Part shown: one piece after another, positions 1 through 64,000 of the stretch
Layout: each line of letters starts with the position of its first letter
Position numbering within the stretch: position 1 is the stretch's first letter
Source of the DNA: Candidatus Saccharimonadota bacterium
Lineage (GTDB): Bacteria; Patescibacteriota; Saccharimonadia; Saccharimonadales; UBA4665
DNA: 64,000 bases
Assembly (NCBI GenBank): GCA_013289705.1
Contig: JABCZM010000007.1
Coordinates: forward strand, 1 to 64,000
Direction: 5' to 3'
Program-made: the position numbers and the translations under genes
The notes under the pieces: generated by a model
The model's database searches: none
What the model was told of the DNA's origin: nothing
The model's input: the letters and a program-made list of their open reading frames with translations, nothing else

Positions 1-23
1 TCCTTTCGGCTTATACTACTCAT

Positions 24-64
24 GGCCATATTGTCTTCCTCCCAGAAAACAGTATGGCCTTTTT
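24..64 (+). terminator. Probable intrinsic terminator of a gene upstream of the window
   Basis: GGCCATA at 24-30 is an exact inverted copy of TATGGCC at 53-59 and is followed directly by a T-run at 60-64. The loop is long (22 bases). It most likely ends a plus-strand transcript that begins before the window. No gene for it is visible here. Confidence 0.55.
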
Positions 65-132
65 GGTAACCGTTATTTATGACTGACCGTAGTAGCTTTC
101 GGTAACTTTATTTTTGACGGATATCGGACCTC

Positions 133-274
133 TTGTGAATGACGGGCGCATCTGTTACAATAGTTGAGTAACATAATTAAGCAGGTCGGGACTAGAATCC
201 TCCTTGCGATCACCCGTGTAGGGCTCGCCGGGCACCCAGACTCAAGATAAAGGATAAGAAAAGGAGTACTCTTT
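133..274 (+). promoter_or_regulatory. rpsB promoter and about 105-base leader
   Basis: TTGTGA at 133-138 and TACAAT at 156-161 are spaced by 17 bases, a good vegetative promoter. The leader between the predicted start near 168 and the ATG at 275 is GC-rich and can form short hairpins. S2 synthesis is autoregulated through the rpsB leader in other bacteria, so a regulatory leader is plausible here, but I cannot match it to a known motif. AAAGGAG lies just upstream of the ATG. Confidence 0.6.
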
Positions 275-1042
275 ATGGCTACAGTTGATGTAGATATCAA
301 ACAATTACTAGAAGCAGGGGCGCATTTTGGTCACAAAACCGCTCGTTGGCACCCTAAAATGGCACCTTACTTGCATAGCAAGCGCGGTGGCACGCACATT
401 ATCGATCTGACAAAGACTGTCGAGGGTTTGGATGATGCTTTGGCATTTTTGGCTCAAACGGCGGCCGCTGGCAAGCAAATCTTGTTGGTTGGCACGAAGC
501 GTCAGGCTCAGGATATTATCAAAAAAGCTGCCATCGAAACCAATCAACCTTACGTCACTGAGCGTTGGTTGGGCGGTATGCTTACTAACAGTAACACCAT
601 CGGTGGTCGCATCAAGCACCTCAAAGACCTCGAAGAGCGTATGGGCAATGGCGAACTGGCCAACAAGTACAACAAGCTCGAAGTCCAGCGCTTCCAGGAA
701 GAAATCGAAGAATTAAACCGCCTGTACGGTGGCATTAAAGACATGAACAGTAAGCTTGGTGCCGTATTTGTTGTCGATGTTATCGATGACATCAACGCCG
801 TTCGTGAAGCTCGCAAACTCGGTGTGCCTATTGTGGCTATGGTCGACAGCAATGCTGATCCAACACTCGTCAATTACCCAATTCCTTGCAACGATGACGC
901 TATCAAGGCGATCCAGCTGATTGTTGATTACGTCCAAAAAGCCATCGAAATTGGCAAAGCTAAAGTTAAAACCGTTGAGGCTCCAGCAACCGCTGGCGCA
1001 GCCGATGACAAGCTAACCACAGCCGTAAAAGTAGGAGAATAA
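275..1042 (+). CDS. rpsB: 30S ribosomal protein S2
   Basis: This is a 255-residue uS2 family protein of the small ribosomal subunit. The opening KQLLEAGAHFGHKTARWHPKM, the central TERWLGGMLTN and the later GVPIVAMVDSNADP are family signatures. The length is normal. The start is set by an AAAGGAG Shine-Dalgarno before ATG. It is followed after 4 bases by tsf, the usual rpsB-tsf pairing, so the two are almost certainly cotranscribed. Confidence 0.97.
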   Translation: MATVDVDIKQLLEAGAHFGHKTARWHPKMAPYLHSKRGGTHIIDLTKTVEGLDDALAFLAQTAAAGKQILLVGTKRQAQDIIKKAAIETNQPYVTERWLGGMLTNSNTIGGRIKHLKDLEERMGNGELANKYNKLEVQRFQEEIEELNRLYGGIKDMNSKLGAVFVVDVIDDINAVREARKLGVPIVAMVDSNADPTLVNYPIPCNDDAIKAIQLIVDYVQKAIEIGKAKVKTVEAPATAGAADDKLTTAVKVGE

Positions 1043-1046
1043 TTAC

Positions 1047-1643
1047 ATGGCGATTGATATTGCAGAAATTAAGCGACTCAAAGACCTTACCGGTGTTGGT
1101 TTGACCGATGCCAAAAAGGCACTCGAAGAAGCCAATGGTGATTTTGATGCAGCCCTTGCTGCAATGCGCAAAAAAGGTATGACCAAGGCCGAAAAGCGTG
1201 GCGAAAAAGAAGCCCGCGAGGGCCAGATTGGCACCTATAACCACGACGGCCGCATTGGCGTGTTGGTTGAACTTAACTGCGAGACCGATTTCGTAGCCCG
1301 CGGTGAGACATTCGCCGCACTACTCAAGGACGTTGCAATGCACATTGCCGCTTCGTCACCAGTCTACGTAAGCACCGATGACATCCCCGAAGCCGACCGC
1401 GACGCTATCAAAGCTGAATTTGTTGAAAAAGCTACCGCCGAAGGCAAGCCAGCCGAAATGGCCGAAAAAATTGTCGAAGGCCAGCTCAAGAAGTATTTTG
1501 CTGAGCGTTGCTTGCTTGATCAGCCATTCATCAAGAATCCCGACATCACCGTTGGTGACCATGTAAAGCAGAACGCCGCATTGATGAACGAAAACGTCGT
1601 TGTGCGCCGCTTTAGCCGCATTGCACTTGGCGAAATCGCGTAA
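1047..1643 (+). CDS. tsf: Elongation factor Ts, short form
   Basis: This nucleotide exchange factor for EF-Tu has 198 residues. The N-terminal UBA-like part (LKDLTGVGLTDAKKALEEA) and the core TDFVAR motif near residue 80 are intact. Many EF-Ts proteins are near 280-300 residues; this one matches the short type known from Thermus, with a single core subdomain. AGGAG precedes the ATG, and rpsB lies 4 bases upstream in the same operon. Confidence 0.95.
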   Translation: MAIDIAEIKRLKDLTGVGLTDAKKALEEANGDFDAALAAMRKKGMTKAEKRGEKEAREGQIGTYNHDGRIGVLVELNCETDFVARGETFAALLKDVAMHIAASSPVYVSTDDIPEADRDAIKAEFVEKATAEGKPAEMAEKIVEGQLKKYFAERCLLDQPFIKNPDITVGDHVKQNAALMNENVVVRRFSRIALGEIA

Positions 1644-1670
1644 TGGACTATCGCTCTTAGTTTTTGAACC

Positions 1671-2612
1671 ATGACTAGCCAGCTTGTTGGACCGCAAACT
1701 CCAGAGCTTGATTTTGAGCAGCGCGTGGGGATGCTGGGCTTTAACGATGGTGATCGGGCATGGTTGAGTCAATTAACCGAAGAAAACATCTCTGTTACCT
1801 GGATGCAAATGGCCAACGATCTGGCACTGGCAGACAGTAGGGTCAATCCTTTTAAAAAGCATCTGGATCCTCAAGAGGACTGGGTGCGTTCGTACCTATA
1901 CGAAGGGCTGTTGGGCTTTTCCGATCCAGAATCACCAATGTATCGAGCGTACGGTGATTTTAGTGAGAGTCAGCAGTCGCTTGTGCCTATTGCTAGCTTT
2001 GCCAGGGTTATGAGGACGGTTCACGGTGAGGGTGTTGGCGTGCTCCAGGCGAGTATGACCTACCCTGACGTGTGGTCGTCGCTGCCCGCCGTGGTTCGTG
2101 AACGTATAGTCGACGTAAAAGATGTTATGGGCGAGGATGATGGGTTGGCGGCAATAGAAAGTTCGGCCAGAATATTATCCTACGCGCGCTGCGCCAAAAG
2201 ACTCGATCTATTTCTAAAGGCTGCCGGTACACGTGGTTGGCCTGAGGAATCGGCTCGTCGATTACTTCTTGATTGGCCACTAGTTGTGGTGAGTCAGTCC
2301 GAGGAGCGAATGGCACTCTATGCTCAATATTTTGCGCAATTTGGCAGTGGGGAGCATACAGCACCGCAGATTCGTGAGCTTTTGATGGTGCATCCCGATA
2401 GACATCTTGTAGCAATCCAGGCTGGTATTCCGCGCTACACCAGAGGCTATATTAGAAAGGCCACTCAGGGCATGACTATCGAGCAGTGCCGACAAACGGC
2501 AGTTGACATTATTGCCGACCCAAAGCGGAGTTACGGTCTTGGCACTGCAATTATTGACGCGCACCAACGATTTCACGCTAGCCCCAAGCGCCCGGCCCGA
2601 TTAATCGCCTAA
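1671..2612 (+). CDS. Unknown protein, 313 residues
   Basis: I do not recognise this gene. It lies 27 bases after tsf on the same strand, with ATG as start and no clear Shine-Dalgarno. The product looks soluble and largely helical, without a signal peptide or membrane segment. The C-terminal third contains leucine-rich repeats of helical appearance (RRLLLDWPLVVVSQSEERM, then IRELLMVHPDRHLVAI), loosely like tandem helical hairpins. The basic tail (SPKRPARLIA) could contact nucleic acid. Function is unknown; it may be specific to the lineage. Confidence 0.75.
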   Translation: MTSQLVGPQTPELDFEQRVGMLGFNDGDRAWLSQLTEENISVTWMQMANDLALADSRVNPFKKHLDPQEDWVRSYLYEGLLGFSDPESPMYRAYGDFSESQQSLVPIASFARVMRTVHGEGVGVLQASMTYPDVWSSLPAVVRERIVDVKDVMGEDDGLAAIESSARILSYARCAKRLDLFLKAAGTRGWPEESARRLLLDWPLVVVSQSEERMALYAQYFAQFGSGEHTAPQIRELLMVHPDRHLVAIQAGIPRYTRGYIRKATQGMTIEQCRQTAVDIIADPKRSYGLGTAIIDAHQRFHASPKRPARLIA

Positions 2613-2664
2613 AGGCATTACGGTTATACTGCATAATTCATGCCCGCACATCCGTATCCAACAG

Positions 2665-2694
2665 TTGCCGAACGGGGTGTGGTACGCCTATAAT
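2665..2694 (+). promoter_or_regulatory. Promoter of frr
   Basis: TTGCCG at 2665-2670 and TATAAT at 2689-2694 are separated by 18 bases. Transcription would start near 2701, leaving a leader of about 47 bases before frr, so frr is not leaderless. Confidence 0.65.
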
Positions 2695-2747
2695 AGAGGC
2701 CAGTAGAGACTATTATGACTTTGAAAAGACCCTGAAAGGCAATTAGT

Positions 2748-3311
2748 ATGAATCCAAACCAAATCCCCAGTGATGCAAGTACCAAATTTAGCGCTGCTGC
2801 AGAGCATTTTGAAGCCGATTTAAAGAAGTTACGAACGGGCCGAGCCAGCGCCGGTATGCTTGATGGTGTGATGGTGCAGGCTTATGGTGTACCGACACCG
2901 CTCAATCAAGTGGCAACTGTCACCGCACCAGAAGCCCAGTTAATTCAAATTTCACCGTTTGACCCTACAAACATCCAGGCGATTGCCAGCGCAATTCGTG
3001 ATAACCCTACTTTAGGACTCAATCCATCTGATGATGGACGGGTGGTGCGAGTACCAATTCCGGCATTAACCGAAGATCGCCGCCGCGAAATTAGTAAACA
3101 AGTTGGTCAGAAACAAGAAGACTGCATGGTTACGCTGCGCAACATTCGTCACGATGCTATGGACGCCATAAACGCTCAGAAAAAAGATAAATCCATTGGC
3201 GAAGATGATGCCAAGCGACTCGAAAAACAAGTTGATGACGCTATGAATAAGATTAAGCTGGAAATTGATGCTGCCGCCAAGGCAAAAGAACACGAAATCA
3301 TGTCATTATAG
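2748..3311 (+). CDS. frr: Ribosome recycling factor
   Basis: RRF splits post-termination ribosomes together with EF-G. The 187 residues match the usual length. The signatures LKKLRTGRASAGMLDGVMV, the IQISPFDP stretch and PALTEDRRREISKQV are clear. The ATG is preceded by a weak AAAGGCAA. Its own promoter lies about 55 bases upstream, and uppS follows after 17 bases. The frr-uppS order is common in bacteria. Confidence 0.96.
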   Translation: MNPNQIPSDASTKFSAAAEHFEADLKKLRTGRASAGMLDGVMVQAYGVPTPLNQVATVTAPEAQLIQISPFDPTNIQAIASAIRDNPTLGLNPSDDGRVVRVPIPALTEDRRREISKQVGQKQEDCMVTLRNIRHDAMDAINAQKKDKSIGEDDAKRLEKQVDDAMNKIKLEIDAAAKAKEHEIMSL

Positions 3312-3328
3312 GTGTATAATATACGGAC

Positions 3329-4042
3329 ATGTCTGAACCTTCGGAATCTGTTAGTAAATCTGTTGTCCCGCGTCATCTTGGATTGATCTTGGATGGTAAC
3401 CGTCGCTGGGCTCGCGAAAATGGCGTGCCAATCGCCGAAGGTCATCGCCAGGGCTTTTTGAATACCAAAAAACTTGGCCGCTCGTTGTTTGATCAAGGCA
3501 TCGAATACGTTTCGGCCTACGTATTTTCGACCGAAAACTGGCAGCGTTCGGCCGACGAGGTCAAACAGCTCATGAAACTGTTTATGTGGGTCGCCAAACA
3601 CGAGGCCAAAGAACTTCACAAGGACGGCATACGTCTGCGGGTGATTGGTTCGCGGCTACGCTTGGGTAAATCATTGGTTAAAGCCTTGCACGAAGCTGAA
3701 GAACTGACCAAAGATAATACTCGTGGCACACTGCTATTATGCCTTGATTACGGAGGTCAGCAAGAAGTTGTTGATGCCATCAAGGAACTTGCTGCAAATG
3801 GCGTTAATCCGGCGGATATTACGTCCGAACTTATCAGCGAGCATCTGTACGCACCAGATGTACCGCCAGTTGATTTGATTATCCGGACTTCGGGCGAGCA
3901 GCGTTTGAGTAACTTTATGCTGTGGCGTGCTGCCTATAGCGAGCTGATGTTTACGAAATCCTATTGGCCTGATTTTAGCGAAACCGAACTTCGCGGTATG
4001 CTCACAGAATATAGCACCCGAAAACGTCGCTTCGGCGCCTAG
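3329..4042 (+). CDS. uppS: Isoprenyl transferase (undecaprenyl diphosphate synthase type)
   Basis: This cis-prenyltransferase makes the lipid carrier for cell-wall precursors from isopentenyl and farnesyl diphosphate. It has 237 residues. The catalytic Asp is near residue 22 in LILDGNRRWA, and the C-terminal DLIIRTSGEQRLSNFMLWR is diagnostic. The usual bacterial DGNGRWA is DGNRRWA here, a form seen in eukaryotic, archaeal and actinobacterial relatives, so product chain length should not be assumed to be C55. TATAAT at 3315-3320 ends 8 bases before the ATG, so the message is probably leaderless. Confidence 0.93.
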   Translation: MSEPSESVSKSVVPRHLGLILDGNRRWARENGVPIAEGHRQGFLNTKKLGRSLFDQGIEYVSAYVFSTENWQRSADEVKQLMKLFMWVAKHEAKELHKDGIRLRVIGSRLRLGKSLVKALHEAEELTKDNTRGTLLLCLDYGGQQEVVDAIKELAANGVNPADITSELISEHLYAPDVPPVDLIIRTSGEQRLSNFMLWRAAYSELMFTKSYWPDFSETELRGMLTEYSTRKRRFGA

Positions 4043-4167
4043 CACCGTTCTGGACGGATTCTTTAAGCACAGCCCGGAAGTTACGCGGGCCTACGGTAGC
4101 ATTCTGCTTTCTGCCAGAGGGAACATTACATTTTATTCTCAGCGTAGAACAGGTATAATAAATGCTA

Positions 4168-5334
4168 ATGTCTCTGTTTCTTTTGATCTTGGGTGTCGTG
4201 TTGTTTATTGGCCTAGTAGTGGTACACGAATGGGGTCACTTTATCATGGCACGCCGCAACGGCGTGAAAGTCGAAGAGTTTGGTATTTTCTTTCCACCAC
4301 GGCTGTATTCGCACAAAACCAAGGGTGGTTGGCTGTTTACGATTAACCTTTTGCCGCTCGGTGGATTCGTAAAATTAAAGGGTGAACATGATAGTGACAC
4401 AGCCAAAGGCTCGTTCGGTGCGGCCAGCTTAGCAGCAAAGAGCAAAATTATGGCGGCTGGTGTGGTGATGAACTTCGTCGTTGCCATAGTTTTACTGATG
4501 ATTGTTGCTCTGATTGGCATGCCGCAGTTGGTGCCCAATCAGTTTACGGTGAAGAGTGATACTAAAGTGGTCAGAAGTGAAGTAATCACAACCTATGTTG
4601 ATCCTGGCTCGCCGGCATCTAGGGCAGGGCTCAAGTCGACTGATGTTATCTCGTCAATAAGCGCGCCAGGCCAAAAAACAGCTCTCATCGGCACGCCCGA
4701 TCAGCTGAAGGTTGCCACCAAACATTTTGCTGGTCAAAAAGTCGCGGTTAATTATTCGCGTGGTGGCGTTCAGCATACTGGTACCACGACGTTACTAAGC
4801 AATAAGGTCGTAGAAGCCAGCCAAAAAACGGATAATCCCAAAGGCCAGCTTGGCGTTGTGCCAGCGCCGTACAGTTTGCAGCGTTCAACGTGGTCGGCGC
4901 CAGTCGTGGCCATCGGTCTGACTGGGCAGTTTGCAGTGCTGACGTTCCAAGGTGTTGGCCACGCACTGGCTGGTTTGGGTAGTATTATTGCTGGCAGTAT
5001 TACCGGTAACACTGGTGCTCGACAGCATGGCCAGGCTGCGGCTTCTGCAGTGAGTGGGCCAGTCGGTACCTATGCCATTTTGCAATTGGGCAGCTTGCTT
5101 GGGTATCAGTTTATCTTGATGTTAATTGCCATTATCTCGTTGTCGCTAGCGGTGATGAACATCTTACCAATTCCTGCGCTCGATGGCGGTCGATTGTGGC
5201 TGACGCTCATCACACGCGGCATTAGAAAGCCGTTGACGGCAAAGCTTGAAGAACGAGTCAATGCTACTGGTTTTGCATTACTACTAGTGCTCATCATTGC
5301 AATTACCGTTGTTGACGTAAGGCGATTCTTCTAA
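4168..5334 (+). CDS. rseP: RIP site-2 metalloprotease, RseP-like
   Basis: This is a polytopic intramembrane zinc protease. HEWGH near residues 20-24 lies in the first membrane segment, a PDZ-like region follows in the middle, and the second motif MNILPIPALDGG lies near the C-terminus. It is about 388 residues. An ATG at 4162 is only 2 bases after a TATAAT box (4154-4159). The second ATG at 4168 is 8 bases from the box, which fits leaderless initiation, so I prefer it. A CPBP protease gene follows. Substrates are unknown. Confidence 0.9.
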   Translation: MSLFLLILGVVLFIGLVVVHEWGHFIMARRNGVKVEEFGIFFPPRLYSHKTKGGWLFTINLLPLGGFVKLKGEHDSDTAKGSFGAASLAAKSKIMAAGVVMNFVVAIVLLMIVALIGMPQLVPNQFTVKSDTKVVRSEVITTYVDPGSPASRAGLKSTDVISSISAPGQKTALIGTPDQLKVATKHFAGQKVAVNYSRGGVQHTGTTTLLSNKVVEASQKTDNPKGQLGVVPAPYSLQRSTWSAPVVAIGLTGQFAVLTFQGVGHALAGLGSIIAGSITGNTGARQHGQAAASAVSGPVGTYAILQLGSLLGYQFILMLIAIISLSLAVMNILPIPALDGGRLWLTLITRGIRKPLTAKLEERVNATGFALLLVLIIAITVVDVRRFF

Positions 5335-5363
5335 ATGGCAGAAGTCTCTAATTACAGGTATGT

Positions 5364-6158
5364 ATGAAACAGCAAACGACAGATCTTTCTAAGATCGAAA
5401 TTGCCGCAAAAAAGAAATCGGGGATTCCATGGAGCCCATGGCTAGCAGTGGTATTTGTGGTAGTAGTTTATTACTTGTCGCAGATTTTGGCCGGTCTGGT
5501 GGTCTCGATTTATCCGGCACTGCAACACTGGTCGCGAAGCCAGGCTAATAGTTGGTTGCAGCAGTCCATCTGGGCGCAGTTTATTTATATAGTCCTGGCC
5601 GAAGGCCTCACACTCGGTGCGATCTATGCATTTTTACGTAGTTGCAAGGTCAGTCTGCGGACAATTGGACTGATAAAACCGCACTGGAAAGATCCTGTCA
5701 GGGGGCTGCTGATGCTACCACTATACTTTGTGACGTATCTGATTGCAGTGGAGCTCGTACATGTGTTGATTCCGGCTATCAATGTTAGTCAGTCACAAGA
5801 CATCGGTTTTACGAATGTGTACGGCTTCGGTAGTCTGTTCGTAACGTTCATTAGCCTGGTTATCTTGCCGCCGATAACAGAGGAAATCATGGTGCGTGGC
5901 TTCTTATACACGAGTCTTAAAAAAGGCTTGCCACAGATTGGTGCCGCTTTGGTTACCAGTGTTATCTTCGCCAGCGCACACTTGCAGGCAGGCAGCGGTA
6001 ACCCACTCCTATGGATCGCCGCCGTCGACACCTTCATCTTGTCGCTGTTTCTAATCTACTTGCGCGAAAAAACCGGCGGCCTTTACGCCTCCATGACCCT
6101 CCATGCTCTCAAAAACTTCATCGCCTTCGCCAGCTTATTCATTTTCCACTGGAAGTAG
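5364..6158 (+). CDS. CPBP-family intramembrane metalloprotease
   Basis: This is a 264-residue membrane protein of the CPBP/Abi (type II CAAX protease-like) family. The EExxxR motif (E173, E174, R178 in TEEIMVRGF), FxxxH (FASAH, H206) and a late HALKNF are the expected active-site elements, set in several hydrophobic segments. It lies 30 bases after rseP on the same strand, so two intramembrane proteases may be coexpressed. Substrate and role are not predictable; relatives take part in peptide maturation or immunity. Confidence 0.9.
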   Translation: MKQQTTDLSKIEIAAKKKSGIPWSPWLAVVFVVVVYYLSQILAGLVVSIYPALQHWSRSQANSWLQQSIWAQFIYIVLAEGLTLGAIYAFLRSCKVSLRTIGLIKPHWKDPVRGLLMLPLYFVTYLIAVELVHVLIPAINVSQSQDIGFTNVYGFGSLFVTFISLVILPPITEEIMVRGFLYTSLKKGLPQIGAALVTSVIFASAHLQAGSGNPLLWIAAVDTFILSLFLIYLREKTGGLYASMTLHALKNFIAFASLFIFHWK

Positions 6159-6293
6159 TTTTCTAGATTACCAAAATTAACAGATGTAAAGGCGATACCC
6201 TAGGTACTAGGCATTATGGCAGAGGTAATCTCCAAGTCATGTCATTAACATTTTATCTGATATTTTGCCAATTTGTAGTATAATATAAAGTAT

Positions 6294-7115
6294 ATGAGTG
6301 GATTGATTTATCCAGGAATGGAAGTGCTTGGTGATCGCCAGACGGCGGAAGCGTGTAGCGAGGCCTTTATACGTGCCCAGGATTTCAGGCAATTTCCATT
6401 GCAAGCCGAAGAAGGCAATCCTGATTACCCGCCTGAACCTTCCTATATTGGTGCGCTGGCGATCGCGTATCTTGATGACGACGGTAACGTTGGGCGCAAG
6501 TTTGCAATGTTTCCAAGAAGCGAGCCGGGCTCTGATCCTGAGGCTATTGGCGAATGGTTCAAGCGAGACTACGGCTCGTTGATAGGAGCATTACACGGCA
6601 TGCGTACGAATATCGAGGCGGGTGTTAGCCAGCCAGTTGCTCAGGCGGGGCTGCAGGAATATGCACAGGCGGCTATACAGCAATCACGTAAAGTTGGTTT
6701 ACGAACGGTTGCAGCTTTTAGTTTATATACCGCCGTAGAGGCACCCCATAAACATTACTCAATGATGCTTATTTCTCGTGCCGCTGCGACCGAGATACCT
6801 CTTATGCAGCGAGAGGAAATCATCGATGTGCGTAATCTTGTTGGTGCCTCAACTTTTGACGCGGCAATTGCCGAAGACTCAACGGAGGAATCCATCAAAA
6901 AGCTCATGCAGAATCATGCCGATACTGAAATCTTTGCGTTTTTTGCGGCCGCACTGCTATTACCTGATGTTGCCAAGATTGATGCTATGACTGCGCAACT
7001 CGCGGCATATTATGCGGCACGGCCGCATTCTAAAACACCGGATACACCAACTACTACGGTTGATCAGACATTACGTCGTCGTGCCGAAAAAGATCGTCGT
7101 CGAAAGCGACGCTAA
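6294..7115 (+). CDS. Unknown protein, 273 residues
   Basis: I do not recognise this gene. The product appears soluble and alpha-rich, with a very basic C-terminal tail (TLRRRAEKDRRRKRR) after a Thr/Pro-rich linker. The tail could bind RNA or ribosomes. TATAAT at 6279-6284 ends 9 bases before the ATG and there is no Shine-Dalgarno, so the gene is probably a leaderless single-gene transcript. It converges with the ProB-like gene, only 13 bases apart. Confidence 0.75.
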   Translation: MSGLIYPGMEVLGDRQTAEACSEAFIRAQDFRQFPLQAEEGNPDYPPEPSYIGALAIAYLDDDGNVGRKFAMFPRSEPGSDPEAIGEWFKRDYGSLIGALHGMRTNIEAGVSQPVAQAGLQEYAQAAIQQSRKVGLRTVAAFSLYTAVEAPHKHYSMMLISRAAATEIPLMQREEIIDVRNLVGASTFDAAIAEDSTEESIKKLMQNHADTEIFAFFAAALLLPDVAKIDAMTAQLAAYYAARPHSKTPDTPTTTVDQTLRRRAEKDRRRKRR

Positions 7116-7128
7116 ATCGCCACGGTTC

Positions 7129-7842
7129 TTACACGAACCTAGTTCCAGCCAAGCCAGCCATGGTAAGTGCAACGATGTTCTCAGTCCTACCGTGGGCAAT
7201 CACTAGCTCCACACCATACTCCTGGCAAACCTCGCCCACATCCAATTTTGTGATTGCACCGCCGGTGGTACCTGCATCGTGGGTATCCACAACTAAGTGT
7301 CTGTACGCGGCGACGTCTTCAATAACCGAAACAACCGAGCTTGCATCGTTCACATCCGCTAGTATGCCACCGACATTACTAAACATTCTGGCCTGAATGC
7401 CTTCGTCGAACAGTCCCGATGTCGCCGCCTGTTTTGCTAAAGCGCCCAGTGAGTAGTCGTTATTTTGATATTTGCTATCCGTGCCAAGCAGGGCATGGTT
7501 GCCGTTCACAATCGCTACGCCACCACTGGTGGCGAAGTCTAAAATATGATCTAATCCACCGGCCACGTCCATTTCTGCTTCCGTGACCAAAAATGCCTGT
7601 GTATCACGGTCGATCGCTGCTTGCCAGGTATCGATAACCCGCGATGCTGCTTGTGCGCCAAGCCTATTTCGAGCAAATGCCGTGATCACAATCGCACCCC
7701 AACCTTGTGCTGTTAGCTTGTTTATCTGTCTACCGTGCGAATCAATGCAGGCGGTGTCAATTTCGTACCTGCCGGTTGTTGTTTCATGGGCAATTAAACT
7801 CGAACTATATTTTCCAATAAATAACTTATTAACTTCTTTCAT
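7129..7842 (-). CDS. proB: Diverged glutamate 5-kinase-like (ProB family) amino-acid kinase
   Basis: The colinear match to ProB is good. LFIGKYSSSLI replaces LVVKLGTS, GAIVITAFA replaces IVIVTSGA, AIVNGNHALLGTDSKYQNND replaces the NEND/GDND region, and TGGAITKLDVGEVC replaces TGGMSTKLQAAD. There is no C-terminal PUA domain (237 residues). Several substrate-site residues differ, so activity on glutamate is uncertain. GTG at 7845 and ATG at 7842 are adjacent; I use the ATG, 9 bases after AAGGAA. A proline-codon attenuator lies upstream, which supports a role in proline metabolism. No proA or proC is in the window. Confidence 0.75.
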   Translation of the reverse strand: MKEVNKLFIGKYSSSLIAHETTTGRYEIDTACIDSHGRQINKLTAQGWGAIVITAFARNRLGAQAASRVIDTWQAAIDRDTQAFLVTEAEMDVAGGLDHILDFATSGGVAIVNGNHALLGTDSKYQNNDYSLGALAKQAATSGLFDEGIQARMFSNVGGILADVNDASSVVSVIEDVAAYRHLVVDTHDAGTTGGAITKLDVGEVCQEYGVELVIAHGRTENIVALTMAGLAGTRFV

Positions 7843-7882
7843 CACGAATGTTCCTTACAAGCGCAGACAAGGAGTCGGGCAT

Positions 7883-7904
7883 AAAAATACCCCTTGGCCG
7901 GGGT
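7883..7904 (-). terminator. Attenuator terminator in the proB-like leader
   Basis: On the minus strand ACCCC (7904-7900) and GGGGT (7893-7889) form a stem with loop GGCCAA, followed after one A by five T (7887-7883). It sits 40 bases before the start codon inside the leader, so it would stop transcription before the gene. The stem is short but GC-rich. Confidence 0.65.
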
Positions 7905-7955
7905 GTCTGTGCTTGTTTGTACTAGTTTGTTGAAAGATATATCAAAACACCCGGC
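7897..7955 (-). promoter_or_regulatory. Antiterminator of the proB-like leader
   Basis: GCCGGGTGT (7955-7947) can pair with ACACCCCGGC (7906-7897) with one bulged C. This uses the 5' arm of the terminator at 7904-7900, so the two folds exclude each other. The 5' arm begins right after the leader stop codon. A third element, GCTGC (7970-7966) with GCAGC (7958-7954), would sequester the 5' arm, giving a 1:2, 2:3, 3:4 layout as in classical attenuators. Confidence 0.6.
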
Positions 7956-7957
7956 TG

Positions 7958-8014
7958 CTACATGGGCAGCGGACGGGGTAATACAGATGCGGTGTATTGA
8001 TAGTGGTAATTCAT
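7958..8014 (-). CDS. Proline-rich leader peptide, 18 residues, of the proB-like gene
   Basis: The minus strand encodes MNYHYQYTASVLPRPLPM followed by TAG. Three Pro codons fall at positions 13, 15 and 17, just before the stop. The ATG is 9 bases after the -10 box, so it is at or next to the 5' end of the RNA. There is no Shine-Dalgarno. The stop codon touches the 5' arm of the antiterminator. The peptide itself probably has no function beyond ribosome position. Confidence 0.7.
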   Translation of the reverse strand: MNYHYQYTASVLPRPLPM

Positions 8015-8023
8015 ATCGTGGTA

Positions 8024-8052
8024 ACTATAGCGCACAGCAAATTATTTGTCAA
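8024..8052 (-). promoter_or_regulatory. Promoter of the proB-like attenuated transcript
   Basis: TTGACA (8052-8047) and TATAGT (8029-8024) with 17-base spacing are close to consensus, one of the best promoters in the window. It is divergent from the proS promoter; 46 AT-rich bases separate the two -35 boxes. Confidence 0.85.
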
Positions 8053-8098
8053 ATAAGACAAAATAGTATTTAAAATAATATCTATGCTTTTGCAAATA

Positions 8099-8127
8099 TT
8101 GCGCAATGGTTCTGCTTGTGTCATACT
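8099..8127 (+). promoter_or_regulatory. Promoter of the proS attenuated transcript
   Basis: TTGCGC at 8099-8104 and CATACT at 8122-8127 are spaced by 17 bases. The predicted transcript start falls at or just before the ATG of the leader peptide at 8138. Confidence 0.65.
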
Positions 8128-8137
8128 CATCGCTGTC

Positions 8138-8194
8138 ATGATACGCAAAGCTACATTTGCCGCATACCTCCCGCAGCCACCCATTGGGGTATAG
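8138..8194 (+). CDS. Proline-rich leader peptide, 18 residues, of proS
   Basis: The sequence encodes MIRKATFAAYLPQPPIGV followed by TAG. Three Pro codons (8171, 8177, 8180) lie close to the end. The ATG is 10 bases after the -10 box with no Shine-Dalgarno. The last two codons and the stop are inside the 5' arm of the antiterminator (8186-8199). Length, stop codon and geometry match the two other leaders at 7958 and 10483. Confidence 0.7.
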   Translation: MIRKATFAAYLPQPPIGV

Positions 8195-8223
8195 TTTTCT
8201 ATTCTTTTGAAAATGTATGCCTC
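8186..8223 (+). promoter_or_regulatory. Antiterminator of the proS leader
   Basis: GGGGTATA (8186-8193) pairs with TATGCCTC (8216-8223) with two G-U pairs, and TTTTC (8195-8199) pairs with GAAAA (8209-8213), closing a 9-base loop. The 3' arm takes bases 8220-8223, the first half of the terminator stem. ATACC (8164-8168) with GGTAT (8188-8192) is the alternative 1:2 hairpin that would release the terminator. Confidence 0.6.
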
Positions 8224-8244
8224 TCGAAAAACGAGAGGTTTTTT
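8220..8244 (+). terminator. Attenuator terminator upstream of proS
   Basis: CCTCTCG (8220-8226) and CGAGAGG (8232-8238) form a perfect 7-base stem with loop AAAAA, followed by six T (8239-8244). It lies 64 bases before proS and downstream of the proS promoter. No plus-strand gene precedes it that would need a terminator, because the neighbour is transcribed away. It is therefore a leader terminator. Confidence 0.85.
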
Positions 8245-8307
8245 ATTTCGTAACGCCACCTGGGCAACAGTACTGTAGAATTAATAACAGATAAGGGAAC
8301 AAACCAT

Positions 8308-9567
8308 ATGAAAGTCTCGGAACTATTTACTAAAACTAGCAAAACAGCACCAGCGGACGAAGTTGCCAAGAACGCGCAGCTCCTCATTCGAGCTGGTTTT
8401 GTGCATAAAGAAATGGCTGGTGTGTACACGTTTCTGCCACTCGGCCTTCGGGTGCTCGAAAATATCTGTACGATTATTCGCGAGGAAATGGACGCAGTGG
8501 GCGGCCAAGAACTCAAGTTAACAACCTTGCAAGATCCTGAAATCTGGAAAAAGACCGGCCGTTGGGACGACGAGGCGGTAGACGTTTGGTTTAAGACTAA
8601 ACTAAAGAACGAGAGCGAACTCGGCCTTGGTCCAACGCACGAAGAGCCGTTGGTACGGGCTGTACAGCCTTTTGTAAATAGCTACAAAGATCTGCCATTT
8701 TTGGCCTACCAAATTCAAACCAAATTCCGCAACGAAACTCGTGCCAAAAGTGGCGTGATGCGTGGTCGCGAATTTCTGATGAAAGATATGTACAGTTTTG
8801 CCCGAACACAACAAGAGCACGATGAACTGTACGAAAAAATCAAACAAGCATATTTTAGAATTTTTGAACGTCTAGGTATTGGCGAGCAAACCTTTTTGAC
8901 ATTTGCCAGTGGCGGTATGTTTAGCCAGTATAGTCACGAATTTCAGACCATAACCGAAGCAGGTGAAGACACAATCTATGTTGATCGTGCTAAGAAAATC
9001 GCCGTGAACGAAGAAGTATACAATGACGAAGTACTAGCCGAACTGGGCCTAGATCGCAATACGCTTGAGACGGTTCGTGCCGCCGAAGTGGGCAATATTT
9101 TTACGCTTAAAGACAAATTTTCAAAGCCGCTTGACCTGGTGTTTACCGATGAAGGCGGCAAAGAACAGGCCGTACTCATGGGCTGCTATGGCGTTGGTCC
9201 ATCACGCCTAGTTGGCGTCATTACCGAACTACTGGCCGATGAAAAAGGCTTGGTCTGGCCGGAAGCAATCGCGCCATTTACGGTGTATCTTGCAGTTCTT
9301 GGTGACAATAGTGATAATAATCACGTACGAAAAGTGGCAGATGAGTTATATTCAGAATTGACATCAAATGGTGTTGGAGTACTATATGATGACCGAGATG
9401 TCCGACCAGGCGAAAAATTCGCTGACGCGGACCTGACAGGTATTCCGTACCGCATTGTGGTCAGCGACAAAACTGTCGCCGCGAGCTCATATGAGGTCAA
9501 AAAGCGCACCGAAGCGCAACCAGAGCTCATGAACAAAGACCAGGTACTCAAGATGGTACAGAGTTAG
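8308..9567 (+). CDS. proS: Prolyl-tRNA synthetase, short form without editing insert
   Basis: This class II synthetase attaches proline to tRNA-Pro. Motif 2 (FRNETRAKSGVMRGREFLMKD) and motif 3 (GCYGVGPSRLVGVI) are intact, and a C-terminal anticodon-binding domain follows. At 419 residues it lacks the roughly 180-residue INS editing domain that bacterial ProRS carries between motifs 2 and 3, so clearance of Ala-tRNA-Pro would need another factor. AAGGGA precedes the ATG. Expression is probably controlled by the attenuator at 8138-8244, which senses prolyl-tRNA supply. Confidence 0.95.
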   Translation: MKVSELFTKTSKTAPADEVAKNAQLLIRAGFVHKEMAGVYTFLPLGLRVLENICTIIREEMDAVGGQELKLTTLQDPEIWKKTGRWDDEAVDVWFKTKLKNESELGLGPTHEEPLVRAVQPFVNSYKDLPFLAYQIQTKFRNETRAKSGVMRGREFLMKDMYSFARTQQEHDELYEKIKQAYFRIFERLGIGEQTFLTFASGGMFSQYSHEFQTITEAGEDTIYVDRAKKIAVNEEVYNDEVLAELGLDRNTLETVRAAEVGNIFTLKDKFSKPLDLVFTDEGGKEQAVLMGCYGVGPSRLVGVITELLADEKGLVWPEAIAPFTVYLAVLGDNSDNNHVRKVADELYSELTSNGVGVLYDDRDVRPGEKFADADLTGIPYRIVVSDKTVAASSYEVKKRTEAQPELMNKDQVLKMVQS

Positions 9568-9601
9568 CGTTAATTTATAAGAGTTATTTAGAACCTTTCC
9601 A

Positions 9602-9753
9602 TTCTATGAGTGAGTTCGGGCGGTTACTATAGGGCTAGGTTACGAGGTATTCTATATCGAATACCTGGGAAGCCAGACCTTGGTACGGCCAAGCTGCGGT
9701 AGTAGATGGAAAGATTCCAAATGAGGCCCAAACGGGTATAAGGAGAGCGTCAA
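9602..9753 (+). promoter_or_regulatory. greA promoter and structured leader of about 115 bases
   Basis: TTCTAT at 9602-9607 and TACTAT at 9625-9630 (17-base spacing) could form a promoter. The leader contains an 8-base perfect hairpin (9645-9652 with 9659-9666, loop TATATC) and a second, CTTGG (9679-9683) with CCAAG (9689-9693). There is no T-run, so it is not a terminator. Function is unknown. Confidence 0.45.
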
Positions 9754-10212
9754 ATGAAAAAATTATTCCGACTGACTAGTGAAGGTATCGCCGAACTCGA
9801 AGCAGAGCTGGTGACTTTGTTTGCTAAGCGCCCAGTTATTGCTGATTCCATTAAGACTGCTCGTGAACTCGGTGATCTTTCCGAAAACGCCGAATACCAA
9901 TCGGCCCGTGCCGAACAAGAGCGCAACGATGCTCGTATCGATGAAGTTGAACACATCTTGCAAAATGTCGAAGTTATCAAAGCACCAAAAAGCGATGGTA
10001 AAGTTGTGCTCGGTTCTCGTGTTACCCTAAAAAATGATGGTAAAAGCAAAGAATTCCAGGTAGTTGGTACTGTAGAAGCCGATCCACTAAACGGCAAAAT
10101 CTCCGACGAATCACCAATTGGCCAAGCTTTGCTTGGCAAAAAACTCGGCGAAGAAGTCGAGATCAAAACCCCAGCCGAAACCAGTTGCTACGAAATTGTC
10201 TCTATAGCCTAA
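9754..10212 (+). CDS. greA: Transcription elongation factor GreA
   Basis: GreA rescues backtracked RNA polymerase by stimulating transcript cleavage. It has 152 residues, near the usual 158. The N-terminal coiled coil with the acidic tip (ARELGDLSENAEYQSARAEQ) and the C-terminal FKBP-like part (SPIGQALLGKKLGEEVEI) are evident. AGGAGAG precedes the ATG at good distance. Confidence 0.96.
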   Translation: MKKLFRLTSEGIAELEAELVTLFAKRPVIADSIKTARELGDLSENAEYQSARAEQERNDARIDEVEHILQNVEVIKAPKSDGKVVLGSRVTLKNDGKSKEFQVVGTVEADPLNGKISDESPIGQALLGKKLGEEVEIKTPAETSCYEIVSIA

Positions 10213-10221
10213 ATATTTTCT

Positions 10222-10380
10222 ATGGCTGATCTCAAAAAGCTGATTGCTGGAATCATCATGGTGGGCATTGGCCTAGCCCTAATACTGAGCGCTGGCCAAA
10301 CCATGGCTGCTATTGGCGCAATCATCGGTGTTGTTGGTGCTGGCATTGTGGTGTTCGTGTTGTCTCGCGGCTATTTTTAG
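10222..10380 (+). CDS. Small membrane protein, 52 residues
   Basis: The reading frame starts at ATG 10222, 10 bases after greA, and ends at TAG 10378-10380. The product has a short polar start (MADLKKL) and two hydrophobic segments rich in Gly, Ile, Val and Ala, joined by a few small residues. No Shine-Dalgarno is clear. I know no family for it. The frame is uninterrupted and directly follows greA, so it may be expressed with it. Confidence 0.5.
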   Translation: MADLKKLIAGIIMVGIGLALILSAGQTMAAIGAIIGVVGAGIVVFVLSRGYF

Positions 10381-10444
10381 CGCGCTATAGCTCGCTGTAA
10401 TAGCAGATGTTTGGGCAGGCATTTAGTCTACGCAGAACGCTGTC

Positions 10445-10473
10445 TTGCTCAAATATGTTAAAGCTGCTATACT
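10445..10473 (+). promoter_or_regulatory. Promoter of the aspartate kinase-lysS transcript
   Basis: TTGCTC at 10445-10450 and TATACT at 10468-10473 are spaced by exactly 17 bases. The leader-peptide ATG at 10483 lies 9 bases after the -10 box. Confidence 0.75.
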
Positions 10474-10482
10474 CGCCCGGAA

Positions 10483-10539
10483 ATGAACTACCAAATTGTT
10501 CAAACTAGTATTGTTATAAAGCCCAAGCTCCGGTCGTAG
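10483..10539 (+). CDS. Leader peptide, 18 residues, of aspartate kinase-lysS
   Basis: The sequence encodes MNYQIVQTSIVIKPKLRS followed by TAG. Lys codons are at positions 13 and 15, matching the Pro positions of the two proline leaders. A run of Ile, Val, Thr and Ser precedes them, so branched-chain or Thr sensing is also possible. The first 11 bases of the frame differ by one base from those of the proB-like leader. The stop codon lies inside the 5' antiterminator arm. Confidence 0.7.
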   Translation: MNYQIVQTSIVIKPKLRS

Positions 10540-10588
10540 TACCCTCGGGCTGTTCATCTAATTCAAAAAATTCTCCCGGTACTACGAC
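10533..10588 (+). promoter_or_regulatory. Antiterminator of the aspartate kinase leader
   Basis: GTCGTAGTACC (10533-10543) is an exact inverted copy of GGTACTACGAC (10578-10588), 11 base pairs. The 3' arm shares base 10578 with the terminator stem and fills its loop, so the folds would be knotted together and compete. GCCCAAG (10521-10527) with CTCGGGC (10544-10550, one mismatch) encloses the 5' arm as the alternative 1:2 hairpin. Confidence 0.75.
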
Positions 10589-10615
10589 TTCACAGGTTAG
10601 ACGGGAGATTTTTTT
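10572..10615 (+). terminator. Attenuator terminator upstream of aspartate kinase
   Basis: TCTCCCG (10572-10578) and CGGGAGA (10602-10608) form a 7-base stem, followed at once by seven T (10609-10615). A run of A before the stem can extend it. It lies 28 bases before the aspartate kinase ATG and downstream of the promoter and leader peptide. Confidence 0.85.
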
Positions 10616-10643
10616 AATTGAAGAGGAATTTTAGGTAAATATA

Positions 10644-12026
10644 ATGACGGCAGAACATATAAGTGAGGTACTGCAGCCCAGCGTGCAGTTTGAAGAACCG
10701 CTGGTGGCAAAATTCGGCGGCACATCGATGGCTCGCCCAGAAATAGTGGCTCAGCACACAGAGACCGGGTATGACGTACCCGATGTAGTTGTGGTGTCGG
10801 CGCCAGGCACAGATGAAACGCATCAAACAAAAGTAACGGATATGCTGCTTGGCTACGCCGCTGGGGAAGTGCAGGCGGCAGACATTCAAAGCAGGTTCTT
10901 GGATTTACTGGCGAGTGCTGGTACTGGCGAGAACGAAGCCTGTCAGGCCGTCGTGACAAATATTCCAGCCGATTTGGAGGCCTGGACAGCGGCCGGCGAT
11001 CCGGTACAAGCGCTGGGCGAGTATTGGTCGGCACGGTTGTTTGCGATCCAGACAGGCCGAACATTTGTTGATGCCCGTGAGCTGATTGCGTTTGATATCG
11101 ACGGACAGTTTAATGAATTATGGACAACGGCTAATATCCAGTCGCGATTACACGCAGACGAACGTTACGTAGTACCCGGCTTTTACGGTCGTTCAGCAGA
11201 TGGACATGTGCAGGTTTTTCCACGTGGTGGATCTGATATTACAGGGGCAATTATCGCCAAAGTCCTAAATGCACGGCGCTACGACAATTGGTCAAATGTA
11301 CCAGGATTTATGACGGCCGATCCTCGAAAGGTCGATCCGGAAGTTGATCCAGCACGGTTGCTGGACAAAAGTACCTACCGTGAATCACGCGAGATGAATA
11401 ATGGTGGTACGGAGCTATTGCACCGAGCGGTGATTAGTCATCTGAACGGCACGGGCATCCCAACCATCATGCGCAATACGTTTGGCGAGCCCGGAAACTA
11501 TGGCACGGAAATTGTCGATACGCTGGATAGTTGGCAGGAAAGACCAGTCATGGCGGTGACTGGCCGGGACGACATATTGGCGTTAACACTGCACCAGTTT
11601 GGTTTAAATGAAGAAGTTGGCGCTACGGCTTTCTTGTATGATGCGCTTAAAGACGCCGCGGTGTCATACGAACACGCCGCAACTGCTACCGATGATATAG
11701 CACTGTACATACCCGGTTTTAAAGAAAATCTGGCAGCAGTGCAGGGCATTATTCGTGCGTTGGAACGCACGGGGAGAACATTTAACGTGCAGCAAGTTGG
11801 TTTGTTGCACGTAGTTGGCGAAGGCTTGGCAAAATCGAATATCTTGCGGCTACGGACGCTTGGCAGGGTGGCGACTGCACTGGCCGACGAAGGTATCGAA
11901 GGTCTTGGCGGCACCGATGTTGCTTCGAGTGCAACATTAACAATTTTTGTGCGTCCAGAAGCCGTACCGCACGCAATTCGCACGGTTCACAGAGCGCTCG
12001 GTTTAAGCGCGCTAGCTAACAGATAA
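10644..12026 (+). CDS. lysC: Aspartate kinase
   Basis: Aspartate kinase phosphorylates aspartate in the first step to lysine, diaminopimelate and threonine. The start motif VAKFGGTSMA, the FPRGGSDITGA nucleotide/substrate loop and GFMTADPRKV are clear. The C-terminal part (from about residue 310) has two ACT-like regulatory stretches. It has 460 residues, a normal length. No good Shine-Dalgarno is close to the ATG (AGGT at 10633). lysS follows after 25 bases, and an attenuator precedes. The lysC/thrA-type distinction cannot be made by sequence alone; lysC is inferred from the neighbours. Confidence 0.88.
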   Translation: MTAEHISEVLQPSVQFEEPLVAKFGGTSMARPEIVAQHTETGYDVPDVVVVSAPGTDETHQTKVTDMLLGYAAGEVQAADIQSRFLDLLASAGTGENEACQAVVTNIPADLEAWTAAGDPVQALGEYWSARLFAIQTGRTFVDARELIAFDIDGQFNELWTTANIQSRLHADERYVVPGFYGRSADGHVQVFPRGGSDITGAIIAKVLNARRYDNWSNVPGFMTADPRKVDPEVDPARLLDKSTYRESREMNNGGTELLHRAVISHLNGTGIPTIMRNTFGEPGNYGTEIVDTLDSWQERPVMAVTGRDDILALTLHQFGLNEEVGATAFLYDALKDAAVSYEHAATATDDIALYIPGFKENLAAVQGIIRALERTGRTFNVQQVGLLHVVGEGLAKSNILRLRTLGRVATALADEGIEGLGGTDVASSATLTIFVRPEAVPHAIRTVHRALGLSALANR

Positions 12027-12051
12027 ACATTTCGATATACTGGAGGACAAC

Positions 12052-14049
12052 ATGGCAACACTCAAAGACTATCGCAACGAACGCTTGCGTAAACTGGAAG
12101 AATTAAGGCAGCTGGGGATTAATCCCTATCCGGCAAAGACCGAGCGCACCAACACACTGGCTGAGATTACAGGCAAGTTCGATGACTTGCAAGGTCAGCA
12201 GGTGCAGGTTGTGGGGCGGGTGCAGAACATCCGTCGCTTTGGCAAAATTGCCTTTTTGGTGGTTCGTGACATGTCGGGCTCGTTGCAGCTTTTTTTGTCA
12301 GCCGATAAGGTCCAGTCACTAGACGCTGCCAATAGCCAGCTAGGTTTTGAGCAGATTCCGCTGATTGATACGGGTGATTTTATTCAGGCCGAAGGTCCGG
12401 TGATTAAAACCCAAACTGGTGAGATTTCGGTTGAAGTCCAGAAGCTTCGCATTCTAACCAAGAGCTTACGTCCCATGCCACTTACTCACGAAGGCTTTAC
12501 GAACAAAGAAGAGCGCTTACGCCGCCGTTACATCGATATGAATGTAAATCTTGATGTGCGCGAGCGTTTTATTCGTCGCAGCAAGTTCTGGCAAGCTACG
12601 CGTGATTTTCTGAACCAACGCGGTTTTACAGAGGTAAACATTCCAGTTTTGGAGCACACGACGGGCGGAGCGGATGCAAACCCATTTGTGACACACATGG
12701 ATGCACTCGACCAAGATTTTTACCTGCGTATTAGCCACGAATTACCGCTGAAGCGCTTACTGGGTGCTGGGTTCGAAAAAGTCTACGACATTGGCGCACG
12801 CTTCCGGAACGAAAACTACAGCGATGAGCATTTGCCCGAACACGTGGCTATGGAATGGTATTGGGCGTTCGCCGATTGGCGCGATGGCATGCAGTTCCAA
12901 GAAGACCTATTCAAATACGTTTTGCAGGAAGCTTTTGGTACGCTTCAGTTCAGGCTCGGTGAGTTTGAAGTCGATCTTTCAAAACCATGGGAAGAATGGG
13001 ACTATGCTGAAACGATTCAAAAACGCTACGGTATTGATCCGTTCAATTGTACGCTCGACGAAGTTAAAAAGGCTTTGGCCGATAACAAACTCGAAGTCGA
13101 ACAAACCGAAAACTTGCCGCGTGGTATCGATAAGCTCTGGAAAAATATTCGTAAAGACGTTGTTGGTCCTGTTTGGCTCATTAATACGCCAACCTTTGTT
13201 AGTCCGCTGTCCAAAGTAAACCCTGATCGCCCAGAAACCACGCAGCGTGCCCAGGTGGTGATTGCTGGATCGGAGCTATGTAATTTGTTTTCAGAATTGA
13301 ATGATCCCATCGATCAGCTAAACCGTTTTACGGAACAGCAGCGGATGCGCGACAGTGGTGACGACGAAGCCATGATGCTCGATATCGATTTTGTAGAAAT
13401 GCTGGAATACGGCATGCCGCCGGCTTGTGGTTTGGGCTTTAGTGAGCGTGCTTTTTGGATTTTTGAAGGTGTTTCTGCCCGCGAAGGCGTCGTCTTCCCA
13501 CAACTCCGTCACGAAATCGACGAAGTTACCAAGGCGATCTACCCAGAACTCAATTTCTCTCAGATTGCTAGTAAAAATACCGGAAGAGCCAACATCCTAT
13601 CGCCAAGCAGCGACCGTATGAGCGAAGAGCATCGTAATGCCTATAAGATGGTCGTGATTTTAAATAAACAGATCGAAACCGGTCGTGCCATGAACGCTGC
13701 CGCCCACGCCGTGTCGGGTTTTGTGGGGACGCTGCAGAACCTAGAACAGCTCGATTACTTAGAATATCGCGACAAAACTGGCGAATTTGATGCCGTGATT
13801 TCACATCACCCAACTATCATCTTGCAGGCTAGTGATGCTAAAGATTTGCTTAAAGCTTACCGCAAGGTGAACGCCGCCCATCTGCCAAATAATGCCTTTA
13901 TCGAAACCATGACTATCGGCTCATCCTACGAAGAATTAGACATCCTAAAAGAGAAAACCACCGACGAACTAGATTTCTGGGGTGTTGTATTCTTTGGCAA
14001 AACCGAAGATCTCACCAAAATCACCAAAGATTTCCAGCTTTGGAAGTAG
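12052..14049 (+). CDS. lysS: Lysyl-tRNA synthetase (class II) fused to a C-terminal DUF2000-like domain
   Basis: The first 500 or so residues are a class II LysRS with an N-terminal OB-fold anticodon domain, motif 2 (FRNENYSDEHLPEHVAMEWY) and an unusual motif 3 (CGLGFSERAFWIFEG instead of a GxDR form). From about residue 531 an extra domain begins (MVVILNKQIETGRAMNAAAHAV), resembling DUF2000/PTH2-fold proteins and ending at residue 665. Typical LysRS is near 500. GGAGG precedes the ATG. The gene is cotranscribed with aspartate kinase, 25 bases upstream. Confidence 0.88.
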   Translation: MATLKDYRNERLRKLEELRQLGINPYPAKTERTNTLAEITGKFDDLQGQQVQVVGRVQNIRRFGKIAFLVVRDMSGSLQLFLSADKVQSLDAANSQLGFEQIPLIDTGDFIQAEGPVIKTQTGEISVEVQKLRILTKSLRPMPLTHEGFTNKEERLRRRYIDMNVNLDVRERFIRRSKFWQATRDFLNQRGFTEVNIPVLEHTTGGADANPFVTHMDALDQDFYLRISHELPLKRLLGAGFEKVYDIGARFRNENYSDEHLPEHVAMEWYWAFADWRDGMQFQEDLFKYVLQEAFGTLQFRLGEFEVDLSKPWEEWDYAETIQKRYGIDPFNCTLDEVKKALADNKLEVEQTENLPRGIDKLWKNIRKDVVGPVWLINTPTFVSPLSKVNPDRPETTQRAQVVIAGSELCNLFSELNDPIDQLNRFTEQQRMRDSGDDEAMMLDIDFVEMLEYGMPPACGLGFSERAFWIFEGVSAREGVVFPQLRHEIDEVTKAIYPELNFSQIASKNTGRANILSPSSDRMSEEHRNAYKMVVILNKQIETGRAMNAAAHAVSGFVGTLQNLEQLDYLEYRDKTGEFDAVISHHPTIILQASDAKDLLKAYRKVNAAHLPNNAFIETMTIGSSYEELDILKEKTTDELDFWGVVFFGKTEDLTKITKDFQLWK

Positions 14050-14126
14050 CCAGGTCAATTTTAGGCGCCAAAGACGGGATTTTCTTAGGCCCTTAGATTC
14101 AAGCTGGTGGTGTTACAATATTTTTA

Positions 14127-15302
14127 ATGTTTCAGACAAACTTTTTGAGCCGTGACCAGGTAGTGGCGATGACCGGTGAGCATGGTTCGCCCTTATTTGT
14201 ATACTCTAAAGCAAAACTTATTGCTCAGGCGCAGCAGTTGCTGGCAATTCCGGCACCGTTTGGTTTGACGATTCGGTTTGCTATGAAAGCCAACCCGCAT
14301 CCAGCTATCTTGGAAATTTTTAAACAGCAAGGTATCCAGATTGATGCTAGCTCAGGCTACGAAGCGGAGCTTGCTCGGAAATGTGGTTTTCGCCCAGAAA
14401 CCATTCTAGTAACCAGCCAGCAGCTGGCGCATAATTTGCAAGATTTAGTGCCTGCCGGTATTGATTTTAACGCCACAAGCTTAAACCAGCTGGAGCAATA
14501 TGGCCGGGCGTTCCCAGGTACGTCCATTAGCGTGCGCGTTAATCCGGGTATTGGTTCGGGGCATTCAGCAAAGACGAATGTTGGCGGCATAACAAGTAGT
14601 TTTGGTATTTGGCACGAATATATTCCGCAGATTCACGAACTTGCCAAGATTCATGGTCTGAATATTGTTCGTTTGCACACTCACATTGGTGCCGGAACAG
14701 ATCCGGCGGTTTGGCAGCAGGCAGCGCTGACGAGTTTGCGGTTAATCAAAAAGTTTCCAACGGCCACTATATTGAATCTTGGCGGCGGCTTTAAAGTTGG
14801 CCGCATGGACGATGAACACGATGCCGACATGGGCATCATTGGTACAATGCTTGCGCAAGAAGTACAGAAATTTAAGGAAGAAACGGGCAGGGAACTGCAC
14901 TTGGAACTCGAACCAGGCACGTTTTTGGTAGCCAATGCGGGGATACTCGTTGCGCAGGTCGAAGATATTGTAAACACCGGCAAAAACGGCTATACGTTTT
15001 TGAAATTAAACACGGGCATGAATGACATTCTGCGGCCTGGCATGTATGGTTCGCAGCACCCAATTTCGGTGCTAAATGATTCAACCGAGACAAAAGACTA
15101 TGTGGTGGTGGGTCACAACTGCGAATCTGGCGACCTATTGACGCCGGTTGCCGGTAATCCCAATCTGTTACAGGCGCGAAAGCTCAACAAGGCTGCAATT
15201 GGCGATTTGGTTTTAATTGGTGGCGTTGGTGGCTATTGTGCCAGCATGGCCGCCCATGGCTACAATAGTTTTCCTAGTGCGGCCGAAGTAGTCATCGAGT
15301 AA
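14127..15302 (+). CDS. lysA: Diaminopimelate decarboxylase-like PLP enzyme
   Basis: This fold-type III PLP enzyme would convert meso-diaminopimelate to lysine. The PLP lysine lies in FAMKANPHP, glycine-rich GGGFKVGR and the late HNCESGDLL (with the active-site Cys) match the group IV decarboxylase family. It has 391 residues. Ornithine/arginine decarboxylase relatives are possible, but lysC-lysS next door favours LysA. TACAAT at 14114-14119 ends 7 bases before the ATG, so a leaderless transcript is likely. Confidence 0.82.
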   Translation: MFQTNFLSRDQVVAMTGEHGSPLFVYSKAKLIAQAQQLLAIPAPFGLTIRFAMKANPHPAILEIFKQQGIQIDASSGYEAELARKCGFRPETILVTSQQLAHNLQDLVPAGIDFNATSLNQLEQYGRAFPGTSISVRVNPGIGSGHSAKTNVGGITSSFGIWHEYIPQIHELAKIHGLNIVRLHTHIGAGTDPAVWQQAALTSLRLIKKFPTATILNLGGGFKVGRMDDEHDADMGIIGTMLAQEVQKFKEETGRELHLELEPGTFLVANAGILVAQVEDIVNTGKNGYTFLKLNTGMNDILRPGMYGSQHPISVLNDSTETKDYVVVGHNCESGDLLTPVAGNPNLLQARKLNKAAIGDLVLIGGVGGYCASMAAHGYNSFPSAAEVVIE

Positions 15303-15353
15303 TACTGATTTTGCTTAATCTGCAGCCAAATCTATGCTATACTTTGTAAAGTA

Positions 15354-15725
15354 ATGGACAATATATCTGATAAGCAATTCCAGGAACTGATTGATGAAGC
15401 CCTGGGCAATCTAAAAGGCGAGCATGCCCAAAATATAAAAAACGTGGCAATTCTATTTGCCGACGAGCCAACCGAAGCCCAACGAATAAAACTACGGCTC
15501 TTGCCGTATCAGTCGCTCTATGGCCTGTACGAAGGCACGCCGTTGCCGTTTCGTCAGGGTCAAACACATCTGTTCCCAGATAGAATTACCATTTTCAAAA
15601 ATCCGATGCTCCACAGCGTAACGAATATCGTTGAGCTAAAAGAACTAATCAAACACACCCTGTGGCATGAAATCGCCCACTATTACGGCCTTGACCATGA
15701 CAAAATCCACGAACTCGAAGCTTAG
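15354..15725 (+). CDS. Zincin-like metallopeptidase (PF06262 type)
   Basis: This 123-residue protein ends in HEIAHYYGLDHD, the extended HExxHxxGxxH zinc site. LYEGTPLPFRQG and LFPDRITIFKNP are typical of the small metallopeptidase family found in many bacteria, often beside housekeeping genes. The biological substrate is unknown. TATACT at 15338-15343 lies 10 bases before the ATG, so it is probably leaderless. Confidence 0.85.
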   Translation: MDNISDKQFQELIDEALGNLKGEHAQNIKNVAILFADEPTEAQRIKLRLLPYQSLYGLYEGTPLPFRQGQTHLFPDRITIFKNPMLHSVTNIVELKELIKHTLWHEIAHYYGLDHDKIHELEA

Positions 15726-15845
15726 CGTTACTGAGTTTAGTCATTGGAGTATCTCGTTCCGGCTCTAGGTGGACGCTTGCTACTGTTGTTCGCTCATCAT
15801 AAATTCCTTGCTTAGTTTAAGAGTAGTGGCGACTTTCTGAAATAA

Positions 15846-16490
15846 CTATTTCTTAAGTAGTGCCAAGATCGCAATACCAACAAATAAAAGTACAAAAATT
15901 GCGATTCCTATAACGGTTTGAGCGGAGGATATGCGCTTCACGGTGGCACCTTGAGATTCGAGCTGACTGAGTAGCGGTGTTGCTCCTTGAACACCTGAGA
16001 CCTTTGATTCAAAATGACCATCGGGCGAAACTAACGGTATGATTTGCGACAATTTAAACTTTTTATTGGGCAAGTATATAACGTATTCACCCTGATCAGG
16101 GCTCACAGTTATATTGGTTAGTTGCTCTTCAAGATAAAGCTCATTTTGCTTAAACAGCTCTATGTACCCAGGAATAATGACGAGGTAGCCGAAAAAACGT
16201 CCGTCAAATCCTTGATCCGCACTAGTCTGCATAGTGGCTTCCGCCAGATTTGGTGTTAGTGTCGTTGCAACAAAGCTTTCGTTGAGCTGTCGCTCGACTA
16301 TTTGCACCGCGACAGCAAACACTGCTTCTGCCGGTATAGTCTGCCGAATCTTTTCTGGGTTATTCAGAGACATCAGATCACTACTAAACTCGGTGATTTT
16401 ATTGAAGACATCTTTCGGGGTGTTTACTCGGAAGTCCATGATATGCATACTAGCATGTGCTGAGCCTTGAGGAAAACTTTGCCTTCTCAC
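15846..16490 (-). CDS. Unknown tail-anchored membrane protein, 214 residues
   Basis: I do not recognise this gene. A soluble N-terminal region is followed by one C-terminal hydrophobic helix (VIGIAIFVLLFVGIAILALL) and a short KK end, which suggests C-terminal membrane anchoring with the bulk in the cytoplasm. The longest start is GTG at 16490; an ATG at 16447 (MHIMDF) is also possible. The central part has alternating strands and helices. It is convergent with the metallopeptidase gene. Confidence 0.65.
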   Translation of the reverse strand: MRRQSFPQGSAHASMHIMDFRVNTPKDVFNKITEFSSDLMSLNNPEKIRQTIPAEAVFAVAVQIVERQLNESFVATTLTPNLAEATMQTSADQGFDGRFFGYLVIIPGYIELFKQNELYLEEQLTNITVSPDQGEYVIYLPNKKFKLSQIIPLVSPDGHFESKVSGVQGATPLLSQLESQGATVKRISSAQTVIGIAIFVLLFVGIAILALLKK

Positions 16491-16585
16491 GACTGCTGTA
16501 TCTGTAATTAATCCGAATGCTAGGTTTGTAATCGTTTCTTGCCAACCAGTGATCTAATTCTGGCTGAATTTATTTATAAGCTTTG

Positions 16586-16653
16586 CATGAGCTTGTAGTT
16601 TGAGTTATCCTGTGAGACACTTCAATTATCAATAAAAAACATAACAAATAAGC
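16586..16653 (+). promoter_or_regulatory. Promoter region of the 16654 gene
   Basis: TTGCAT, then 17 bases, then TATCCT, make a reasonable promoter (approximately 16583-16612). The leader of about 35 bases is A-rich and lacks a Shine-Dalgarno. Confidence 0.4.
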
Positions 16654-17811
16654 ATGGATAACCAACAAGACCCAAACTCTCAAGCTCCGCATCAACCAGG
16701 GAGTGTCTTTGCTCCTCAGTCTACGGCTGACCTTATTGCAGCACCTGTAGTCTCTACACCAGCTCCACAGCCAGTCCAAGAGCCACAATCTGTGTCGCAA
16801 CCACAGGTCTTTCCACAAGATAGCGCTATACAGCCCGCTCCAACACTAATGTCTACACCGTCAGCACCTGCGAGTAATACTGTTGGCTTTACGCCACCGC
16901 AGACTAAGCGCAAAATAAAGGGTATAGTTATTTTGATACTAGCCATGCTTGTTATTGGCGGTGGTGGAGCATTTGCGCTTCTTGTGCTTCATAAAAGTCC
17001 AAGCGCTGCACTCAACTGCACACCACCCGCGGCTTCCAGCTTAGATAAAACTACGGCTGTAGGTGTGTACACGTCTTTTGCGGAGGCTGTGAAACAGTCC
17101 AACCAATCTTGTGCAGATAGTCTCTCCAGCAATTACTTCAAGCAGCAGCAAGCTCAGGTATTTCCAGGCTCTAATGGTAAATGGGTGACTATGAGAGAGG
17201 GTGGATTAGCGTCAGTGGCCGATAGGCTGTCAAAGCTGCCAATGACCCTCAGTAGCTCCAGTTTTACTCAATCTGATTACACGGAAGCGATAGCCGAAGG
17301 CTCAATCAACACTACGGCGCCCGTCCAGGGTATAACTTTAACGTACCCTTTAAACGGTGCTAATGATGTCCAGTATCACCTCAACATTTCTCTTATATTA
17401 CAGAGCGGTAAGGTTGTGGTAGATAACTTAGAATTAAAGCCAGCCTCCCTTGATACACAGAGTACATCAGACGGCAGCCAAAGGAATTCGACGGGTAATA
17501 GCTCTAGTTCTCTTAACCCAGCAGACGCTAAGACGTTGGCGGGTGCTAATGTGAGCTCAATTGCTACTTACCTTGAGATTTATTTCAGCGACACTAACTC
17601 CTACCCAAGCGACATCAATGCTTCAAGCTTTGCAGCGCAAGGCCCAAACGTAGATCAGACTGTTTTTACAGCCCCAACCGGTACTAAATACGTCTATACG
17701 CCAACGCCTAGTGGCTGTACCACGGCAGCAAAAAACTGCCAACACTTTACACTGAGTGTAGTATCCATTGGTGACAGTTCTACAATAGTTTCAAAGCAAT
17801 CAGTTAACTAG
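16654..17811 (+). CDS. Membrane protein with Pro/Gln-rich cytoplasmic tail and pseudopilin-like C-terminus
   Basis: The first 90 residues are Pro/Gln/Ser-rich and probably disordered. One membrane helix follows (KGIVILILAMLVIGGGGAFALLVL, about residues 91-114), then an exported domain of about 270 residues. The last 100 residues (IATYLEIYFSDTNSYPSD, then TGTKYVYTPTPSGCTTAAKNC with paired Cys) resemble the globular part of type IV pseudopilins. No pilus genes adjoin it. A function in surface structures is only a guess. Confidence 0.6.
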   Translation: MDNQQDPNSQAPHQPGSVFAPQSTADLIAAPVVSTPAPQPVQEPQSVSQPQVFPQDSAIQPAPTLMSTPSAPASNTVGFTPPQTKRKIKGIVILILAMLVIGGGGAFALLVLHKSPSAALNCTPPAASSLDKTTAVGVYTSFAEAVKQSNQSCADSLSSNYFKQQQAQVFPGSNGKWVTMREGGLASVADRLSKLPMTLSSSSFTQSDYTEAIAEGSINTTAPVQGITLTYPLNGANDVQYHLNISLILQSGKVVVDNLELKPASLDTQSTSDGSQRNSTGNSSSSLNPADAKTLAGANVSSIATYLEIYFSDTNSYPSDINASSFAAQGPNVDQTVFTAPTGTKYVYTPTPSGCTTAAKNCQHFTLSVVSIGDSSTIVSKQSVN

Positions 17812-17821
17812 GATAGGACAT

Positions 17822-17998
17822 TCGTTAGATATATATCAGGCCTATTGTTTCTCGTTGCTTACCTGGGAAGGTCAGCCCGAATGGGACGAAACCAAGCAGC
17901 AAGCCCTTACGGAATTTTTTGTAGCCGAAGCACTAAGTGATGCAGTGAAAGCGCAACAAGGTGAGCTACAAGCCGTTGCTTGGATAGCTCCTGAATGA
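17822..17998 (+). pseudogene. Possible coding remnant in the 312-base gap
   Basis: A frame open to TGA at 17996-17998 reads ...LLTWEGQPEWDETKQQAL, TEFFVAEALSDAVKAQQG, ELQAVAWIAPE, which has protein-like composition and amphipathic helices. There is no convincing start (a TTG at 17855 is possible) and no Shine-Dalgarno. It may be the end of a decayed gene or a small protein of about 47 residues. The rest of 17812-18123 shows no gene. Confidence 0.3.
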
Positions 17999-18123
17999 AC
18001 GATTTGCCTAATTAGACATGGCCACCGCCAGCCATATGGTCGCCTGGCAGCCGCAATTTGTGTAGAGCCAATAGACTAGAACTGCCGTTTGTGTGATGGG
18101 GTATAACCAGTTATGCTAGAAGC

Positions 18124-18693
18124 ATGAACGAGAAGCTTGTTATTGCGGTGCTGGCTGGGACGACGCGTGAACAACGTGAATCAATCAAGGCGGCACATTA
18201 TATTGCTGATTTTGCCAGTCAGCTCGAAGATGTCGAAGTTATTTTTGTGGATCCAAAAGATTTTAGCTTCCCAGGCGACGGTAACGACCCAGAGGGTAAA
18301 GACCCACGCTATACCGAAATCGTAGCCAAGGCCGATGCGTTTTTTATTGTTACACCAGAGTATAATCACAGTTTTCCAGGTAGCTTAAAGCGTATGCTCG
18401 ATAGTGAGCTGGCGCTTTATAATCATAAGCCGGTGGCTTTTGCAGGAGCATCAAATGGTAATTGGGGTGGCGTGCGGGCAGTGGAGTCGCTGTTAACAGC
18501 TGTGCGCGAAACGGGGCTAGTGACGCTCAGCTGGGATGTATATTTTCCTTATGTGCAAAATATATTTGATGCCGAAGGCCGGATAAAAGAAGAATACCGT
18601 GAACGTTACGAAAAATCGCTGGGCAAGCTGTTCGACGAGCTGTTACTATTCGCACAGATGTTTAAACAACTTAGGCAAGGAGAAAAGTCATGA
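18124..18693 (+). CDS. NADPH-dependent FMN reductase family protein
   Basis: This 189-residue flavodoxin-like protein has the phosphate loop AGTTREQRESIKAA near the start, PEYNHSFPGSLKRMLD and the GASNGNWGGVRAVESL stretch of the NAD(P)H-dependent FMN reductase/azoreductase family. It probably reduces FMN or quinone-like acceptors in the cytoplasm. TATGCT at 18112-18117 is 6 bases before the ATG. Its stop overlaps the start of the DUF427 gene, so the two are coupled. Confidence 0.88.
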   Translation: MNEKLVIAVLAGTTREQRESIKAAHYIADFASQLEDVEVIFVDPKDFSFPGDGNDPEGKDPRYTEIVAKADAFFIVTPEYNHSFPGSLKRMLDSELALYNHKPVAFAGASNGNWGGVRAVESLLTAVRETGLVTLSWDVYFPYVQNIFDAEGRIKEEYRERYEKSLGKLFDELLLFAQMFKQLRQGEKS

Positions 18694-18992
18694 AAGCAGT
18701 ATGGAACGGTAAAACGATCGCCGAAGCACCGAAAGAAGATTTAATTTATATTGAGCAGAACTGGTATTTTCCGCCCGCCAGCGTCAGCCAAGACTTCTTA
18801 CGCAAAAGCGATACGCCATACACTTGCCCATGGAAGGGCGTCTGCCAGTATTTCGACGTAGGCTCAGGGGACGAGTGGAGCAAAGACAACGCCTGGAGCT
18901 ATCCCGAGCCCAAGCCAAGTGCTGTAGACACTGTCAGAAAAGACTTTTCAAACTACGTGGCGTTTTGGCGCGACGTGCAAGTTACCGAATAA
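18690..18992 (+). CDS. DUF427 domain protein
   Basis: This 100-residue protein has the DUF427 pattern: AVWNGKTIAEAP, YFPPASV, then TYCPWKG-like TYTCPWKGVCQYFDV and AWSYPEP. The fold is a small beta barrel; function is unknown in general. It overlaps the FMN reductase by 4 bases and has AAGGAGAAA before the ATG, so a redox-linked role through its partner is possible but not shown. Confidence 0.88.
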   Translation: MKAVWNGKTIAEAPKEDLIYIEQNWYFPPASVSQDFLRKSDTPYTCPWKGVCQYFDVGSGDEWSKDNAWSYPEPKPSAVDTVRKDFSNYVAFWRDVQVTE

Positions 18993-19026
18993 GATTTTTC
19001 GGCGCAGTTTGCTATAGTTTGATGTA

Positions 19027-19656
19027 GTGAGCACGATCATTTTCGATTTTGATGGCACCATCGCCGACAGCTTTGTGCTAGCCATGGCAATTGCACACGA
19101 GCTGGCTGGCTGGGCCGAACCATTGCCAGCTGCAGAAATAAGGCGTTTGCGCGGTATGTCGCTGTTAAAAGTTGCCGAAGATCTAAAGATTCGCCCCTGG
19201 AAAATACCGTTTTTGGTGGCCCGCGGTCGTGCCCAAATGCGTGCCAAGATGCCAGAGGTCGACGCTTTTCATGGAATGCCCGAAGCTATCAAGGCGCTAC
19301 ACGATGCCGGCCATGATTTATACATTATGAGCTCAAATAGTGCCCAGAACATCGAACTGTTTCTGGAACGCTACAAAATGAACCAAGAATTTATCAAAAT
19401 CTCCGGAAGTGTTGGCTTATTTGGCAAGGCCCGTGTGCTCAAAAAAATCATCAAGCAAAATAGCTTGGATCAATCAGACACATTCTACGTTGGTGATGAA
19501 GTCCGCGATATTGAGGCGGCAAAGCGAGCGGGCATTAGAATCATTTCGGTTGCCTGGGGCTATAACAACGAAGCCGTTCTTGTGGCCCATCAGCCAGACT
19601 TTATGGTGCGTAAACCACTTGAAATACCGAAGCTTTTTAGCCCTCTCCACTATTAA
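19027..19656 (+). CDS. HAD-superfamily hydrolase
   Basis: The 209-residue protein opens with the catalytic FDFDGTIADS, has the MSSNS second motif and the YVGDEVRDIEAAKRAG fourth motif. It belongs with phosphoglycolate phosphatase-like and Cof-unrelated small HAD enzymes; substrate unknown. The start is GTG at 19027, 8 bases after TATAGT (19013-19018), which fits a leaderless message. Confidence 0.9.
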   Translation: MSTIIFDFDGTIADSFVLAMAIAHELAGWAEPLPAAEIRRLRGMSLLKVAEDLKIRPWKIPFLVARGRAQMRAKMPEVDAFHGMPEAIKALHDAGHDLYIMSSNSAQNIELFLERYKMNQEFIKISGSVGLFGKARVLKKIIKQNSLDQSDTFYVGDEVRDIEAAKRAGIRIISVAWGYNNEAVLVAHQPDFMVRKPLEIPKLFSPLHY

Positions 19657-19690
19657 CTAGCTTCTTGCTGGCCTGTTACAATAGGTAACA

Positions 19691-20938
19691 ATGTTTGAAA
19701 ATGTGACGATTGAAAAATTAGTACACGGTGGCCAGGGTTTGGGGCAGCTTGCTGATGGTCGCAAGGTGTTTGTGTGGGGTGCGCTGCCAGGTGAACAGGT
19801 ACAGGTGCGAATCATTAAAAACAAGCGTTCCTACGCCGAAGCTATAGCCGAAGAAGTCATTGTTGCGGCACCAGAACGGCGTGTGCCCGACGAAGAAAAT
19901 TATCTGGCGACGAGCCCTTGGCAGATCATGACGTTTGCGGCCGAAAACACCTACAAAAAGGCAATTGTCGAAGAACTTTTTGCTCACCAAAAGGTGGTCT
20001 TGCCAACGTTTGCCGATACGGTTCATGATGACCATGAATGGCAGTATCGCAACAAAATGGAATATGGCTTTTGGGGTGACGAAGCTGGTTTGCATTTGGC
20101 GCTGTACGGGCGAGGAAGCCACGCCAAGCAGATTGTAGCTGGCAGCAAACTGGCTATGCCGGCGCTTGATGCCGCTGCCAATGCGCTGTGCGCACAATTA
20201 AGCGTGCTGCATACCAGATCTGGAGACCTGCAATCACTCATTGTTCGTTGTGATCAAGATGGCAAAGTCGTTGCTTCGCTAATGGTAAGTCTTAAAAAAT
20301 TTACACAGTTATCACTTCCGCCAGAGCTACAAGGTCTGAGGGTGTATTATGTGAACCCCAACAGCTCGGTCCGCAGTTCGCGGCTGCTGTATGAATTAGG
20401 CAACTATACCTTGCAGGATAAGCTGCTTGGCAAGCCATTTCGCTACGATGGGGATTCGTTTTTTCAGATTAATCTACCGGTGTTTGAAAAGGCTCTTGCG
20501 CAAATTAAGGCTCGGCTTGTTGGCGATCCGATAGATATGTACGCCGGTGTTGGCGTGATTGGTTTGAGCGCCGCCAAACAGCAAGTAACGCTTGTGGAAT
20601 CGCATGCAGCAACGGCCGCTATGGCCCAGGTCAATGCCCAGGCCAGCGACTTACAGGCCGATGTCGTGGAGGCTTCGACCGAGCGAGCCTTGGACTGCAT
20701 TGTTGCCGATCGCCCTATTATTTTTGATCCGCCACGGGCTGGTTTACACCCCAAAATCGTCGAACAGCTGCTGGATGTACAGCCGCCGCAAATTATCTAC
20801 CTCAGTTGCGATCCGGCTACTCAGGCTCGCGATCTAGCAGGTTTGCAGCAAAATTACGCCATAGATTTCTTTGAAGTCTACAATTTTTTCCCGCACACTC
20901 CACACATCGAAACTTTGGCCGTGCTTAGCCGGAAGTAG
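19691..20938 (+). CDS. TrmA/RlmD-family RNA m5U methyltransferase
   Basis: This 415-residue protein has an N-terminal TRAM domain (KLVHGGQGLGQL...GEQVQVRI) and a C-terminal SAM methyltransferase domain with the MYAGVGVIGLSAA SAM motif, FDPPRAGLHP and the catalytic Cys in YLSCDPATQARDL. It probably methylates a uridine of rRNA or tRNA. The four Cys of the RlmD iron-sulfur cluster are not evident. TACAAT at 19677-19682 is 8 bases from the ATG. Confidence 0.9.
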   Translation: MFENVTIEKLVHGGQGLGQLADGRKVFVWGALPGEQVQVRIIKNKRSYAEAIAEEVIVAAPERRVPDEENYLATSPWQIMTFAAENTYKKAIVEELFAHQKVVLPTFADTVHDDHEWQYRNKMEYGFWGDEAGLHLALYGRGSHAKQIVAGSKLAMPALDAAANALCAQLSVLHTRSGDLQSLIVRCDQDGKVVASLMVSLKKFTQLSLPPELQGLRVYYVNPNSSVRSSRLLYELGNYTLQDKLLGKPFRYDGDSFFQINLPVFEKALAQIKARLVGDPIDMYAGVGVIGLSAAKQQVTLVESHAATAAMAQVNAQASDLQADVVEASTERALDCIVADRPIIFDPPRAGLHPKIVEQLLDVQPPQIIYLSCDPATQARDLAGLQQNYAIDFFEVYNFFPHTPHIETLAVLSRK

Positions 20939-20962
20939 GGCTGCGACTGCTATACTGTAGCA

Positions 20963-21733
20963 ATGAATTATTGGCGGGAGCGCAGCAAACCATACGAACC
21001 TGGACAGACAATGGCTTTCAAGGTATCGCGCAGCAAGATTGAGCTATTTATGCAGTGTCCGCGTTGTTTTTGGCTCGACACTAGGCTAAAGATTACCAGG
21101 CCATCTGGCCCACCGTTTAACATCAATAAAACCATTGATGAATTGTTCAAAAAAGAGTTCGATCGCCACCGCGAAGCTGGCACGCCGCACCAAATTATGC
21201 TTGATAATCAGATCAAAGCCGTGCCGTATCAACACAAAGATTTGGATACCTGGCGTTACAATTTTACAGGGGTAGTGGCGCTACACAAACCAACAAATCT
21301 GCATGTGTTTGGGGCGATTGATGACGTCTGGGTAAACGAAGACGGCGAACTAATTGTTGTTGACTATAAAGCGACCTCTAAAGACAAAGAAGTCAGCATC
21401 GATAGTGATTGGCAGATTAGTTATAAGCGTCAGCTGGAAATCTATCAGTGGCTGCTGCGCCAAAATGGCTTCACAGTCAGCGACACCGGCTATTTTGTGT
21501 ACACCAACGCTCGAATGGACGTTGACGGCTTTGGCGATCATCTAGAATTTAAAACTAAGCTGATTCCGTACACTGGCAATTCAGACTGGGTTGGCCCAAC
21601 TCTCGAAAAAATGAAAGCATGCCTGGAAGGCGATATGCCCCCAGTTGGCGAAGCGGCCATGGGCGGCGAATGCGACTTTTGCGCCTACGCTCGCAGTCGC
21701 ACCGAGCTAACCCTCAAGCATCTCAAGAAGTAG
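20963..21733 (+). CDS. PD-(D/E)XK nuclease family protein
   Basis: The 256-residue protein resembles RecB/Cas4-type nucleases: KVSRSKIELFMQCPRCFWLD, then GAIDDVWVNEDGELIVVDYKATSKD with the Asp and the D-Y-K core, and a C-terminal Cys pair (CDFCAYAR) with the early CPRC that could bind an iron-sulfur cluster. The first 16 residues before MAFKVSRSK may be extra, but TATACT at 20951-20956 supports the upstream ATG as a leaderless start. No CRISPR genes are near, so a repair role is likelier than adaptation. Confidence 0.85.
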   Translation: MNYWRERSKPYEPGQTMAFKVSRSKIELFMQCPRCFWLDTRLKITRPSGPPFNINKTIDELFKKEFDRHREAGTPHQIMLDNQIKAVPYQHKDLDTWRYNFTGVVALHKPTNLHVFGAIDDVWVNEDGELIVVDYKATSKDKEVSIDSDWQISYKRQLEIYQWLLRQNGFTVSDTGYFVYTNARMDVDGFGDHLEFKTKLIPYTGNSDWVGPTLEKMKACLEGDMPPVGEAAMGGECDFCAYARSRTELTLKHLKK

Positions 21734-22121
21734 TGAGTAGCTTAGCATTTGGTAGGTGCTTGGCCAGGGCTTTATCAAAGGTCAACAGTGGCGTAGTCTC
21801 ATTAAGCTCGGCGTATACCGTTAAGCAACAGTCTACGAACGACTCGCTCGGATATTGTTCGTAGTAATGAAGCGCTTTTGTAAAGAGAGAACGATTACAA
21901 TTGATAGTGTCCTGCCAGAGGAGTGTTTGGAACGAGTTGATTATCCGTTGCCGATCGTATCGGTAGTTGTGTCGAAGTACGTGCTCGGTTTCGATCACGG
22001 CCGCATCGGCGATGGCCAGCTTGGGAGCTGATTGCAATAATTGAGTGGCTGCGTTCACGTGCTTAGCGGAGTCACCAGTGCATAGCCGCACGATGATAGA
22101 GGTGTCAAGAGAGCTAATCAT
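21723..22121 (-). CDS. PIN-domain ribonuclease toxin (VapC type)
   Basis: This 132-residue PIN-domain protein starts with the acidic SLDTSIIVRL, has the central E in DAAVIETEHVL, and ends with ESFVDCCLTVYA and LTFDKALAK, giving the four expected acidic positions. It overlaps the antitoxin gene by 8 bases on the minus strand and its 3' end overlaps the nuclease gene by 11 bases. Likely an endoribonuclease held in check by its partner. Confidence 0.85.
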   Translation of the reverse strand: MISSLDTSIIVRLCTGDSAKHVNAATQLLQSAPKLAIADAAVIETEHVLRHNYRYDRQRIINSFQTLLWQDTINCNRSLFTKALHYYEQYPSESFVDCCLTVYAELNETTPLLTFDKALAKHLPNAKLLTTS

Positions 22122-22404
22122 CTTGCTTACTGTACCGTTCCCATCGTTCGCCCCATGCCTCCTGGCGCGCTCGCCGAAGCTCGGTGTCAGTCAGCGGTTT
22201 GATGCCTTGTTCACGGAGATAGGCCGCGTTACGCTCCTGCATGGCACGGAGGTCAGGTATGTTTTTTAGTTCCACGGTTTTAGAGCCTTCATGAAAGGTA
22301 AGACGGAGCTTATCCCCAGCTTTGGTAAGACCCAGTTGCTTACGGACAGATACGGGCAGGGTAAACGTGCCTTTGGAAGTCATCGTAATAAACATATTAA
22401 TCAT
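22114..22404 (-). CDS. AbrB/SpoVT-type antitoxin (VapB type)
   Basis: The 96-residue protein has a swapped-hairpin DNA-binding N-terminus (TSKGTFTLPVSVRKQLGLTKAGDKLRLTF) and a polar helical C-terminus that would bind and block the PIN toxin. The start is ATG at 22404, 6 bases after TAAAAT (22416-22411), with TTTACA (22439-22434) 17 bases further up. The pair is probably autoregulated through the palindrome at 22444-22458. Confidence 0.85.
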   Translation of the reverse strand: MINMFITMTSKGTFTLPVSVRKQLGLTKAGDKLRLTFHEGSKTVELKNIPDLRAMQERNAAYLREQGIKPLTDTELRRARQEAWGERWERYSKQDD

Positions 22405-22410
22405 GCTTAC

Positions 22411-22458
22411 ATTTTAACAAACGTAATACTTTCTGTAAATAGGATACATTCCATGTAT
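22411..22458 (-). promoter_or_regulatory. Promoter and likely operator of the first toxin-antitoxin pair
   Basis: TTTACA (22439-22434), a 17-base spacer and TAAAAT (22416-22411) form the promoter. ATACAT (22444-22449) and ATGTAT (22453-22458) form a 6-base inverted repeat with a 3-base centre directly upstream of the -35 box, a reasonable operator for the AbrB-type antitoxin. Confidence 0.55.
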
Positions 22459-22513
22459 TACTTACCAATTTTTCCATAGCCACTTTGCAAGCTTTTTAGG
22501 TATAATACCCAGC

Positions 22514-23839
22514 ATGTTAGATATTCAGTTTATCCGTGACAACCCCGAACTTGTGCAAGAGAAGTCCAAGCAAAAGGGCTATGGTGTTGACGTCTCCAAA
22601 TTGCTGCAGGTTGATACCGATCGCCGCGAACTGCTAACGGCCGTTGAAGCTTTGCGTGCGCGCCGCAACGAAAACTCTGGCAAAATGAAAACCAGCCTGG
22701 CTAGTCAGAATGGCCAGGGGGGTAAGCCCGAACAATCGTTAATCGACGAGGGTAAGCAGATTAAAATTGAACTTAACGAAAGAGAAACCTATTTGCAGGA
22801 TCTCGACGCAGAGTACGCAGCGTTGCTTAAGGCCGTGCCAAACATGCCACTCGCTGATGTGCCGGTGGGTGCCACCGAAGACGAAAACGTCGTGGCAAAG
22901 CAAGTAGGCGAGCGCACCAAATTTGATTTTGTACCAAAAAACCATTGGGAAATCCTAGAACCGCGTGACATGCTCGACAAAGAACGAGCGGCCAAAATTT
23001 CCGGTAGTCGCTTTGCATATTTAAAGGGTGATCTGGTTCGTTTGCAGCTGGCTATCATGCAATTTGTGATGGAAACACTGGGCGATGAAGCGATCATCCA
23101 AAAAATAATTGACGAAAACGACCTGCACATTAGTGCTAAGCCATTTACACCTGTGTTGCCACCAGCGATGTTGCGTACCGAACCGTACGTGGCAAGTGCT
23201 CGCTTAAATGCCGAAGAAGTTACATACAAAATCGAACAAGATGATCTATGGATGAATGCCAGCGCCGAACACACGCTGTGCACGATGTATTGGAACGAAA
23301 TTTTGCCAGAAGATATGTTCCCAATTCGCTATCTTGGCTACAGTACCAGCTTTCGACGCGAAGCTGGTACCTATGGCAAGGACACCGAAGGCATGATTCG
23401 TTTGCATCAGTTCGATAAGCTGGAAATGGAAGTCTTTAGCACGGCCGAAACGGCACTGGATGAGCACAAACTGCAAGTGGCGATCCAAGAGTATTTGGTT
23501 CAGCAAGTTGGCTTGCCGTACCAAGTGCTACAGAAGTGTACCTTTGATATCGGTAAACCCAATGCCAGCGGTTTTGACATTGAGTGTTGGTTCCCAGGCC
23601 AGCAAAAATATCGCGAAACCCACACTGCCGATTATATGACCGATTATCAGGCTCGTGATCTTAAAATTCGTGTTCGCCGGGCAAGCGGCGACACCGAACT
23701 GGTTCACACCAACGACGCTACGGCGTTTGCCATGAGCCGCGTCCTGGCAGCCATTGTCGAAAACTTCCAAATGGCCGATGGCCACGTCAAAATCCCTGCA
23801 GTGTTGCAGCCTTACATGGCTGGTCGCCAAGAAATGTAA
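22514..23839 (+). CDS. serS: Seryl-tRNA synthetase
   Basis: SerRS charges tRNA-Ser with serine. The N-terminal long coiled coil (residues about 30-105) and the class II catalytic domain (motif 2 around TSFRREAGTYGKDTEGMIRLHQFDKLEME, late motif 3 TNDATAFAMSRVLAAIVENFQ) are present; 441 residues is usual. TATAAT at 22501-22506 ends 7 bases before the ATG, so it is probably leaderless. Unlike proS and lysS, no attenuator is seen before it. Confidence 0.96.
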   Translation: MLDIQFIRDNPELVQEKSKQKGYGVDVSKLLQVDTDRRELLTAVEALRARRNENSGKMKTSLASQNGQGGKPEQSLIDEGKQIKIELNERETYLQDLDAEYAALLKAVPNMPLADVPVGATEDENVVAKQVGERTKFDFVPKNHWEILEPRDMLDKERAAKISGSRFAYLKGDLVRLQLAIMQFVMETLGDEAIIQKIIDENDLHISAKPFTPVLPPAMLRTEPYVASARLNAEEVTYKIEQDDLWMNASAEHTLCTMYWNEILPEDMFPIRYLGYSTSFRREAGTYGKDTEGMIRLHQFDKLEMEVFSTAETALDEHKLQVAIQEYLVQQVGLPYQVLQKCTFDIGKPNASGFDIECWFPGQQKYRETHTADYMTDYQARDLKIRVRRASGDTELVHTNDATAFAMSRVLAAIVENFQMADGHVKIPAVLQPYMAGRQEM

Positions 23840-23935
23840 TCAAAGATCTAATCAAGCCTAAGTCAAAATCTTACAGTCAAGCAGGCCAGCAGGCGTACAA
23901 TTAAAATTAGCCTGATAAATTGATAAAGGGGGCAT

Positions 23936-24331
23936 ATGCTACAAAAATTTGAAGTTAAAAGTGTTCATACAGATATCGATGAGAGTCTACTCAAGTACGT
24001 TACAAAAAAAATCGGCCGTTTGGATAAATATTTACCCCGTTATCACCGCGATGCAGCGCACGCGATCGTTGAACTCAAGGAATCAAAAGCCAAAAATCAA
24101 AACAAATACACCTGCAAAGTCATGCTTCATCTGCCGCATGGTGATTTAAACGTGTCCGAATCAACCATGAACATGTATGCAGCCGTTGATATTATCGAAA
24201 CCAAGCTTAAGTTACAGATTAAGAAATACAAGGAAACGCACGCCAGTAGCAAGCTGTCTCGTCACCTGAGCGCGCGCTTTCGTCGCCGTACCAATGCTAC
24301 GTCTGTCTCGGACGTGCAGCCCGAGCTTTAG
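23936..24331 (+). CDS. hpf: Ribosome hibernation promoting factor, short form
   Basis: This 131-residue HPF/RaiA-family protein binds the decoding region of idle 30S subunits. The pattern FEVKSVHTDIDESLLKYVTKKIGRLDKYLPRY and INVLEL-like CKVMLHLPHGDLNVSESTMNMYAAVDIIETKL is clear. It lacks the C-terminal dimerisation domain of long HPF and ends in a basic tail. AAAGGGGG precedes the ATG. Confidence 0.9.
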   Translation: MLQKFEVKSVHTDIDESLLKYVTKKIGRLDKYLPRYHRDAAHAIVELKESKAKNQNKYTCKVMLHLPHGDLNVSESTMNMYAAVDIIETKLKLQIKKYKETHASSKLSRHLSARFRRRTNATSVSDVQPEL

Positions 24332-24389
24332 TAAATAGTCGAAGCGGCGATGTTACACTAGATCCTGTTAATAATTGAGGGGTAACATT

Positions 24390-25259
24390 GTGGCGGGAAA
24401 TTCGCCAGAGAGTTTAGGGCCAGTGGCTGACATAGGGCCAGACACATTACTGTGGGAATACGCTGGTGATCGTCGGAACATGCTGACTGGACTGAGCTAC
24501 GGTATCTTAGAATTAATGCATCCTGCTATTGGGGCTGGTGTGGCCGAACACTCAAATTTTTTCGATGACCCAATGGATCGGATTCGTCGTTCTGTCTCTG
24601 GTATTCTTGGCCCATTATACGATGTTGACGGTGAATCGACCGGCCACACGGTGCGTGATTATCATACAGCTATAAAAGGTGTTGATGAGTCTGGTAGACG
24701 TTATCATGCGCTTGACCCGGAAACATTTTGGTGGGCGCATGCGACCTTTCATCGTAATATCGAACATGTTATTGATCGGTTTAGCTCGCGTGTCTTAGAT
24801 GAGCAAAACAGAGAGCAACTGTACGGGCAGTCAAAAGAGTGGTATCGCCGCTACGGTGTGAGCATGCTTCCGGTACCAGCTGACCAGGCTGCATTCAATA
24901 GCAAGTGGGAACACACATGCAGTAGCATACTCGAAATGACACCAGCCGCTGAACATGCAGTGAATATGGCGGTAGATGAGAGGGTTGACCGTCTGCTTGC
25001 TATGCCGCCTATTATCTGGCGTTTGGGGAAGATACCTACCGGTAAATTCGTTCGCATTATCACAATCGGCGGCTTGCCGGAAGGTGTTCGGCAGCGCTTC
25101 GATATTCCCTGGTCAGAGCGAGACGCCGCAGGATTAGAAAAAATCGAGGCTTCAGTAAGAAGAATTTGGCCGCTCTTGCCAGAAAGGGCGCGCTATTTTC
25201 CGCAAGCTCGCGCAGGTCGTGCCCGTGCCGTATCTGTTGCTCCTAGACAAAGCCTTTGA
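24390..25259 (+). CDS. DUF2236 (MpaB/latex-clearing-like) oxygenase-family protein
   Basis: The protein matches the DUF2236 pattern: an early LLWEYAGDRRNMLTGLSYGILELMHPAIGAGVAEHS, then TVRDYHTAIKGVDESGRRYHALDPETFWWAHATF. Relatives are heme-binding oxygenases or unknown. I use GTG at 24390 (VAGNSPESLG) 7 bases after GAGGGG; a TTG at 24375 is an alternative. About 289 residues. Its role in a small-genome organism is unclear. Confidence 0.75.
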   Translation: MAGNSPESLGPVADIGPDTLLWEYAGDRRNMLTGLSYGILELMHPAIGAGVAEHSNFFDDPMDRIRRSVSGILGPLYDVDGESTGHTVRDYHTAIKGVDESGRRYHALDPETFWWAHATFHRNIEHVIDRFSSRVLDEQNREQLYGQSKEWYRRYGVSMLPVPADQAAFNSKWEHTCSSILEMTPAAEHAVNMAVDERVDRLLAMPPIIWRLGKIPTGKFVRIITIGGLPEGVRQRFDIPWSERDAAGLEKIEASVRRIWPLLPERARYFPQARAGRARAVSVAPRQSL

Positions 25260-25364
25260 ATCACAACATTTAAAGAGAGCTAAGTCTTCATTTTCTTATA
25301 GAGAACCGCTACAATAGCTAGGATACTTTTGTTGAAACACTGCAATCGGGAGAGGTAACGTTTA

Positions 25365-27977
25365 ATGAATATTGTATTTAAGAAAATACTGGGCGATCCA
25401 CAGGCCAAGACGGTTAAACGCCTACGTAAGCGCGTCAAAGAAGTGAACGAGCTTGCCGATAAGTACAAAAAGATGAGCGACAAACAGCTCAAAGAACAAA
25501 CCAATGTGCTCAAGAAACGGCTCAAAAAAGAGTCGCTCGACAAAATTTTGCCCGATGCCTTTGCAGTTGTCCGCGAGGCCGCTAGCCGGGCTGTTGGCCA
25601 GCGACACTTCGACGTACAACTGATTGGTGGCATGGTGCTGCACGAAGGTAACGTTGCCGAAATGAAGACGGGTGAAGGTAAAACCCTGATGTCCACCGCA
25701 CCGGTGTACCTGAATGCTCTAACTGAAAAAGGTGTGCACGTGGTAACGGTGAACGATTATTTGGCGCAGCGTGACGCTGGCTGGATGGGCCAGGTCTACC
25801 ACTTTATGGGCATGACTACTGGCGTTATTTTGGCTGATCATTCCTACATTTATGATCCTTCTTTTGTGAACGAAGAACACGAGGATGAGCGTTTCCGCCA
25901 CCTGAAGCCAGCAACTCGCCAAGAAGCCTACGCAGCCGATGTAACGTACGGCACCAATAACGAATACGGTTTTGACTACTTGCGCGACAACATGGTGCGC
26001 GAAGTTGATCAGTTGCGCCAACGCCCACTCCACTATGCCATCGTCGACGAAGTTGACTCAATTTTGATTGACGAAGCTCGCACGCCGCTCATTATCTCAG
26101 CACCGTCCGCTACCAGCGGTAATGCCTACGCCCAGTTTGCTAAAGTCGTGCGCCAGCTCAAAAAAGACACACACTACGAAACCGACGAAAAACGTAAAAC
26201 AGTGATTTTGACCGATGCTGGTGTCGAAAAACTCGAAAAAGCCCTCGGCATTAGCAATCTGTACGCGGCCGAAAACATCCGTACCATTTATCACTTACAG
26301 CAAGCATTGCGTGCTCAGGCGCTGTTTAAGCGCGACAAAGATTACGTGGTCAGCAAAGATGGCGAAGTCGTAATTGTCGATGAATTTACTGGTCGTTTGC
26401 TGCCCGGTCGCCGTTATAACGAAGGTTTGCACCAGGGTATTGAAGCCAAAGAAGGCGTCGAAGTCCAGCAGGAATCAATGACGCTGGCGACAATTTCGTT
26501 TCAGAACTACTTCCGTTTGTACGAAAAACTCGGCGGCATGACCGGCACAGCACTCACCGAAGCCGAAGAGTTCCACCAAATTTACAAGGTTGACGTCGTC
26601 GATGTACCCTCGAACCGTAAGCTGGCACGCAACGATCGCCCAGATCGTATTTATCGTACCGAAACCGGTAAGTTCAAAGCCATTGCCCGTGAAGTGAAAG
26701 TGTTGCACGAAAAAGGTCAGCCAGTTCTGATTGGTACGGTATCGATCGAAAAGAATGAGGCGCTCAGTAGTTTGCTTGCCAAGGCCAATATTCCACACCA
26801 AATCTTAAATGCCAAAAACAACGAACGCGAAGCTTCGATTGTTGCCAAAGCTGGCGAAAGGGGTGCCGTTACATTGGCAACCAACATCGCCGGTCGTGGT
26901 ACTGACATCGTGCTGGGCGAAGGCGTCAAAGACCTTGGAGGTTTGTTTGTGCTTGGGAGCGAGCGTCACGAATCGCGTCGTATTGATAACCAGCTGCGTG
27001 GCCGATCTGGCCGTCAGGGCGACCCTGGCATCACCCAGTTCTTTGTCAGCACCGAAGACGACTTGATGCGTATCTTTGGTGGTGACCGTATTTCGTCAAT
27101 CATGGAACGTTTGAAGGTTGACGACCAAACACCTATTGAAAACCGCCTAATTTCCAAATCACTTGAAGGCGCTCAGAAGAAAGTTGAAGGTTTCCACTTT
27201 GATCAGCGTAAAAACGTCGTGCAGTACGATGACGTCATGAACCGTCATCGTAAGGCAACCTACGCCATGCGCCGTGAAATTTTGAACCAGCCGAATATTT
27301 CCAAGCGAATTAGTGTATTCCTCGAAGACGAAGTGAAGGCCTTGGCTCATTCGCCACTACTGGCAACCGATGAATTTGAAGACGCCATCCGCGAAGTCTT
27401 TCCGTTCGACGAAGCGACTTTCGACCGCATTTTTGACACCGAAGCCGACAAGTTCGAGCCGGTGCTGCTCGCTGCAGTCAAAGAATTGTACGAGGGCCGT
27501 GAAGCTGCCTTTACGCCCGATATTATGCGCAAAGTTGAACGCGATATCTACCTGCAAATCTTAGATGACCTCTGGATGCAGCACCTGGAAAACATGGATC
27601 ACTTGCGTGAAGGTATCCACTGGATGAGTGTTGGCCAGCAAGATCCATTAGTCGAATATCGTCGTCGTGGTCAGCAATTATTCGATAGCATGCAGCATGA
27701 TTTGCGTCACAGCGTGCTACGTACTTTGTTCCACTCTGAACCGGTTGCTTTGGATGCGCTCGATGAGCCTACCGAAACCGAGTTGACTCGTGCCGCTCGC
27801 GGTTCAATCAGCAACGCCAGCCAAATTCAAAACGGCCAGGAAGAGTTCGACGAAGGTGACTTTAATACCAAAAAAGCCGAATCTCAGGCTAAGAAACAGA
27901 CTGCCGAAAAGATTAAAAAAGCTCGTAAAGTCGAGCGTCAGCGAAAAACCAAGGCGAAAGCGCGTAAGCGAAAATAG
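25365..27977 (+). CDS. secA: Preprotein translocase ATPase SecA
   Basis: SecA drives protein export through SecYEG. Walker A lies in AEMKTGEGKTLMS, the DEAD-type box in VDEVDSILIDEARTPLI, and the helicase C-terminal motifs in TNIAGRGTDIVLGEGV and QLRGRSGRQGDPG. It has 870 residues. The end is a Lys/Arg-rich tail (KARKVERQRKTKAKARKRK) in place of the zinc-binding SecB-contact motif, consistent with no SecB. GGGAGAGG precedes the ATG. Confidence 0.97.
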   Translation: MNIVFKKILGDPQAKTVKRLRKRVKEVNELADKYKKMSDKQLKEQTNVLKKRLKKESLDKILPDAFAVVREAASRAVGQRHFDVQLIGGMVLHEGNVAEMKTGEGKTLMSTAPVYLNALTEKGVHVVTVNDYLAQRDAGWMGQVYHFMGMTTGVILADHSYIYDPSFVNEEHEDERFRHLKPATRQEAYAADVTYGTNNEYGFDYLRDNMVREVDQLRQRPLHYAIVDEVDSILIDEARTPLIISAPSATSGNAYAQFAKVVRQLKKDTHYETDEKRKTVILTDAGVEKLEKALGISNLYAAENIRTIYHLQQALRAQALFKRDKDYVVSKDGEVVIVDEFTGRLLPGRRYNEGLHQGIEAKEGVEVQQESMTLATISFQNYFRLYEKLGGMTGTALTEAEEFHQIYKVDVVDVPSNRKLARNDRPDRIYRTETGKFKAIAREVKVLHEKGQPVLIGTVSIEKNEALSSLLAKANIPHQILNAKNNEREASIVAKAGERGAVTLATNIAGRGTDIVLGEGVKDLGGLFVLGSERHESRRIDNQLRGRSGRQGDPGITQFFVSTEDDLMRIFGGDRISSIMERLKVDDQTPIENRLISKSLEGAQKKVEGFHFDQRKNVVQYDDVMNRHRKATYAMRREILNQPNISKRISVFLEDEVKALAHSPLLATDEFEDAIREVFPFDEATFDRIFDTEADKFEPVLLAAVKELYEGREAAFTPDIMRKVERDIYLQILDDLWMQHLENMDHLREGIHWMSVGQQDPLVEYRRRGQQLFDSMQHDLRHSVLRTLFHSEPVALDALDEPTETELTRAARGSISNASQIQNGQEEFDEGDFNTKKAESQAKKQTAEKIKKARKVERQRKTKAKARKRK

Positions 27978-27995
27978 CCTCGGCTAGCCCAACCT

Positions 27996-29291
27996 ATGAA
28001 GCACACTGTTACGGAAGTTAGTTTAAAAAATGGCGCCAAAGGCTTGCTGATTCATGTTCCCGACGCGTCGGTTATGACGTTTGATCTGAATTTTCGAGCT
28101 GGCGAATATTTAGTTGACCCAAAAAAGTGGGAAGTTGCCCACCTCATGGAGCACGTGCTACTTGGCGCCAACGAAATGATTCCTAAAGCACGTGATTTTC
28201 AGGCCGAACTCGAAAAAAATGGTGCCTATAGCAATGCTTCAACAGGGGTCTACGACATCATTTACGAAGCCGAATGTGCCGATTTTGAATGGGATCGCGT
28301 GCTTGGTTTGTTGTTAATATCAATCACTAAGCCGTTATTTTTGGAAGAAGAATTCCGAGCCGAATTTGGCAATGTACAAGAAGAAATGGTGGCTCGTGCC
28401 AATAATCACTTCCGCCGTCTTTCGCTAGAGATGCGTCGAGCATTGGGCATGATTGTCCGCACGGACACTGAACGTATCGAACTAATGGATAACGTGACCG
28501 TGGAAGATGTTCGCGAGCACTACAAAGCAACGCATCACACACAAAACCTACGCTTTGTGATTGCCGGCAATCTAAACCGCAAACGTCGCGCAACCATCGA
28601 AAGTATCTTTGAAAACATCGAACTGCCACAAAAAGGTAAACGCTTTGCGCTGCCAAAAGAATTGCCAAAACGCTTAAAAAAACCAGTCTATGTTCACAAT
28701 GATACCGTCGAAAATATGTATTTCTACATCGACACCTTCATGCCGCGCCGCATGAGTGACCCAGAAACCGATGCGCTCAACTTAGTGAACACTATGCTGA
28801 CCGAAACACTGTATTCCAAGATTTTAGGAACGGCGCGCGAACGCGGCCTGGTGTATGGTATGAGTTCGGGCTTGAGCCAAACGCGCGATTCTAGCAACTG
28901 GTGGTTTGGAGCACAAGTATCTGATAAAAATGCGCCGGCACTCTTCAAAATTGTGGTTGATGAACTCAGCAAAGTAATGGTTGGTGGTATAGCCGAATCA
29001 GAAATCGAAGCCGCCAAACAATACGCACTCGGTCGCTTCCAGCGCAGCGCCCAAACGGTCGGTGGTACGGCCAATGGCTACACCGGCCGCTACTTCTTTG
29101 ACGGCATTATCGAAGATTATTACCGCATTCCAGAACGCATTAAGGCAATCGATAAAGAACAGATTGTAAAGATTGCGCAACAGTTATTTAATGAAAAAAT
29201 CTGGGGTTTTGGCGTCTTAGGCGATTGCGGCGAGCAGTTTGCCGAAGATTTACGTCAACAGCTAGCCCCTCTGTGGACCGCGAAGGACTAA
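27996..29291 (+). CDS. M16-family (pitrilysin-like) zinc peptidase
   Basis: This 431-residue protein has the inverted zinc motif HLMEH in VAHLMEHVLLGANEM and a downstream acidic QEEM that may supply the third ligand. The second half (LYSKILGTARERGLVYGMSSGLSQTRD) carries the R-x-x-x-x-Y pair typical of the C-terminal M16 domain in some members, so one chain holds both halves. It follows secA by 18 bases, so a role with exported or membrane proteins is possible. Confidence 0.85.
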   Translation: MKHTVTEVSLKNGAKGLLIHVPDASVMTFDLNFRAGEYLVDPKKWEVAHLMEHVLLGANEMIPKARDFQAELEKNGAYSNASTGVYDIIYEAECADFEWDRVLGLLLISITKPLFLEEEFRAEFGNVQEEMVARANNHFRRLSLEMRRALGMIVRTDTERIELMDNVTVEDVREHYKATHHTQNLRFVIAGNLNRKRRATIESIFENIELPQKGKRFALPKELPKRLKKPVYVHNDTVENMYFYIDTFMPRRMSDPETDALNLVNTMLTETLYSKILGTARERGLVYGMSSGLSQTRDSSNWWFGAQVSDKNAPALFKIVVDELSKVMVGGIAESEIEAAKQYALGRFQRSAQTVGGTANGYTGRYFFDGIIEDYYRIPERIKAIDKEQIVKIAQQLFNEKIWGFGVLGDCGEQFAEDLRQQLAPLWTAKD

Positions 29292-29345
29292 ATTATGTGC
29301 GGAATTATCCATATAACGGAAGATTCCTTTACAGAGGTCTAGAGT

Positions 29346-30428
29346 ATGAATATTGAGCAAGCGGTAGAGCTACAAAAACAGATCGCAGAGGCTGCCGAGC
29401 GCATGCAGCTGCCCAAACTAGAAGCCGACTATGCTGGCCTAAAGAAAGCCAGCGAGCAGCCCGACTTTTGGCAAGATAATCTAGTTGCTCAGGAAGTTAT
29501 GAAACAGCTTTCCAAGCTCGAAGTTCGCATGCTCCCTTGGCAAGAACTGCAAAAAAATATTGCCGACGCCGTCGAGCTACTGAACTTGCAAGACGCCAGT
29601 ATGCAGGCTGAATTATCTGAGCAAATAGAACAAGTTGCCAACAAATTTGCGGCACTCAAAGAACAATTAAAACTTACCGGCCCGTACGATGATTATGATG
29701 CTATCATGAGTATTCATGCCGGGGCGGGCGGTACAGACGCTCAAGATTGGGCCGAAATGCTGTACCGCATGTATATCCGCTACACCGAAAAATCTGGCTG
29801 GAAAGTTGCCCTGATTGAAGAATCGACCGGTGAAGAAGCGGGTATCAAAAGCGTCACCTTTGAAATTGCTGGTTCATTTGCGTTTGGTAAATTAAAAGGT
29901 GAGCATGGTGTACACCGCTTGGTTCGTTTAAGCCCATTCAATGCCGAGTCGCGCGAAACTAGCTTCGCAAAAGTTGAAGTATTGCCCAAGATAGATAAAC
30001 CAACCGATGTTGCCATAGACGATAAAGACTTACGTGTCGACGTCTATCGCAGTGGTGGCCATGGTGGCCAAAGCGTCAACACAACCGATAGCGCCGTTCG
30101 AGTAACGCACCTACCAACAGGCATTGTGGTGGCTATCCAAAACGAGCGTTCGCAATTACAAAACAAAGAAATTGCCATGACTATTTTGCGTTCCAAACTA
30201 GCCCAACTCCAGCAAGAACAACACGCCGAACAGCTCAGCGACATCAAAGGCCCCGATGCCGCGAACGAGTTCGGCAGCCAAATCCGCAACTACGTCCTAC
30301 ACCCCTATAAACAGGTCAAAGACCTGCGCTCAAAATATGAGACCAGCGACCCCGACGCTGTCCTCGATGGCAACCTCGACGACCTCATAAATGCCTATCT
30401 CGAATTCTCGCTCGGCCAAACTAACTAA
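29346..30428 (+). CDS. prfB: Peptide chain release factor 2
   Basis: RF2 ends translation at UAA and UGA. The GGQ motif is in SGGHGGQSVN and the anticodon-like SPF tripeptide in VRLSPFNAESRE identifies it as RF2 rather than RF1. It has 360 residues. The programmed frameshift common in prfB (an early in-frame TGA) is absent: the frame runs unbroken from ATG 29346. GAGGTCTAGAGT precedes the ATG. Confidence 0.96.
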   Translation: MNIEQAVELQKQIAEAAERMQLPKLEADYAGLKKASEQPDFWQDNLVAQEVMKQLSKLEVRMLPWQELQKNIADAVELLNLQDASMQAELSEQIEQVANKFAALKEQLKLTGPYDDYDAIMSIHAGAGGTDAQDWAEMLYRMYIRYTEKSGWKVALIEESTGEEAGIKSVTFEIAGSFAFGKLKGEHGVHRLVRLSPFNAESRETSFAKVEVLPKIDKPTDVAIDDKDLRVDVYRSGGHGGQSVNTTDSAVRVTHLPTGIVVAIQNERSQLQNKEIAMTILRSKLAQLQQEQHAEQLSDIKGPDAANEFGSQIRNYVLHPYKQVKDLRSKYETSDPDAVLDGNLDDLINAYLEFSLGQTN

Positions 30429-30462
30429 TTGAGGGGCAGACTGTTCGAGCCTTGTATTTACA

Positions 30463-30513
30463 TATGCCACAGTGTATAAGTATTTGCAATAGGTAGCTTC
30501 GGGAGAAATAACT
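30463..30513 (+). promoter_or_regulatory. Promoter of the 30514 gene
   Basis: TTGTAT, a 17-base spacer and TATAAG (near 30474-30479) give a reasonable promoter, with the start about 30486. CGGGAGAAA provides a Shine-Dalgarno before the ATG. Confidence 0.45.
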
Positions 30514-31140
30514 ATGAGTGATATAGAGATGGGCTTGTCAGACTTACCAGATAGGCAAATAAGGACTGAAGTAGCGTATTTAAGCACTAGCTTGATGTCG
30601 GGAGACTGGGATCCTGGCATGGTGCTTGAAGAGACTTCCGATTTGTTGGCTAGTTTAGGGCATGACGACGAGGAAGTTGGCGGACATTTTGTGAGCTCAG
30701 AAGCTATGCTCAGCCGAGACACGGCCATGCCTGGAATTATTGGTTTGGTAACTGCCGGTATTGTATCGAAAGAAGTATCTAAAGGATTAGCGCCACGCCA
30801 GAACGTCGAGGATTTAATGGCCGATGATGGGCTGGGGCAGGATAAAATTGACGAAATTGCACATGTAAAACAAGTGGGTGATTTACTTAAGATATTTTTA
30901 TACGGGTTGTCCCAGGAAGGTTATCCATTAGGTGAGGCAAAGAAACACGCCAGGAATGAAATAACGGCTACCTTGGATTATTTAGGTGCCCGCGGGTCAT
31001 ACACTGCGGTCGACACAGTAATATATCTAGAAAAAGTTCTAAAGGCCGCCAGGCTAACAACTCCAACGACTCGTGCCAAAAGGGTTGTCAGAACAATTCG
31101 AGCAATCAGTACCTACGGTGGCAATATCTACCAACGCTAG
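30514..31140 (+). CDS. Unknown protein, 208 residues
   Basis: I do not recognise this gene. The N-terminal half is acidic and probably helical, the C-terminal third is basic (TTRAKRVVRTIRAI). No membrane segment or signal peptide is visible. It has its own promoter and Shine-Dalgarno, and lies between prfB and a toxin-antitoxin pair. Confidence 0.7.
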   Translation: MSDIEMGLSDLPDRQIRTEVAYLSTSLMSGDWDPGMVLEETSDLLASLGHDDEEVGGHFVSSEAMLSRDTAMPGIIGLVTAGIVSKEVSKGLAPRQNVEDLMADDGLGQDKIDEIAHVKQVGDLLKIFLYGLSQEGYPLGEAKKHARNEITATLDYLGARGSYTAVDTVIYLEKVLKAARLTTPTTRAKRVVRTIRAISTYGGNIYQR

Positions 31141-31206
31141 CAGGCCAAAGTAGCAAGGAAACCCGAGGGTCTCGCCCTTACATCTGTTAATTTGAGTAAT
31201 TTGGGG

Positions 31207-31251
31207 TGCAGGCGTTGACATGCAGGCAATGCAGGCACTATAATGTAGGCA
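31207..31251 (+). promoter_or_regulatory. Promoter with four direct repeats before the second toxin-antitoxin pair
   Basis: TTGACA (31215-31220), 18 bases, TATAAT (31239-31244), then ATG 9 bases later. TGCAGGCG (31207), TGCAGGCA (31221), TGCAGGCA (31230) and TGTAGGCA (31244) are direct repeats at offsets of 14, 9 and 14 bases that cover both promoter boxes. Tandem sites like these suit a ribbon-helix-helix antitoxin repressor. Confidence 0.7.
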
Positions 31252-31253
31252 CT

Positions 31254-31565
31254 ATGAAGACGACTACGAAAAAAATGACGACACAACTGACTGTTCGGGG
31301 GGTAGATTTTCTTACCAGGCAAGCACTAACAAGCAAGGCTGCGCATGAGGGTATAAGTGTGAACGCCTTGGTACTTGCCATAGTTCGCCAGAGCACTGGT
31401 ACAGATACGCAGAGTGGCAGGCTGGCTCGCCTTCAAGCAACGCTTCGGAAATATCCGATGCCAAAGGGTGAAGCCGATAAAATTGATGAGGCTCTAAAAA
31501 TACACGACCAACTATCACTCGAAAAGCAGGAACGAGATCGAAAAAATGGCGTCTTTGGTACTTGA
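31254..31565 (+). CDS. Ribbon-helix-helix-like antitoxin of a VapBC-type pair
   Basis: About 103 residues. The N-terminal strand-helix-helix (TQLTVRGVDFLTRQALTSKAAHEGISVNALVLAIV) fits an Arc/FitA-like ribbon-helix-helix DNA-binding domain; the charged C-terminus would hold the toxin. The start is ATG 31254, set by TATAAT 9 bases upstream; a longer in-frame TTG-type start upstream would lie inside the promoter. It overlaps the PIN toxin gene by 20 bases. Confidence 0.75.
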   Translation: MKTTTKKMTTQLTVRGVDFLTRQALTSKAAHEGISVNALVLAIVRQSTGTDTQSGRLARLQATLRKYPMPKGEADKIDEALKIHDQLSLEKQERDRKNGVFGT

Positions 31566-31944
31566 TACCTCGGCGGTAACGGCCCTGGCAAAGGCTAATC
31601 CTGAAATATTGCAGATCGTCGACAGTAATGAATTCGACATCATAATTATTCCTCTAGCAACAGATGCTGAACTGCGGTTTGGCTATCAAAACGGCAGCCA
31701 AGAGTCAACTAATCTTGTACGTTACGAGCAGATGAAGCGGGACATGCTGGCAGAAATTACGCTGCCTGATTTAGAGACTTCAAAATTGTATGCTCAGCTA
31801 GCAACCTGGTGTACCCAACACGGCATTGCTACATCCAATAATGACCTCTGGATTGCGGCCACTGCAATACAAAATGGTGCACAACTCCTAACGCTTGACA
31901 CTGACTTCTCCCGCTTACCCCAAGTACGCCTCGCCAAGATTTGA
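31546..31944 (+). CDS. PIN-domain ribonuclease toxin (VapC type)
   Basis: This 132-residue PIN-domain protein has LVLDTSAVTALAKANP, the central E in TDAELRFG, NNDLWIAATAI and LLTLDTDFSRL, which are the conserved acidic sites of VapC ribonucleases (often tRNA or rRNA cleaving). It overlaps the antitoxin gene by 20 bases. It is not a close copy of the first PIN toxin at 21723. Confidence 0.88.
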   Translation: MASLVLDTSAVTALAKANPEILQIVDSNEFDIIIIPLATDAELRFGYQNGSQESTNLVRYEQMKRDMLAEITLPDLETSKLYAQLATWCTQHGIATSNNDLWIAATAIQNGAQLLTLDTDFSRLPQVRLAKI

Positions 31945-32015
31945 AAGTAGCACCGGTCTTCTGTTGCCGATGATGCTATTGCCTATAATGAGAATCCATG
32001 CTATAGTACTGTTAA

Positions 32016-32612
32016 ATGTCAGAAAATAAAAAAGATCCTAATAATCTCGAACCAGCACATGTGGATGCACAGTTTGCAGCACTCACTGGTGCGCTTGTAT
32101 TGCGTGACACAAAATTTGCGGAGGCTACAGCATCGGTGCGGCCTACTATTGCACAACAGCGCGAGCGATTTAAGGTTATTCGTCAAAGCCAGTACAATGA
32201 GTGGCAAGAGGCGGGCATACTTGGCGTAGTTGCCGATCGACTGACAGACAATCTGCTTGGTGATGTGGCGGTTACTTTAGAACGGGTCAAAAAGCGTAAT
32301 CTTGATAATTCGATTGTTGAGGAACACTTTCTCGCAGTACGAAAGAACGAAGAAACGGTTTCGCCTGATGGTACGCACAGAAGTGTTAGTACAACAGTAG
32401 GCTTCCTACCCGTTTCTCAAGCATACGAGGGGGCTAGAATAGCAATGCCTGGCTTTACTGATGAGCAATCAGATTTGGTGGCCAGGCAAGTCGATGAGCT
32501 TGCAGCTTTACGAGAGGACGCAATGCAGCTTCCCAATCTTGACTGGACGCTCACGGGCATATCGGATCCTTCCACGCTTCTGAGGATGAGGCAAGAACCG
32601 CCAGTCTCTTAA
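32016..32612 (+). CDS. Unknown protein, 198 residues
   Basis: I do not recognise this gene. The product is soluble, acidic and mainly helical. TATAGT at 32002-32007 ends 8 bases before the ATG and there is no Shine-Dalgarno, so it is likely leaderless. It stands alone between the toxin-antitoxin pair and ftsE. Confidence 0.7.
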   Translation: MSENKKDPNNLEPAHVDAQFAALTGALVLRDTKFAEATASVRPTIAQQRERFKVIRQSQYNEWQEAGILGVVADRLTDNLLGDVAVTLERVKKRNLDNSIVEEHFLAVRKNEETVSPDGTHRSVSTTVGFLPVSQAYEGARIAMPGFTDEQSDLVARQVDELAALREDAMQLPNLDWTLTGISDPSTLLRMRQEPPVS

Positions 32613-32686
32613 AAATCAGTTTTGATCAAGAGTTTTAGGCACTCGGATCTCAGCAAGGGTGCGCCGTTTATGCTAAAATAAAGCTA

Positions 32687-33373
32687 ATGATTCTTCTCGA
32701 CAGGGTAACAAAGACATATAGCAAGAATTTGGGGACGGCGCTTGATCGGATAAGTCTGCATGTCGAACCAAAGGAGTTTGTAATTGTAGTGGGGCAGAGC
32801 GGCGCTGGCAAAACTACGCTGTTACGGTTGCTGACGCGCGAAGAACGCCCAACCAGCGGTAAAATTATCATCGGTGGTATTGATTACGATAAGTTGAAGG
32901 ACAAAGACATTCCACTCTTGCGGCGTAAAATTGGCGTGGTGTTTCAGGATTTCAAATTATTACCAAACAAAACTGTCTACGAAAACGTCGCCTTTGCGTT
33001 GGAAATCGTCGGCGTTAGCCACAAAGAAATCCAGCACACCGTACCAAAAGTTCTGGATATTGTGAACCTAACCGGCAAAGAAAAGCGCATGCCCCAAGAA
33101 CTGTCTGGTGGCGAACGTCAGCGGGTGGCAATTGCCAGGGCTATTGTGCGCCAACCCAAAATCCTGATTGCCGATGAGCCTACCGGCAACCTAGACCCAA
33201 AACACGCCTGGGATGTCATTAAAGTCTTAGAAAAAATTAACCGCTATGGCACCACGGTATTACTGACCACACACAATGCAGAAGTCGTGAACAAGCTAAA
33301 GCGGAGGGTTGTAACCATCCAAAATGGTCGTATTGCCAGTGACCGCGCAAACGCAAGCTACGCGCAGGAATAG
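32687..33373 (+). CDS. ftsE: Cell division ATP-binding protein FtsE
   Basis: This ABC ATPase works with FtsX to activate wall hydrolases at division. Walker A GQSGAGKTTLL, signature LSGGERQRVAIARAIV and Walker B ILIADEPTGNLDP are intact; 228 residues is normal. TAAAAT at 32674-32679 is 7 bases before the ATG. ftsX follows after 4 bases. Confidence 0.95.
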   Translation: MILLDRVTKTYSKNLGTALDRISLHVEPKEFVIVVGQSGAGKTTLLRLLTREERPTSGKIIIGGIDYDKLKDKDIPLLRRKIGVVFQDFKLLPNKTVYENVAFALEIVGVSHKEIQHTVPKVLDIVNLTGKEKRMPQELSGGERQRVAIARAIVRQPKILIADEPTGNLDPKHAWDVIKVLEKINRYGTTVLLTTHNAEVVNKLKRRVVTIQNGRIASDRANASYAQE

Positions 33374-33377
33374 TACA

Positions 33378-34319
33378 ATGAGACGAAAATATACCACCCT
33401 TTGGCGCATTATCCATACCGGCATCGTAAACTTTATTCGCAATGCCAGCTTGGCAATTGCCGCTATGGCCGTGATGATCGTAACGTTAACCATCGTGCTA
33501 TTTTCGTTGATTGCCAACGCTACATTCGCTAACACTATCAACCAAATCACTAGCAAAATCGATATTTCGGTCTACCTAAAAGACACCGTGACTCCAGCGC
33601 AATCTTCGCAGCTGGTGGCACAGCTCCAAAAACTGCCGAACACTCAGTCGGTGACGTATTTATCAAAAGACCAAGTACTTAAGAATTTCATACAACAGAA
33701 TGCTAACAACCAACAGCTGCAATCTGCAGCCGACGCAACATCCAATCCGTTGCCGGCAACCATTCGCATCAAGCCGCGTGACCTCAATAAAATTAACGAC
33801 ATCAAAGCATTCTTGGATAAGCCAGCGGTCACGGCACTAGAATCCGAGCCAACTTCGTACAATGGCAGCCTAAAGCAGGCGATTGACAATATTACTCATG
33901 CCACGAACGTGCTGCGAGAAATTGGCATCATTGCTGTCATAGTATTCGCGGTCGTTTCGGCGCTGATAATCTTTAACACTATTCAAATGGCAATCTTCAA
34001 TCGTCGTGACGAAATTCAGATCATGCGCTTGTTGGGCGCAAGCACCAGTTATATTCGGGGACCATTTATTGTCGAAAGTGCGATTTATGGGCTGCTGTCA
34101 GCGGTGATTTCGGTGTTAATTGTAAACTCGATTTTTGTGGCGGCATCGTCCACATTGCAGGCAACAACCTTTGGACTGCTCGATATCGGCTACGCCGTAA
34201 CCTATTTTGATCATCGATTCTGGAAGTTTTTGGGAATGCAGCTTATGGTTGGTATACTTATTGGTACTGTATCTTCTGTCATTGCCACACGACGGTATCT
34301 CAAATTTAAGATTAAATAG
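33378..34319 (+). CDS. ftsX: Cell division permease-like protein FtsX
   Basis: This four-helix membrane protein has a short cytoplasmic start (MRRKYTTLWRIIHTG), a first helix at about residues 22-45, a large extracytoplasmic loop (ISVYLKDTVTPAQ...), and three more helices at the end. I use ATG 33378, just after ftsE; an upstream in-frame start at 33324 would overlap ftsE by 50 bases. About 313 residues. The loop would contact the CHAP hydrolase encoded next. Confidence 0.93.
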   Translation: MRRKYTTLWRIIHTGIVNFIRNASLAIAAMAVMIVTLTIVLFSLIANATFANTINQITSKIDISVYLKDTVTPAQSSQLVAQLQKLPNTQSVTYLSKDQVLKNFIQQNANNQQLQSAADATSNPLPATIRIKPRDLNKINDIKAFLDKPAVTALESEPTSYNGSLKQAIDNITHATNVLREIGIIAVIVFAVVSALIIFNTIQMAIFNRRDEIQIMRLLGASTSYIRGPFIVESAIYGLLSAVISVLIVNSIFVAASSTLQATTFGLLDIGYAVTYFDHRFWKFLGMQLMVGILIGTVSSVIATRRYLKFKIK

Positions 34320-34322
34320 CAC

Positions 34323-34443
34323 GTGTCTGTCTAGAACGGCACATTGCGAGCGAATCACTCCAGTCCGCACTCGCCGTACCCTAGGGTATGGCTCCCTTGC
34401 GGGCTTCATGCTTCACTTACACTACATCGTTCTAGGCAGACAC
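34323..34443. other. Large folded element closed by a 16-base inverted repeat
   Basis: GTGTCTGTCTAGAACG (34323-34338) matches the inverse of CGTTCTAGGCAGACAC (34428-34443) with a single G-U pair. Inside are GCGAG (34346) with CTCGC (34370), TACCCTAGGGTA (34377-34388) and CCC/GGG around 34394-34403, giving a four-way junction. There is no T-run. It could be a small RNA, a processing site or a protein-binding element between ftsX and the hydrolase gene. Confidence 0.45.
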
Positions 34444-34496
34444 TTAACGGTGGAGCCAAGTTCAGCAACTGGTGTCCGGAACGAGAAGGTGGGGGA

Positions 34497-34525
34497 TTTA
34501 CAAAGTTTATGACCAGTCGTATAAT
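34497..34525 (+). promoter_or_regulatory. Promoter of the CHAP hydrolase gene
   Basis: TTTACA at 34497-34502 and TATAAT at 34520-34525 are spaced by 17 bases. It places transcript start near 34532 and shows that the correct start codon is ATG 34554, not the far-upstream frame opening. Confidence 0.75.
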
Positions 34526-34553
34526 AAGCGTCAGCAGGAAAAAGACAAAAACC

Positions 34554-35795
34554 ATGCTCAAAACCTCACAAAAACATCAAAAGCTTATTCGTCGCCTCCG
34601 TAGCACGCCGGTGTTATTTGTGCTGAGCGTTTTATTGGTGGCCGGTTCGTTATCACACGGTTTTGGAGTATTTGCGGCGACTTGTAGCAATACCACTGAT
34701 TGTCAGCAGCAGATTGATGGATTGAACGCTCAAAATTCTCAGGCTCAGAGTACGCTGAGTACGCTTGAATCGCAAGCAGGTAGTTATCAGGCTGCGGTGA
34801 GTGCGCTCCAGTCCCAAATTAATATGATCCAAGGTCGAATAGCCGATAATCAAGCGCAGCAGGCTTCGTTGCAAACGCAGATTATTGCTGCCCAAACGCA
34901 GCTTGATCAGCAGAAGTCAGTTTTGGCGAATGATTTGAAGACAACGTACATTAATGGCCAGTTAACACCCGTGGAAATGCTAGCTACTAGCAACAATATC
35001 AGTGATTACATCGACAAGCAGCAAGCCTATTCGGTCGTCCAGGATAAAATTCAAGATACGCTAACGCAGATTGCAACCCTGCAAGCCCAACTAAAAGGCC
35101 AGAAAGATCAGGTCGATCAGCTTTTGGCGACCCTGGGAACGCAACAGACGCAAGTTACGGCTGCGCAGAATGAGCAAGCAAGCTTGCTTTCCTACAACGA
35201 ATCGCAGCAAGCCAGTTTTAACCAGCAGATTAGTGATAATAAATCGGCATTAACGCAGCTGTATGCGCAGCAAGCGGCCATCATTGCAGCTTCCTTTGGT
35301 GGTGGCTTCCATTATGGCGGTACCGGCGGTTATCCGTATGCCGATGCAGTCTGTCTTAACACTAGTGGTGATTGTGGCCCCTCTGGTGGTTACCCCTATG
35401 GACCATACGCCTGGGGCTATCCGCCGGACAATCAGTATGACGGCGCGGGCTGGGCCTATCGTAACTGTACGGGCTATGCATTCTGGCGTTTGGCTCAAAC
35501 AAGTGGAGTTACTTTAACAGCTGGTTTGTTCCCGAATGTAATGGCGAGCGGTGGCCGTATTGGTTACTCACTTCCTGACTTCAGAAAATTGGGCTACGTC
35601 GTCGATAAAGATCCCAATGGCGCCAATGTGTTGGCGGTGAATACCGGTGGTAATTTTGGCCATATCATGTACGTTGAAGCAGTGGACGGTAATGGCCAGG
35701 CGATCATTAGCCAGTATAACGCTGGCGAGGATGGACGGTTTTCTACCGGCACGCTGACAAATACTAGCGGCGTCTACTTCGTGCACATACGATAA
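34554..35795 (+). CDS. Secreted coiled-coil CHAP peptidoglycan hydrolase, PcsB-like
   Basis: About 413 residues. A signal peptide with basic start and hydrophobic core ends near ...GVFAA. A Gln-rich coiled coil spans about residues 45-250, then a Gly/Tyr-rich linker (GGGFHYGGTGGYPY), then a CHAP domain with Cys in YRNCTGYAFWRL (near 305) and His in FGHIMYVEAV. The layout matches PcsB/EnvC-type partners of FtsEX, whose genes lie immediately upstream. It probably cuts wall cross-links at division. Confidence 0.88.
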   Translation: MLKTSQKHQKLIRRLRSTPVLFVLSVLLVAGSLSHGFGVFAATCSNTTDCQQQIDGLNAQNSQAQSTLSTLESQAGSYQAAVSALQSQINMIQGRIADNQAQQASLQTQIIAAQTQLDQQKSVLANDLKTTYINGQLTPVEMLATSNNISDYIDKQQAYSVVQDKIQDTLTQIATLQAQLKGQKDQVDQLLATLGTQQTQVTAAQNEQASLLSYNESQQASFNQQISDNKSALTQLYAQQAAIIAASFGGGFHYGGTGGYPYADAVCLNTSGDCGPSGGYPYGPYAWGYPPDNQYDGAGWAYRNCTGYAFWRLAQTSGVTLTAGLFPNVMASGGRIGYSLPDFRKLGYVVDKDPNGANVLAVNTGGNFGHIMYVEAVDGNGQAIISQYNAGEDGRFSTGTLTNTSGVYFVHIR

Positions 35796-35829
35796 CCTGA
35801 GACGAAGCTTATCTTCTCGAAAAAAACGA

Positions 35830-35858
35830 TTAGCATGATCGGCCGTAGCCTGTATACT
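35830..35858 (+). promoter_or_regulatory. Promoter of the S41 protease gene
   Basis: TTAGCA at 35830-35835 and TATACT at 35853-35858 with a 17-base spacer. The ATG at 35867 is 8 bases downstream, whereas the GTG at 35861 is only 2 bases away. Confidence 0.65.
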
Positions 35859-35866
35859 TAGTGCTA

Positions 35867-37117
35867 ATGCAAGTGAAAAAGGGTGAGAACGAAATAGGGG
35901 AAATGTCTGCTGTTGTGCCGATTGTGGCCACGAAGCCCCATGGTTCGCGGGCTGGCAAGCTGATTGCTGGCGGCTTGGCACTGGTGGTGGTTTTTGGGCT
36001 TGGGGTAAACGTCGGCAATGGCCGTATCTCTATTGCCAGCCAGCCTCACGAACAGAGTGGCTTACCGACAAAACTCGACTATTCTAGTGTTAATGATGTT
36101 TACAACGCAATCAAGGAAAACTACAACGGCACGCTAACGGCGACACAGATGACAGATGGCCTCAAGCATGGCTTGGCCGAAGCCACAAAAGATCCATATA
36201 CTGAATATTTCACGGCTGCCGAAGCCAAATCGTTTAACGACGAGTTAAATAATTCGTTTAGTGGTATTGGCGCCGAGCTTGGCCAGGACAGTGACGGTAA
36301 TTTGCAGGTTATTGCGCCCATTAGTGGTTTCCCAGCCGACAAAGCAGGGCTAAAAGCGCAAGATTTGATTGCAAGTATTGATGGCACGAGCACGAGTGGC
36401 ATGAGCGTTGATGCTGCCGTCAACAAAATCCGCGGTAAAGCAGGCACCAAAGTAACGCTTGATATCGTGCGCGATAAAACGCAGGCTCTAACGCTGACCA
36501 TTACACGCCAGAATATCCAGGTACCAAGCGTAACAACCAAAACGCTCGATAACAACATTGGTTACATGCAAATTAGCACCTTTGCCGATGACACCGCCAA
36601 GCTAGCTCAAGCTGCCGCTGACAAATTTAAGCAGCAAAATGTGAAGGGTATTGTGCTCGATCTGCGCGATGATCCAGGTGGCTTACTTGATGCCGCAGTC
36701 AGCGTTTCTAGCCTGTGGGTTCCGCAAAACAAGCTGATTGTCGAAGAAAAGGGCACTATTGGTGATGTCACACACGATGCAACTGGTGGCGACGAACTCA
36801 ACGGTATTCCAACAGTTGTCTTAGTAGATGCTGGATCGGCTAGTGCTAGCGAAATCACTGCTGGTGCGTTGCATGACAATAATGTTGCACGTATCATCGG
36901 TGTCAAAAGCTACGGCAAAGGCGTTGTGCAGCAGCTTATGAATTTCCCCGATGGCAGCGAACTCAAGGTTACGGTTGCCAGCTGGTATCGTCCAAACGGT
37001 TCAAGCATCAACCATAAGGGCATTACACCCGACCAAATTGTCACCGTCAGCGATGCCGATGCCAAAGCCAAAAACGACACGCAACTCAAAGCTGCCGAAG
37101 ATTACCTAAACAAATAA
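35867..37117 (+). CDS. S41-family C-terminal processing protease
   Basis: About 416 residues with an N-terminal membrane anchor (IAGGLALVVVFGLGVNVG, about residues 25-45), a PDZ domain (GIGAELGQDSDGNLQVIAPISGFPADKAGL) and a catalytic Ser-Lys core with Ser in DAGSASASEITAGAL and Lys in SYGKGVVQQ. It cleaves exported proteins at C-termini. The start is set by the promoter spacing and gives a leaderless message. Confidence 0.92.
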   Translation: MQVKKGENEIGEMSAVVPIVATKPHGSRAGKLIAGGLALVVVFGLGVNVGNGRISIASQPHEQSGLPTKLDYSSVNDVYNAIKENYNGTLTATQMTDGLKHGLAEATKDPYTEYFTAAEAKSFNDELNNSFSGIGAELGQDSDGNLQVIAPISGFPADKAGLKAQDLIASIDGTSTSGMSVDAAVNKIRGKAGTKVTLDIVRDKTQALTLTITRQNIQVPSVTTKTLDNNIGYMQISTFADDTAKLAQAAADKFKQQNVKGIVLDLRDDPGGLLDAAVSVSSLWVPQNKLIVEEKGTIGDVTHDATGGDELNGIPTVVLVDAGSASASEITAGALHDNNVARIIGVKSYGKGVVQQLMNFPDGSELKVTVASWYRPNGSSINHKGITPDQIVTVSDADAKAKNDTQLKAAEDYLNK

Positions 37118-37196
37118 TCGTATATTGTCTATTTTGCTTGCCAAGGGAGGGGCAGATAGGGTAGGATTAAGAGCATATAAGAGAGGTGTGTTGAGC

Positions 37197-38804
37197 GTGG
37201 CAGACAAGCGGCCGACGAAGTATGTATTTGTAACAGGTGGTGTGCTTTCTGGCCTCGGAAAAGGCATCACAGCCGCCTCGCTTGGTAATCTCTTAAAGGC
37301 CCGCGGACTTAAAGTTAACCTCCAGAAGTGTGATCCGTATCTCAACGTCGATGCAGGACTCCTTAACCCTCGTGAACACGGCGAATGTTTCGTTACTAAA
37401 GACGGCGCCGAAACTGATTTAGACCTTGGCCACTACGAACGTTTTATCGATAACGAACTCACCAGCTCCAGTAGTTTGATGAGTGGCCGTGTGCTGTTAC
37501 AGCTTATTCAGGATGAGCGCGCTGGCAAGTTCGAGGGCGAAGACGTCCAAATTATTCCCCACGTCACCGGTGCAATTCAGGATTGGATTATTAAAGCGGG
37601 CGAAGGTTTTGACGTGCATATCGTTGAAATCGGTGGTACGGTGGGCGACTACGAATCACTGAGCTTTATCGAAGCGATTCGCGAACTTGGCGTTCGTGTC
37701 GGCCTGGAAAATTGCGCCTACATTCATGTAGTCTATTTGCCGTATCTTGGCGCGAGCAACGAAACCAAGACCAAGCCAGCTCAAAATTCTGTTCGCGAAT
37801 TGCGTGGCCTAGGCATTGCTCCTGATATTTTGGTCGGCCGCTCCGAGCAGCCCGCTAACGATGGCGTCAAGAAAAAATTAAGCCTATTTAGTGGTGTGGC
37901 CGAAGACGCTATCGCACTATTGCCAAATGCCTCAACTATCTACCAGGTGCCATTGACGCTCGAAGATAGCGGTATTGCCGATGTAATTGTAAACCGACTT
38001 GGCCTCGAAGCTTCCAAGCCCGATTTGACAGATTGGCGCAGCGTTGTAGAGCGTGCCACCAAAGCCCACGACAAGACCGTAAAAGTCGCCTTTGTCGCCA
38101 AATACATGGATAACACCGATACCTACATGTCGGTCTTCGAGGCGCTCAAATCTGCCGCTTGGCACAATGATGTTTCAATCGAGATTACCTGGATCGACGC
38201 CAGTCAGTTCGATGATACTGATGCCGACATCACAAAAGAACTTGCAAAGTATGACGGCATTGTGGTTCCTGGCGGTTTTGGGCAGCGTGGCCTAGAAGGC
38301 AAGATCAAAGCCGCCCAGTATGCACTAACCAGCAAAACACCGTACCTTGGTCTCTGTCTGGGCTTGCAGATGGCGGTAATTGCCGCAGCACGCAACGCTG
38401 GGATATCCGACGCAACCACGTTTGAACTAAATCCAGAGAGCAAAAACCTGATTATCGACACCATGCACGATCAAAAGGATAAGTTACAAACCGGTGGCAC
38501 CATGCGCCTGGGTGATTATGATTGCCAACTCGAAGCCGGCAGCCTAGCAGCAACTGCCTACGGCACCACAAAGATTGTCGAGCGTCACCGTCACCGCGGC
38601 GAATGCAATAATGCTTACCGCGACGAATATGAAAGCTGGGGCATTCGCGCCAGTGGTATTAACCCCGATAATAACCTCGTAGAAGTCATCGAAGGCATCG
38701 ATCATCCGTTCTTGTTAGCCAGCCAGTTTCACCCCGAATTCAAATCTCGTCCTAACCGCGCTCACCCCATGTTCGATGGCTTTATAAAAAGTCTGTTGCA
38801 ATAA
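37197..38804 (+). CDS. pyrG: CTP synthase
   Basis: CTP synthase makes CTP from UTP, ATP and glutamine. The synthetase domain starts with KYVFVTGGVLSGLGKG; the glutamine amidotransferase domain has the nucleophile in PYLGLCLGLQMA and the His-Glu in FHPEFKSRP. I use GTG 37197 (535 residues), 8 bases after AGAGGTG; TTG 37191 and a longer ATG frame at 37125 are less likely. No pyrimidine attenuator is seen. Confidence 0.94.
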   Translation: MADKRPTKYVFVTGGVLSGLGKGITAASLGNLLKARGLKVNLQKCDPYLNVDAGLLNPREHGECFVTKDGAETDLDLGHYERFIDNELTSSSSLMSGRVLLQLIQDERAGKFEGEDVQIIPHVTGAIQDWIIKAGEGFDVHIVEIGGTVGDYESLSFIEAIRELGVRVGLENCAYIHVVYLPYLGASNETKTKPAQNSVRELRGLGIAPDILVGRSEQPANDGVKKKLSLFSGVAEDAIALLPNASTIYQVPLTLEDSGIADVIVNRLGLEASKPDLTDWRSVVERATKAHDKTVKVAFVAKYMDNTDTYMSVFEALKSAAWHNDVSIEITWIDASQFDDTDADITKELAKYDGIVVPGGFGQRGLEGKIKAAQYALTSKTPYLGLCLGLQMAVIAAARNAGISDATTFELNPESKNLIIDTMHDQKDKLQTGGTMRLGDYDCQLEAGSLAATAYGTTKIVERHRHRGECNNAYRDEYESWGIRASGINPDNNLVEVIEGIDHPFLLASQFHPEFKSRPNRAHPMFDGFIKSLLQ

Positions 38805-38828
38805 GTTGTTGCAATAAGTTGTTGCAAT
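38796..38828 (+). repeat. Tandem 13-base repeat over the pyrG stop codon
   Basis: TTGCAATAAGTTG occurs at 38796-38808 and again at 38809-38821, followed by a partial TTGCAAT at 38822-38828. The first copy contains the pyrG stop TAA. It looks like a slippage duplication with little functional effect. Confidence 0.85.
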
Positions 38829-38858
38829 CAGCAGCAAGGTACAATAAGCTTAATTAGT

Positions 38859-39350
38859 ATGGATAACCAATCACTCGATAACACACCCCAGACTGACACG
38901 CCACAATTACCAACGGCCGAACCAATACAAGCTTCAACCGACACGCAACCAGTAGCTGGGTTTCGTGCTCCCGCACATCCTAAGCGTCTGCTGCTTGTCG
39001 AAGACGACGATGCGCTAGCAAACGTCTATCTGATGCGTCTAGAAGCCGAAGGCTTCGATGTTCGTCGTGTTGCCAATGGTGAAGACGCTCTGGCCGCAGC
39101 ACTTGGCTACCACCCAGATCTGATTCTACTTGATGTCATGATGCCCAAAGTCAGTGGCTTCGATGTACTCGATATCCTTCGCAATACCCCAGAAACTGCC
39201 AACCTCAAAATTGTCATGCTGACAGCCCTGAGCCAAGAAAGCGACAAGCAACGTGCCGAATCCCTCGGTGTTGACGACTACTTAGTCAAATCCCAGGTCG
39301 TCATCGCTGACGTAATCGACCGCATCAAACACCACCTCGGCGTCAACTAG
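38859..39350 (+). CDS. Single-domain response regulator (receiver only)
   Basis: 163 residues: a disordered Thr/Gln/Pro-rich first 40, then a CheY-like receiver with acidic LLVEDDD, phospho-acceptor D92 in LILLDVMMPKVSG, the Thr in VMLTALS and Lys in DDYLVKSQ, all intact. No output domain and no adjacent kinase. TACAAT at 38840-38845 is 13 bases before the ATG. Confidence 0.92.
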   Translation: MDNQSLDNTPQTDTPQLPTAEPIQASTDTQPVAGFRAPAHPKRLLLVEDDDALANVYLMRLEAEGFDVRRVANGEDALAAALGYHPDLILLDVMMPKVSGFDVLDILRNTPETANLKIVMLTALSQESDKQRAESLGVDDYLVKSQVVIADVIDRIKHHLGVN

Positions 39351-39351
39351 G

Positions 39352-39453
39352 TTGGGCAAGCCGCTTAGACGGCACATCTCGGCCCAAAATATCCGCTCCG
39401 GTGCTCGACTTTGAACCAAACTGCACCACCTATGTGGCTTGCACGAGGCGGAT
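39352..39453. other. Folded non-coding stretch after the response regulator
   Basis: TTGGGC (39352-39357) pairs with GCCCAA (39382-39387) around GCCG/CGGC. Next, ATCCGC (39391-39396) pairs with GCGGAT (39448-39453), enclosing CTCG/CGAG and CCAC/GTGG. There is no T-run. The gap 39351-39569 otherwise holds only the promoter of the next gene. Confidence 0.35.
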
Positions 39454-39483
39454 CCAAAGAAGTTAGCAAACTTGAGAACTAAA

Positions 39484-39545
39484 TTGACTTTTTATAAAGC
39501 TTATGCTATATTTAGTATGTAAAATAACACCCAGTGGTCGGGTGT
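39484..39545 (+). promoter_or_regulatory. Promoter and leader hairpin of the 39570 gene
   Basis: TTGACT (39484-39489), 17 bases, TATATT (39507-39512). The segment TAAAGCTTATGCTA (39495-39508) recurs with one change at 41330-41343 in the promoter of the FHA gene. The leader holds a hairpin ACACCC (39527-39532) with GGGTGT (39540-39545). Confidence 0.65.
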
Positions 39546-39569
39546 CGATTGCCCTAAATACAATTACTA

Positions 39570-41275
39570 TGAACACTGCACCTGCCGAACTTGGAAACGT
39601 AGCACTGGATAATCTGGCTGCTTTACAAGAGGGCAGACAAATAAATGCTGAGCATATGGCTGAGGCAGAGTTGAGGGCTATGTTTAACCCGGCTATCGTC
39701 GAGAATCATAGTTTTGCTGTTACCAGCGCTAAACGCGATTCTTTTCCGTACGATGAAGCTATCCTTACTGTTGACTCATTGTTGTCTATGGAGGCGATCG
39801 GTGTCGATACGAGCGAGCTACTGGCTAAAACGGGCAAGAACTCGATCAGGGACTCGGTGTGGAAGAACGAAACACTACTCACAAAAGATCTTGGCAATGA
39901 ACGGTTGACGATTAAGGATTATGGCGAAGGGGCTTCATTTGTGCTGAGCTCTGCAGATCCCGAACATCCGCTTGAGCAAAACGCGCCGTCATCAGTCATA
40001 AAAGAGAGAGTGATCGCTCGTTTAAAACAATCACCGGCACACCAGGCAATGATGGAGGCTGGCGAGCGGCTTATAAGTGGTACAGTAACGCCAGAATCCG
40101 TCCAGACCCGTGCCTTTAACTATGTTGATGATCCACTTGGTACTTTGGTGTTTTTGGGAGATATTGGCCTCTCGTGGAGTGTTAATTCTGTACGCCGATT
40201 GCGTGTCGGCATGCAGCCTAGCGAAGTAGTAGAAGAGGCACTTCAAAATGTAGCACCACATCAAGCTGGCCGCAGCGATGACGGTAGAACATCAGTTTTT
40301 ACCTGGGGCACGAGTGTAAAACGCGAACTAGTTGTCGACCGCGAGAACGGCACTTTTACATTTGGAGTAACCCAAAGACCAAGTGATCTATACCTAGAGC
40401 GTGGCAACCAGTCGCAGGAAAAATCATTGCCATTCGTCGAAACCGACTGTGCCCGCGAACTTTGTAACTTTCTTGACCAGGCGGGACTTATGTTACACCC
40501 CAAAGTGCAACGTGAAATGATGAGCGGTAAAGAAGCTGATCGCTACGGCTCTATATATACGCAACTGACCCGTGAAGTGGCAAAGTGGGTGAATAATCCT
40601 CGGCGGACGCGACTAAGCGAACTTTTTGTACCAAACGATCCGTCGTTTAAGGGCCGGGCCTTACAGGAGAGAGGCGAATCGGCACTATATGATTATGCAA
40701 ATTCACAGTACGATGTCGAAACGGACACTGAACAACAAACTCGTGAACAGTACCGTGCTACAAGTCAGTCATTTGAGGGTGAAGCGGCAGCCACTCTTTT
40801 TGGTCTTATGAATGGTGCTCTTAATCGAAGTGAGTCACCCGACGGTACTCATACAACCGATTTGCCGGTTACAAAATCTAGCGTGCATATGACGGTTGGC
40901 GCTTGTTTTGATGTGGTGGCTTACTACGTCGGTGCTGCGTATGGCACCCGAAGTGGAAACCCGGACTATTTAAAACGTGTGTCAGTCGGCGAGGTACTGA
41001 TGCTAGAAAAAAATACTGGTTCACACACCTTTCTTACTACTGCGCCAATGACTTTCAATGGAGTAGAAATGCCGAAGGGTGCGTTATTTACACAAGGGGA
41101 CGATAAGCAGTGGGCATTCTTGCGGCTAACACCATTTGCATTCGACGATGCGGTTGATCAGCTAGCCTTCGGTTCAGAAATTAGCAAGATGCTCAAAAAT
41201 GAACAGGAAGCGATGGAGCGTATAGGTGAACTTGGTATGAATGCATTGGTAAATCGTGCCACTTCAGCCAGTTAA
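39570..41275 (+). CDS. Large unknown protein, about 568 residues
   Basis: I do not recognise this protein. It looks cytoplasmic, acidic, without membrane helices, and has mixed alpha/beta composition. The last third includes a stretch (VHMTVGACFDVVAYYVGAAYGTRSGN, then KGALFTQGDDKQWAFLRLTPF) that might be a separate beta-rich domain. I use ATG 39570, after the hairpin, rather than the frame opening at 39503, which would fall inside the -10 box. It shares a promoter type with the FHA gene downstream, so the products probably act together. Confidence 0.7.
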
Positions 41276-41318
41276 TAGCCGAAACCCAAATCCGCAAATT
41301 GTCTAGAAATACACTGAA

Positions 41319-41347
41319 TTGACAATTAATAAAGTTTATGCTAATAT
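41319..41347 (+). promoter_or_regulatory. Promoter of the FHA-protein gene
   Basis: TTGACA (41319-41324), 17 bases, TAATAT (41342-41347). It shares TAAAG(C/T)TTATGCTA and the whole spacing with the promoter at 39484. Confidence 0.75.
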
Positions 41348-41367
41348 TCCTGGCAGGTAAACATAGT

Positions 41368-42150
41368 ATGAAAAATCTCGCCTCCAGTTATAATGATGAT
41401 CCCTCACGGAAGCGAAATGTCGACCCTGCGGAAGTACAATATGCAGGCAAGGCTGCCTTAGGTGGTAATGTCAGTGTGAGTCAAGAAGTGTTTGGTGGCA
41501 AGGGAAGTGTTCGAACCCTTGCAGATTCGCTCCCTTCGGCTAAGCTTACGCCTAATCAGAAATCCTACGTTTCACCCATCAGTGAAATTTTTGAGGGCGA
41601 AACACGTAATGGTAATCGGCAGAGCTTGTTTGGTATTGTGCTATCTGCGGATACGGCGGTTGCTATTATAGGTGAAAAATCCAACTCCCTGGGCGGTATT
41701 CCCCCAATTATCAGTTTCGTTGAGCTTCCATACGGTGAGCATAAAGCAGCACATCCAACTCCAACTACAGGTAAGTTGCTGGCGACTGTTGATACTGAGA
41801 AGTTAAGTATGGTTCGTCCGGAGGGTTATGTTCAGAAGTGGGAGACCTTTACATTTGGGCGTGTTGAAAGCGATGGAACTTCAACGGCTCGTGATGGTCA
41901 ACAAATCAAAATTGGTGAAGAACTAGACATGTCCAAGAAGCATTGGCAGGCTACCGTTACTACTGAAGGAATCGTGGAAGTTGTCGATACATCAACCAAT
42001 GGTACAAGTCTCTTGACTGGGTCAACTTTTATGCGGAATTCTGGCAACGAACAGTTAAACGGCCTTTTCGAGCAGATTGGTGATCCTGCTCGCAGCCTTG
42101 AGTGGAACACCGTCAGCCAGCAGCATGTGGCTTACGTAAGTTCTCAATAA
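41368..42150 (+). CDS. FHA-domain protein
   Basis: About 260 residues. The C-terminal part has the forkhead-associated pattern: FTFGRVESDG, then SKKHWQATVTTEGIVEVVDTSTNGTSLL, with Gly-Arg, Ser-x-x-His and Asn-Gly-Thr sites for phosphothreonine binding. The first 150 residues are not recognised. I use ATG 41368; the frame opening at 41338 is upstream of the -10 box. No Ser/Thr kinase is encoded in the window. Confidence 0.82.
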   Translation: MKNLASSYNDDPSRKRNVDPAEVQYAGKAALGGNVSVSQEVFGGKGSVRTLADSLPSAKLTPNQKSYVSPISEIFEGETRNGNRQSLFGIVLSADTAVAIIGEKSNSLGGIPPIISFVELPYGEHKAAHPTPTTGKLLATVDTEKLSMVRPEGYVQKWETFTFGRVESDGTSTARDGQQIKIGEELDMSKKHWQATVTTEGIVEVVDTSTNGTSLLTGSTFMRNSGNEQLNGLFEQIGDPARSLEWNTVSQQHVAYVSSQ

Positions 42151-42171
42151 AGCTTTTTAAGACAATTTTTT

Positions 42172-42199
42172 AAAAGAGCCCCCTTGTGAGGCTCTTTTT
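42172..42199. terminator. Bidirectional terminator between convergent genes
   Basis: AAAAGAGCC (42172-42180) and GGCTCTTTT (42190-42198) form a 9-base stem with T-runs on both strands. It ends the FHA gene from the left and rpmA from the right. Confidence 0.9.
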
Positions 42200-42221
42200 A
42201 TGTTCGACAATCCGATGCGAT

Positions 42222-42494
42222 TTATTCGACGGTAACTTCGGTACGAGACACTGAGCGACCGGTAAAGAGGCGGACGCGGCGAACTTGCATTTTGACGATG
42301 CCGTCGTGTTCTGCGTGAATCGTGAAGTTGCGGCTGAGTTTGGTGCCTTTGCCGGCACGCTTGGTGAGGCCAACCTGGCGAACGATAATCTGACCAGTCT
42401 TAACTTTTTGGCCACCAAAAAGTTTAACGCCAAGGCGCTGACCGGGACTGTCGCGTGTATTCTTACTGGTTCCACCTGCTTTGACGTGTGACAT
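42222..42494 (-). CDS. rpmA: 50S ribosomal protein L27
   Basis: bL27, 90 residues: MSHVKAGGTSKNTRDSPGQRLGVKLFGGQ, then IIVRQVGLTKRAGKG and AEHDGIVK match the family, although the usual HPG segment is altered. No N-terminal cleavage extension is present. It follows the methyltransferase gene by 9 bases on the minus strand. Confidence 0.95.
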   Translation of the reverse strand: MSHVKAGGTSKNTRDSPGQRLGVKLFGGQKVKTGQIIVRQVGLTKRAGKGTKLSRNFTIHAEHDGIVKMQVRRVRLFTGRSVSRTEVTVE

Positions 42495-42503
42495 ACATTA
42501 TTC

Positions 42504-43703
42504 CTATTTTCTGGTTAATACTACGAGCTCGCGGGCGACGATTTGGTCTTCTCGGTAGTAGAGGAGATCTTCGCTTTTGGCGTGCTCAAAACTTACTCGA
42601 TTATAGCCTAAGTCTTCCAGAGAGTCAATAAGGGGTAAATGTTTGAACTCGCCGGCCCTAATTTGCCAGGCGGGAATTGCGATGCAAAAGCGAGTGCCGG
42701 GCTTGGTTTGATTGGCAATATTGCGCAGAAATTTTTTGATGATGAGGTTGCAGTCGGTGGTGGTTTGGGCCAGGGTGGCGCCATCAGGGGTGCTGGTGAA
42801 GGGTTTGCCAAGGTAGGTTTCGCAGGCTACAACATCTGGAGCGGGCTGCCAGGCAAAGCTGGTAGCGTCACCTTGATCAAGCGAAAAGCTCGTATTTGTT
42901 AGCTTGAATTCGGTGGGCAACCACTCTAGGTTTGCTTTGGAATAGTCGATCATGCGGTTTTCTAGGTCTGTGCCGTAGACGCTGTAGCCCATTAGCATGG
43001 CTTCTTGGAGCACAACACCAGTGCCACAGAAGGGGTCAAGGATGGTGGTTTTGGCTGACGGTTTGGCATCGGCAACAGCGAGATTTGTGATGATTTGTGC
43101 TAATTTTGGCGGTAGCATGCCAACACGGGCGTCGCGCTTTGGGCGACCGCGGTCACGAAGGGTGTAGCCGTCGATATCTTGGACGTTCACGGTTTGGGCG
43201 ATGATGGTTTTGCCTGCTTCGTTACTGTCGTCTTTGATGATCACTAATTCCCAGCCGGTTGGGCCGGTGAGGTGGTTGTGGAGTACTTGGGCGCTATTGA
43301 GGGCTGGTTCTTGGTTTGGTGTTAGTCTGACCGATTTACCAACTTTACGCAGGGCTTTTTTGATGCTGAGGCCAGTCGCGAGGATGCGCGGGGTTGATTC
43401 GCTAAAACCGTAGGCGCTGATGCCAATTTGCACTTTGCCTTCTGGCAGGTAGCTGGCGTGTTCGGGCGAAACTTTTACGAGATATCGTTCTATTTGACCC
43501 CAGTTGGTCGTATCTAGGATTGTTAAAAGTTTACACAGTTTAATTGAGCCACCAAGTCGAGCAAAATGTACATCTGCGTGGGGCAGGCTCACGAGTGCCG
43601 CGTGTTCGCTTATTGGTTGAACCTGGGCTGCGCCAAACAGGCTTTCTGCTTCGGCAATGCCGAGTGCTGGTTGTCGTCCTAAAATGAGTATGCTTTGTTC
43701 CAT
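42504..43703 (-). CDS. Trm11/TrmG10-like tRNA guanine-N2 methyltransferase family protein
   Basis: About 399 residues. An N-terminal THUMP-like region is followed by a Rossmann methyltransferase with motif I ILDPFCGTGVVLQEAMLMGYSVYGTDLE. The expected DPPY/NPPY catalytic motif is replaced by ACETYLGKP, so the exact reaction is unsure. I use ATG 43703 (MEQSILILG), 9 bases after TATACT (43718-43713); an upstream ATG at 43724 would precede the -10 box. It is divergent from the flippase-like gene. Confidence 0.8.
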   Translation of the reverse strand: MEQSILILGRQPALGIAEAESLFGAAQVQPISEHAALVSLPHADVHFARLGGSIKLCKLLTILDTTNWGQIERYLVKVSPEHASYLPEGKVQIGISAYGFSESTPRILATGLSIKKALRKVGKSVRLTPNQEPALNSAQVLHNHLTGPTGWELVIIKDDSNEAGKTIIAQTVNVQDIDGYTLRDRGRPKRDARVGMLPPKLAQIITNLAVADAKPSAKTTILDPFCGTGVVLQEAMLMGYSVYGTDLENRMIDYSKANLEWLPTEFKLTNTSFSLDQGDATSFAWQPAPDVVACETYLGKPFTSTPDGATLAQTTTDCNLIIKKFLRNIANQTKPGTRFCIAIPAWQIRAGEFKHLPLIDSLEDLGYNRVSFEHAKSEDLLYYREDQIVARELVVLTRK

Positions 43704-43778
43704 GTTCTCATCAGTATAACGCATAGAGGCCTTTGTTTTTTCGGCACAAAGAAAGGATTATCGTATAATGGCTAGTTA

Positions 43779-44828
43779 ATGAGCGAAAAGTCGTATATTA
43801 GACGCAACTGGAAGCTAATTCTTAATATTGCCACTATCAGTGCAATGGTGATTCTTGCAATTGCGGTGCGTAAGCAATTGGTGCAGACCATTGAAAATCT
43901 GGGCAAGGTGAATGGCTGGGCGCTGCTGTTGATGATACCGATTGAGCTGCTGAACTATCATGCGCAAGCGAGGTTGTATCAACGTTTATTTGGCATGGTT
44001 GGCGAAAAGATTCGCTACCGATCGCTGTATCGGCTGTCGTTGGAATTAAACTTTGTGAACCACGTATTTCCTAGCGGTGGCGTAACCGGGATTTCGTACT
44101 TTGGGGTGCGCATGCTCAAGGGCGCTGATGTGAAGGGTGGCAAATCTACTATCGTACATTTTATGAAATTGGTGCTGGTGTTTGCGTCGTTTGAGGTTCT
44201 GCTGCTGCTTGGGATGCTGATTCTGGCGGCTGTGGGCAAGGCGAATAATCTGATTGTGCTGATTGGCGGCTCGCTGACAACGCTGCTGCTGGTGGGCACG
44301 ATATTGATGGCTTATATTGTCGGCGATCGGCAGCGAATTCAGCATTCGTTTGCGAACACCACACGATTTTTGAACCGGCTGATTCAGGTGGTGCGGCCAA
44401 AGCATCCCGAAACGATCAATATTGAGCGCCTGCGACCATTTTTTGATGAAATGCACGATAACTATAAGTTGTTTCAGTCGAAAACAGCTGAGCTGAAAGC
44501 GCCATTTTGGTATGCCATGGTGGCAAATATTACAGAGGTCGCGGCGGTCTATGTGGTGTATATTGCCTTTGGACATTATGTGAATGTTGGCGCGGTTATA
44601 TTGGCGTATGCGGTGGCGAATTTTGCCGGACTGGTATCGGTGCTACCAGGTGGCGTTGGCGTGTACGAAGCACTCATGACGGCAGTGCTGGTGGCTGGTG
44701 GCGTGCCAGCGGCGGTGAGTATTCCGGCGACCGTAATGTATCGAGTGGTGAACACGCTGTTGCAGGTGCCACCGGGTTATTATTTGTATCACAAATCGCT
44801 CACCAAACGTAATTACAACGAAGGATAG
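43779..44828 (+). CDS. Flippase-like (LPG synthase transmembrane/UPF0104) membrane protein
   Basis: 349 residues with about seven to eight hydrophobic segments. LNFVNHVFPSGGVTGISYFGVRML and NFAGLVSVLPGGVGVYEALMTAVL are signatures of the UPF0104/lysylphosphatidylglycerol synthase TM domain family. There is no soluble synthase domain, so it may flip or transport a lipid. TATAAT at 43764-43769 is 9 bases from the ATG. xseA follows in 2 bases. Confidence 0.85.
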   Translation: MSEKSYIRRNWKLILNIATISAMVILAIAVRKQLVQTIENLGKVNGWALLLMIPIELLNYHAQARLYQRLFGMVGEKIRYRSLYRLSLELNFVNHVFPSGGVTGISYFGVRMLKGADVKGGKSTIVHFMKLVLVFASFEVLLLLGMLILAAVGKANNLIVLIGGSLTTLLLVGTILMAYIVGDRQRIQHSFANTTRFLNRLIQVVRPKHPETINIERLRPFFDEMHDNYKLFQSKTAELKAPFWYAMVANITEVAAVYVVYIAFGHYVNVGAVILAYAVANFAGLVSVLPGGVGVYEALMTAVLVAGGVPAAVSIPATVMYRVVNTLLQVPPGYYLYHKSLTKRNYNEG

Positions 44829-44830
44829 CC

Positions 44831-45958
44831 ATGCCAGGTGATACGTCTCAAGACATCATATTTGGTGTCAGCGATTTTGTCGCCGTATTGAATCAAACCA
44901 TGGAATACGCCTTTCAGGGTGTGGTGGTGACGGGGGAACTGGCGAATTTTCGGGTTAGCAAGGGTAAGTGGGTGTATTTTGACCTAAAGGATGACTTTTC
45001 GAGTGTCAAATGTTTTGGGACGATTTATATGCTGCCTGGACCGCTAGAGGACGGCATGGTGTTGAACGTGCGCGCGGTGCCACGGCTGCACCAGCTGTAC
45101 GGCTTTAGCCTGAATATTAGCAGTATACAGCCAGTAGGCGAGGGCACAATCCGACGGGCTTCGGAACTACTGCAAGCAAAGCTAGCGGCCGAAGGCTTGT
45201 TTGACGAGAATCGCAAGCGAAGCCTACCGTATCCACCGTCGCGTATCGGGCTGGTGGCGTCGGGCGAATCCGCGGCGTATGTGGATTTTATGAAGATCTT
45301 GAACGCTCGTTGGGGTGGTATTGAGGTGGTGCATGCTGATGTCCAGGTGCAGGGCGAAGTAGCGCCGGGGCAAATTGTGGCCGCAATTGAGCAGCTAAAC
45401 GGTTTGGCCGAACCACCAGAGGCAATTATTGTGACACGGGGTGGCGGCAGCGCCGAAGATCTACAGGCCTTTAGCACCGAACAAGTCACGCGGGCGGTGG
45501 CGGCTAGTCGTGTGCCGACGCTGGTGGCGATTGGCCATGAGGTTGATATGAGTTTGGCCGAACTTGCTGCCGATACGCGAGCCAGTACACCGAGCAATGC
45601 GGCCGAATTATTGGTGCCCGATCGGACACAAGTACTATATAGTCTCAGAGAATCCCGCAAGCAGCTCGATCGTGGATTAATGGATATGATTATGGAGCGC
45701 AAACGATTGCTTCAGCAGTTTCGTAGCGATATGGAGCAATATATAACGCATTTTATAAAGCAGAAAAGGACGAATCTTACGGCAAGCGCGCAACTGTTGC
45801 ATGCACTGAGCCCGCAAGCGATTTTAGAGCGTGGTTACGCAATGATTTGTAAAAACGGAAAACTGGTTCGACGAGTCAGGGAGCTGGCCGAGCATGATAC
45901 TATACAAATAGTATTGAGTGATGGCAGCACAAGTGCGGTCGTGGATCGGAAGGGTTAA
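44831..45958 (+). CDS. xseA: Exodeoxyribonuclease VII large subunit
   Basis: 375 residues. The N-terminal OB-fold (VVTGELANFRVSKGKWVYFDLKDD) and catalytic core (IGLVASGESAAYVDFMKI, VTRGGGSAEDLQAF, VPTLVAIGHEVDMSLAELAADTRASTPSNAAEL) are clear. It degrades single-stranded DNA with the XseB subunit encoded 3 bases downstream. GAAGGATAG precedes the ATG. Confidence 0.95.
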   Translation: MPGDTSQDIIFGVSDFVAVLNQTMEYAFQGVVVTGELANFRVSKGKWVYFDLKDDFSSVKCFGTIYMLPGPLEDGMVLNVRAVPRLHQLYGFSLNISSIQPVGEGTIRRASELLQAKLAAEGLFDENRKRSLPYPPSRIGLVASGESAAYVDFMKILNARWGGIEVVHADVQVQGEVAPGQIVAAIEQLNGLAEPPEAIIVTRGGGSAEDLQAFSTEQVTRAVAASRVPTLVAIGHEVDMSLAELAADTRASTPSNAAELLVPDRTQVLYSLRESRKQLDRGLMDMIMERKRLLQQFRSDMEQYITHFIKQKRTNLTASAQLLHALSPQAILERGYAMICKNGKLVRRVRELAEHDTIQIVLSDGSTSAVVDRKG

Positions 45959-45961
45959 TAT

Positions 45962-46165
45962 ATGGCGCAAAAAAAGATAGATTATAAAGAGTTAAATTCG
46001 GATCTTGAAGATATTTTGCTGGCACTGCAACAACCAGACTTGGATGTTGATGAGGCAATGGCCAAATATGAGCGTGGGCTGGCGCTAGTGACGTTACTTG
46101 AAGATCATTTAGAGAATGCCGAAAACACTGTTAGTAAGCTCAAAGCGCAGCTGGACGTTAGCTAG
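45962..46165 (+). CDS. xseB: Exodeoxyribonuclease VII small subunit
   Basis: 67 residues: DYKELNSDLEDILLALQQPDLDVDEAMAKYERGLAL and the helical rest match XseB. It binds XseA in multiple copies to form ExoVII. It starts 3 bases after xseA stop and is directly followed by a methyltransferase gene. Confidence 0.93.
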   Translation: MAQKKIDYKELNSDLEDILLALQQPDLDVDEAMAKYERGLALVTLLEDHLENAENTVSKLKAQLDVS

Positions 46166-46168
46166 CTA

Positions 46169-46660
46169 ATGTTGTTTGTAGGCTTGGCACTGCTGTTTTT
46201 GGTGGCTTGTTTTAGCTTCGTATTGCTGTTTGGTGCACCCTATTTGCCAACGATGTCCAAACAGGTACAGATTGCTATGGATATGGTGGGTTTAAAACCC
46301 GGCCAGACGTTGTTAGAACTGGGTTGCGGTGATGGCAAGGTGTTAATTGCTGCCGCACGACGTGGTTGGCGAGTGGTTGGCTATGAACTGAACCCACTCT
46401 TGGTACTGGTGTGCAAAGTGCGTACTTGGCGCTACCGTAAGCTGGTAGTGGTTAAGTGGGGTAATTTTTGGACTCAGGATTGGCCTGCTGCCGATGGCAT
46501 CTTCGTGTTTGTATTGCTGCGACAGATGAAGAAATTGGATAAAAAAATTATGCAATCGACGAGTAATCCAGTCAAATTGGTGAGCTTTGCGTTTGAGGTG
46601 CCAAACAAAAAACCAATCAAAAAAAGCCCACACGGTGTCTACCTTTACAGATATAACTAG
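46169..46660 (+). CDS. Membrane-anchored class I SAM methyltransferase
   Basis: 163 residues. One N-terminal helix (LFVGLALLFLVACFSFVLLFGAPYL) leads into a methyltransferase core with LLELGCGDGKVLIAAARRGWRVVGYELNP. This arrangement resembles the FAM173/ATPSCKMT family of lysine methyltransferases. The target is unknown. It follows xseB by 3 bases, so it is likely in the same operon. Confidence 0.8.
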   Translation: MLFVGLALLFLVACFSFVLLFGAPYLPTMSKQVQIAMDMVGLKPGQTLLELGCGDGKVLIAAARRGWRVVGYELNPLLVLVCKVRTWRYRKLVVVKWGNFWTQDWPAADGIFVFVLLRQMKKLDKKIMQSTSNPVKLVSFAFEVPNKKPIKKSPHGVYLYRYN

Positions 46661-46716
46661 CGACACTTTTCCGGATCGCTTGAAACCTGGCGTTAATTTC
46701 GGTACTATTACCACTA

Positions 46717-47391
46717 ATGGTTAAGAACATTGCTAAAAATCAGGCCGGCCGCGTTAGTGTGCTGATCTTTCCGCTAATTTTTGTGATTCTGTTATTAATT
46801 GGAGCGGTATCGTTTGCTGCTTGGGCCTTTACTGGTCGCCAAGACTTCAAAAACAATGTTGATCAGAAGGTCGCAGTGGCCGTGAACAACGCGCTGAAGG
46901 TTGAAGACGCCAAGAAAGACGCTCAATTTAGCCAGGATTACAAAAAACCACTGAAGCAATATACCGGACCATCAGCCTACGGCAGTCTTAAATTGCAGTA
47001 TCCAAAAACCTGGAGCGCGTATATTGATGAAACCGATAACGGTGCTACTGGTTTAAACGGTTATTTTTATCCAGATTTTGTGCCAACGTTAAACAATCCG
47101 GCAAATTCATACGCCTTGCGTGTGCAAGTGGTAAATCAAACATACGCAACGGTACTCAAGACGTTAAGTGGTTATGTGTTGTCACAGCGGTCAGTTATTA
47201 CGCCATACAGCTTGCCGAGCTTAAAGAATGTTGTCGGATCACGCGTCGAAGGCATTGTTATCTCTGGCAAAGTGGGTAGTATGGTGTTACTGCCACTGCG
47301 TGATAAAACACTGGAACTTTGGACCGAAGCGGCGCAATTTGATGACGATTTCAACAATATCATTTTGGCAAATGCGAGTTTCTCGCCCTAA
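46717..47391 (+). CDS. Unknown membrane-anchored protein, 224 residues
   Basis: I do not recognise this gene. One N-terminal helix (VSVLIFPLIFVILLLIGAVSFAAWAF) anchors an extracytoplasmic domain that contains LQYPKTWSAYIDETDNGATGLNGYFYPDF, a pattern common in small exported unknowns of Gram-positive-like organisms (PsbP-like beta sandwiches). TACTAT at 46703-46708 is 8 bases before the ATG. Confidence 0.7.
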   Translation: MVKNIAKNQAGRVSVLIFPLIFVILLLIGAVSFAAWAFTGRQDFKNNVDQKVAVAVNNALKVEDAKKDAQFSQDYKKPLKQYTGPSAYGSLKLQYPKTWSAYIDETDNGATGLNGYFYPDFVPTLNNPANSYALRVQVVNQTYATVLKTLSGYVLSQRSVITPYSLPSLKNVVGSRVEGIVISGKVGSMVLLPLRDKTLELWTEAAQFDDDFNNIILANASFSP

Positions 47392-47486
47392 CATAATCTT
47401 GTTACTATTTGTCCTTCTTAATCGGTGCTATACTTGAACTAACTTTGATTTATAGGGTAAGTTAAGAGTTCTAGAGGGGTACGCAC

Positions 47487-48215
47487 GTGCAGCAGGCGAG
47501 GGAGCGAGGGGTGGCTTCGGAGCAGTTGTTGCTTTCTATCGCTGAGCAGTTGAAGATGCCGCTCCTGCAGATCGCCCGACGGGCTGAGCTTTCGATTTTA
47601 CAAGACAGTACCGAGGGCCTAAAAGAGATGCAGACGACGGCCGATATGGCGATTCGGCTGCTTGATAATTACTTGTTTGGGACGCGCTTGGCATTGGAAA
47701 GCGAATATCAATTACAGATGGAACCGGTGTCAATTTCTTCGATCTTGTACGATACGGGGCAGCAACTGGATGCGATGGCGAAGTTGTATGGTGTGGAGTT
47801 GCGGCTGAATCTGGGTGGCAAGTTTGGCCCTGTTATGGCGCATCGTCAAGGCTTACAGTCAGCCTTGGTTTCGCTGGGTTATTCGCTGATTGAGGCCTTA
47901 CCAAGCCTGCATACTAATAAGGCTGACACGAAGCTGAAACTGGAGCTAGCCGCGCATCGTTGTCGCTACGGGGTGGTTGCTGGACTGTATTCTGAAGCCG
48001 AGCAATTAACCGCCGAAGCATTACGCCAAGGACGAAAACTGAACGGTCGTGCTCGCCAGCCGCTGGCGACGTTAACGCACAGTAGCGGTGCGGGTGTATT
48101 TGTGGCTGACGCAATTTTGCAGGCTATGGACGCCGAGCTAAAAGTTTCACGACATCATAATTTATACGGCTTGGGGACTATCCTGCATCCTAACATGCAG
48201 ATCCAATTAGTATGA
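47487..48215 (+). CDS. Degenerate histidine kinase-like protein (pseudokinase)
   Basis: 242 residues. LLLSIAEQLKMPLLQIARRAEL is the HisKA helix, but the phospho-accepting His of the HELRTPL box is Glu (about residue 20). The rest keeps the length of an ATPase domain but the N, G1 and G2 boxes are not seen; only SSGAGVFVADAILQAMDAEL resembles the final part. The start is GTG 47487 after GAGGGG. It overlaps the next receiver gene by 4 bases. Confidence 0.7.
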   Translation: MQQARERGVASEQLLLSIAEQLKMPLLQIARRAELSILQDSTEGLKEMQTTADMAIRLLDNYLFGTRLALESEYQLQMEPVSISSILYDTGQQLDAMAKLYGVELRLNLGGKFGPVMAHRQGLQSALVSLGYSLIEALPSLHTNKADTKLKLELAAHRCRYGVVAGLYSEAEQLTAEALRQGRKLNGRARQPLATLTHSSGAGVFVADAILQAMDAELKVSRHHNLYGLGTILHPNMQIQLV

Positions 48216-48595
48216 ATGTATTACTTATCGAGCCAGATAGATTATTGGTGCAGACTTATGCTCAGGCTCTGGAGCGCGACGGCCACGTTGTGGTGGTTGT
48301 GGGCACGGCGCAGGCCGCAATTCACGCGGCCGATGAACGCAAGCCGGAGCTGGTGATCTTGGAAATGCAGTTGGTGAGCCATAGCGGTGTTGAATTTTTG
48401 TATGAATTTCGGTCGTATGATGACTGGCAGGCCATTCCGGTTGTGGTGCTCAGTCAGGTGCCACCAGGCGAATTTATCGACAGCTGGGGTTTACTGCAAG
48501 GCGAGCTTGGTGTCAAAAAGTATCTCTATAAACCACGCACCAAACTCGAAAAACTGCTGCGAACAATTGGCGAGTTTGAGCAAGTTAAGGCGTAA
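48212..48595 (+). CDS. Receiver-domain protein with Asp replaced by Glu
   Basis: 127 residues of CheY-like sequence: LLIEPDRLLVQ, then LVILEMQLVSHSG, VVVLSQV and KYLYKPRT. The phospho-acceptor is E51 instead of Asp, and the first acidic pair is reduced. A Glu here often mimics the phosphorylated state. It is translationally coupled to the kinase-like gene, so the pair may signal by binding rather than phosphotransfer. Confidence 0.85.
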   Translation: MNVLLIEPDRLLVQTYAQALERDGHVVVVVGTAQAAIHAADERKPELVILEMQLVSHSGVEFLYEFRSYDDWQAIPVVVLSQVPPGEFIDSWGLLQGELGVKKYLYKPRTKLEKLLRTIGEFEQVKA

Positions 48596-48604
48596 GGTAC
48601 GGTT

Positions 48605-49294
48605 ATGAGGCAACTCGTAACAACCGGCATTGTGCTGGGACGGACCGATTATGGCGAGGCTGATCGAATTTTGACACTGCTGACGCCCGATCATGGCAAA
48701 CTGCGCCTGATGGCAAAAGGTGTGCGGCGGATTAAATCAAAATTAGCGGGCGGCATTGAGTTATTCAGCGTCAGTGATGTGACGTTTATTAAAGGCAAGA
48801 GCGATATGGGCACACTGGCTTCATCACGGTTGATCAAGCATTATGGCACCATCGTGCAGGATATTAATCGGACAATGGTTGGTTACGATCTAATTAAAAC
48901 GCTCAACAAAGCAACCGAAGACAACCCAGAAGCCGAATATTTTCATCTGTTAGAGCAAGCATTCGAGGCACTCGATGATGCAGCTGTAGATTTGCAGTTG
49001 GTGCAATTATGGTTTGCGATTCAGCTGCTGCGTTTTGCTGGGCATTCACCAAATCTTAAAACCGATACGGCGGGCAACAAGCTCGATATCCGCGGCAGTT
49101 ATGATTTTAGTTTTGACGATATGGCATTTACTGCTCGGCCAGACGGCCATTTTACGGCCAATCACATAAAGTTTTTAAGATTGATATTTAGTGGCAACCA
49201 ACCAAAAGTGCTACAAAAACTGGTAGGCAGCGAGCAGTTGAGCTTAGACTGCAAAGCGCTGGTGCAGGGCTTAACGCAATCGGTACGAATCTAG
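48605..49294 (+). CDS. recO: DNA repair protein RecO
   Basis: 229 residues: TTGIVLGRTDYGEADRILTLLTPDHGKLRLMAKGVRRIKSKLAGGIELFS is the typical OB-fold opening, followed by a helical domain. The zinc-binding Cys of many RecO proteins are absent. RecO loads RecA with RecR. It starts 9 bases after the receiver gene. Confidence 0.92.
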   Translation: MRQLVTTGIVLGRTDYGEADRILTLLTPDHGKLRLMAKGVRRIKSKLAGGIELFSVSDVTFIKGKSDMGTLASSRLIKHYGTIVQDINRTMVGYDLIKTLNKATEDNPEAEYFHLLEQAFEALDDAAVDLQLVQLWFAIQLLRFAGHSPNLKTDTAGNKLDIRGSYDFSFDDMAFTARPDGHFTANHIKFLRLIFSGNQPKVLQKLVGSEQLSLDCKALVQGLTQSVRI

Positions 49295-49337
49295 CTCTCG
49301 TATTCTGGTGGGCGACACGGTATAATTCAGGCTAACT

Positions 49338-50744
49338 ATGAGTGATGTTAGTCTAGAAGATATTGTTAGCCTATGTAAGCGCCGCGGGTTTATTTATCCG
49401 GGGTCTGATATTTATGGGGGTTTAAGTGGAACGTGGGACTATGGACCGCTGGGTGTGCAGCTCAAACGTAACATTTCCAATCTGTGGTGGAAGACGTTTG
49501 TCGAAGACCGCGATGATATGTACGGGATTGATGCGGCCATTCTGATGAACCAAAAAGTTTGGCAGGCTAGCGGACACGTTGGTGGGTTTAATGACCCGTT
49601 GTTTGAGTGTAATAACTGTAAAAATCGTTTCCGAGCCGATCATTTGGTTGAAAACTGGATTGATGCTCATCCGGACAAATTAAATGCGGTTATTCACGAA
49701 GCATATAACCAAAGTCCGGAAACTTTAAATCACTATAAAAACTTGTACAAGATGGCCTGTCCCAATTGTGGCAAGCAAGAACTCAGCGACGTGCGCCAAT
49801 TTAACATGATGTTCAAAACCCATGTTGGCGCGGTAGAGGACGAAACCAGCGTGAGCTACTTACGGCCAGAAACGGCTCAGGGCATGTTTGTGAACTTTAA
49901 AAACGTTGTCGATAGCTTTTACCCGGATGTGCCATTTGGTATGGCGCAGATTGGTAAAGCCTTCCGCAACGAAATCGCCCCACGCGATTTTATTTTCCGT
50001 GTGCGCGAACTTGAACAGATGGAGATTGAATACTTTGTGCAGCCAGACGGTTGGCGCGAGCAGTTTGATTATTGGCTTGATCAGCAAAAGCAGTTCTTGA
50101 TTGGTCTAGGGCTGGCCGAAGAAAAAATCCACCAAGTAGAAATTGGGCCGGACGACCGCGCTCACTACAGCAAACACTCCGTTGACACCGAATTTGATTT
50201 TCCATTTGGCCAAAAAGAACTACTTGGTTGTGCGTACCGTACCGATTACGACCTGAGCAAGCACCAGGCTGCATCTGGCAAAAACCTAGAATATCGGCCA
50301 AAAGATGGCGGTACACCATACATTCCACACGTTATTGAGCCAACCTTTGGTTTGGATCGCTTATTCTTGGCGGTTGTTGCATCGGCTTACTGCGAAGACG
50401 AAGTCAACGGCGAAAAGCGCTCATTCTTGAAGCTGCCTGCACACCTGGCGCCGATTAGTGTCGCCGTTTCACCACTGCTCAAAAACAAACCAGAACTGGT
50501 TGCTAAGGCAAAAGAAGTCTTCGCTATGCTCAAAAAAGAATTCGGCAGTGTTACCTGGGATGATAACAGTAACGTCGGCAAACGCTACCGCCGCAGCGAT
50601 GAAATCGGGATTCCATACCACGTCACTATCGACTTCGACACGCTGGAAGGCGACAATGCTGGCACCGTCACCGTCCGAAACCGTGACACCACCGAACAAA
50701 CCCGGGTTGGTATCGAAGATTTAGTAGCTAATTTGGCACTGTAA
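49338..50744 (+). CDS. glyS: Glycyl-tRNA synthetase, single-chain (alpha2) type
   Basis: 468 residues of the class II dimeric type. CNNCKNRFRADH and CPNCGKQELSD form a zinc site; TSVSYLRPETAQGMFVNF, AQIGKAFRNEIAPRDFIFRVREL (motif 2) and PHVIEPTFGLDRLFLA (motif 3) are present, then an anticodon domain. TATAAT at 49321-49326 is 11 bases before the ATG. The next gene overlaps its stop by one base. Confidence 0.96.
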   Translation: MSDVSLEDIVSLCKRRGFIYPGSDIYGGLSGTWDYGPLGVQLKRNISNLWWKTFVEDRDDMYGIDAAILMNQKVWQASGHVGGFNDPLFECNNCKNRFRADHLVENWIDAHPDKLNAVIHEAYNQSPETLNHYKNLYKMACPNCGKQELSDVRQFNMMFKTHVGAVEDETSVSYLRPETAQGMFVNFKNVVDSFYPDVPFGMAQIGKAFRNEIAPRDFIFRVRELEQMEIEYFVQPDGWREQFDYWLDQQKQFLIGLGLAEEKIHQVEIGPDDRAHYSKHSVDTEFDFPFGQKELLGCAYRTDYDLSKHQAASGKNLEYRPKDGGTPYIPHVIEPTFGLDRLFLAVVASAYCEDEVNGEKRSFLKLPAHLAPISVAVSPLLKNKPELVAKAKEVFAMLKKEFGSVTWDDNSNVGKRYRRSDEIGIPYHVTIDFDTLEGDNAGTVTVRNRDTTEQTRVGIEDLVANLAL

Positions 50745-51118
50745 TGGGTTCTTTTATTGAACTAAATGACACACTGCGAATTACTAAAGCTCAAGGTTTT
50801 CCGGCGGAGCTTGATGTTGCTCAACATCAGCAAAATCCCTATAGTTTTACTGATGTTGAGGATAAAGTTTTTATGTTCACGGCCAAAGAAAAGATACGAG
50901 TCTATCACCAGCCGCCAGTGCGTAATTTTCTGGTAGAGGAACTGGACGGCAAGTGGTTGTACTGGGGTTTGTGCCACATTCTTACGATCAATCACGACTA
51001 CATCAATGGTGTGACAAGTGGCACATACAAAATCATTCGCTTGAATAGCCCGGAAGAAATGAAGCAAGCCTTCGAACTTGTCGACTCTCGCCCGGAGCTT
51101 AATTATTTTAAGTCATGA
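50744..51118 (+). CDS. Unknown small protein, 124 residues
   Basis: I do not recognise the family. It starts at TAATG overlapping the glyS stop and ends overlapping the hydrolase start, so all three are coupled. The sequence is soluble and beta-rich (KVFMFTAKEKIRVYHQPPVRNFLVEELDGKWLYWGLCHILTI), like small proteins that bind ligands. Confidence 0.75.
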   Translation: MGSFIELNDTLRITKAQGFPAELDVAQHQQNPYSFTDVEDKVFMFTAKEKIRVYHQPPVRNFLVEELDGKWLYWGLCHILTINHDYINGVTSGTYKIIRLNSPEEMKQAFELVDSRPELNYFKS

Positions 51119-51669
51119 AAAAGGCAGTAATTTTACATGGGACGGACGCAAATCCGGAGGCGAATTGGTTTCCTTGGTTGAAGGAAAAGTTAGAAGCTGA
51201 GGGCTATGAGGTTTGGGTGCCGTTATTGCCGGAAAATCATACACCCAACAGAGATGTTTACGCTGAATTTTTGTTGCAGAGTGACTGGGATTTTGTGGAT
51301 AATATTGTGGTGGGGCATTCGTCTGGTGCCGTTGAAGTATTGAATTTATTGATGGACGAGCGTTGCCCAAAGATCAAATTGGGTGTGCTGGTTTCGGCTT
51401 GGGATCACGGTGTGCCGACGGGCATGGAAGCTTCGCAGTTTGCAAATCTATTTCCGCCAACCGGCTTTGACTTCGAACGCATTAAGCAAAAGGCCGATGG
51501 ATTCGCATTTTTACACGCAGTTGATGACCCATATTGTCCAATCGAGCAGGCTGAATATCTGGCAAGGCAAACGAGTGCGCCGCTGATGGTTATAGAAAAA
51601 GGTGGCCACCTTGGTGCCGGCTTCACCGAACTCCCCGAACTCTGGCAGATTCTTGAGCCAATGGTATGA
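51115..51669 (+). CDS. RBBP9/YdeN-family serine hydrolase
   Basis: 184 residues, alpha/beta hydrolase with ILHGTDANPEANWFPWL, nucleophile Ser in VVGHSSGAVEVL, Asp in AVDDPYCP and His in EKGGHLGAG. Substrate unknown. It overlaps the upstream gene by 4 bases. Confidence 0.88.
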   Translation: MKKAVILHGTDANPEANWFPWLKEKLEAEGYEVWVPLLPENHTPNRDVYAEFLLQSDWDFVDNIVVGHSSGAVEVLNLLMDERCPKIKLGVLVSAWDHGVPTGMEASQFANLFPPTGFDFERIKQKADGFAFLHAVDDPYCPIEQAEYLARQTSAPLMVIEKGGHLGAGFTELPELWQILEPMV

Positions 51670-51676
51670 TGGCAAC

Positions 51677-52264
51677 ATGAGAAATATTCTAGCCGTTATC
51701 GCCGGTCTGATATCAATCATCGCCACCTTGCCGTATATTCGCGACACCCTGAAGGGCAAGACGCACCCAAATATTGTCACGTGGCTTACATGGGGGTTGT
51801 TGAGCGGTATCACGGCTGTTGCCGCACTGTCCGGTGGCGCGAACCAGACGGCGATATTTGCAGGGGCTTTGGCTCTATGTAACATTGGAATTGTGATTGC
51901 TGGCTTGCGCTACGGTGTCAAACGCTATACTCGCTTTGATATTGTGTGCCAAATCTTAGCAATTGTTGGGGTTGTGCTATGGCGCGTTACGAATGATCCG
52001 GCCTTGGCGGTTTTATTCAATATAATCAGCGATTTAATTGGTGCTTTGCCGACCTATCGACATATCTGGCGCAAGCCTCGCGAAGAAACGCTGACCACGT
52101 TCATTGTCGCTACGGGCTCATCGGTATTGGTGATTATTTCATTGGCACGATTTGATTTTATCTCGTTCGCCTACCCATTCTACATACTTGCTAGCTGTCT
52201 GTCGTTCGCGCTGCTTATTGTGTATTCCCGGCGTAAATTTGCCTTAAATGCCTCAGACGAGTAG
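51677..52264 (+). CDS. Multi-pass membrane protein, 195 residues
   Basis: About six hydrophobic helices, opening MRNILAVIAGLISIIATLPYIRDTLKGKTHPNIVTWLTWGLL, which resembles PQ-loop-like small permeases. TATGAT at 51665-51670 is 6 bases from ATG 51677; a longer frame from 51602 would overlap the hydrolase. The gene at 63788 encodes a similar N-terminus (paralog). Confidence 0.78.
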   Translation: MRNILAVIAGLISIIATLPYIRDTLKGKTHPNIVTWLTWGLLSGITAVAALSGGANQTAIFAGALALCNIGIVIAGLRYGVKRYTRFDIVCQILAIVGVVLWRVTNDPALAVLFNIISDLIGALPTYRHIWRKPREETLTTFIVATGSSVLVIISLARFDFISFAYPFYILASCLSFALLIVYSRRKFALNASDE

Positions 52265-52266
52265 TT

Positions 52267-52812
52267 ATGAGAATTCTAAGACGTACACAATTTGGCAATC
52301 CGATTTTACGGCAGCCAACCCGTGAATTAAGCCATGAAGAAATAGTGTCGACCAAGGTCAAAGATTTTGTGGTAAATATGCGGTATACGCTGGAAAGCAA
52401 GGGTTACGGCGTAGGTTTAGCGGCACCACAAGTGGGGAAGGCGGTTGCAATCACGGTTATTGGTATCAAGCCAACGCCATCACGCCCAGATAATCCAGTG
52501 ATTAATCTAGTACTCATCAACCCAAAAATTATCAAAAAATACGGATCTAAAAAAACAATGTGGGAAGGTTGTATTAGCTTTGGTGATACTAAGAATTTTC
52601 CGTATGCCCAAGTCCCACGTTACAAAAAAATTCGCGTGCAATGGATTGATGAAATGGCCAAAACACACGAAGAAGATTTTGAAGGTATTACCGCACACGT
52701 TTTACAGCATGAAATCGATCACTTGAACGGTGTATTATTTGTCGACCGAGTTAAGGACACGAAATCATATATAACCATCGCAGAATACAAGAAGCGTTTT
52801 CTTAAATCCTAG
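52267..52812 (+). CDS. def: Peptide deformylase
   Basis: 181 residues. The three active-site motifs are GVGLAAPQVG, EGCISFG (metal Cys) and LQHEIDHLNG (metal His, catalytic Glu). It removes the formyl group from nascent proteins. It follows the membrane-protein gene by 2 bases. Confidence 0.95.
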   Translation: MRILRRTQFGNPILRQPTRELSHEEIVSTKVKDFVVNMRYTLESKGYGVGLAAPQVGKAVAITVIGIKPTPSRPDNPVINLVLINPKIIKKYGSKKTMWEGCISFGDTKNFPYAQVPRYKKIRVQWIDEMAKTHEEDFEGITAHVLQHEIDHLNGVLFVDRVKDTKSYITIAEYKKRFLKS

Positions 52813-52827
52813 TGGTATGATAAAAGC

Positions 52828-53532
52828 ATGAAACATATTTTGGTAACGGGCGGTGCAAAAGGTATTGGTAGGGCAATTGTTGAAGCGTTGGCTGCAGCTG
52901 CTGAATATAAAATAACAGCGACATATTTTGGTAGCAATGCGGCGGCAGACGAGATTGCAGCAAGCTATCCGGCGGTGCGATTTGTAAAAGTAGATTTGCA
53001 AGACAGGCAAGCACTCGCAGCCTTCATTACTGATCTGCTCGCAGCTGAGCCGATCGATGTACTAGTCAATAACGCCGGCCTGTATGTCGGAAAGCCATTT
53101 GAAAATATGACGTTAGACGAGGTATTCCAGCAGATTGATCTGAATTTTACCGCGCCAACTCAACTGATCCATGGTTTGCTGCCATTACTCAAAAAAGCCA
53201 AAGCACCGCTGATTATTAATATTTCTTCGCAGGCCGTTCACGAACGAATCTCTGGCGAGGCAATGTACACTGCCGTGAAGACTGCGCTTTCGACGCTAGC
53301 GTATGTGTTACGGGCAGAGCTTAATCCAGAAGGTGTCCGGTTTGTGACGGTCGAGCCGTTTGGCGTAAACACCTATGGTTTGGATGAGCCAAGTTCGATG
53401 ATCCTGCCGGAAGAGCTGGCAAAAATGGTGCTGTATGCCATTGAAATGCCCGATCATTTACAGCTCGACAACCTAGGAATTAGTCACCTCAAGCAATCTC
53501 GCCCCGATTATCCGGATTGGATTGAGCAGTAG
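52828..53532 (+). CDS. Short-chain dehydrogenase/reductase
   Basis: 234 residues with TGGAKGIGRAI (NAD(P) binding), NNAGLYVGKP, the Ser in INISSQA and the Tyr-x-x-x-Lys in MYTAVKTAL. Substrate unknown. TATGAT at 52816-52821 lies 6 bases from the ATG. Confidence 0.92.
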   Translation: MKHILVTGGAKGIGRAIVEALAAAAEYKITATYFGSNAAADEIAASYPAVRFVKVDLQDRQALAAFITDLLAAEPIDVLVNNAGLYVGKPFENMTLDEVFQQIDLNFTAPTQLIHGLLPLLKKAKAPLIINISSQAVHERISGEAMYTAVKTALSTLAYVLRAELNPEGVRFVTVEPFGVNTYGLDEPSSMILPEELAKMVLYAIEMPDHLQLDNLGISHLKQSRPDYPDWIEQ

Positions 53533-53533
53533 C

Positions 53534-54172
53534 ATGAAGCTTTTACTGACGTCGGCAGGAATTACGAAACGAACAATTGCCGAGACGCTTGGTGACTTAG
53601 TTGGCAAGTCGGCCAGCGAAACAAAAGTTGCATTTGTGCCGACTGCCGCCAATGCGCAGGATGGCAATAAAGATTGGTTTATTAATCAATTTTTAAACTT
53701 ATGGCGCTTTGGCTATAACTGGATTGATGTGGTTGACCCGAGTGCGTCGGGGGTTGATTGGCAGGCCCGCTTGGCGGTAGTCGATGTCATTTTGGTAAGT
53801 GGTGGTAGTACCTTTCATTTGCTTGATCAGTGCCGCAAAACTGGTTTTGATAGTTGGCTTAATAAACATCTGCAAGACAAAGTCTATGTTGGTATCAGTG
53901 CCGGTACGATCATTGCCGCGCCGACAATTGAAGTTGCAATGTTACCACCCGCAGATGCAAATCCTACTGGTTTAACAGATCTAACTGGCTTTAATTGGGT
54001 GGATTTTGAAATCGAGCCGCACTGCGACAAAGATCGATTTTCCGAAGTCAAAACATACGCATCGACCAAAAATCATTCTGTCTATGCCATTGACGACCAA
54101 ACTGCCATAAAAGTTGTCGACGGCGAGGTTGAAATTGTGAGCGAAGGCAGTTGGCAAGTATTTAATGCCTAA
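53534..54172 (+). CDS. S51-family peptidase-like protein (PepE type)
   Basis: About 212 residues. LLLTSAGITKRTI, ILVSGGSTFHLLDQC and VGISAGTIIAAPTIE with the nucleophile Ser match the dipeptidase E/cyanophycinase-type class I amidotransferase-fold peptidases. I use ATG 53534; a GTG-like frame opening at 53522 overlaps the SDR gene. It probably cleaves aspartyl dipeptides. Confidence 0.85.
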   Translation: MKLLLTSAGITKRTIAETLGDLVGKSASETKVAFVPTAANAQDGNKDWFINQFLNLWRFGYNWIDVVDPSASGVDWQARLAVVDVILVSGGSTFHLLDQCRKTGFDSWLNKHLQDKVYVGISAGTIIAAPTIEVAMLPPADANPTGLTDLTGFNWVDFEIEPHCDKDRFSEVKTYASTKNHSVYAIDDQTAIKVVDGEVEIVSEGSWQVFNA

Positions 54173-54181
54173 GTATTGCTT

Positions 54182-54874
54182 ATGATAATTCCAAAGACCA
54201 TCAAAGCGATTGCTTGGGATCTTGACGGCACGCTTTTAAATAGCTTTGGAATCTACTCGGACATTTTGCGTCGTTTGGCTCCGACTTTTGGCTTACCAGT
54301 TCCAACATCAGAAATGTTGTTAATGAATTTTCATGGCCAACTACACGAATCTATCAATGGTACATTTGGTGGTCTCAATGACGACACCCTTAAAAAATTC
54401 GAAAATCAATTTTTGATCGAACAAAATGCTTACTATGTACATATTGATCAGCACTTGTTGGAAGATGCAATTATACTAGCGGATAAAGCTACGGCAGCCT
54501 CCCTTAAGCAGGTAATTGTGACAAATCGGGCACATACTGGCCGTGACAGGGCAAGCCCTCGGAACATTGTGGAACAGTCGGTATTAAGACAACATATCCA
54601 TCATATTATTTGTGGTGATGAGTCTGGCGATTACCATAAACCTGACCCGAGAGTATTTGGTGACTTATTTGAGCGTTGGCAAATTAAGCCCGCCGAACTC
54701 CTGGTTATTGGCGACCAATATGTTGACGCGCAATTGGCGCTTAACAGCGGCTCCAGGGCAATTATTGTTTCCCGCGAAGTTGACCAGCCCGCTCATCTTG
54801 ATACATTGCCAACTGGCTGGCAAAACCACGTGGCCGTTGTCAAGAGCCTTCACAGTATTACATTTGACGCTTAA
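54182..54874 (+). CDS. HAD-superfamily hydrolase
   Basis: About 230 residues. AIAWDLDGTLLNSFG carries the nucleophile Asp, VTNRAHTG the second motif and LVIGDQYVDAQLALNSGS the last. Phosphoglycolate-phosphatase-like; substrate unknown. Start ATG 54182 (a TTG lies 6 bases before). Confidence 0.88.
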   Translation: MIIPKTIKAIAWDLDGTLLNSFGIYSDILRRLAPTFGLPVPTSEMLLMNFHGQLHESINGTFGGLNDDTLKKFENQFLIEQNAYYVHIDQHLLEDAIILADKATAASLKQVIVTNRAHTGRDRASPRNIVEQSVLRQHIHHIICGDESGDYHKPDPRVFGDLFERWQIKPAELLVIGDQYVDAQLALNSGSRAIIVSREVDQPAHLDTLPTGWQNHVAVVKSLHSITFDA

Positions 54875-54961
54875 GGTTTGCCAATTTTACAGCAGATTTT
54901 TGGGCAGCCGACTTGTAGAATGTATGGAGATTATTAGATCAGAATAGGGAAGTGACCAAAT

Positions 54962-56065
54962 ATGAGCGAAAAAGATGCCGATACGATAATTGCCGGACAA
55001 GATGACGTAGCGGTTGAGCCAGCAGCAGCGCTAAGCAAGCAAGACAGGCCAGCAGATATCCTGGCTCCAGATGCCATGGAAGACGCAAACTATGTCGAGA
55101 CTGATGTGTTTGCCTGGGCTAATAATTTGGTGCAATACAAAGATGAACTAAAGATCGACCTGTTTTTCTTTAATAAAAATTATACAGTGTACAAGACCAC
55201 GCGTAGCAAGGTTTTAGACAAGCAGATGGAGCCGATTTTCATCGACGAAATTTTGGAATACATGCTGGAAGGTGCCGACAATGGGCTGATTGTGCGTGGC
55301 TTCGAAGATGCCGAGGCCGAAGAAAATGTGCTGATGCGCACGCGGCTCAAGAATGTCGAAAAGGCCAAAGAAACGCTCAACTGGCTTAAAACCCAGATGC
55401 ACGAAATTGAACTGTTCAATGACGAAGAGCACGATATTAAGCGCATGAAAGGCGTGATTGCGCGTGTGAGTCACGAAGGGACGGACAAATCTTTTTACGT
55501 TATTAAACAGCTTCCGCAATCACAAATTATTCGCGGGAAAACTGGCTGGATGCTGCGCGAAGGCAAGTTTGTGCCGTTTGATGCCGAAGCGGCACTGCGG
55601 ATTCCAACCGATAACCAATTGCTAGTTTTAGATCAAGACATGTACGTGTTCAACCAGTCAAAACTCAAGACACTGTTTGGCTACGACGCCAAAGAAGCTA
55701 GCATTGCCGAAGCTAAAGTGCGTGAAATCGAACAGTTTTTCCGGCTGAGCTTTGCCGAAGGTTTAAGCTTGCAATCACTTGTGAAAGGCAACCGGGCAAC
55801 CATTAAAAAACTGCAAAAAATTCAGCCAAGCTTGGTCAAGCAAGAAGATCTGGTTGATCATGGCGAAGAGCTTGATATAGGCCTGATGACCGACGAATCC
55901 GGAGCGATTATTATCATGGACGAGAAAGACCTGACGCGCTTCGTGAACCTGTTAAATGACGATTATGTTGAATCACCGATGACGGGATTGCGCTACGAAA
56001 TTAAGAGTAAGCGCTTACTAAAACCACCAAGCGACGATGATCTTTTAAAGCAGCTTGGAGCCTAG
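54962..56065 (+). CDS. DUF4868 (KwaB-like) family protein, tentative
   Basis: 367 residues. The middle and C-terminal parts (FYVIKQLPQSQIIRGKTGWMLREGKFVPFD, LLVLDQDMYVFNQSKLKTLFGYD, then VREIEQFFRLSF) resemble the DUF4868 domain that defines KwaB of the Kiwa antiphage pair. No KwaA membrane partner is adjacent; an RNase H gene follows. An independent housekeeping role is equally possible. Confidence 0.5.
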   Translation: MSEKDADTIIAGQDDVAVEPAAALSKQDRPADILAPDAMEDANYVETDVFAWANNLVQYKDELKIDLFFFNKNYTVYKTTRSKVLDKQMEPIFIDEILEYMLEGADNGLIVRGFEDAEAEENVLMRTRLKNVEKAKETLNWLKTQMHEIELFNDEEHDIKRMKGVIARVSHEGTDKSFYVIKQLPQSQIIRGKTGWMLREGKFVPFDAEAALRIPTDNQLLVLDQDMYVFNQSKLKTLFGYDAKEASIAEAKVREIEQFFRLSFAEGLSLQSLVKGNRATIKKLQKIQPSLVKQEDLVDHGEELDIGLMTDESGAIIIMDEKDLTRFVNLLNDDYVESPMTGLRYEIKSKRLLKPPSDDDLLKQLGA

Positions 56066-56072
56066 CAGTGCA

Positions 56073-56498
56073 ATGATTACGTATTACACCGATGGCAGCT
56101 GCGAACCGAACCCAGGCACGGGCGGCTTCGCGGTGATTAAAGAGATGAAGCCAGCAGTGCTGGGTGGCGAGCACGAAACAACTAACATCCGGATGGAAGG
56201 TTTGGCGATTATTGCAGCACTCAAAGATGCAAACGGTGAGGCCTGCGAAATCTATAGTGATAGCGAATTTTGGATCAAGGTCATTACCGTCTGGTCGCTG
56301 CCATGGGAAACTAACGGCTGGAAGAAAAAAGGTGGCCCCATCAAAAATCTCGATATTGTGCGGGAAGTTTGCCCGCTGTACCGTGCCTCGAAGGCCACGC
56401 TCATCTGGGTACGCGGCCACAATAATGACCCAGGCAACGAACTAGCCGACCATTGGGCCAATGAAGCGCGTAGGCAGCAACTGACAAAAAGGGTATAA
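56073..56498 (+). CDS. Ribonuclease HI-like protein
   Basis: About 141 residues. YTDGSCEPNPGTGGFAVI, RMEGLAIIAAL, IYSDSEFW and VRGHNNDPGNELADHWANEA give the four acidic active-site residues of RNase HI. It cuts RNA in RNA-DNA hybrids. ATG 56073 is used; the frame opening at 56055 overlaps the previous gene. Confidence 0.9.
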   Translation: MITYYTDGSCEPNPGTGGFAVIKEMKPAVLGGEHETTNIRMEGLAIIAALKDANGEACEIYSDSEFWIKVITVWSLPWETNGWKKKGGPIKNLDIVREVCPLYRASKATLIWVRGHNNDPGNELADHWANEARRQQLTKRV

Positions 56499-56599
56499 GT
56501 ACCTCTGTGTAGCTGGCTTGGTCTTGCGGGTGGGACTATACTTAAAGTAGAAACAAAGAGCGTTTAAACAACCGACAACTTTAAGCGGAGGAGGTGAAT

Positions 56600-56974
56600 A
56601 TGTTAAGTAATTTTAATGTTAGCCCAGTGCTGGCAGTGAAGGACTTGGCGAGCGCAACACAATTCTACGGCGGCGTGCTGGGCCTGCAACCAGCCACAGA
56701 AAACGATTACGAAATCTACTACAAAACAGGCGGCGGTACATTAGAAGTGTACGTATCAAGTTATGCCGGTACCAATCAAGCCACTGCGGCGACCTGGGAA
56801 GTAACCGGTATCGAAACATTAGTGAGTGACCTCAAAGACAAAGGTATTAATTTTGAACACTACGATATGCCCGGTGCCAAGCTAGAGGGTGATATCCATG
56901 TCATGGAGGGTATGAAAGCCGCCTGGTTCAAGGATCCGGATGGCAATATTCTATGCCTACACCAGGGCAGCTAG
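56600..56974 (+). CDS. VOC-family (glyoxalase/bleomycin-resistance-like) protein
   Basis: 124 residues: VSPVLAVKDLASATQFYGGVLGL and the end AAWFKDPDGNILCLHQ match the VOC fold. Strong GGAGGAGGTGAAT precedes ATG 56600, one of the best Shine-Dalgarno sites in the window. Metal ligands of a true glyoxalase are not obvious. Confidence 0.88.
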   Translation: MLSNFNVSPVLAVKDLASATQFYGGVLGLQPATENDYEIYYKTGGGTLEVYVSSYAGTNQATAATWEVTGIETLVSDLKDKGINFEHYDMPGAKLEGDIHVMEGMKAAWFKDPDGNILCLHQGS

Positions 56975-57006
56975 GGTCAGCCGTGCGAATTTGCTATGAT
57001 TAAGTT

Positions 57007-57600
57007 ATGAACCCAAAACAAAAATCCGGCCAGAAGCCCAACGTCTACGCCTTTATTGATAGCCAGAACCTCAATGTGGGTACCCAGAAATTTGGCTGGA
57101 AGATGAACTGGGCTCGTTTTCGCATCTTTTTGGCGGAAGAGTACAACGTCACGAAGGCCTTTATGTTCATCGGCTATATTCCCGAAAACGAAGGTCTGTA
57201 CGATCAGATGCACGATGCCGGATTCTTAGTAGTATTGAAGCCAACATTCGATATGACGCGCCTGCAGCCAGAAGCTCCCAAAGAAGTTAAAGAACCTGAA
57301 CCCGGCGCTGAGCCGGAAGAGAAAAAGCCGGTGAAGGGCAATATCGATGCCGATCTAGTCCTATGGACCATGAAAGAATTAAAAAATTACGACAAAGCCA
57401 TCATTGTATCTGGTGACGGTGACTTTTACTCCCTGGTAGAATACCTTGAAGCTGAACACAAATTGTTACACCTGCTGACGCCAAGCGGCCATTATTCACA
57501 GCTCTACAACAAGTACGAACAGTATGTCGTACGGCTGGATAACTTCAAACGAACGCTGGCATATCGCACAACCGCCCATCGCCGACCATCAAAAAAATAA
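57007..57600 (+). CDS. NYN-domain (LabA/DUF88) ribonuclease-like protein
   Basis: 197 residues. VYAFIDSQNLNVGTQKF begins the NYN fold, DADLVLWTMKEL and IIVSGDGDFYSLVEYL provide the conserved Asp. A charged linker (PEPGAEPEEKKP) interrupts the domain. Likely an RNase or nucleotide-binding regulator. TATGAT at 56995-57000 is 6 bases from the ATG. Confidence 0.88.
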   Translation: MNPKQKSGQKPNVYAFIDSQNLNVGTQKFGWKMNWARFRIFLAEEYNVTKAFMFIGYIPENEGLYDQMHDAGFLVVLKPTFDMTRLQPEAPKEVKEPEPGAEPEEKKPVKGNIDADLVLWTMKELKNYDKAIIVSGDGDFYSLVEYLEAEHKLLHLLTPSGHYSQLYNKYEQYVVRLDNFKRTLAYRTTAHRRPSKK

Positions 57601-57651
57601 GGCAACCTCGCGCTGTGGCCAAAACCACCCCAGGCCAGCTATACTAGCCGT

Positions 57652-58221
57652 ATGACTCAACAAAATTCCCCAGTTCTATACAAGCAATTGATCGCCAGCG
57701 ATACACAAGTCGAAGCGCGTATCGAAGAACTGGCCGCCGAAATAATCAAGTGTTATAAAACCAAAAAACCTCTTTTCATTTGTTTATTGCGGGGCGGTGC
57801 GCCATTTGCCAGTCGCTTGATGTTTGCAATTACACGCCAGGATCCTTATTTTTATCCAGAACTCGACTACTTGACGGTTAAAACGTATGGCGATGCTCAA
57901 ACAGACAAGCCGCCAGCACTGATTATGGATTTATCGCCTAGCACCAAGGCGGCTGGCCGACTGGTAATTTTGCTCGACGACGTACTAGATAAGGGAGTTA
58001 CGGCCGATTTTGCCCATCGTCACTTGATGGAAAAACATGCTGTCGCAGAAGTTGATTGCGTGGTGCTTATCCAAAAAAATCGTGAGCGCAAAGTGTATCG
58101 CACGGCAACGTTGTTTGGCTTTGAGTCGCCAGCGGATTGGCTAACGGGCATGGGGTTGGATGATTCTCGCATTGCCCATGAAGCCAATCGCTGGGCAGGC
58201 TACGTTGCGATTGCCAATTAA
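57652..58221 (+). CDS. hpt: Hypoxanthine phosphoribosyltransferase-like protein
   Basis: 189 residues of the type I phosphoribosyltransferase fold: CLLRGGAPFASRLM, LDYLTVKTYGD and the PRPP loop VILLDDVLDKGVTADF. It salvages hypoxanthine/guanine. TATACT at 57640-57645 is 6 bases from the ATG. Confidence 0.85.
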   Translation: MTQQNSPVLYKQLIASDTQVEARIEELAAEIIKCYKTKKPLFICLLRGGAPFASRLMFAITRQDPYFYPELDYLTVKTYGDAQTDKPPALIMDLSPSTKAAGRLVILLDDVLDKGVTADFAHRHLMEKHAVAEVDCVVLIQKNRERKVYRTATLFGFESPADWLTGMGLDDSRIAHEANRWAGYVAIAN

Positions 58222-58321
58222 GCTAAAGTTGTCGTAAAACACAGTCCTTTATTACCAATTTATTGCCTGAAACCTTTTAAGCTGTACGCTTTGGCTGGCA
58301 AGGTGCTACAATCGGAGGTCT

Positions 58322-60112
58322 ATGAGGCAGACACAAGCACTACGGGTTATGTTGGACGGGGAATCGGTTTTTTTAACTGGTGCACCTGGTGCTGGCAAAA
58401 CATACGTTTTAAATGAGTTTATTCATCGTGCTACCAAACTAGGCAAGACCGTCGCTGTTACGGCCAGCACGGGCATCGCCGCCACGCACATTGGTGGAAC
58501 AACAATTCATTCATGGTCTGGACTGGGCATTCGTGACCGGTTGAATGAATACGACCGGCAATGGCTAAAGGCAAACGATAAATTACGCAAACGCTACAAT
58601 GCTGCCGATGTTCTGGTAATAGACGAGATTTCGATGCTCCACGGTGCGCGGCTCGACATGGTCAATGAAGCCTGCAAAATTTTACGTGATAGCGATAGGC
58701 CGTTTGGTGGTTTGCAAGTTATTTTGGTAGGTGATTTATTCCAGTTGCCACCAGTCACGCGGGGAAGCGAGCTGCTTGATTTTGCCCATACTTCGGCTGC
58801 TTGGCACGAACTTGCGCCAAAAATCTGTTACATCACCGAGCAGCATCGTCAGGCGGGTGATGCCTTGCTTGACGTGCTCGAAGCCATGCGTCGTGGCCAA
58901 CTCGAAGATGTACACGCCGAAGCCTTGCAGGAGCGGCTTGGCCAAAAACCAGACGAATCCGCACCAGTGACCAGGCTCTATGCTCACAATATCGATGTCG
59001 AAAGCATTAACCAAAAGCATCTTGCAGCTATAAGTTCTGATACAAAATTGTATACAATGCAAACCAAGGGTACTGCTGCTAAGGTAGAGCAGCTTACCAA
59101 AAGTGTTTTGGCCCCCGAAAAGCTTGAGCTCAAAATTGGTGCAGAAGTCATGTTTGTCGCCAATAATTTCGCGGCAGGCTTCGTCAATGGCAGTCGCGGT
59201 CAGGTAGTTCAGTTTAGTGACGGTATGCCACTTGTAAAGCTGCTAGCTACTAGCCGAATCATTAAAGTCGAACTACATAACTGGTCGTTAGTCGAAGATG
59301 ATCGCAAAAAAGCCGAAGTCTCGCAGCTACCGCTACGTTTAGCTTGGGCCATTACCATTCACAAAAGCCAGGGTATGAGCCTAGATGCCGCCGAGATTGA
59401 TCTGAGCAAGTCATTCACTCCTGGTATGGGCTATGTGGCCCTTAGTCGGGTTCGCAGCTTGCAAGGTGTGTATCTGACGGGCATAAATCATGTGGCACTG
59501 CAGCTCAATCCAACTATTTATGATTTTGATCGCCAGCTTCAAAAAGCCTCCAATACGTTGGCCGAACAAACTCTGGACGTTGCCGAAGAAATTGCGCCGC
59601 TTTCCGAATCCGAACCAGAAACAGAGCCAATCGAATATGACAAAGAACTATTCGAAAAACTCAAAACGTGGCGCCTCAGCCGAGCCGCCAACGACGGTGT
59701 ACCAGCCTATGTGGTTGCCCATAACACGACGTTAGAAGCGTTAGCTGCCCGCCGTCCTACGACAGCCCAACGACTCATGGGCATTAAAGGTTTTGGTCCA
59801 GGCAAACATACCAAATACGGTGATGACGTGCTAAAAATCATCCTCGATCATCTACCAGAAGAGGCAAGAGTAGCCCAAGCTGATGAACAACCCCAGGCTG
59901 AAACCCAAGCGGCCATACCCCGCGAAGAAAAAACCGCTGCCCTCAAAGCCGAGTATCCGCGCAGCGGCAAGCGCTGGACGCCCGAAGAAGACGCCCAGCT
60001 GCTCAAAGCATTCAAAGCTCACGAATCGCTGAATAAAGTCTGTGAAACCTTAGAACGCTCGCCGGGCAGCCTATGGGTAAAATTGGCGCAACTTCTCGAA
60101 AAAGAAAGCTAA
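58322..60112 (+). CDS. PIF1/RecD-like helicase with HRDC and SANT-like C-terminal domains
   Basis: 596 residues. Walker A GAPGAGKT at about 20-27, a DEAD-like box VLVIDEIS, and a UvrD/RecD-type C-terminal (RLAWAITIHKSQGMSLDAAEIDL) form the helicase. An HRDC-like domain follows (about 437-512: LFEKLKTWRLSRAANDGVPAYVV, MGIKGFGPGKHTKYG) and a short SANT/Myb-like end (KRWTPEEDAQLLKAFKAH). It probably unwinds DNA at forks or G-quadruplexes. TACAAT and GGAGG precede the ATG. Confidence 0.88.
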   Translation: MRQTQALRVMLDGESVFLTGAPGAGKTYVLNEFIHRATKLGKTVAVTASTGIAATHIGGTTIHSWSGLGIRDRLNEYDRQWLKANDKLRKRYNAADVLVIDEISMLHGARLDMVNEACKILRDSDRPFGGLQVILVGDLFQLPPVTRGSELLDFAHTSAAWHELAPKICYITEQHRQAGDALLDVLEAMRRGQLEDVHAEALQERLGQKPDESAPVTRLYAHNIDVESINQKHLAAISSDTKLYTMQTKGTAAKVEQLTKSVLAPEKLELKIGAEVMFVANNFAAGFVNGSRGQVVQFSDGMPLVKLLATSRIIKVELHNWSLVEDDRKKAEVSQLPLRLAWAITIHKSQGMSLDAAEIDLSKSFTPGMGYVALSRVRSLQGVYLTGINHVALQLNPTIYDFDRQLQKASNTLAEQTLDVAEEIAPLSESEPETEPIEYDKELFEKLKTWRLSRAANDGVPAYVVAHNTTLEALAARRPTTAQRLMGIKGFGPGKHTKYGDDVLKIILDHLPEEARVAQADEQPQAETQAAIPREEKTAALKAEYPRSGKRWTPEEDAQLLKAFKAHESLNKVCETLERSPGSLWVKLAQLLEKES

Positions 60113-60206
60113 TGGTACGTTGGGTTCTTCCGAATGGGCACTATTTGTTAGAATTATTGAGTGAGGCCAATGTACAAGGACTAACCCGAATTAGCAGGCA
60201 ACTCTG

Positions 60207-60857
60207 ATGATAGCAATTGATTTACACACTCATTCCACTGCATCGCCCGACGGCGGTCTACGGGCCGAAGACTACGACCGTATGTTTGCGCACAATAGCT
60301 TGCATGTTGTCGCGGTAACAGATCATAATTCGATTCAAATGGCGCTCGTGCTGCACAAAAAATTTGGTGAGCGCATCATTATTGGTGAGGAAGTCATGGC
60401 GCAGGAAGGTGAGATTATTGGTTTATATTTGCACAAAGCCATACCGGCGGGTTTGAGTGCCGTCGCTACAGCCCAGGCCATCAAACAGCAGGGTGGCCTG
60501 GTGTATATCCCGCACCCCTTCGAAACAGTCCGCAAAGGCTTACCGCTCGCCGTGCTCAATACCATTATCGACGCCGTCGACATTATCGAAACCCGTAACG
60601 GTAGGGCTATCTTTCAAAAATACGACAAGCAAGCTGTTGCTTGGTCGCAGGCTTACTACAAGCCTGGGGCTGCCAGCAGTGATGCTCATGGTCGCCATGG
60701 TTGGGGCAAAACCTACAGCCAAATTAGCGCTATGCCCAGCCGTGAAACACTCGTGAAACTCCTGCAAACCGCACAATACAGTCACGCATTTCCTGGCGTT
60801 CGAGCCATCCTGTACCCCAAATATAACAGATTAAAAGTCAAGAAAAACCATGCTTAA
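60207..60857 (+). CDS. PHP-domain phosphoesterase-like protein
   Basis: 216 residues: DLHTHSTASPDGGLRAEDY, AVTDHNSIQMAL, YIPHPFE and SSDAHGRHGWG supply metal-binding His and Asp residues of the PHP family (as in DNA polymerase III-associated phosphoesterases). It overlaps the CarS-like gene by 8 bases. Confidence 0.9.
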   Translation: MIAIDLHTHSTASPDGGLRAEDYDRMFAHNSLHVVAVTDHNSIQMALVLHKKFGERIIIGEEVMAQEGEIIGLYLHKAIPAGLSAVATAQAIKQQGGLVYIPHPFETVRKGLPLAVLNTIIDAVDIIETRNGRAIFQKYDKQAVAWSQAYYKPGAASSDAHGRHGWGKTYSQISAMPSRETLVKLLQTAQYSHAFPGVRAILYPKYNRLKVKKNHA

Positions 60858-61407
60858 AGAATTGCTGTTTGCACTGTGGTTCTTCTTGCCAGCTGGTGTG
60901 GCAAATATGGCACCAATTCTAGTGGCTGCCGTCCCGTCGCTCAAAAAATACGATGCGCCCATCGACTGCAATCGGACCTTTCGCGGCAAGCGAATCCTTG
61001 GTGATCATAAAACCTGGCGCGGTTTAGTGAGCGGTATGATTGCTGCGACCATTGTGCTCGGTATCCAGCAACTGGCAGTGAGTCACATCCACGCTGTTCA
61101 TGTGCTGACCAGCCAGGTCAACTATGCGCATCTGCCAACGCTTATTCTTGGTCCGCTCTTTGGGCTTGGTGCGCTTGGCGGCGATGCCATCGAGAGCTTC
61201 TTTAAGCGTCAAAGAGGTGTTGCGCCCGGTCGCGGCTGGTTCCCATTCGACCAAACCGACTACATCATTGGTGGTGCCGTCGCCACAATGCCATTCGTGA
61301 CGCTGAGCTTGCCGCAATACGGCCTGTTGCTACTGCTCTGGCTTTTGGTGCATATTGTTGTTAGCTACATTGGTTACAAACTACACCTCAAAGAACGTCC
61401 GATATAG
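60850..61407 (+). CDS. CDP-archaeol synthase (CarS)-like membrane protein
   Basis: 185 residues, four to five membrane helices, with GDAIESFFKRQRGVAPGRGWFPFDQTDYIIGG, the signature of the CDP-alcohol (CarS/CdsA-like) family, and an FRGKRILGDHKTWRG segment. CarS in archaea activates archaetidic acid; in bacteria a CTP-dependent lipid activation is inferred. No partner transferases are nearby. Confidence 0.85.
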   Translation: MLKELLFALWFFLPAGVANMAPILVAAVPSLKKYDAPIDCNRTFRGKRILGDHKTWRGLVSGMIAATIVLGIQQLAVSHIHAVHVLTSQVNYAHLPTLILGPLFGLGALGGDAIESFFKRQRGVAPGRGWFPFDQTDYIIGGAVATMPFVTLSLPQYGLLLLLWLLVHIVVSYIGYKLHLKERPI

Positions 61408-61431
61408 GCATCTTGATCATCTTTATTAAAT

Positions 61432-62223
61432 TTACCTCTGAATTTCTAAGGGCGTAGCTGTCGCCCACATAGCATCAAACAGCTGTTGCATCATGGCTTT
61501 GAGCCCAGGATGGTGAATCTCCAAGGCTAATTGCTGCTCTTTGCTGTAGTCCACGAGCGTCACAACGTCATTGTATATGTACGTCTCAAAGTTAATCCGC
61601 AGCACTTCGGGGTCAATATGGCGCAAAAACGCTCTTTTTGGTTCAAACGGTTCAAGCTCCTCAGCCGTTACGCTTGTTGCATTGGTGAGGTCATAGCTAA
61701 TGAGCTCTTGCTCCATGCATCGTTCGCGGCAACGGCGGGCAAATGCTTTATCAAGATGTTGGCTCAAATGTGCCACCTCAAACACGCGGAACTCTTTATC
61801 GGCCTTAGTTAGATTCCAGTTTACTTGCTTTAGCCCGGCCAACCCGTAGTAGTGCTGTGTAGTCGCCTTTGGGCCGCTGGCACCGGCCAATTGTTGCATT
61901 AGCTCTGTCATTGAGCCAAGGTTACGCTTTACGGCTGCCGTCTCTGCTTCACGGTTGGCAATTAACGCCTCTAGGTTTTCCAGTGACAACGTGCGAAACA
62001 ACGTGCCATAGCTCAGTTGCTCGGCACTTACCAAGCCCTTGGCCTGGAGCTCTTCCAGATGCCGATATACTTGTGTGCGACTAATATTTGTCGCCTTAGC
62101 AAGCTGCAGGGCAGACGATGGCCCCAACTTCGTAAGTTCCAGATAGGCCAGTGTAGCCTCAGGCTCAATCCCCAAGACTTGTAAATATTTCTGGACAACT
62201 TTGAGCTGCTCTGTGGATACCAT
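61432..62223 (-). CDS. TrmB-type helix-turn-helix transcription regulator
   Basis: About 263 residues. A TrmB-like winged helix (LELTKLGPSSALQLAKATNISRTQVYRHLEELQAKGLVSAEQL, about residues 25-65) precedes a ligand/dimer region. I use ATG 62223 (MVSTEQL), 7 bases after a TATGCT box at 62236-62231; longer starts at 62235, 62229 or 62262 are possible. A 22-base motif occurs upstream and inside the N-terminus. It is divergent from the 62322 operon, which it likely controls. Confidence 0.82.
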   Translation of the reverse strand: MVSTEQLKVVQKYLQVLGIEPEATLAYLELTKLGPSSALQLAKATNISRTQVYRHLEELQAKGLVSAEQLSYGTLFRTLSLENLEALIANREAETAAVKRNLGSMTELMQQLAGASGPKATTQHYYGLAGLKQVNWNLTKADKEFRVFEVAHLSQHLDKAFARRCRERCMEQELISYDLTNATSVTAEELEPFEPKRAFLRHIDPEVLRINFETYIYNDVVTLVDYSKEQQLALEIHHPGLKAMMQQLFDAMWATATPLEIQR

Positions 62224-62263
62224 GTGCATAAGCATAACACACTTGTCCGTATTTCTGGACAAC
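62178..62263. promoter_or_regulatory. Two copies of a 22-base operator-like repeat
   Basis: CTTGTAAATATTTCTGGACAAC (62178-62199) and CTTGTCCGTATTTCTGGACA (62242-62261, continuing AC to 62263) differ at only three positions and start 64 bases apart. The upstream copy is a near-palindrome (TTGTCC with GGACAA). One lies in the regulator coding start, the other overlaps its promoter, so autoregulation is likely. Confidence 0.65.
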
Positions 62264-62321
62264 CTTTTTACTTTTCTATCTTTGGCTGTAATAATTGAGC
62301 TGTCATTTAAGGAGTTATTTT

Positions 62322-62678
62322 GTGAAGCGTGCCAAATCAGGCTTATTTTTGGCCGATAATGATCAATGTGTCCACACTACCCTCAGCCTCTTGTTTGAAG
62401 ACAAGTATCCAGTAGTTGCATCGGCCACAACATATGCTTTAGCCATGAAAGTTGTTCCTAAATTGACAGAACTTGGTGTTTGGGCAGCCCTCATTGATTA
62501 CGATGTCGGCGGATATCGTTCCAGTTACGGACCGGAAATTCTGGCGGCCGTTCAAGAAGCTCACCCACATATTAAAACCATCGGTATTTCTGTCGATATT
62601 CCGCTAGTTGGCGCCGATGTGCCGTTTGGTGTTTATGACATCGAGCATGTAATGGACAATCTATGGGAGCAACAGTAA
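62322..62678 (+). CDS. Receiver-like protein with incomplete active site
   Basis: About 118 residues: LFLADNDQCVHTTLSLLFEDKY, AALIDYDVGGYRS and TIGISVDIPL follow the receiver fold, but the usual Lys on the fifth strand and part of the acidic pair are absent. I use GTG 62322, 7-8 bases after TAAGGAG; a TTG at 62295 is less likely. It is the first gene of an operon divergent from the TrmB-type regulator. Confidence 0.65.
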   Translation: MKRAKSGLFLADNDQCVHTTLSLLFEDKYPVVASATTYALAMKVVPKLTELGVWAALIDYDVGGYRSSYGPEILAAVQEAHPHIKTIGISVDIPLVGADVPFGVYDIEHVMDNLWEQQ

Positions 62679-63367
62679 TGACGATGAACGTAGCGGAAAG
62701 ATTTTGCTGGCAGACCATTGATGTAAATTCGTTGCTCGAGGTCCATAAACCGGGTTGGCGAGAAGATACACTTCGGGTTGCTACAGCGTATGCAATGCGT
62801 GAGGTGCTAAAACCGCCGCACTCGACGACCAGAGAAGCGGCGAGTGAGGTCCCGATATGGAGGGTTCCCGGAGCGGTAGTAGAAAGAGAACTACCATGGC
62901 TGATTTCATTATACGAAAACGAGCTGAGAGAGCTTGGAGAACACTGCACTGGCCAAAAACTAACGGTAGGTAGCGATCTGCGTCATCGTATGAACATCAA
63001 TGTGCAACGTCGCTACAACGATCATGCTGAGCTGGGACGATTTGACGGCCATCTTGATACAAACCCTGTGGAGTGTTTGGTGTATGCAACGGATCAACAA
63101 AAAGGTAGCGGTGGGGCACTGAGGGTTGCGAACAACAGGGGTGCAAGGGATATTGCGGAAATTGATGCTGATTATTCGGCGATATACCCGGTTGTTGGTC
63201 ATGCAGTTTACTTTGACGGTAGACACAACCCACATTACGTAGATCCACTCGTTGACCCAGTCGACTTACGTGCGGCAATCGCGGCTAATTACTATACCGC
63301 TGAATGCACTGAGGCTATGCGTCCGCTCTCACTTGATGATTATCTAAGCGGTCAAAAGGTCAATTAG
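62678..63367 (+). CDS. 2-oxoglutarate/Fe(II) oxygenase-like protein
   Basis: About 229 residues. HLD in GRFDGHLDTNPVECLVYATD and a downstream His in GRHNPHYVDP give an H-x-D...H iron site, with the double-stranded beta-helix pattern SGGALRVANN. It could hydroxylate a protein or small molecule. ATG 62678 overlaps the previous stop by one base; ATG 62663 and 62684 are alternatives. Confidence 0.6.
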   Translation: MTMNVAERFCWQTIDVNSLLEVHKPGWREDTLRVATAYAMREVLKPPHSTTREAASEVPIWRVPGAVVERELPWLISLYENELRELGEHCTGQKLTVGSDLRHRMNINVQRRYNDHAELGRFDGHLDTNPVECLVYATDQQKGSGGALRVANNRGARDIAEIDADYSAIYPVVGHAVYFDGRHNPHYVDPLVDPVDLRAAIAANYYTAECTEAMRPLSLDDYLSGQKVN

Positions 63368-63376
63368 AGGAGTATT

Positions 63377-63775
63377 ATGGCACAGGCAACAATAACGTAT
63401 TATCAACTCCTGGATTTATCGACAAGGAGAGACTTCGCTGAACGAGTATTTTACGCTGTTGGTAAGGCTCTGTACGGAAAAGACGAGAAAGATATGCTCG
63501 TAGCTGATGTTACCGTACGAACATTGCAGCTCGATAACACTGCAAGCAAATCCTCTGCCAGAGTTGAATTACATATAGAGGTGGCCTCAGGCGAATGGCC
63601 CAAGGACGAGCAGGGCAATGACTTGAGCCGCGAGAAAACCGAAATAAAAATGAAGCAATTGGCTCACCACGTATGTGCTGATTTGGTGGTGCATCAGCCT
63701 ACAGTCAGAGGGTTGAACGTGTGGTGTACACAATACCCTGCAACCGGTTGGGCGACGAATGTTGAAGAGTACTAG
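63377..63775 (+). CDS. Unknown protein, 132 residues
   Basis: I do not recognise it. GAGGAG precedes the ATG and it follows the oxygenase-like gene by 9 bases, so it is in the same operon. The composition suggests a small soluble alpha/beta protein (YYQLLDLSTRRDFAERVFYAVGKALYG). Confidence 0.7.
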   Translation: MAQATITYYQLLDLSTRRDFAERVFYAVGKALYGKDEKDMLVADVTVRTLQLDNTASKSSARVELHIEVASGEWPKDEQGNDLSREKTEIKMKQLAHHVCADLVVHQPTVRGLNVWCTQYPATGWATNVEEY

Positions 63776-63787
63776 GCTAGGAAAGAA

Positions 63788-64000
63788 ATGATTATTCGAG
63801 ACATTTTATCGTTGGCTGCCGGACTTCTTGTCTTTTGGGCGTTTATACCGTACGGCCGAGATATTTTGCGCGGCAAAGTGTCCCCGGCTCGTTCGGCGCG
63901 GTTGATGTTTGCGGTGCTGATGATCGTGGCTATTTTGCAGCAGCATTCGCTGGGGGCTGGGCTGACCTTGGCCGTGAGCCTTGGTGAGGCTGCTGGTTCG
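63788..64000 (+). CDS. Membrane protein, partial (runs off the window)
   Basis: 71 residues visible: MIIRDILSLAAGLLVFWAFIPYGRDILRGKVSPARSARLM and a second helix. Its start resembles the membrane protein at 51677 (LAVIAGLISIIATLPYIRDTLKGKTHP), so the two are probably paralogs. AGGAAAG precedes the ATG. The 3' end is beyond the window. Confidence 0.7.
   Translation, partial: MIIRDILSLAAGLLVFWAFIPYGRDILRGKVSPARSARLMFAVLMIVAILQQHSLGAGLTLAVSLGEAAGS

Follow-up and report, generated by a model that had tools for sequence, protein, structure and literature searches.

What controls transcription of the aspartate kinase-lysS operon in this bacterium, and which amino acid is read by the short leader gene ahead of it? 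The operon lies in a window of 64 kb (the whole stretch of DNA that was analysed), and the original prediction held that it is governed by an attenuator whose lysine codons respond to the supply of lysyl-tRNA, with sensing of threonine or isoleucine left as a second possibility. According to the analysis presented here the leader region is probably a genuine classical ribosome-mediated attenuator, and probably a lysine-specific one.

Genes downstream of the leader

The following genes were assigned using protein family models and, for the kinase, a comparison with solved structures (positions refer to the window).

10644-12026, + strand: aspartate kinase gene, first of the operon (NCBIfam, Pfam; nearest among solved structures to aspartokinase 3tvi, E 5.6e-42)
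12052-14049, + strand: lysS, class II lysyl-tRNA synthetase carrying a DUF2000 domain at its C-terminus (NCBIfam over cut-off, Pfam)
14127-15302, + strand: diaminopimelate-decarboxylase-like gene (NCBIfam TIGR01048 at 230 bits against a cut-off of 298)

The best NCBIfam match of the aspartate kinase scored 204 bits, which is under the curated cut-off, and lysS begins 25 nt past the kinase gene. The diaminopimelate-decarboxylase-like gene is situated 77 nt beyond lysS with the motif TACAAT 7 nt before its ATG, and may either be third in the operon or be transcribed from its own promoter. It adjoins lysS in the window's genome and in one relative (G069, locus L036); the gene order otherwise common in the family is proS-greA-lysS-zincin peptidase, and the lysS loci of relatives match only the synthetase part of the lysS-DUF2000 fusion.

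Promoter, leader gene and RNA elements

The elements upstream of the kinase gene were located in the sequence, by a terminator scan and by folding.

10445-10473, + strand: sigma-70-type promoter, -35 TTGCTC (10445-10450), 17 nt, -10 TATACT (10468-10473) (sequence; spacing compared across leaders)
10483-10539, + strand: leader peptide gene of 18 codons (MNYQIVQTSIVIKPKLRS), ATG at 10483, TAG at 10537-10539 (sequence; similarity to the proline leaders of glutamate-5-kinase genes)
10520-10551, + strand: 1:2-type hairpin, AGCCC (10520-10524, in the Lys13-Pro14 codons) with GGGCT (10547-10551) (folding)
10532-10549, + strand: antiterminator 5' arm, core 10533-10543 plus the pair G10532-U10589 and GGG 10547-10549 (folding of the stalled state)
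10575-10589, + strand: antiterminator 3' arm, core 10578-10588, with CCC 10575-10577 within the terminator 5' arm (folding)
10572-10615, + strand: intrinsic terminator, TCTCCCG (10572-10578) with CGGGAGA (10602-10608), 23-nt loop, T7 at 10609-10615 (scan; folding)

The promoter, the leader, the 11-base antiterminator and the 7-base terminator with seven T had all been read from the sequence beforehand, and each was recovered where it had been placed. The lysine codons of the leader are AAG at 10519-10521 (Lys13) and AAG at 10525-10527 (Lys15), and its stop codon TAG falls inside the antiterminator 5' arm. Since the leader ATG is just 9 nt past the -10 element, the transcript is probably nearly leaderless. 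The antiterminator core is an exact 11-bp complement, GTCGTAGTACC (10533-10543) with GGTACTACGAC (10578-10588), and overlaps the terminator stem by 1 base only. In folding this helix was lengthened by a G-U pair and, over a 3-nt bulge, by the pairing of GGG 10547-10549 with CCC 10575-10577; the full antiterminator buries CCCG 10575-10578 of the terminator 5' arm, which is used in both predicted structures. The 23-nt terminator loop contains most of the antiterminator 3' arm.

Occurrence of the layout in the window

Both strands of the window were scanned for sites in which a promoter is followed, 6-11 nt past its -10 element, by the ATG of a frame of 14-24 codons, and which also have a terminator as well as a helix between the end of the frame and the terminator stem. 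Exactly three sites were found (10483+, 8138+ and 8014-), belonging to the kinase, proS and the glutamate-5-kinase-like gene. The last two agree with the mention, in the original prediction, of two other leaders with proline codons, and served as comparators.

8138-8245, + strand: proS attenuator, leader MIRKATFAAYLPQPPIGV, antiterminator GGGGTATA with TATGCCTC, terminator 8219-8239
7884-8014, - strand: glutamate-5-kinase-like attenuator, leader MNYHYQYTASVLPRPLPM with ATG at 8014, gene 7845-7129

In 60 first-order Markov sequences of the same dinucleotide make-up the scan returned a mean of 0.067 sites and a maximum of 1 site per sequence; the criteria were fixed after the sites had been seen, and the contrast of 3 with 0.067 therefore overstates the surprise. 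When the strict scan was extended to about 70 kb from elsewhere in the window's genome, no further sites appeared. The folding energy of the whole kinase leader was unremarkable (z -1.17), and its equilibrium fold was uninformative. At the contig start, before rpsB, a terminator-like hairpin (24-59) comes no more than 8 nt after a -10-like TATACT (window 11-59).

Terminators ahead of genes are common and the pattern was chosen after inspection, so the locus might be read as a constitutive terminator next to a chance short frame, with no regulation at all. We consider this very improbable in view of the three layout sites against 0.07 expected, the exact 11-bp helix that abuts the terminator stem, and the parallel leaders that exist in other genomes.

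Predicted folding and ribosome position

Unconstrained and constrained folding were performed with the front edge of the ribosome assumed to lie at the first P-site base + 15. The predicted fold switched with the position of the ribosome. With a ribosome at Lys13 (front edge 10531) the antiterminator formed with 12 pairs and 3 further pairs across the bulge (-19.7 kcal/mol), and it was still the most stable structure once the terminator had been completely transcribed, at -19.7 versus -16.2 kcal/mol for a fold forced to contain the terminator. When the ribosome was placed at the stop codon the terminator alone was left, and with no ribosome the 1:2 hairpin was predicted to form first and the terminator to be the final best fold. 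A ribosome stalled at Lys15 overlaps the antiterminator in part, and the full-RNA fold then favours the terminator; by this modelling Lys13 is the sole well-placed lysine codon of the kinase leader and Lys15 is so in part. The antiterminator and the terminator are predicted to be mutually exclusive and to be set by the position of the ribosome, which is the classical logic of the trp and his operons.

Under the proposed mechanism transcription would probably start 2-3 nt ahead of the leader ATG. When lysyl-tRNA is plentiful, the ribosome would reach the stop codon and cover the antiterminator 5' arm, and with this arm covered the terminator would form upstream of the aspartate kinase gene. When lysyl-tRNA is scarce, the ribosome would wait while Lys13 occupies its A site. 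Its leading edge would lie at about 10531, immediately before the first base of the arm at 10532; the antiterminator would then form, and the aspartate kinase and lysS, perhaps together with the diaminopimelate-decarboxylase-like gene, would be transcribed. We infer that the leader is translated, that the ribosome stalls in it, and that the operon responds to lysine.

Lysine codons in the leaders of relatives

The stall window of the kinase leader reads Ser-Ile-Val-Ile-Lys and is ambiguous when taken alone. The loci of relatives were scanned for leaders on both strands. Few genomes of the order have an aspartate kinase gene: at E <= 1e-30 it was found in 8 of 393. The aspartate kinase genes of the genomes G268 and G478 each have an attenuator with a Lys-codon leader (MYQVMTIKKQATPARRELTS and MTIKTKHIFSKPRVV, with the lysine segments IKKQ and IKTKH); both genomes belong to another family of the same order, and their leader RNA sequences are unrelated to that of the window's kinase leader. 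A further Lys leader, likewise of unrelated RNA sequence (MFKLVIPEEVKKRQKLLP, segment EVKKRQK; locus L114, 2553, - strand), was identified at dapA (over the NCBIfam cut-off) of G073, which falls in the same family as the window's genome. Its stop codon lies within an exact 10-bp antiterminator arm, and this arm has leader base 51 as its first base, as does the arm of the kinase leader. The product of dapA carries out the committed step to lysine. The dapA leader of G073 sits just downstream of a tmRNA gene.

The nearest homologue of the kinase (62% identity) is also found in G073 and is bare of an attenuator, and none was seen at the aspartate kinase genes of G143, G162 and G174. Among about 30 lysS loci of relatives none had an attenuator like that of the kinase-lysS operon, and among about 30 of their proS loci none had one like that of the window. 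The bare kinase gene of G073 and these lysS loci weigh against the proposed lysine attenuator. A terminator upstream of lysS in G027 (L032) was discarded, having no convincing leader. The aspartate kinases of named genomes were only distant and were unhelpful for the comparison of leaders.

When the control windows of the four Lys leaders were pooled, 7 of the 20 codons were lysine (binomial P 1.2e-4, with 6% expected from the proteins of the window). Lysine is the sole residue common to all four windows; among the relatives compared, lysine control codons recur at two other aspartate kinase leaders and one dapA leader. By folding, some lysine stall led to the antiterminator and the stop position to the terminator in each of the four. 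In this simple calculation the switching stalls were those at the earlier lysine codon(s) of each leader; the later ones not favouring the antiterminator were Lys15 of the kinase leader, Lys12 and Lys15 of the G073 dapA leader, and Lys11 of the G478 leader.

Aspartate kinase can feed threonine and isoleucine too, and the same leader-peptide attenuator could be gated by isoleucine, or by isoleucine, valine and threonine, like the thr operon of E. coli. Ile10, Val11 and Ile12 precede Lys13 and, judged by geometry, stalls at these codons likewise leave the antiterminator free; isoleucine is also mildly enriched in the Lys-leader windows (4 of 20 codons, P 0.03, in three of the four). Such gating would have to be reconciled with the presence of lysS in the operon, with the homoserine dehydrogenase and asd genes that were not detected in the window's genome, and with lysine codons that fall exactly at the proline codon positions of a similar Pro leader. 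Most of the concern about threonine and isoleucine is answered by the dapA window EVKKR, which contains neither residue, and by lysine as the sole shared residue; with Ile10 and Ile12 inside the stall window of the kinase leader, isoleucine sensing there is best described as unlikely. What stands of the second possibility in the original prediction is this small chance of an isoleucine response. Its main proposal, gating of the lysC-lysS transcript by the supply of lysyl-tRNA, gains support from the Lys leaders at the aspartate kinases of G268 and G478 and at dapA of G073, and we regard it as quite likely that the kinase-lysS leader reads this supply by classical ribosome-mediated attenuation of transcription.

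Proline leaders and the reading frame

Pro13 and Pro15 of the window's glutamate-5-kinase-like leader align exactly with Lys13 and Lys15 of the kinase leader, and the proS leader has Pro12, Pro14 and Pro15. The claim that the lysine codons occupy the positions of proline codons in the other two leaders is therefore exact for the former and approximate only for proS. The window's glutamate-5-kinase-like copy is weakly matched by TIGR01027 (23 bits) and is without the usual N-terminal KVGTN motif. Elsewhere in the order, a short frame with spaced proline codons stands ahead of each of ten related glutamate-5-kinase-type genes (genomes G069, G074, G088, G094, G168, G193, G203, G268, G275 and G375; loci L103-L110, L112 and L072), the terminator being unclear in the automatic anatomy for G094 and G268. 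Proline accounts for 18 of the 45 control-window codons in nine glutamate-5-kinase-type leaders. In G073 a Pro-type leader (MSKKLRFASVLPLPPTRA; L065, 3694, - strand) with a terminator precedes a frame of 266 codons that itself lies ahead of proS.

Among the four alignable 18-codon Pro leaders (those of the window, G074, G088 and G168, a set outside which the kinase leader lies) there were 21 differences at the first position of codons, 25 at the second and 63 at the third. Judged from these sequences, the excess at the third position is the mark of a translated peptide, and the opposite pattern, in which the RNA bases are kept and the reading frame is not, was absent.

This count also bears on a switch made of RNA only or bound by a protein (a lysine riboswitch, a T-box or another), in which the short frame would be accidental. 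The RNA arms by themselves form alternative structures, and the kinase leaders of different genomes have no peptide sequence in common. Such a switch is nevertheless highly unlikely: besides the prevalence of third-position changes in the similar Pro leaders, the stop codon lies within the antiterminator arm in both the kinase leader and the dapA leader, and the control codons fit the amino acid of the gene in the Pro set and the Lys set alike. Moreover, Rfam gave no match at the gathering score in the 64-kb window and, at E up to 10 between 10380 and 10700, no lysine riboswitch, T-box or other riboswitch among the weak matches, in agreement with the earlier remark that no lysine riboswitch is recognisable.

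Returning to the lysine attenuator, the kinase leader resembles the glutamate-5-kinase Pro leaders (MNYQ....TS.V....L., joint P about 0.002 versus codon shuffles), and the same comparison found no resemblance to the proS leader. An origin of the kinase leader by recoding of a Pro leader (Pro13 and Pro15 to Lys13 and Lys15) is put forward as a suggestion, since the resemblance had been noticed before it was tested.

An aspartate kinase without a detectable lysine pathway

The window's genome (97.4% complete) gave no match for DHDPS (PF00701), Asd (PF02774) or homoserine dehydrogenase (queried with PF03447 and with the protein of G073), and likewise no match for any of the three was found in G268. 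As controls, PF00701 and PF02774 matched in 14 of 14 genomes and PF03447 in 13 of 14; PF03447 also misses the homoserine-dehydrogenase-like protein of G073, which makes the test with this model a weak one. DHDPS and Asd are present in G073. With dapA, asd and homoserine dehydrogenase undetected, the aspartate kinase is an orphan in the window's genome and in G268 too, and no route is evident by which extra aspartyl phosphate would reach lysine, a point against the proposed mechanism. Lysine thus seems to control a kinase that has no entry to the known lysine pathway. A decarboxylase acting on imported diaminopimelate would give the operon a role in lysine supply without dapA, and would leave the role of the kinase unexplained.

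A wider and rather doubtful scenario is that a copied and recoded Pro leader of a glutamate-5-kinase gene (Pro13, Pro15 and Pro17 to Lys, Lys and Arg) became the lysyl-tRNA sensor in a lineage with near-leaderless attenuators for proline and lysine genes, and that the product of the orphan kinase under its control is used for something besides making lysine.

Comparison with known attenuators and significance

In E. coli the thrABC operon (aspartate kinase I-homoserine dehydrogenase I) is controlled by the thrL attenuator with threonine and isoleucine codons. The window shares with it an aspartate kinase gene under putative leader-peptide attenuation and differs in its lysine codons and in that the threonine branch was not found in the window's genome. 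The lysine riboswitch (L box) regulates lysC in E. coli and B. subtilis; the aspartate kinase is likewise under apparent control by lysine status in the window, but there is no riboswitch match, and the translated leader would sense charged tRNA instead of lysine.

Amino acid leader attenuators of Proteobacteria and Actinobacteria include those of trp, his, leu, ilv, thr and phe, with trpS and leuS as candidates in Streptomyces (PMC1262725), and these two phyla alone were named as having leader-peptide attenuators before hisS-type genes in bacilli were added in 2010 (PMC2965389). As in those systems, the kinase attenuator comprises a short leader whose codons include those of the regulated amino acid, along with 1:2, 2:3 and 3:4 segments and an intrinsic terminator, and its targets are biosynthetic or tRNA synthetase genes. 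Unlike them it has lysine codons, aspartate kinase-lysS (elsewhere dapA) as target, an ATG 9 nt after the -10 element and a terminator loop of 23 nt with most of the antiterminator 3' arm, and it occurs in a small-genome lineage. The mgtCBR leader of Salmonella, which contains proline codons and controls magnesium and virulence genes (PMC3641672), and the glutamate-5-kinase Pro leaders similarly have spaced proline codons followed by an attenuator; at positions 13 and 15 the kinase leader has lysine instead of proline. In open-licence full texts no leader-peptide attenuator was found reported for Saccharibacteria, the candidate phyla radiation or Patescibacteria, and no Lys-codon leader at dapA or aspartate kinase. 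The mechanism is a known one (as in the trp operon); for its lysine specificity and for the lineage that literature yielded no earlier report.

A lysine-specific leader would lengthen the list of amino acids read by attenuation, and an orphan kinase that lysine appears to control raises an immediate question about metabolism. Attenuation by leader peptides is familiar chiefly from Proteobacteria and Actinobacteria; leaders whose codons fit the genes they precede, for both proline and lysine, in an order of very small genomes suggest that reduced bacteria still measure single amino acids, and such codons can help to forecast the signals to which genes without annotation respond.
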